A DNA stretch of 20,109 nucleotides. Origin: a virus. The notes under the pieces are model-generated. The model made no database searches and had not been told where the DNA came from. It worked only from the letters and a program-made list of their open reading frames with translations. Each line of letters begins with the position of its first letter. The first letter of the stretch is position 1. A program made the translations under genes and the position numbers. The stretch covers positions 1-20,109 of the IMG/VR virus record IMGVR_UViG_3300042527_000242; one strand, written 5' to 3'. Below, in pieces: positions 1 through 20,109 of the stretch.

Positions 1-1992
1 TGGGCAGCTAAAGATCCTGGCGTTTGGGCAAACAACTTAAAAGTTTGTGTAATCGATGCCTTTGCAGACCAAAGATTAATTGGTGTTAATACTGGCATTT
101 CAACATCGACTACTGCAACCACAGTTGGTGTTGCAACCACTGCTGGAACATTTAGTGAAGCTTATGACGCAAGCGTAGGTGTTGATACAACTGGCTTACA
201 AGTTAATGATGGTGTAACTGGTACATACATCGGAGCTGGTACAACAATTCTTGCAATTGGTGTTGGTACAGTTTATCTCTCCATTCCTTCTTCTTCAGTT
301 GGAGCGGCAACAACAACTTTAACATTCAGCAGAACGACTCAAACTGTTCAGTACTATTCTGCAGTTACTGTTGGTGCTGCAGTTACTCAAATTGGTACGT
401 TTGCAGTTGCTGGTGTTGGAACTACATCTTCATTCACTGGTTTTGTAAAAGGTATTGTTACTGGAATTGGTAATACATTTGTTGATGTTAAAATCACCAG
501 TGTTGTAAACAGTACGACACAAGTAGAAACTGCTGTTAATTATACTCCAGATCTTTATGCATTCAATGCTACGACTGTAAATGGTTTCATTGGAATTGGA
601 ACCACAGGAACAACAACAGCCACTGCATTAGACTGGTACAATCAACAAACCCTTGGACTAACGAATTCGACAATTTATTGGAATGCAATTGCACCTAAGC
701 CAGGTACATCAACCTATGCTAATGCGAGAAGCGCCAAAAATGATGAAATTCATGTTGTTGTAGTAGATGATACTGGATCAGTAACTGGTATTGCTGGGAA
801 CATTCTTGAAAAGCATATTGGATTATCAAAAGCTACTGATGCTCAGTTAGCTACTGGTGAACCTATTTACTACAAAGATTATGTTGCAACTGGTTCTGCA
901 TATCTATATGCTGGTGCTGCTCCTACAGGTTCTGCAACTGGGTTTGCTGGAGTTGGTGGCGGTTCTTGGGGTCAAAAGGCACAGGGCGTAACATTCAATG
1001 CAAATGGAGTTAAGACATACACATTACTTGGTGGCAATACTTACGGAACATCTGGAATTGCTTCAGCATACACAGATCCTCAATATGATGTAACTCTTGG
1101 TGATGTAATGAATGGATACAATATCTTTGCAGCAGTCAAAGAATATCCAATCAATTACTTAATCATGGGTCCTGGCTTTAGTGACAGATTAACCACTCAA
1201 GCTAAAGCAAATCAATTAATTAGTCTTGCTGAGACCAGAAAAGATTGTGTTGCTGTAATTTCTCCACACAGATCTGCTGTAGTTGATGTTGCAAATTCTG
1301 ATACTCAGACCGATAATCTCATTAAATTCTATGATGCTGTAACTTCTTCATCCTATGCAATCTTTGATAGTGGTTATAAGTATCAGTTTGATAGATTTGC
1401 CAATAAGTTTAGATATCTCCCATTAAATGCTGATGTTGCTGGTTGCCTTTGCAGAACAGTAATTACTGATTACGCCTGGTTCTCACCTGCAGGATCTAGA
1501 AGAGGAGTTATCAATAACGCTGTTAAACTTGCATTCAACCCAACACAAGCTCAAAGAGATCTCCTTTATGTCAAGAGAATTAATCCTGTAATTTATTCTC
1601 CTGGCTCTGGTATTATTCTCTTTGGCGATAAGACTGGTCTATCTTATGCATCTGCCTTTGATAGAATCAACGTTAGAATGCTATTCTTAACGATTGAAGC
1701 TGCAATTGAGAGAGCTGCTAGAGATCAACTGTTTGAATTCAACGATACTATCACAAGATCTAACTTTGTTAATATTGTTGAGCCTTACCTCCGTGATGTA
1801 GTTGCTAAGAGAGGAATTCTTGATTATAGATTAGTTTGTGATGAAACCAATAACACACCTGACATAATTGATGCTAACGAGTTTAGAGCTGACATTTATG
1901 TTAAGCCTGCTCGCAGCATTAATTACATCGGTCTAACCTTCGTTGCTACCAGAACTGGTATCAGCTTTGAAGAAGTAGTTGGAAGAGTTTGA
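1..1992 (+). CDS. gp18: Contractile tail sheath protein gp18 (5'-partial)
   Basis: The frame is open from base 1 to the TGA at 1990-1992, giving 663 visible residues with no initiator, so the N-terminus lies outside the window. T4 gp18 is about 659 aa, so this protein is longer than the T4 form. The C-terminal 300 residues carry the sheath signature region, including DYAWFSPAGSRRGVINNAV and the terminal GLTFVATRTGISFEEVVGRV. Residues about 28-200 are a Thr/Val/Gly-rich beta-type insertion (for example LQVNDGVTGTYIGAGTTI) that probably forms surface domains absent from the conserved core. The sheath polymerises around the gp19 tube and contracts at infection. The gp19 gene follows 35 bases downstream. 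The sheath identity is secure from homology and gene order; the role of the insertion is not known. Confidence 0.93.
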   Translation, partial: WAAKDPGVWANNLKVCVIDAFADQRLIGVNTGISTSTTATTVGVATTAGTFSEAYDASVGVDTTGLQVNDGVTGTYIGAGTTILAIGVGTVYLSIPSSSVGAATTTLTFSRTTQTVQYYSAVTVGAAVTQIGTFAVAGVGTTSSFTGFVKGIVTGIGNTFVDVKITSVVNSTTQVETAVNYTPDLYAFNATTVNGFIGIGTTGTTTATALDWYNQQTLGLTNSTIYWNAIAPKPGTSTYANARSAKNDEIHVVVVDDTGSVTGIAGNILEKHIGLSKATDAQLATGEPIYYKDYVATGSAYLYAGAAPTGSATGFAGVGGGSWGQKAQGVTFNANGVKTYTLLGGNTYGTSGIASAYTDPQYDVTLGDVMNGYNIFAAVKEYPINYLIMGPGFSDRLTTQAKANQLISLAETRKDCVAVISPHRSAVVDVANSDTQTDNLIKFYDAVTSSSYAIFDSGYKYQFDRFANKFRYLPLNADVAGCLCRTVITDYAWFSPAGSRRGVINNAVKLAFNPTQAQRDLLYVKRINPVIYSPGSGIILFGDKTGLSYASAFDRINVRMLFLTIEAAIERAARDQLFEFNDTITRSNFVNIVEPYLRDVVAKRGILDYRLVCDETNNTPDIIDANEFRADIYVKPARSINYIGLTFVATRTGISFEEVVGRV

Positions 1993-2000
1993 TTTAAATA
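1993..2000 (+). promoter_or_regulatory. Candidate T4-type late promoter before gp19
   Basis: TTTAAATA has one mismatch to the T4 late octamer TATAAATA and directly follows the gp18 stop codon. Transcription would start near 2006, ahead of a GGAG ribosome binding site at 2014-2017, which lies 10 bases before the gp19 ATG. Short AT-rich octamers can occur by chance, so support comes mainly from position. Confidence 0.42.
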
Positions 2001-2027
2001 ATAGTAAAACAACGGAGTTAAAGAACA

Positions 2028-2660
2028 ATGCCTTCGATTCAACAAATCCCAAATTCAGGATCTGACGGAAGATTTCTAGATAACTTCAAAGGAAGACTAG
2101 CAGGTGGTGGTGTTCGCCCCAATCTATTTGAGGTTGAAATTCCTTTCCCAACTGCAGCTCTTCCTACTGGAGTTAACGAATCCCAGATCAACGACAAAAT
2201 TAGATTCCTTGTCAAAGCAGCATCATTACCTGCTTCGACAATCACCCCAATTCCAGTTCCTTTCAGAGGTAGAACTCTTCAAATTGCTGGAGATAGAACC
2301 TTTGAACCATGGTCAGTTACCGTTATCAACGATACTGACTTTGCTCTAAGAAATTCTTTTGAAAGATGGATGAACTTCATCAATAGAGTTTCTGACAACT
2401 CTGGTCAAACTGATCCAGCCGCATATCAAGTTGATGGTAAAGTTTACCAATTAGGTAGAGCACCAACAACTAATGCAACTGCATCTGCACAAAATGTTCC
2501 TGTTTTAAGATACTATAATTTCCATGGTATTTTCCCAACATCAGTTGCAGCAATTCCACTCGCTTATGATGCCAATAGTCAAATTGAAGAATTCCAAGTT
2601 GACTTCCAAGTTCAATGGTGGGAAGCATATAATGGTTCAAATGGAGTTGAAGTAAGATAA
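2028..2660 (+). CDS. gp19: Tail tube protein gp19
   Basis: This 210-aa protein forms the inner tube of the contractile tail, through which DNA passes. It aligns by eye with T4 gp19 (about 163 aa): RPNLFEVEI near the N-terminus, KAASLPAS, then the hallmark QIAGDRTFEPWSVTVINDTD around residues 84-103, and FPTSVAAIPLAYDANSQIEE followed by a beta-rich end with QWWEAYN. It is longer than T4 gp19 because of an N-terminal extension and a loop around residues 125-155. The ATG at 2028 is preceded by GGAG at 2014-2017. It sits between sheath and portal genes, as in other T4-like phages. A second protein with the same pattern lies at 8523-9077. Confidence 0.94.
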   Translation: MPSIQQIPNSGSDGRFLDNFKGRLAGGGVRPNLFEVEIPFPTAALPTGVNESQINDKIRFLVKAASLPASTITPIPVPFRGRTLQIAGDRTFEPWSVTVINDTDFALRNSFERWMNFINRVSDNSGQTDPAAYQVDGKVYQLGRAPTTNATASAQNVPVLRYYNFHGIFPTSVAAIPLAYDANSQIEEFQVDFQVQWWEAYNGSNGVEVR

Positions 2661-2666
2661 TAAATA
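2659..2666 (+). promoter_or_regulatory. Candidate T4-type late promoter before gp20
   Basis: AATAAATA has one mismatch to TATAAATA and overlaps the gp19 stop codon TAA at 2658-2660. The expected transcription start is near 2672, leaving a leader of about 18 bases to the gp20 ATG at 2690. No good Shine-Dalgarno sequence is visible in that leader. Confidence 0.45.
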
Positions 2667-2689
2667 GATAAAAGTTAGTTCAAAACGTA

Positions 2690-4432
2690 ATGGCTCTATT
2701 TGGTTTTTCAATTGACGACGGCTTTAAAAAGCCCAAGAAACAAGTGTCCCCCGTTCCGCCTAATAACGAGGACGGGGTTGACTACTATATTTCTTCGGGC
2801 TTTTATGGTCAATATGTAGATATTGAAGGTGTATATAAAACCGAATATGATTTGATTAAAAGATATCGTGAAATGGCTTTACATCCAGAAGCAGATAAAG
2901 CTATTGAAGATGTTGTAAACGAAGCTATTGTATCTGATCTTAATGATTCCCCAGTACAGATTGAATTATCAAACTTAAATGTAGACGAAAATATTAAAGG
3001 TATTATTCGTGATGAATTTCAATATATTAAAGAACTCATGGACTTTGATAAAAAGGCACATGAGATTTTTAGAAATTGGTATGTTGACGGTAGAGTATAT
3101 TACCATAAAGTAATCGATCTTGACAATCCTCAAAATGGATTGCAAGAAATTAGATATATCGATTCATTAAAAATTAAATTTGTAAGAGAATTAAAGAAAA
3201 AAGATAATAGAAATGTTGTAGATATTCAAAATGTCAATACTCTTGCACGAGATATTGGTGTTGAAAAATTAGATTTTCCCGACATTGAAGAATACTTTGT
3301 ATATACTCCAAAAAGTCAAGGATATTCTACGGGTGCTAGTGGATATGGTAAAGGTGTTAAATTAGCAAAAGATTCTGTAACTTATATTACATCAGGTCTT
3401 GTTGATCGCAACAAGATGACTGTGTTGTCATATTTACATAAGGCAATCAAGTCTCTCAATCAACTTCGCATGATTGAAGATTCTCTTGTCATTTATCGTT
3501 TGTCTCGTGCTCCAGAAAGAAGAATTTTCTACATTGATGTGGGCAATCTTCCTAAAATCAAGGCAGAACAATATCTTCGTGATGTTATGTCACGTTATAG
3601 AAATAAACTTGTCTATGATGCAAGCACTGGAGAAGTTCGTGATGATAAGAAGTTTACCAGCATGATGGAAGATTTCTGGCTACCACGTAGAGAAGGTGGT
3701 CGTGGAACAGAAATCACAACTCTTCCTGGCGGACAAAATCTTGGAGAACTTGCTGATATTGAATATTTCCAAAAGAAACTTTATAGATCTTTAGGTATTC
3801 CAGAATCAAGAATTGCTGCTGACGGCGGATTTAATCTTGGTAGATCTTCTGAAATTCTTAGAGATGAGATTATGTTCTCAAGATTTGTTGGAAGATTGAG
3901 AAAGAGATTTAGCAATGTTTTCCACGATCTTCTAAAAACACAACTTATTCTTAAAAATATTATCACTCCACAAGATTGGGAGTACATGAGTGATCATATT
4001 CAATATGATTACATCTATGATAATCATTTTGCAGAACTAAAAGAAACTGAGTTAATGAATGAAAGATTAACTCTTCTGCAACAAATTGAACCTTATGTTG
4101 GCAAATATTATTCCAATGAGTATGTGAGAAGAAAGATTTTACGTCAAACTGAAGATGAAATGATTGACATTGATTTTCAAATTGCAGGTGAACTTGAGAT
4201 GGGAGTTATTGCTCCACCAACACCACCTACAGATCCTGAAACTGGAATGCCGATTGATTATGTTCAAAAGACTGGTCAAAGTCTTATTAAGAAAACTCAA
4301 AATCAAAATACTAAAGATCTTGAAATTGGTTTAGGAAAACCTGTTAAAGAGCCTCAACCAAGTGAAAAAGGAACAACAGTAAAAGCTCCGCAGGCAGACG
4401 GAGTACAAACTAACAAAACTAGCAAACTATAA
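2690..4432 (+). CDS. gp20: Portal vertex protein gp20
   Basis: This 580-aa protein is the head portal, a dodecameric ring at the unique vertex that nucleates prohead assembly and conducts DNA during packaging. T4 gp20 is 524 aa. Recognisable T4-family segments include EADKAIEDVVNEAI near residue 70, the APERRIFYIDVGNLP stretch near residue 275, and the FWLPRREGGRGTEITTLPGG segment near residues 330-350 followed by GELADIEYFQKKLYRSLGIP. The last 80 or so residues are a Pro/Lys/Gln-rich tail (APPTPPTDPETGMP onward) that looks disordered and accounts for the extra length. The gene lies 29 bases after gp19, and its TAA is embedded in the next late promoter. Identity is secure; the role of the C-terminal tail is unknown. 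Confidence 0.95.
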   Translation: MALFGFSIDDGFKKPKKQVSPVPPNNEDGVDYYISSGFYGQYVDIEGVYKTEYDLIKRYREMALHPEADKAIEDVVNEAIVSDLNDSPVQIELSNLNVDENIKGIIRDEFQYIKELMDFDKKAHEIFRNWYVDGRVYYHKVIDLDNPQNGLQEIRYIDSLKIKFVRELKKKDNRNVVDIQNVNTLARDIGVEKLDFPDIEEYFVYTPKSQGYSTGASGYGKGVKLAKDSVTYITSGLVDRNKMTVLSYLHKAIKSLNQLRMIEDSLVIYRLSRAPERRIFYIDVGNLPKIKAEQYLRDVMSRYRNKLVYDASTGEVRDDKKFTSMMEDFWLPRREGGRGTEITTLPGGQNLGELADIEYFQKKLYRSLGIPESRIAADGGFNLGRSSEILRDEIMFSRFVGRLRKRFSNVFHDLLKTQLILKNIITPQDWEYMSDHIQYDYIYDNHFAELKETELMNERLTLLQQIEPYVGKYYSNEYVRRKILRQTEDEMIDIDFQIAGELEMGVIAPPTPPTDPETGMPIDYVQKTGQSLIKKTQNQNTKDLEIGLGKPVKEPQPSEKGTTVKAPQADGVQTNKTSKL

Positions 4433-4435
4433 ATA
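4428..4435 (+). promoter_or_regulatory. T4-type late promoter (exact octamer) before gp67-like gene
   Basis: TATAAATA matches the T4 late promoter consensus exactly and contains the gp20 stop codon TAA at 4430-4432. The expected transcription start is near 4441, about 19 bases before the 56-aa gene at 4460. The late sigma factor that should recognise it, gp55, is encoded at 11463-11945. Confidence 0.7.
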
Positions 4436-4459
4436 ATATAAGATTTTATAAGTAATTTT

Positions 4460-4630
4460 ATGGATTCAAATGATTTTGTCGGAATGGTGATGTCTGATGC
4501 ATCAGCAGCGGAATTAACCGATGCTGTTAAAGAACTTCTTTATAACAAAAGTGTATCGATGATTGATGATTTAAAGCCAATTATTGGTGCTCAAATATTT
4601 GATCCTACAGTAGAAGATTCCGAGGAATAA
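4460..4630 (+). CDS. gp67: Small prohead core protein, gp67-like
   Basis: This 56-aa ORF begins MDSNDFVGMVMSDASA and ends TVEDSEE. Its middle (ELTDAVKELLYNKSVSMIDD followed by LKPIIGAQIFDP) is a helical pattern resembling T4 gp67, a prohead core protein of about 80 aa whose N-terminal half is helical and whose tail is strongly acidic. Only a short acidic end (EDSEE) remains here. It sits directly after the portal gene, where gp67 lies in T4, and behind an exact late promoter. The next gene starts one base after the stop, with GAGGA at 4622-4626 acting as its ribosome binding site inside this gene. The position and helix pattern are seen; the gp67 assignment is inference because the similarity is short. 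Confidence 0.6.
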   Translation: MDSNDFVGMVMSDASAAELTDAVKELLYNKSVSMIDDLKPIIGAQIFDPTVEDSEE

Positions 4631-4631
4631 A

Positions 4632-5159
4632 ATGGCATTAAAAATTGTTCAAACTTATACTCAGTTGGGTGCGGCAGCAGGAACTGCCACGACAACTGCT
4701 GGGATTGCATTAAAAACTGGTTACATTCGCGTATCAACTGCTTCTACTGGAGCATATCTTGAAATTGGAAATAATCCAGTTGCTACAGTAAATTCTTTCC
4801 ACATGCCAACACAAAGCACTGAAATTTTAAAAGAAAGAATTGCTAGGCAAAAAATTGCAGGTATTACTACAGGAACTACTACTGTCATTTCGTTTTTTGA
4901 AAACGCAGGAAATCCTTTCTTAGTAAACGATTATGTTGCAATTGAAGGCGCGTCTACTGCTGGCATTAATACGACTCATACGCAAGTTTTGTCGGTAAGT
5001 CCATCTCAAATTGTAATTAATTTTAATAGCACTTCACTTGTAGGTGTAAGTGTTGGGAGCACTGCAATTGTTGCAAGAAGTATTAAAATTTCCGCAATGG
5101 GAACTAATGCTACTTCTCCAATCAGCATTGCTGAAGTACAAATTTCATCTCAAGCATAA
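4632..5159 (+). CDS. Beta-rich putative virion protein, unassigned, in the gp68 position
   Basis: This 175-aa protein matches no T4 gene that I recognise. It begins MALKIVQTYTQLGAAAGTAT. The first half (GYIRVSTASTGAYLEIGNNP, then HMPTQSTEILKER) has the alternating pattern of small beta-sandwich capsid or tail accessory proteins. The second half (residues about 98-150: NPFLVNDYVAIEGAST, QVLSVSPSQIVINF, GVSVGSTAIVARS) resembles modules within the gp18 insertion of this same window. Thr, Ser, Ala and Val are abundant, Cys is absent, and no signal peptide or membrane segment is visible. It lies between the gp67-like gene and the prohead protease, where T4 carries the helical core protein gp68. 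A capsid-associated or decoration role is plausible from context only. GAGGA at 4622-4626 supports the ATG at 4632. Confidence 0.72.
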   Translation: MALKIVQTYTQLGAAAGTATTTAGIALKTGYIRVSTASTGAYLEIGNNPVATVNSFHMPTQSTEILKERIARQKIAGITTGTTTVISFFENAGNPFLVNDYVAIEGASTAGINTTHTQVLSVSPSQIVINFNSTSLVGVSVGSTAIVARSIKISAMGTNATSPISIAEVQISSQA

Positions 5160-5162
5160 GAC

Positions 5163-5807
5163 ATGAAACTCATCACCGAACAGATCGAAAACATTGAAGT
5201 TCTTACCGAAGAAAAAAATGGTAAGAAAAGTCTATACATTAGTGGCCCTTTTTTACAAGCAGAAATCACTAATCGCAATGGACGTTGCTATCCTTTCCCA
5301 ATTTTAGAAAGAGAAGTTAAAAAGTATACCGATAAGTTTATTGCTCAAGGTAGAGCTTTAGGAGAACTCGGTCATCCAGATGGGCCAACTGTTAATTTAG
5401 ACAGAGCCTCTCACATGATTACAAATCTTCAAGCTGAAGGCAATAACTTTATTGGAAAAGCAAAAATTCTTGATACTCCAATGGGTAATATTGCCAAGTC
5501 ACTTTTAGATGAGGGCGTAAAACTTGGCGTTTCATCTAGAGGTATTGGTTCTATTATTGAAAGAAACGGTGTTAAATATGTCGGTGATGATTTTATGCTT
5601 TCAACTGCTGCTGATATTGTAGCAGATCCTTCCGCACCTGATGCATTTGTTCAGGGTATTATGGAAGGAAAAGAGTGGATTTGGAACAATGGTGTTCTTG
5701 CGGAAAAAACACTAAGAGAATTAAATTCATTAACTCCAACTGTTGATAAAAAAATCCGCGAAGAGCGTCTTCTCAAGGCGTTTAACAACTACTTGAGAAA
5801 TTTATAA
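5163..5807 (+). CDS. gp21: Prohead core protease gp21
   Basis: This 214-aa protein is the maturation protease that cleaves scaffold and capsid proteins inside the prohead (T4 gp21 is 212 aa). T4-family segments are clear: SGPFLQAEITNRNGRCYP near residues 27-44, ALGELGHPDGP with the probable catalytic His71, and LGVSSRGIGSI with the probable catalytic Ser at residue 124 or 125, followed by ADPSAPDAFV. The fold belongs to the herpesvirus-assemblin-like serine proteases. Residues 1-17 hold possible self-cleavage sites of the (L/I)-x-E type (ITE at 4-6, LTE at 14-16). It starts three bases after the 175-aa gene and precedes the late promoter for its main substrate, gp22. Identity is secure. Confidence 0.94.
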   Translation: MKLITEQIENIEVLTEEKNGKKSLYISGPFLQAEITNRNGRCYPFPILEREVKKYTDKFIAQGRALGELGHPDGPTVNLDRASHMITNLQAEGNNFIGKAKILDTPMGNIAKSLLDEGVKLGVSSRGIGSIIERNGVKYVGDDFMLSTAADIVADPSAPDAFVQGIMEGKEWIWNNGVLAEKTLRELNSLTPTVDKKIREERLLKAFNNYLRNL

Positions 5808-5809
5808 TT

Positions 5810-5817
5810 TATAAATA
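5810..5817 (+). promoter_or_regulatory. T4-type late promoter (exact octamer) before gp22
   Basis: TATAAATA begins two bases after the gp21 stop codon (TAA 5805-5807). The expected start is near 5823, giving a leader of about 37 bases that carries GGAG at 5850-5853, six bases before the gp22 ATG. It probably drives gp22 and gp23 together. Confidence 0.7.
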
Positions 5818-5859
5818 AATATTAGAATAAAGATATTTACATTTTATTCGGAGAGTACA

Positions 5860-7002
5860 ATGTCTGCTGGTAATTTACAAGAAATGGAATTAACGTCACA
5901 AGCCAAGCAATCCAAGACTGCGGTTAATGCTGGTGCTAAGCCTGCTGAGCCCATGCCATCGAATGCCGAATTCGTAGCTGGTGTTCCTGGTCAATCGATC
6001 ACCGATCTTGGAGGCCCTACTCCTTATAACTATCGTTCTACCGACGATTCTTCTAAGTATGCTACACAAAACATTAAAACAGTTAGAGATGTAGTTAATG
6101 CTAAAGCTTCTAGAGCTGAAGAAGCTGAGTATGATGAAGATGAAGAAATTGTAGAAGAGAAGGCAGAGAAAGAGGGGCATGAAGATGCTGCTCAAGATAG
6201 AAAGATGATGAAGAAAATGAGAAAAGAGGAGACTGAAGAAGAAGGTGAAGCTCCTGAAGTTGAAGAAGAAGGTGAAGAGGAAGAGCTTGAGTTTAGCGTT
6301 GAAGAAGACGTAAAAGCAATCTTTGGCGACGAAGATCTTTCCGATGAATTTAAAGAAAGAGCAACTCTTGTATTTGAGTCAGCTCTTAGAGCAAAAGTTG
6401 CTGAAGCTGCTCAAATTATTGAGAAGCGTTATGAAGCTGCTCTAGAGGAAAATGTTGCTGCTATTGAAGCACAATTAACCGAAAGAGTAGATGCATATTT
6501 AGAGTACGCTGCTGGTGAATGGCTTGAAGAGAATGCTCTTCAAGTTGAGACTGGCATCAAAGCCCAACTTGCGGAGTCATTCATGACCAACCTCAAGGGG
6601 CTTTTTGAAGAGCATTATGTTTCAATCCCTGATGATAAATACGATGTACTTGAGAGCATGGTCTCAAAACTTGATGAAATGGAATCAAGACTCAACGAGC
6701 AAATCGGAAGAAATATTCAGTTAAATCAAAGACTTAGCGAATCCGTATCAGATGGAATTCTCTATGATGTCTCAAGAGGTCTCGCTGAGACCCAGAAGAG
6801 CAAGCTCGCAAGTCTGGCTGAAAGTGTTGAGTTCGTAAGTGAGGAAGACTATCGTGAGAAGCTGGAAGCACTAAGGGAGTCATACTTCCCAAGAAATCCA
6901 GTTACTCCAGAAAGAGAAGACGAAATGCTTGGCACTGAATCGGAAGTTGTTTCCGAATCAATGGATGCCTATCTAAAGGCAATTTCAAGATTTTCTAAGT
7001 GA
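5860..7002 (+). CDS. gp22: Prohead scaffold core protein gp22
   Basis: This 380-aa protein is the main scaffold around which gp23 assembles; it is expected to be cut to small peptides by gp21. Residues about 85-145 are a low-complexity Glu-rich stretch with lysines. From about residue 150 to 330 the sequence is long amphipathic helix or coiled coil (FKERATLVFESALRAKVAEA, then IIEKRYEAALEENVAAIEAQ). Many gp21-type (L/I)-x-E sites are present, including LQE at 6-8 and several LAE and LFE sites. T4 gp22 is shorter (about 269 aa). Its position between protease and capsid genes is diagnostic. GGAG at 5850-5853 supports the ATG at 5860. Identity is well supported by composition and order. Confidence 0.92.
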   Translation: MSAGNLQEMELTSQAKQSKTAVNAGAKPAEPMPSNAEFVAGVPGQSITDLGGPTPYNYRSTDDSSKYATQNIKTVRDVVNAKASRAEEAEYDEDEEIVEEKAEKEGHEDAAQDRKMMKKMRKEETEEEGEAPEVEEEGEEEELEFSVEEDVKAIFGDEDLSDEFKERATLVFESALRAKVAEAAQIIEKRYEAALEENVAAIEAQLTERVDAYLEYAAGEWLEENALQVETGIKAQLAESFMTNLKGLFEEHYVSIPDDKYDVLESMVSKLDEMESRLNEQIGRNIQLNQRLSESVSDGILYDVSRGLAETQKSKLASLAESVEFVSEEDYREKLEALRESYFPRNPVTPEREDEMLGTESEVVSESMDAYLKAISRFSK

Positions 7003-7052
7003 TTTTAAGATTATAAAGTAAACACTTTTTCCAAGACAGGAGAAACACGCAA

Positions 7053-8456
7053 ATGTACAATTCACAACATTTGCAAGAAAAGTGGGCTCCTCTTCTAAAT
7101 TGTGAAGGTCTTGATTCCATCAAGGACTCATATAAGAAGAGCGTTACCGCTATCTTGCTAGAAAACCAAGAAAAATTCCTTAAGGAAGAAAGAGGCTTTA
7201 TTTCGGAAGCTAGCCCAACCATGTCAGCTGGAACTGGTGGTTTCGGTGGTGGTACTTATGGTACTGCTGCTGCAACTGGTCCTGTTGCTGGTTTCGACCC
7301 CGTTCTAATTAGCCTCATTCGCCGTTCAATGCCTCAGCTTATCGCTTATGATATCTGTGGCGTTCAGCCTATGACTGGCCCAACTGGTCTTATCTTTGCG
7401 ATGAGAACCCGTTACGCTAACCAGTCTGGAACCGAAGCATTCTTCAACGAAGCTGATACCGCATTCTCGGGTCAGAACAAGCAGCAGACCCTTAGTGCTG
7501 GTTTCGCTGATGCTAATGCTGGTATCGGTACAACCACTCAGCGTGGTTCCAACCCTGCAATCCTCAATGACATCGGTGTTGTTGCTGGTATTGGTTCAAC
7601 CGATTACAACGTCGGTGGTGGCATGGCTACTGGAGAGTCTGAAGCTCTCGGTGATAGCGGAACAAACACTTTCGCAGAAATGGCATTCTCGATCGAGAAA
7701 GTCACCGTTGCTGCAAAGTCAAGAGCACTCAAGGCTGAGTACAGCTTAGAGCTTGCACAAGACCTCAAGGCTATCCACGGTCTTGATGCTGAAGCTGAGC
7801 TTGCTAACATCCTCTCAACTGAAATCCTCGCTGAAATCAACAGAGAAGTTGTTAGAACCATCTACAAGATCGCTGAAGCTGGTGCTCAGACCAACACTGC
7901 TACCGCAGGCTATTTCGACCTCGACGTTGACTCCAACGGTCGTTGGTCAGTTGAGAAGTTCAAAGGTCTTCTCTTCCAGTTAGAGCGTGATGCTAACGCT
8001 ATCGCTCAAAGAACTCGTAGAGGAAAGGGCAACACCATCATCTGCTCTGCTGATGTTGCGTCTGCTCTCACCATGGCTGGTGTACTTGATTACACCCCTG
8101 CCCTCAACGTAGGTCTTAATGTTGATGACACTGGTAACACCTTCGCTGGTGTTATCAACGGTAAGTATAAGGTTTATATCGATCCATATTCGGCTAACGT
8201 TTCTGCTCAGCAGTACTACGTTATCGGCTACAAGGGTCAGAATCCTTATGATGCTGGTCTCTTCTATTGCCCATACGTTCCTCTCCAAATGGTTCGTGCC
8301 GTTGGTCAGGACACCTTCCAGCCTAAGATTGGCTTCAAGACCCGTTATGGAATGGTTGCAAACCCATTCGCTGAGGGTACTAACCAAGGCTCAGGCGCTC
8401 TTCGTGTTAACGCCAACCGTTACTACAGAAGAGTACAGGTTACTAACTTGATGTGA
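7053..8456 (+). CDS. gp23: Major capsid protein gp23
   Basis: This 467-aa protein is the HK97-fold hexamer subunit of the head. The T4 gp23 landmarks are in order: KWAPLLNCEGL at the N-terminus, SLIRRSMPQLIAYDICGVQP then MTGPTGLIFAMR near residues 85-115, KSRALKAEYSLELAQDLKA then IHGLDAEAELANILSTEI in the centre, and FQPKIGFKTRYGMVANPFAE near the C-terminus. A gp21 site (Ile50-Ser51-Glu52, then Ala53) matches the place where T4 gp23 loses its propeptide. AGGAG at 7038-7042 lies 10 bases before the ATG. The 50-base gap after gp22 contains TATAAAGT (7012-7019), a poor late-promoter match. C-ending codons (AAC, CTC, ATC, GTC) are much commoner than in the neighbouring recombination genes, as expected for a very highly expressed gene. 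A strong terminator follows. Confidence 0.97.
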   Translation: MYNSQHLQEKWAPLLNCEGLDSIKDSYKKSVTAILLENQEKFLKEERGFISEASPTMSAGTGGFGGGTYGTAAATGPVAGFDPVLISLIRRSMPQLIAYDICGVQPMTGPTGLIFAMRTRYANQSGTEAFFNEADTAFSGQNKQQTLSAGFADANAGIGTTTQRGSNPAILNDIGVVAGIGSTDYNVGGGMATGESEALGDSGTNTFAEMAFSIEKVTVAAKSRALKAEYSLELAQDLKAIHGLDAEAELANILSTEILAEINREVVRTIYKIAEAGAQTNTATAGYFDLDVDSNGRWSVEKFKGLLFQLERDANAIAQRTRRGKGNTIICSADVASALTMAGVLDYTPALNVGLNVDDTGNTFAGVINGKYKVYIDPYSANVSAQQYYVIGYKGQNPYDAGLFYCPYVPLQMVRAVGQDTFQPKIGFKTRYGMVANPFAEGTNQGSGALRVNANRYYRRVQVTNLM

Positions 8457-8475
8457 TTCACTCTCCGAATCTTCT

Positions 8476-8501
8476 GGGGCTCCTTCGGGAGCCCTTTTTT
8501 T
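8476..8501 (+). terminator. Intrinsic terminator after gp23
   Basis: A perfect 7-bp stem, GGGCTCC at 8477-8483 and GGAGCCC at 8488-8494, closed by a stable TTCG tetraloop, is followed by seven Ts at 8495-8501. It ends the structural-gene transcript 20 bases after the gp23 stop. Confidence 0.93.
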
Positions 8502-8502
8502 A

Positions 8503-8510
8503 TCTAAATA
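8503..8510 (+). promoter_or_regulatory. T4-type late promoter before gp3-like gene
   Basis: TCTAAATA has one mismatch to TATAAATA. It sits immediately after the T-run of the gp23 terminator, where a new promoter is needed. With standard late-promoter spacing the start would be near 8516, only about 7 bases before the ATG at 8523, so the message would be nearly leaderless. Confidence 0.55.
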
Positions 8511-8522
8511 AAAATAAAAGAT

Positions 8523-9077
8523 ATGGCATTCCCAAATCAAGTATCCAATAGAAATTTTCTTTCTCCTATTGGATTTAAATTTATTCTTACAAAATATCCA
8601 AAGGTAGATTTTTTCAGCAATAAAGCGGGGATTCCTGGAATTAATCTTGGTGTTGCAATACAACCCACATATCTCAAAGACATTCCTGTCCCAGGCGATA
8701 AACTTGAATTTGGAGATTTTAGTTTATCATTTATTGTTGATGAGAATATGGAAAATTATTTGTCAATTTACGATTGGTTAATTGGACTTGGCTATCCAGA
8801 AAATGTAAAACAATTTGATGATTTACGTGCAGAAGATCGTTACTATCCTGATAGAGATAGTAGAGATATGTACAATCAATATTCTGATGGGGTTTTACAA
8901 ATTTTAAATAGCAATTACCAACCAAAATTTCAAGTTAAGTTTAAGGACATGTTCCCAACTTCATTAACAACTTTGGATTTTGATGCCACTAATTCGGATT
9001 ATACATATTTTACAGCGACTGTTACTTTCAAGTATACGGTTTTCCAAATACGAAATATGAATGATGCTATTCTATGA
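8523..9077 (+). CDS. gp3: Tail-tube-fold protein, probable tail completion protein gp3
   Basis: This 184-aa protein starts MAFPNQVSNRNFLSPIGFKF. It has a gp19-like plan: KAGIPGINLG early, then DKLEFGDFSLSFIVDENMEN and YLSIYDWLIGLGYP in the middle, and the C-terminal beta unit DMFPTSLTTLDFDA followed by YFTATVTFKYTVFQ, which parallels the gp19 segment beginning FPTSVAAIPLAYDA. T4 gp3, the tail completion and sheath stabiliser that caps the tube, is about 176 aa, and in cyanomyoviruses the gene after gp23 is usually annotated gp3. The tube-like fold and the position are seen; the gp3 name rests on synteny. Another tube-fold cap or initiator protein (a gp54-like role) is the alternative. Its ATGA stop/start overlaps uvsY by four bases. 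Confidence 0.68.
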   Translation: MAFPNQVSNRNFLSPIGFKFILTKYPKVDFFSNKAGIPGINLGVAIQPTYLKDIPVPGDKLEFGDFSLSFIVDENMENYLSIYDWLIGLGYPENVKQFDDLRAEDRYYPDRDSRDMYNQYSDGVLQILNSNYQPKFQVKFKDMFPTSLTTLDFDATNSDYTYFTATVTFKYTVFQIRNMNDAIL

Positions 9078-9505
9078 ATTTTGAAATTATTCAGGAAATG
9101 TGGGAGAAAGATTCTGTAATTGATCCTGACAATTTACATTTAGAGTCTATTAAAATACCAATATTACACTCAAAATATTATAAAATTTATAATCAATTAA
9201 AAATTCAACAGAAAGAAGTACAGTATGAATTGAGTAAAATTAAAAGAGATAGGTACGAATATTACGGTGGAAAGGCTTCACCAGAAATTTACGCTGAAGA
9301 TCCATTTCCATACAAAATACGCGACAAGGAAACTATGGGTCGCTATTTGGAAGCCGATGAAAAATTAAATAAATTCAAAGCAAAAAATGAATATCTTGAA
9401 ATGATGATAAATTATATTGAAGACATTCTTAAGGTAATTTTGAATAGAACTTATCAAATTAAGAATGCAATCGAATTTATGCAATTTACAGCAGGATATA
9501 GTTGA
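9074..9505 (+). CDS. uvsY: Recombination mediator UvsY
   Basis: This 143-aa protein loads the UvsX recombinase onto single-stranded DNA coated with gp32 (T4 UvsY is 137 aa). The match to T4 is clear over the whole length: EKDSVIDPDNLHLESIKIPI then LHSKYYKIY near residues 10-40, the helical KEVQYELSKIKRDRYEYYGG at about 47-66, and the C-terminal IKNAIEFMQFTAGYS. The protein is highly charged and almost entirely helical, as expected for the hexameric mediator. It starts inside the last codon of the gp3-like gene (ATGA) and its TGA overlaps the uvsW ATG (TGATG), which implies translational coupling of gp3, uvsY and uvsW. The recombinase UvsX itself is not in this window. Confidence 0.9.
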   Translation: MNFEIIQEMWEKDSVIDPDNLHLESIKIPILHSKYYKIYNQLKIQQKEVQYELSKIKRDRYEYYGGKASPEIYAEDPFPYKIRDKETMGRYLEADEKLNKFKAKNEYLEMMINYIEDILKVILNRTYQIKNAIEFMQFTAGYS

Positions 9506-10968
9506 TGAGTCACTTAGTTATTTCAAAAAAGAATGAAGTTTATCTAAAGATCGAATCAGAACCTCACGTATTACAAGAACTTTCAGATAAATTTACTTTT
9601 GAAGTACCCAACGCAAAATTTATGCCTCAGTATCGAAGAAGATTTTGGGATGGGAAAATAAGATTATTTTCTACACATACTGGTGAAATATATGTTGGTC
9701 TTTTAGATAAAGTAATTGCATTTTGTGAGCAGCATAATTATACCTATGAATTTCGTGATAGTAAATTTTATGGTGTACCATTTGAAGTAAATGAAATGGT
9801 ATCTCGTGAAGGGGTGTCTGATTACATGAAAAAAATTTCTAGGCACACGCCTAGGGATTATCAAGAAGATGCTGTGTATCGAGCATTGCGTTATAATAGA
9901 GGATTGATGATTTCTCCTACAGCATCAGGCAAGTCTTTGATGATTTATTCTGTGGTACGTTACTATGCAGAACGTGGACTGTCAATTTTAATTGTTGTTC
10001 CAACAACATCTCTGGTTGAACAAATGTTTAAAGATTTCCAAGACTATGGTTGGGATGCTCAAAATTATTGTCACAGGATTTATTCTGGCAGAGAAAAAAA
10101 TAATGAAATGCCAATAACGATTACAACTTGGCAATCAATTTATAAATTGGAGAAAAATTGGTATTCAGGTTTTGATGTTGTAATTGGAGATGAGGCACAT
10201 TTGTTTAAGTCTAAATCATTGATTGATATTATGACAAAACTCTTGGATTGTAAATATCGATTTGGATTTACTGGAACATTAGATGGAACACAAACACATA
10301 AGTGGATTTTAGAAGGTTTGTTTGGGCCTTCGTACAAAGTAACCAAAACAAAAGAATTAATTGATAAAGGTCACGTATCAAAGTTAGACATTAAAATTTT
10401 ATTATTAAAGCATGAAGGTAAAAAATTTAATACTTATGAAGATGAAATTCAGTATTTGATAGCTCATCAAAAAAGAAATAATTTTATTAAAAATTTAAGC
10501 TTAGATCTTAAAGGGAATACATTAATCCTGTATAGTAGGGTTGACACCCATGGCAGGGTAATTTATGACATAATAAATAATAGCATAACTGATGAACGTA
10601 AAGTATTTTTTGTTTATGGTGGTGTTGACGCTGAAGAACGTGAAGAGGTAAGAAGGATTACAGAACTTGAAAATAATGCAATCATCATTGCTTCTTACGG
10701 AACATTTAGTACAGGCGTTAACATTAAAAATTTACACAACGTAATCTTTGCATCACCATCTAAATCCAGAATTAGAAATCTTCAAAGTATTGGTAGGGTA
10801 TTAAGAAAAGGAAATCAGAAAGAAAAAGCAGTTCTTTATGACATCTCTGATGACATTTCATTAAAAAATTTAAGAAATTATACTCTCAATCATCTTATGG
10901 AAAGAATCAAAATCTATAATGAAGAATCCTTTAATTATGAAATTGTTACAGTTAATATGAAAAAATGA
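9505..10968 (+). CDS. uvsW: Superfamily 2 DNA/RNA helicase UvsW
   Basis: This 487-aa helicase (T4 UvsW is about 500 aa) unwinds R-loops and branched DNA, drives branch migration and switches T4 from origin-dependent to recombination-dependent replication. Residues 1-110 are the small N-terminal DNA-binding domain, with RRRFWDGKIRLF at 44-55. The helicase core shows motif Q-like RDYQEDAV, Walker A PTASGKS at 138-144, DEAH at 229-232, motif III-type FTGTLD at 255-260, and motif VI QSIGRVLRKG near residue 430. I chose the ATG at 9505, which overlaps the uvsY stop, over the TTG at 9502; the difference is one residue. The Sm-like gene begins within its last codons (ATGA at 10965-10968). Confidence 0.94.
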   Translation: MSHLVISKKNEVYLKIESEPHVLQELSDKFTFEVPNAKFMPQYRRRFWDGKIRLFSTHTGEIYVGLLDKVIAFCEQHNYTYEFRDSKFYGVPFEVNEMVSREGVSDYMKKISRHTPRDYQEDAVYRALRYNRGLMISPTASGKSLMIYSVVRYYAERGLSILIVVPTTSLVEQMFKDFQDYGWDAQNYCHRIYSGREKNNEMPITITTWQSIYKLEKNWYSGFDVVIGDEAHLFKSKSLIDIMTKLLDCKYRFGFTGTLDGTQTHKWILEGLFGPSYKVTKTKELIDKGHVSKLDIKILLLKHEGKKFNTYEDEIQYLIAHQKRNNFIKNLSLDLKGNTLILYSRVDTHGRVIYDIINNSITDERKVFFVYGGVDAEEREEVRRITELENNAIIIASYGTFSTGVNIKNLHNVIFASPSKSRIRNLQSIGRVLRKGNQKEKAVLYDISDDISLKNLRNYTLNHLMERIKIYNEESFNYEIVTVNMKK

Positions 10969-11357
10969 TAGAAGACGATTTCTTAGCAGTATTAAAATTA
11001 AAGACAGGTGAAGAAATCATCAGCAATGTGTGTGCATGTGAAGATGAAGATTCTTTTATTTTAATTTTAGATAATCCAATTATTATGAAAGAACATGAAA
11101 CTCCAATAGGAACCGTAGTACGTGTGGAACCATGGATCAAATTCTGTGGAGAGACAATGTTCTTTATTGATATGGATGATGTAATTACTATTAGTGAAGT
11201 TACAGATGAAAAGATAATATCAGTTCATGATCAATATGTAAAAGAATCTCTCTTAGGTTCAAACAAAGTTAAACCTACTAAAAGTATGGGGTACATATCA
11301 AAGTTAGAAGACTTTAGAAAAGACTTAGAGAAACTCTATAAATCTTCTAATAATTAA
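10965..11357 (+). CDS. Sm-like fold protein, conserved in cyanophages
   Basis: This 130-aa protein has the strand pattern of an LSm/Hfq-type barrel. After a short start, FLAVLKLKTGEEIISNVCAC forms strands 1-2, SFILILDNPIIM strand 3, TVVRVEPWIKF strand 4 and MFFIDMDDVITISEV strand 5. A helical tail (SKLEDFRKDLEKLYKSS) follows. As I recall, a structure of an Sm-like protein of putative cyanophage origin has been solved, and this sequence fits that family; I could not check it. Sm proteins form rings that bind RNA, but no specific RNA-binding residue can be named here. It overlaps uvsW by four bases and so is probably made together with a helicase that acts on RNA-DNA hybrids. Function is unproven. 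Confidence 0.72.
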   Translation: MIEDDFLAVLKLKTGEEIISNVCACEDEDSFILILDNPIIMKEHETPIGTVVRVEPWIKFCGETMFFIDMDDVITISEVTDEKIISVHDQYVKESLLGSNKVKPTKSMGYISKLEDFRKDLEKLYKSSNN

Positions 11358-11378
11358 TAGATATATTTTTATTAACCT

Positions 11379-11398
11379 TAGCAGAGTTATTCTAGCAG
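11379..11398 (+). repeat. Short direct repeat upstream of the gp55 promoter
   Basis: TAGCAG occurs at 11379-11384 and 11393-11398, 14 bases apart, just upstream of the sigma70-type promoter in the 105-base gap between the Sm-like gene and gp55. It could be a binding site for an activator or mere chance. Confidence 0.3.
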
Positions 11399-11410
11399 TT
11401 TTCAAGGGTC

Positions 11411-11439
11411 TTGTCAAGTCCCCCCATTTATGTTAGAAT
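11411..11439 (+). promoter_or_regulatory. Sigma70-type promoter for gp55
   Basis: TTGTCA at 11411-11416 and TAGAAT at 11434-11439 are separated by 17 bases, each with one mismatch to the bacterial consensus. The start would be near 11446, giving a leader of about 17 bases without a Shine-Dalgarno sequence before the ATG at 11463. The -35 box lies in overlapping inverted repeats, with CAAG at 11403-11406, CTTG at 11410-11413 and CAAG at 11415-11418. A host-polymerase promoter here makes sense because gp55 must be made before late promoters can be used. Confidence 0.62.
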
Positions 11440-11462
11440 GGTAACTACTTACAGACTTAATC

Positions 11463-11945
11463 ATGGCTAAAAAGAAATCCAACGCTGAGCACTACGTCAA
11501 TAATAAAGAGTTTCTTCAGGCATTGTCTGATTTCAAATACTTAGTCAATCAAGCAAAGGATCGTGGATCTCCACGACCACGTATCCCACATTACATTGGT
11601 GAGTGTTTTCTTAAGATTGCCACTCATTTATCATATAAACCAAATTTTGTCAACTACATGTTCCGAGAGGATATGATTTGTGATGGTGTGGAGAACTGTG
11701 TTCAATATATTGATAACTTTGATATTAATCGTGGAAATCCTTTTGCATATTTTACTCAGATCATTTACTATGCGTTTCTTCGTAGAATTGAAAAAGAAAA
11801 GCGTCAGTTAGATATTAAAACTAAAATTTTGGAACAGTCTGGATTTGATGAAGTGTTTGTGTCGGATGGAAATATTTTAGATTCTAGTGATTCGGATTAT
11901 AATACTATTAAGAGCAATGTCCATCAAAAAATGACTTATAACTGA
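11463..11945 (+). CDS. gp55: Late transcription sigma factor gp55
   Basis: This 160-aa divergent sigma factor directs host RNA polymerase to late promoters of the TATAAATA type. It aligns with T4 gp55 (185 aa): HYVNNKEFLQALSDFKYLVN at the N-terminus, EDMICDGVENCVQYIDNFDI at about 69-88, and the sigma region 2-like NPFAYFTQIIYYAFLRRIEK at about 92-111 followed by EKRQ. The protein ends at HQKMTYN, where T4 gp55 continues for some 25-30 residues to a clamp-binding motif (SLDFLYE); that tail is absent here. The stop TGA overlaps the gp47 ATG, so no extension is hidden downstream in this frame. It stands first in a gp55-gp47-DUF3110-like-gp46 operon behind its own sigma70-type promoter. Confidence 0.9.
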   Translation: MAKKKSNAEHYVNNKEFLQALSDFKYLVNQAKDRGSPRPRIPHYIGECFLKIATHLSYKPNFVNYMFREDMICDGVENCVQYIDNFDINRGNPFAYFTQIIYYAFLRRIEKEKRQLDIKTKILEQSGFDEVFVSDGNILDSSDSDYNTIKSNVHQKMTYN

Positions 11946-12985
11946 TGAAAGTCGCTATTATTACTGACCAACATTTCGGTCTTAAAAAAGGAAGTAAAAT
12001 TTATCATGAGTACTTCCAAAAATTTTATGATCAAATCTTTTTCCCTACTTTAGAAAAAGAAAACATTTCAATGGTTTTTGATTTGGGAGATACCTTCGAT
12101 AATCGTAAAGTCATTGATTTGTGGAGTCTTGATTGGGCAAAAAGAAATTATTATGATAAACTTGAAAAAATGAAAGTCCATGTTTGGACAGTGGTTGGAA
12201 ATCATACAGCATATTATAAAAATACAAATGAGTTTAATACGATTAATGCAATTTTAAATAAGTATGACAATGTAACTAAAATCCACAATCCACAAGAGTT
12301 GGTCGTTGGTGATCTTCAAATTCTTTTTATTCCTTGGATTAATGAAGAAAATGAAGATATTACAATGAGGTTAATTAACAGCACTAAAGCAACAGTTGTT
12401 ATGGGGCATTTAGAATTAAGTGGATTCTCAATGTATCGAGGAATGGTTCAAGAAACTGGACTAGATCCTCAAATCTTTTCAAGATTTAAAAGAGTTTTTT
12501 CTGGTCATTATCACACTCGTTCTAATAATGGAAAGATTTTTTATCTTGGAAATCCTTATCAAATATATTGGAATGATTGTGATGATACTAGAGGATTCCA
12601 TATCTTTGATACAGAAACTTTAGAATTAACCTACATCAATAATACTTTTGAACTCTTTAAAAAAATTAATTATTCAGACACTAAACATCAGCTATTTGAT
12701 TTCAGATCTTGTGCTGAAAAATATGTTAAATTGATAGTTGATAAAAAAACAAATCAAGCAAGATATGACGCATTTTTAGATAAACTACTCACATCTGACT
12801 GTCATGAAGTTAAAGTTATTGAAAATTATACAGTTAATGATGTTGAGGATGTTGACCTGGGGCAAATTGAAGATACTGTTTCAATATTAAATAAGTATGT
12901 TGAAGATTCTGAAATTTCTTTAAATAAAAAAACAATCATGTCATACATAAAAGAAATTTATAAAGAAGCTAGCGAGGTTGGATAA
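11945..12985 (+). CDS. gp47: Recombination endonuclease subunit gp47 (Mre11/SbcD-like)
   Basis: This 346-aa protein (T4 gp47 is 339 aa) is the nuclease subunit of the gp46-gp47 complex, which resects DNA ends for recombination and, in T4, helps degrade host DNA. Metallophosphoesterase motifs are in order: DQH at residues 8-10, DLGDTFDNRK near 46-55, VVGNHTAYYKN near 82-92, MGHLELSGF near 155-163 and SGHYHTRS near 181-188. The classical GNHD motif reads GNHT here, keeping the Asn and His but replacing the last Asp. The C-terminal 120 residues are the helical region that contacts gp46. It is joined to gp55 by TGATG and to the next gene by TAATG, both one-base overlaps. Confidence 0.94.
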   Translation: MKVAIITDQHFGLKKGSKIYHEYFQKFYDQIFFPTLEKENISMVFDLGDTFDNRKVIDLWSLDWAKRNYYDKLEKMKVHVWTVVGNHTAYYKNTNEFNTINAILNKYDNVTKIHNPQELVVGDLQILFIPWINEENEDITMRLINSTKATVVMGHLELSGFSMYRGMVQETGLDPQIFSRFKRVFSGHYHTRSNNGKIFYLGNPYQIYWNDCDDTRGFHIFDTETLELTYINNTFELFKKINYSDTKHQLFDFRSCAEKYVKLIVDKKTNQARYDAFLDKLLTSDCHEVKVIENYTVNDVEDVDLGQIEDTVSILNKYVEDSEISLNKKTIMSYIKEIYKEASEVG

Positions 12986-13263
12986 TGTATGTCATTGCTT
13001 TGAAAGACAACGTTAGTGAAGGTTTATATGCAGTAGAGAATGAATATGGTGAAAAGGTGCTATACTTGTTCTCTGATGAAGATGACGCCGAACGTTATGC
13101 TGGTCTTTTAGAAGCAAATGATTATCCTGAATTGGAAGTTATTGAAGTAGAAGAAAAAAGAACTTTAAAAATATGTGAAGCTAACAATTATACTTATTTA
13201 ATTATAGACTCTGACGATTTACTTATTCCCCCTGATTATCATGATTCTGTTCAAGACGATTAA
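12985..13263 (+). CDS. DUF3110-like protein between gp47 and gp46
   Basis: This 92-aa protein begins MYVIALKDNVSEGLYAVENE, continues with GEKVLYLFSDEDDAERYAGL and has LEANDYPELEVIEVE. That pattern matches DUF3110, a small family I know mainly from cyanobacteria and their phages: a YV-I start, an EGIY-like segment, a V--F-DEDDA-RYA-LLEA core and a D-P-P--V-EI end. The core is followed by a short segment with LKICEANNYTYLIIDSDDLL. No catalytic residues are evident and the protein is acidic. It starts on the gp47 stop (TAATG) and overlaps gp46 by 23 bases, so it is translated with both subunits of the recombination nuclease. Its function is unknown; a small partner or modulator of that complex is an inference from position only. 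Confidence 0.78.
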   Translation: MYVIALKDNVSEGLYAVENEYGEKVLYLFSDEDDAERYAGLLEANDYPELEVIEVEEKRTLKICEANNYTYLIIDSDDLLIPPDYHDSVQDD

Positions 13264-14950
13264 ATGGAAAAATTTTCTTAGCACTGGAAATCAGTGGACA
13301 GAAATTAATTTAAATGAATACGAAACAACATTAATAATTGGAACAAATGGTGCAGGTAAGTCAACTGTTCTTGATGCTCTTACGTTTGGGTTGTTTAATA
13401 AACCATTTAGAAAAATTAATAAGCCACAATTAATTAATTCTCAAAACGATAAGGATTGTTGCGTTGAAATTAAATTTAATGTTGGTAACAACGAGTATAA
13501 AGTTGTTCGTGGAATGAAACCAACGCTCTTTGAAATTTATAAAAATTCAGAGAAGCTTCCACAAAATGCTGATTCTAAAGATGATCAGAAATATTTGGAA
13601 CAACATATTTTAAAATTAAATTACAAATCTTTTACACAAATTGTTGTGTTGGGATCAAGTAGTTTTGTTCCTTTTATGCAACTTCCTGCGGCTGGTCGTA
13701 GAGAAGTTATTGAGGATTTATTGGACATTAAAATATTTTCGTTTATGAATGATGTCATTAAAACGAAGATTAAAGATTCTAAAGATCAAATTAAAATTTT
13801 AGAACTTAAAGAAAGTGCCACTGAAGAAAAGATTGATATGCAGCAATCTTTTATCAATGAATTGCAAGAACGTGGGCAAAAGCAAATTGATGAAAAGGAT
13901 TCAAAAATTATTGATCTTACAAATCAAATTGATCAAGTAGTAGAAGAAACTAAAACGATTCAAAATGATTTAACCGATTCAACAAAAAATCTAGAATCAT
14001 TTTCTAACCCAACAGAAAAACTTCGTAAGCTGGGAAATCTTAAAGGTAAAATATCTCAAAAAGTAGCAAGCATTACTTCTGAACATAAATTCTTCACTGA
14101 AAATACGGTATGCCCTACCTGCACTCAGGGAATTGATGAAAGATTTCGCCTAGATAGAATAGCAGACGCTCAAAATAAAGCAAAGGAGTTGCGAACGGGT
14201 TATGAAGACCTGGAGAATGCAATTAAAGAGGAGGAAGAGAAAGAGCGTCAATTCATCGCCCTTTCTAAAGAGGTAACTTCATTAACATATGAAATTTCTC
14301 AAAACAATATTAAGATCTCTGGATATCAACAGCAAATCCGAGAATTACGATCAGAAATTCAAAAGATTGCCGAGCAACTTGAAAATCAAAATTTTGAGCA
14401 TGACAAGTTAGAATCTTATCAGAGATCATTAAGTGAAATGCAAAACACTCTTTCCAAAAAGAAAGAGTCTATGGGATATTATGATTTCATCTATCTTTTG
14501 CTAAAAGATGGTGGAGTTAAGACCAAAATCATCAAACACTATTTGCCACTAATTAATCAGCAGGTTAATAAGTATTTGCAGATGTTGGATTTTTACATTA
14601 ACTTCACCTTAGATGAAGAGTTTAATGAAAAAATTAAATCACCCATTCACGAAAACTTTTCGTATTCATCCTTCAGTGAAGGAGAAAAAATGAGAATAGA
14701 TCTGGCACTTCTTTTCACTTGGAGAGAAGTTGCCAGACTTAAAAACTCTGCAAATACAAATCTTCTCATTATGGATGAAGTATTTGATAGTTCACTTGAT
14801 GGTGTTGGAACCGAAGAGTTTTTGAAAATTATTCGATATATTATCAAAGATTCAAACATTTTTGTAATCTCACATAAAGATGGATTGCAGGACAAATTTA
14901 AAAATGTTATAAAATTTGATAAAGTCAAAGGCTTCAGTCGCATGATCTAA
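13241..14950 (+). CDS. gp46: Recombination endonuclease subunit gp46 (Rad50/SbcC-like ATPase)
   Basis: This 569-aa SMC-like ATPase (T4 gp46 is 560 aa) controls the nuclease gp47. Walker A GTNGAGKST is at residues 34-42 and is followed by LDALTFGLFNKPFRKINKPQ, nearly the T4 sequence. A Q-loop region holds QIVVLGSSSFVPFMQLPAAG. Two coiled-coil arms flank the zinc hook CPTC at 291-294. The ABC signature FSEGEKMRI begins at residue 478, Walker B LLIMDEVFD has its Asp at 512, and the switch His lies in ISHKDG. The start at 13241 lies 23 bases inside the DUF3110-like gene; no better start exists before Walker A. The C-terminal TAA overlaps a late-promoter-like octamer. Identity is secure. Confidence 0.95.
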   Translation: MILFKTIKWKNFLSTGNQWTEINLNEYETTLIIGTNGAGKSTVLDALTFGLFNKPFRKINKPQLINSQNDKDCCVEIKFNVGNNEYKVVRGMKPTLFEIYKNSEKLPQNADSKDDQKYLEQHILKLNYKSFTQIVVLGSSSFVPFMQLPAAGRREVIEDLLDIKIFSFMNDVIKTKIKDSKDQIKILELKESATEEKIDMQQSFINELQERGQKQIDEKDSKIIDLTNQIDQVVEETKTIQNDLTDSTKNLESFSNPTEKLRKLGNLKGKISQKVASITSEHKFFTENTVCPTCTQGIDERFRLDRIADAQNKAKELRTGYEDLENAIKEEEEKERQFIALSKEVTSLTYEISQNNIKISGYQQQIRELRSEIQKIAEQLENQNFEHDKLESYQRSLSEMQNTLSKKKESMGYYDFIYLLLKDGGVKTKIIKHYLPLINQQVNKYLQMLDFYINFTLDEEFNEKIKSPIHENFSYSSFSEGEKMRIDLALLFTWREVARLKNSANTNLLIMDEVFDSSLDGVGTEEFLKIIRYIIKDSNIFVISHKDGLQDKFKNVIKFDKVKGFSRMI

Positions 14951-14953
14951 ATA
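14946..14953 (+). promoter_or_regulatory. Candidate T4-type late promoter at the end of gp46
   Basis: TCTAAATA, identical to the octamer before the gp3-like gene, contains the gp46 stop codon (TAA 14948-14950). The expected start near 14959 gives a leader of about 17 bases before the ATG at 14976. This would give the 105-aa gene late expression in addition to any read-through from the gp55 operon. Confidence 0.45.
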
Positions 14954-14975
14954 CATTTACAATGAAACTATACTT

Positions 14976-15293
14976 ATGCTTTCTACACAGTATCGTCTAC
15001 GTTTGGAATTTATCTGCCAACGAATTGTAAATGGTGAAGAAGTTAAATTAGAAGATATGATTTGGGCAGATAAGTTAGCAAAAGCTAACCAATCCGCAGG
15101 CGAAATGTTAAGGAGAGCAAGGAGAGAAGCGTTAAATCCAGATATTCAAGAAGGTAGTCTGGACGATTTTATGAATAAAATGGATTTGGGTGATCCAGAT
15201 CCATCAAATCATAAAAATGGATTTTCAAGTCCAGATGAAATTGTTGAATGGTTTCGTCAGGAGAAAACGGATGACTGGAGACAAAGAGATTGA
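14976..15293 (+). CDS. Conserved cyanophage hypothetical protein (105 aa)
   Basis: I do not recognise a function. The first 50 residues (MLSTQYRLRLEFICQRIVNG, then EEVKLEDMIWADKLAK) predict helices with a basic stretch ending MLRRARREAL. The second half (GSLDDFMNKMDLGDPDPSNH, then SSPDEIVEWFRQEKTDDWRQ) is acidic and Asp/Pro-rich. No membrane segment, Cys cluster or enzyme motif is visible. From memory, a small gene of this kind commonly follows gp46 in cyanomyoviruses. It begins 25 bases after gp46, and its TGA (15291-15293) lies inside the -35 box of the next promoter. The ATG at 14976 has no clear ribosome binding site, as is common in this window. Confidence 0.75.
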   Translation: MLSTQYRLRLEFICQRIVNGEEVKLEDMIWADKLAKANQSAGEMLRRARREALNPDIQEGSLDDFMNKMDLGDPDPSNHKNGFSSPDEIVEWFRQEKTDDWRQRD

Positions 15294-15317
15294 CAATACC
15301 CTATGGTATGATATGAT
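15290..15317 (+). promoter_or_regulatory. Sigma70-type promoter between gp46 operon and the VWA gene
   Basis: A consensus TTGACA at 15290-15295 and TATGAT at 15312-15317 are separated by 16 bases. The spacer holds an inverted repeat, ATACC at 15296-15300 and GGTAT at 15305-15309, and the -10 box overlaps the palindrome ATGATCAT at 15313-15320. A start near 15324 is expected. It probably serves the short unit up to the terminator at 15467-15491 and, by read-through, the VWA gene. Confidence 0.57.
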
Positions 15318-15340
15318 CATCAATCAAACTTTTAAAACCA

Positions 15341-15589
15341 ATGAAGATTCCGAACTGGCAGCACCACTCCAGAAAGGAGAAAAAGCGCCATCTCAAACCT
15401 CAAGCTCTACGTCAAGCTAAAGCACGAGCTAAAAACCTGATAGGACGGTTGAAAAACTGTCACAAGGACTCGCCTAAAGGCGGGTCTTTTTCGTATTATA
15501 GCTTCAGTTCAAACAAACTCTCATGGCTGTTAACTACGAAATCAAAGGTCAACTGGCACGACTGCTTGCTACAGAAGACCTCGTTGTAG
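15341..15589 (+). CDS. Possible small basic protein (82 aa), uncertain
   Basis: This frame encodes MKIPNWQHHSRKEKKRHLKP followed by a convincing basic helix, QALRQAKARAKNLIGRLKN. The first 42 or so residues are strongly Arg/Lys/His-rich and could bind nucleic acid. Beyond residue 43 the frame runs through the terminator hairpin at 15467-15491 (DSPKGGSFS) and then 67 bases into the VWA gene in another frame, which is unlikely to be functional coding sequence. It starts about 17 bases downstream of the expected start of the 15290 promoter. Either it is a real short gene whose C-terminus has lost its stop, or the transcript is a small RNA and the ORF is accidental. A 35-aa frame, MIINQTFKTNEDSELAAPLQ onward (15313-15420), overlaps and is a weaker candidate. 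Confidence 0.35.
   Translation: MKIPNWQHHSRKEKKRHLKPQALRQAKARAKNLIGRLKNCHKDSPKGGSFSYYSFSSNKLSWLLTTKSKVNWHDCLLQKTSL
15467..15491 (+). terminator. Intrinsic terminator upstream of the VWA gene
   Basis: GACTCGCC at 15467-15474 pairs with GGCGGGTC at 15479-15486 (8 bp with one G-U pair) around a TAAA loop, followed by five Ts at 15487-15491. It ends either the gp46/105-aa transcript or a short transcript of about 168 bases from the 15290 promoter. A TATTAT (15494-15499) follows it and could be the -10 of a VWA-gene promoter, but no -35 box is visible. Confidence 0.85.
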
Positions 15590-17664
15590 AGCACAAGAAG
15601 GTCTCTACAGCGTGTTTTAACGTCCATACCCGTGTTTTGACCCTTCCCCTTTGGGAACGGGCTTCTAACGCCGTATACGACATGCTGGTGGCGCATGAGG
15701 TTGGTCATGCACTCTATACTCCCGATGAAGATTGGACTGAGCAGACAAAGATTCCTCAGTCTTATGTTAATATTGTTGAAGACGCTCGTATTGAGAAACT
15801 GATGAAGCGTCGTTATGCTGGTCTTGGTAAAACTTTTTATAATGGTTATAGTGAATTGTCCGATCAAGATTTCTTTGAACTTGGTGATGATGATTTGAGT
15901 ACCTATAGTTTTCCTGATCGTGTCAATTTGTGGTTTAAGATTGGAAACTTCACCAATGTTCTGATCGAGCGTGGTGAAGAGATGGAAATTGTCAATTTGA
16001 TTGCTGAAGCAGAAACTTTTGCAGATGTGTTGATTGCTGCAGAAGAAATGTATAAACTTTGTAAAAAAGAACAAAATCAGCAACAAGAACCTGTTACAGC
16101 TTCTTTCAACAAAGATAATAATAATGAAGTAGAAATTTTTGAAGATTCTGAACAAAAAACCGAACAAGAACCTTTTCAGGAAACTCAAGGTCAATCTGAA
16201 TCTTCTTCGGATCAATCAAATGTGGAGAATGAAAAGAATGATGGAAACGTAGATCAAACTGGTGGTAAGCATGATGATCCTGAAATTAAAACAGATCAAC
16301 GCTTGAAGGATGCAATCGAACAACTATCTTCGATGGATCCTTTCCATCAAGAAAATTCTTATATTGAATTTCCTACTTTGAAACTGAATACTATCATTGC
16401 TTCAAATAAAGATATCTACAATCACATTGACAACTATTGGAGTCAATATGAAAATGATGATGTCTTTAAATTTGTTGACAAAGAATATCACGAGTTCAAG
16501 CGTTCGGCACAGAAAGAAGTCAACTATCTGGTGAAAGAGTTTGAATGCCGCAAGGCAGCAGACTCCTATGCCCGTGCTACTACTGCCCGCACTGGTGTTC
16601 TGGATTGTTCCAAACTTCACACCTATAAGTACAACGAAGATCTTTTCAAGAAAGTTACAACTCTTGCTGAAGGCAAAAGTCATGGATTGATTTTTGTTTT
16701 GGATTGGTCTGGTTCAATGGATCGTGTTCTGTTGGATACGATCAAACAATTGTTTAACTTGGTTTGGTTTTGCAAGAAAGTTGCGATTCCTTTTGAAGTT
16801 TATGCTTTTACAAATGAGTGGAAACGTGTAACCTATGATGAAAACAATCGACCAGTGTTTCCTCAAAAAAATTGTGAAAAAGAAGCTGGTAAGTTTCACG
16901 TTCCTGAAGACTTCGCTTTGATGAACTTTTTTACAAATAAAACCAAATCATTTGAACTTGAAAAGCAAATGCTTTCAATTTATCGAATTGCTAAATTCTA
17001 TCGTACTCGCTATGATACGACGTATTCAATTCCCGATCGTTTGTCTTTGTCTGGAACTCCTTTGAATGAAGCTATTATTTCTCTGAATGAAATCATTCCA
17101 CAATTCCAACAACAAAACAAATTGCAAAAAGTACATACGATGATTCTTACTGATGGTGAAGCTCATGCTATGAATTATTGTGCTGAGTTTGAACGTAAGG
17201 AAAAGTATATTGGTGTTCGTGGTTTTAATCCTTCTACTTGTATGCTTCGTGATCGAAAAACTGGTAATGTTTATACTATGGATCGTAACCTGGATATGTG
17301 CGTTGGATTTACCGATATGCTTCTTCGTTATCTTCGCAATCGTTATCCTAATGTTAGTTTTATTGGAATGCGTGTTCTTGGTTCTGGTGAAGCCCATTCT
17401 TTCATGCGTCGCTTCCTTCGCCTAAACCAAGAAAAAATGGAGAAGCTTCAGCAAAATTGGAAAAAGCAAAAATCATTTTCTATTCAAACCGAAGGTTATC
17501 ATACTTACTTTGGTATCGGTGCAAATTCTCTGGCAGTAGATAATGAATTCGTTGTTTCTGATAATGCTTCAAAAACTGAAATTAGCAACGCCTTTAAAAA
17601 ATCTATGAGTTCTAAAAAGTTTAATAAAAAAATTCTTAATGAGTTTGTAGAACTGATTGCATGA
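15523..17664 (+). CDS. HEXXH metallopeptidase-like / VWA (MIDAS) protein, CobT-like
   Basis: This 713-aa protein has two recognisable parts. The N-terminal domain carries a zincin motif, HEVGHALYTP with HEVGH at residues 58-62, and a candidate third ligand in NIVEDARIEKLMKRRYAG (Glu86 or Glu91). Residues about 180-255 are a Gln/Glu/Ser/Asp-rich linker. The C-terminal domain is a von Willebrand A fold with a complete MIDAS: DWSGS at 394-398, Thr512 in SGTPLNEAI and Asp544 in LTDGEAH. The preceding TGVLDCSKLHTYKYNEDLFK resembles the lead-in to the CobT VWA domain. VWA proteins of this type work with MoxR/CobS AAA+ ATPases, and a CobS-like gene lies 1.5 kb downstream. The phage may use the pair for metal insertion, protein remodelling or proteolysis; the sequence does not decide which. 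No export signal is seen. Confidence 0.85.
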   Translation: MAVNYEIKGQLARLLATEDLVVEHKKVSTACFNVHTRVLTLPLWERASNAVYDMLVAHEVGHALYTPDEDWTEQTKIPQSYVNIVEDARIEKLMKRRYAGLGKTFYNGYSELSDQDFFELGDDDLSTYSFPDRVNLWFKIGNFTNVLIERGEEMEIVNLIAEAETFADVLIAAEEMYKLCKKEQNQQQEPVTASFNKDNNNEVEIFEDSEQKTEQEPFQETQGQSESSSDQSNVENEKNDGNVDQTGGKHDDPEIKTDQRLKDAIEQLSSMDPFHQENSYIEFPTLKLNTIIASNKDIYNHIDNYWSQYENDDVFKFVDKEYHEFKRSAQKEVNYLVKEFECRKAADSYARATTARTGVLDCSKLHTYKYNEDLFKKVTTLAEGKSHGLIFVLDWSGSMDRVLLDTIKQLFNLVWFCKKVAIPFEVYAFTNEWKRVTYDENNRPVFPQKNCEKEAGKFHVPEDFALMNFFTNKTKSFELEKQMLSIYRIAKFYRTRYDTTYSIPDRLSLSGTPLNEAIISLNEIIPQFQQQNKLQKVHTMILTDGEAHAMNYCAEFERKEKYIGVRGFNPSTCMLRDRKTGNVYTMDRNLDMCVGFTDMLLRYLRNRYPNVSFIGMRVLGSGEAHSFMRRFLRLNQEKMEKLQQNWKKQKSFSIQTEGYHTYFGIGANSLAVDNEFVVSDNASKTEISNAFKKSMSSKKFNKKILNEFVELIA

Positions 17665-17686
17665 GGGGCTAGTCCCCTCTTTTTTT
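17663..17686 (+). terminator. Intrinsic terminator at the end of the VWA gene
   Basis: GAGGGG at 17663-17668 pairs with CCCCTC at 17674-17679 around CTAGT, followed by seven Ts at 17680-17686. The stem begins within the stop codon TGA (17662-17664). The last T is shared with the late promoter that follows. Confidence 0.9.
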
Positions 17687-17693
17687 ATAAATA
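17686..17693 (+). promoter_or_regulatory. T4-type late promoter (exact octamer) before the 455-aa gene
   Basis: TATAAATA begins at the last T of the preceding terminator. The expected start is near 17699, about 15 bases before the ATG at 17714. It marks the 455-aa gene as a late gene transcribed separately from the VWA gene. Confidence 0.67.
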
Positions 17694-17713
17694 AAAAAAA
17701 GTGTTTCAGTCAA

Positions 17714-19081
17714 ATGAATTTAACAGAAGCTTATAAACAAATCTATTATACTGAGCAAAGTCTTTATGAAGATCTTTTTGCATTCTTATTAGAATTTGCT
17801 TTTGATACTGAAATTGATGCAGAAATTTTTGCCAAGCAATTAATTGAAAATAATTTAATTTCAGATTTCTTAAGCGAACTTGCAGAAGAATGGGAAGTAG
17901 ATATATCATCTTGTCTTGTAGAAGCTAATCTTCTTGGTGGTGCAAGAGCAGCTATTAATGCATTAAGTAGAGCTGGAAGATCAAAAGCTGGCTTGCAGGC
18001 TGGAACTGCATTGGGTAAAAAACCAGAATCAATAGTTAGAGGTGCTGCAGCTTCTACATCAATTAGATCAGCAAGAGCTGCAAGGACTGCAGCTCCTGTA
18101 CAGAAGCCAGGAAAATATGCGGCTATGCAATTCAAAAAAAGAATTGATACTTCTTTAAATAGACCAGCATTACCACCAGCAAAATCTGCTGCACCAACAT
18201 CAGCAGTAACTGCACCAAAGCGTACTCCTGCAGACGCTGGGATGCCATTTAGAGCCACTGGTGCTGGTGGTGATGCTCGCACACAAAGACTTGCAACTCA
18301 AGCTGCTCCTGGTTCTGGATTAAATCCAAGAGAAGTTAGAGCACAAGCAAATAAAATGACTGGTGGTGCTGATGCTTTAAACAAAGCAAGAAGAGCCATG
18401 GCTGGTGCTGCAGCGGCTGGTCTAGCTGCAAGTGCTGCTGCTCCAGTAGTTCAAGACAAGGCAAAAAAGTCCAATCCCGAATCCAGCATCAACAAGTACA
18501 ATACCATGGATTCGGATGGTAAAATCAGAAATCGTTTAAGAGTTGGAGCTAAAATTGTAGGAACTGGAAGTGTATCTGGCGATTTTGATGCTGCTTTCAA
18601 AAAAGCTAGAACTTCTGGTTCTAAGGAATTTGAATTCCGAGGTAAAAAATATAATACGAAATTGAAGAATGAAGATAGGAATGATTATTTTGATGATGTT
18701 TTAGAGTATTTAGTTTCTGAAGGATTTGTTGATAATAATCAAGACGCTTTAATTATGATGGCATCATTAGATGAAAATGCAATTGCTAAAATTGCTGCTG
18801 GTGCTATTAAAAATATAATTAAATCTGGCACTGCTAAACTAACAAAAACTGCACTTCCACCAAAAATGGATCCAGCATTAAAAGCTGTAAAGGATTCAAT
18901 TAAACAAAAATTTGGAGCAGCATCTTTGGTTGGCACACCTGAAAATAAGTATGCTGCTGCAAAACAAGCTGCAGAATTGAGAAAAAATCCACCACCAAAA
19001 CCAAAGTATAGAGACCCATTCCCAGGAGATGTTTATTCCAAAAGTGACTTTGGAATTCGTGGCTATAGATCTGGAGATTGA
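17714..19081 (+). CDS. Putative virion-internal protein with cleavable acidic N-terminus (455 aa)
   Basis: I do not recognise a named family. I chose the ATG at 17714 because an upstream TTG at 17657 would place the terminator and late promoter inside the gene. Residues 1-70 are acidic and helical (MNLTEAYKQIYYTEQSLYED to DISSCLVE). Residues about 71-270 are Ala-rich and basic (ARAAINALSRAGRSKAGLQA; RRAMAGAAAAGLAASAAAP). Then comes GDFDAAFKKARTSGSKEFEF followed by RGKKYNTKLK, a motif common in phage virion-associated proteins. YFDDVLEYLVSEGFVDNNQD follows, then a Lys/Pro-rich C-terminus ending GIRGYRSGD. Leu68-Val69-Glu70 before Ala71 fits the gp21 cleavage rule. Late promoter, composition and site together suggest a protein packed in the prohead and trimmed there; this is inference. 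It is flanked by strong terminators on both sides. Confidence 0.75.
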   Translation: MNLTEAYKQIYYTEQSLYEDLFAFLLEFAFDTEIDAEIFAKQLIENNLISDFLSELAEEWEVDISSCLVEANLLGGARAAINALSRAGRSKAGLQAGTALGKKPESIVRGAAASTSIRSARAARTAAPVQKPGKYAAMQFKKRIDTSLNRPALPPAKSAAPTSAVTAPKRTPADAGMPFRATGAGGDARTQRLATQAAPGSGLNPREVRAQANKMTGGADALNKARRAMAGAAAAGLAASAAAPVVQDKAKKSNPESSINKYNTMDSDGKIRNRLRVGAKIVGTGSVSGDFDAAFKKARTSGSKEFEFRGKKYNTKLKNEDRNDYFDDVLEYLVSEGFVDNNQDALIMMASLDENAIAKIAAGAIKNIIKSGTAKLTKTALPPKMDPALKAVKDSIKQKFGAASLVGTPENKYAAAKQAAELRKNPPPKPKYRDPFPGDVYSKSDFGIRGYRSGD

Positions 19082-19104
19082 GGACACTTTTTAAACTGTC
19101 CACT

Positions 19105-19128
19105 GGGGGGTTTACTACCCCCCTTTTT
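19105..19128 (+). terminator. Intrinsic terminator after the 455-aa gene
   Basis: GGGGGG at 19105-19110 pairs with CCCCCC at 19118-19123 around a 7-base loop, followed by five Ts at 19124-19128. A small upstream hairpin (GGACA at 19082-19086 with TGTCC at 19097-19101) starts directly after the stop codon. Confidence 0.9.
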
Positions 19129-19135
19129 GCTTTAT

Positions 19136-19162
19136 ATTGGCTTTGTTGACATTCAAACCAAT
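19136..19162 (+). promoter_or_regulatory. Hairpin or operator overlapping the cobS start codon
   Basis: ATTGG at 19136-19140 is complementary to CCAAT at 19158-19162, and TTTG at 19142-19145 to CAAA at 19154-19157, leaving one bulged C (19141) and an 8-base centre TTGACATT that contains a consensus -35 hexamer TTGACA (19146-19151). The right arm includes the A and T of the start codon. No convincing -10 lies 16-18 bases after TTGACA; TATTAT at 19175-19180 is too far. It could be a translation-controlling hairpin or a repressor site. Confidence 0.45.
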
Positions 19163-20109
19163 GCCTCGCAAACTTATTATGACTAACGATCAAATCATTG
19201 AAGATCTTAAGGCAATGTACGGCACTGAAATCACCTCTGGTGATGTTCGTGGTTACTGTGCCATGAAAAACATGTCTTATCCGACTGTGACTAAGCGACT
19301 TGAGAATTTTAAAACCGATCGCGGTCGTTGGAATCTTGAAGTGACGCAAGAACGTGTTGAAGAGATTGAACGTTCCTTTAATGCACCTTCTGTGACTCCA
19401 GAAACTGAACATAGTCTTATTCCAGAAAAAGATGCTACTTTCGTCAAGTTTGGTAACTTTAACGATATTAAAAAAATTATTCAGTCCCGTCTCTTTTATC
19501 CTACGTTCATTACGGGTCTTTCGGGTAACGGTAAAACGTTCTCGGTGGAGCAAGCTTGTGCTCAACTTGGTCGTGAGTTGATTCGTGTAAACATCACTAT
19601 CGAGACTGATGAGGATGATTTGATTGGCGGTTTCCGTTTGGTCAATGGTGAAACTGTTTGGCATAACGGCCCAGTCATCAAAGCCATGGAACGTGGCGCA
19701 ATCCTTCTTCTTGATGAAATCGATCTGGCATCTAACAAGATTCTTTGTCTTCAGTCTATTCTTGAAGGTAAGGGTATCTTCCTCAAAAAAATTGGTCGTT
19801 GGGTAAACCCTGCTGCTGGTTTCAACGTTGTTGCTACTGCCAACACCAAAGGTAAAGGTAGCGATGACGGTCGCTTCATCGGCACTAACGTTCTCAACGA
19901 AGCATTCCTTGAGCGTTTCCCTGTGACCTTTGAGCAGGCATATCCTGCTCCTGCAATCGAACAGAAGATTCTGGAAGGCATTGCTCTTGATCTTGGTGTG
20001 GAAGATCGTGACTTCTGTAAGCGCCTGGTTGACTGGGCAGATGTGATTCGTAAAACTTTTTACGATGGTGGGGTTGAAGAAATCATTTCTACTCGTCGCC
20101 TTGTTCACA
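19161..20109 (+). CDS. cobS: CobS-like AAA+ ATPase (3'-partial)
   Basis: The frame is open from the ATG at 19161 to the window end, giving 316 complete codons with no stop. An N-terminal segment of about 60 residues looks like a helix-turn-helix (SGDVRGYCAMKNMSYPTVTK then RLENF). The AAA+ core follows: Walker A GLSGNGKT at 119-126, TDEDDLIGGFRLVNG near 149-163, Walker B ILLLDEID at 181-188, sensor-1 ATANT at 225-229, and the arginine-finger segment NEAFLERF at 246-253. This is the MoxR/CobS clade; CobS of bacteria powers cobalt insertion into the corrin ring with CobT and CobN. Cyanomyoviruses commonly carry cobS, but no CobN or other B12 gene is visible here. A second in-frame Met at 19179 is an alternative start. 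Confidence 0.9.
   Translation, partial: MPRKLIMTNDQIIEDLKAMYGTEITSGDVRGYCAMKNMSYPTVTKRLENFKTDRGRWNLEVTQERVEEIERSFNAPSVTPETEHSLIPEKDATFVKFGNFNDIKKIIQSRLFYPTFITGLSGNGKTFSVEQACAQLGRELIRVNITIETDEDDLIGGFRLVNGETVWHNGPVIKAMERGAILLLDEIDLASNKILCLQSILEGKGIFLKKIGRWVNPAAGFNVVATANTKGKGSDDGRFIGTNVLNEAFLERFPVTFEQAYPAPAIEQKILEGIALDLGVEDRDFCKRLVDWADVIRKTFYDGGVEEIISTRRLVH

Follow-up and report, generated by a model that had tools for sequence, protein, structure and literature searches.

A gene pair at the end of a cyanophage fragment

The window, which here means the whole stretch of DNA analysed, is the entire IMG/VR record IMGVR_UViG_3300042527_000242 (20,109 bases), a fragment of a T4-like cyanophage (Kyanoviridae) whose nearest relative is Synechococcus phage DSL-LC03 (78% identity over 89%). 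Tail-sheath to capsid genes, UvsW, gp55, gp47, and gp46 are followed by a pair of genes, one encoding a 713-aa protein with a VWA domain and the other a CobS-like AAA+ ATPase (Table 1). A first-pass annotation of the sequence had placed an HEVGH motif at residues 58-62 of the 713-aa protein together with a complete MIDAS (D394, S396, S398, T512, and D544), and all of these residues lie exactly where it put them; the CobS-type AAA+ gene that it reported close by is indeed present downstream, starting at ATG 19161, a start that we set by homology to the DSL-LC03 orthologue. As the record ends at 20108, the AAA+ product is ~55 residues short compared to that orthologue (371 aa). We examined the ORF between the two genes (17714-19081) as a possible third component and discarded it, since it is near full length only in DSL-LC03.

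Table 1. Positions of the gene pair and of the features of its products within the window.
Feature	Position	Strand	Evidence
Zincin-linker-VWA protein, 713 aa	15523..17664	+	ORF; phrog_459 'peptidase' E=2e-256
N-terminal minigluzincin-like domain (predicted), residues 1-185	15523..16077	+	AlphaFold2 model; Foldseek
HEVGH zinc-site motif (putative site), residues 58-62	15694..15708	+	Invariant H58, E59, H62; helix 49-65
N-x2-E-D-x-R-I-E segment, residues 83-91	15769..15795	+	Invariant N83, E86, D87, R89; helix 79-97
Acidic low-complexity linker, residues ~190-275	16090..16347	+	pLDDT mostly <50; alignment-variable
VWA domain, residues ~385-650	16675..17472	+	pLDDT 81-95; Foldseek to NorD VWA
MIDAS DWSGS, residues 394-398	16702..16716	+	All five MIDAS residues invariant
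MIDAS T512 and D544 codons	17056-17058; 17152-17154	+	
CobS-like (MoxR/CGN-type) AAA+ ATPase	19161..20108	+	3' end lost at record end

The AAA+ domain matches PF07728 (AAA_5, E=2.4e-18) as well as phrog_249, and carries the motifs GLSGNGKT (Walker A), LLDEID, and TAN. The full-length orthologue clears the cut-off of PF08406 (CbbQ_C; 22.6 vs 20.6), and identity to Sinorhizobium CobS is 25%. Orthologues of the 713-aa protein were found in 463 phage records. When we examined the 70 loci on IMG/VR phage contigs with at least 4.5 kb of downstream sequence, the AAA+ gene lay downstream of the VWA gene in all 70 (median gap, 279 nt), so that the proposed co-occurrence of the two genes was upheld and the VWA gene never stood alone. 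The VWA/AAA+ counts among isolates, which are not paired record by record, are also equal (Synechococcus, 365/365; Cyanophage, 61/61; Prochlorococcus, 24/24). The gene pair, which is commonly assigned to vitamin B12 synthesis, is present in essentially all T4-like cyanobacterial phages. An AAA+ gene adjacent or close to a VWA gene was also found in DLP6, Mosig, OC, SSU5, RHEph10, nickie, ICP2, Woes, and HVTV-1. Related AAA+ proteins that have no such VWA partner exist in Staphylococcus phages, and no such partner was seen among the neighbours checked for the AAA+ relatives of Staphylococcus phage Stab21 and Sinorhizobium phage phiM5. With the Ochrobactrum protein as query, IMG/VR gave no match.

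Conservation and predicted structure of the 713-aa protein

Searches of Pfam and NCBIfam returned nothing significant for the 713-aa protein, and phmmer found no sequence relative in the PDB. It is a direct member of PHROG 459 (T4-GC 146, Kyanoviridae), a family named 'peptidase', and this name is silent on mechanism and on the VWA domain. Shuffling the protein produces an HExxH motif in 2.5% of cases, so conservation was needed to decide on its meaning. In a first round, the motif was present in 80/80 close IMG/VR orthologues. We then used a wide alignment of 157 sequences including a second, more distant set, which comprises 36 non-redundant sequences at 70% with a lowest identity of 21%. 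In these 36 orthologues, H58, E59, H62, T66, N83, E86, D87, R89, and I90 are 100% conserved, as are all five MIDAS residues; only 56 columns of the alignment reach 97% conservation. The single long ORF without HExxH is truncated ahead of the domain. The loss of the HEXXH residues from orthologues, which would have spoken against a zinc site, is therefore not what the alignment contains.

Farther afield, in 'CobT' proteins of unrelated phages and haloviruses, an HExxH followed by an N-x2-E-D-like motif was read directly in DLP6, SSU5, RHEph10, Ochrobactrum phage OC, HVTV-1, and HCTV-2. The downstream motif of ICP2/JSF23 is NMVVDHNIE, in which Asp replaces Glu, and Woes has HEIGH with an AEDIRCD motif at a wider downstream spacing. 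Pseudomonas phage nickie, a distant relative, reads SEISK at the HExxH site, a natural loss indicating that the pair can function without the motif, at least there.

A full-length structure model based on 27 sequences was poor at the N-terminus, so the N-terminal domain was modelled separately from 72 diverse sequences. The resulting AlphaFold2 model of residues 1-185 has a pLDDT of 90 and a pTM of 0.86, and consists of a helix, three strands, the HExxH helix (49-65), and a helix bearing E86 (79-97), an order which we take to be that expected for minigluzincins. Foldseek searches of the PDB with this model placed zinc peptidases at ranks 1-9 (ArdC, selecase, PprI/IrrE, and then BlaR1), with ZMPSTE24 and Wss1 further down the list. 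The top matches had high probabilities (0.97-0.99), but E-values were weak (0.02-0.2 for these and 0.02-0.5 overall; best, 0.024), and the predicted fold draws its weight from the way zinc peptidases cluster at the head of the list. The best matches of the model are zinc peptidases and not CobT; a fold identical to CobT without a zinc site had been named as the outcome that would count against a zinc domain. In searches of predicted viral structures, the N-terminal domain matched CobT/VWFA-named proteins of uncultured phages and Gordonia phage GMA7, VWA-type proteins of Haloarcula viruses HCTV-2 and HVTV-1, and a 355-aa protein of HHTV-2, a virus whose cobT is divided into two ORFs (PMC8651126). 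In the proposed zinc site, H58, H62, and E86 are the probable ligands and E59 the probable catalytic base; E86, which is invariant and lies in the following helix, is the candidate third ligand.

The best Foldseek match of the VWA part is the VWA domain of NorD bound to NorQ (9qhe_G, E=2.3e-4). Its MIDAS is intact, as in VWA partners of MoxR AAA+/VWA machines. Taken together, the architecture of the protein, both of its conserved metal-site motifs, and its co-occurrence with the AAA+ gene are computationally established.

Cobalt chelation, metal insertion, or proteolysis

According to Liu et al. (2021), the cyanophage gene is a cobT 'mistakenly annotated as a peptidase' (PMC8651126). In their proposal, the pair is a true viral CobST that borrows the host CobN for cobalt insertion, so that more B12 is supplied to ribonucleotide reduction; we regard this reading as distinctly unlikely. 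In addition to being already in print, it has in its favour the CobS similarity of the AAA+ protein, the synteny of its gene with that of a VWA protein, and the gene content of the hosts: of 61 genomes in the family to which a Synechococcus MAG belongs, 60 have CobN and none has CobT. These hosts evidently manage without CobT, and a host CobN without CobT is compatible both with the phage having no need of a CobST and with the hijack of Liu et al. Against this reading, the 713-aa protein has no match to PF06213 (CobT) in Pfam and no CobT model among its NCBIfam matches up to E=1, and the AAA+ protein scores 55.9 bits to CobS TIGR01650, about one tenth of the equivalog cut-off (558.55), a shortfall for which the missing ~55 residues cannot account. 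The invariant zinc site is also missing from real CobT. The first-pass annotation had noted that bacterial CobT is not known to carry an HEXXH, and we found the motif in 0/35 CobT sequences, which came from plasmids and from the genomes of alphaproteobacteria; those read out have HD-x4 and an E-x-A-R-x-E helix. One apparent CobT with HExxH (L214) was rejected because the motif sits upstream of the CobT match. Comparison of the phage and CobT families by hhalign gave no significant whole-family match; with 81 and 30 sequences, only a 38-residue helix segment aligned (P=0.0015). Homology of the two N-terminal domains is at most suggested. The window contains no CobN, as had been noted, and although it is a 20-kb fragment, CobN/ChlH is likewise found in 0/14 complete virus genomes with the pair. 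Related pairs occur in E. coli and Salmonella phages, and CobN is absent from an E. coli control genome, which argues against hijack as a general role. SAR11 phages also carry the pair, and SAR11 is not known to make B12. Thus, the pair is not shown to be a cobaltochelatase, and ATP-driven protein remodelling is more likely than B12 synthesis. The conserved zinc site gives substance to the peptidase name and contradicts the word 'mistakenly' (PMC8651126).

A NorQD-like chaperone for metal insertion or remodelling, whose N-terminal zinc domain would bind metal or substrate and cut no peptide, is unlikely in our judgement, even with NorQD, which inserts iron (PMC13036017), as the closest VWA fold match and with the catalytic residue pattern gone in nickie. 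The HExxH Glu is present in all 36 non-redundant orthologues and in DLP6, SSU5, RHEph10, ICP2, Woes, HVTV-1, and HCTV-2, and such invariance fits catalysis better than the mere holding of metal. It is extremely improbable that the N-terminal domain is a degenerate scaffold without zinc and its HEVGH an accident, despite the frequency of HExxH among shuffles: the motif is invariant in all orthologues, which marks it as more than a chance match, and the confident model places it in a helix, after which comes another helix whose acidic residues are invariant.

A candidate MoxR-VWA machine and its known relatives

We consider it likely, with real room for doubt, that the pair is an ATP-driven MoxR-VWA machine whose N-terminal zincin domain clips a target. 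In such a machine, the CobS-like AAA+ protein would assemble into the motor ring, and the 713-aa protein, as the adaptor subunit, would dock on it through its VWA domain as NorD does on NorQ. The flexible acidic linker would bear the N-terminal zinc-metallopeptidase (zincin) domain, the MIDAS face would grip the target, ATP hydrolysis would shift or unfold it, and the zincin domain could then cut what is gripped. The likeliest target would be a phage protein awaiting processing or a host protein to be eliminated. The counterpart of the 713-aa protein in S-SZBM1 (gene SSZBM1_163) is not named among the virion proteins in the available part of the S-SZBM1 report, and this weakly favours a role in the course of infection or assembly over a permanent one in the particle. 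No expression timing of the pair was found in PMC5082946. More tentatively, in a reading that we hold to be less likely than not, viral 'CobST' pairs of cyanophages, SSU5-like and Gordonia phages, and haloviruses may mostly form one ancient class of AAA+-driven metalloproteases, of which cellular CobT would be a branch whose zincin domain lost its metal site on recruitment to cobalt chelation.

Among the auxiliary metabolic genes of cyanophages, cobS is classed as core, and ocean surveys take it as evidence that viruses boost the synthesis of vitamin B12. Should the pair prove to be a protease-remodelling machine, these claims would have to be revised and a gene pair universal in cyanophages would gain a testable function, with real consequences for the reading of 'cobS' in these phages.

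The pair resembles bacterial CobST in that a CobS-like AAA+ gene lies beside that of a VWA protein whose acidic linker is long and in the weak E-x-A/D-R-x-E helix similarity of the N-terminal domain noted above; it differs in that CobT is without HExxH (35/35), PF06213 is unmatched here, and the phages are without CobN. With NorQ/NorD (and CbbQ/CbbO), it shares a CbbQ_C-type AAA+ protein and a VWA partner with an N-terminal domain on a linker, and NorD supplies the best structural match of the phage VWA part. In the NorQD template, the VWA domain sits in the ring with a finger in the pore, and the linker-borne N-terminal domain confers target specificity (PMC13036017, PMC9976466). However, the NorD N-terminal domain is absent from the matches of the phage N-terminal domain, and NorQD inserts iron in cNOR (PMC13036017). 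Another virus-encoded MoxR-VWA chaperone pair, p618/p892 of Acidianus two-tailed virus, serves extracellular tail growth and, according to Iyer et al. (2021), has no peptidase domain. The closest precedent in architecture is from the same paper. For jumbo phages of group 2.2, it describes as 'previously unrecognized' a pairing of MoxR with a vWA protein that bears a metallopeptidase at its N-terminus and proposes virion assembly and peptidolytic processing for it, invoking Acidianus two-tailed virus as precedent (PMC7824862). The pair ASV44729/ASV44728 is like ours in architecture, a MoxR AAA+ protein being accompanied by a vWA protein whose N-terminal part is a metallopeptidase. Iyer et al. 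assign OC and the cyanophages to group 2.1; in the available text the pair is reported for group 2.2, with the claim not extended to group 2.1 or to smaller cyanophages (PMC7824862). The MoxR-VWA machine with a peptidase motif offered by the first-pass annotation is thus supported as a reading but is not original, having been preceded by Iyer et al. (2021); the cyanophage pair is a further case of an architecture earlier proposed for other giant phages.

Organization between the two genes

Between the genes for the 713-aa zincin-linker-VWA protein and the CobS-like AAA+ ATPase lies a 455-aa Ala-rich ORF. Only Synechococcus phage DSL-LC03 has a relative of near full length, and two further phages gave short matches. 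Other cyanophages carry different inserts at this position, which is therefore a variable slot. The start of the AAA+ gene was placed at TTG 19137 by mechanical ORF calling, whereas homology places it at ATG 19161.

Features of the window and of loci carrying relatives of the pair
Feature	Source	Coordinates	Strand
455-aa Ala-rich ORF	window	17714-19081	+
Peptide deformylase gene, near pair	Pelagibacter phage Mosig (L082)	2560-3114	
Peptide deformylase gene, immediately adjoining pair	Ochrobactrum phage OC (L083)	4262-4756	
CobT relative	Pseudomonas phage nickie (L178)	3010-5094	

Genomic neighbourhoods

The peptide deformylase genes near the pair in Mosig and immediately adjoining it in OC possibly indicate a link to N-terminal protein processing. 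In a species-genome collection, the gene for the 713-aa protein was also detected on cyanophage- or pelagiphage-like contigs inside bacterial and archaeal MAGs (L181-L195), which probably reflect binning contamination or infected cells.

CobT relatives

A profile search matched the CobT family in the Caulobacter vibrioides control genome, where the CobN profiles TIGR02257 and PF02514 gave no match, a case of cellular CobT without a CobN match. The nickie protein has SEISK and NPLES where HExxH and NxxED are expected, and it retains the MIDAS motif DCSGS; judged by these residues, it is a putative natural inactive variant in which HExxH and NxxED have decayed.
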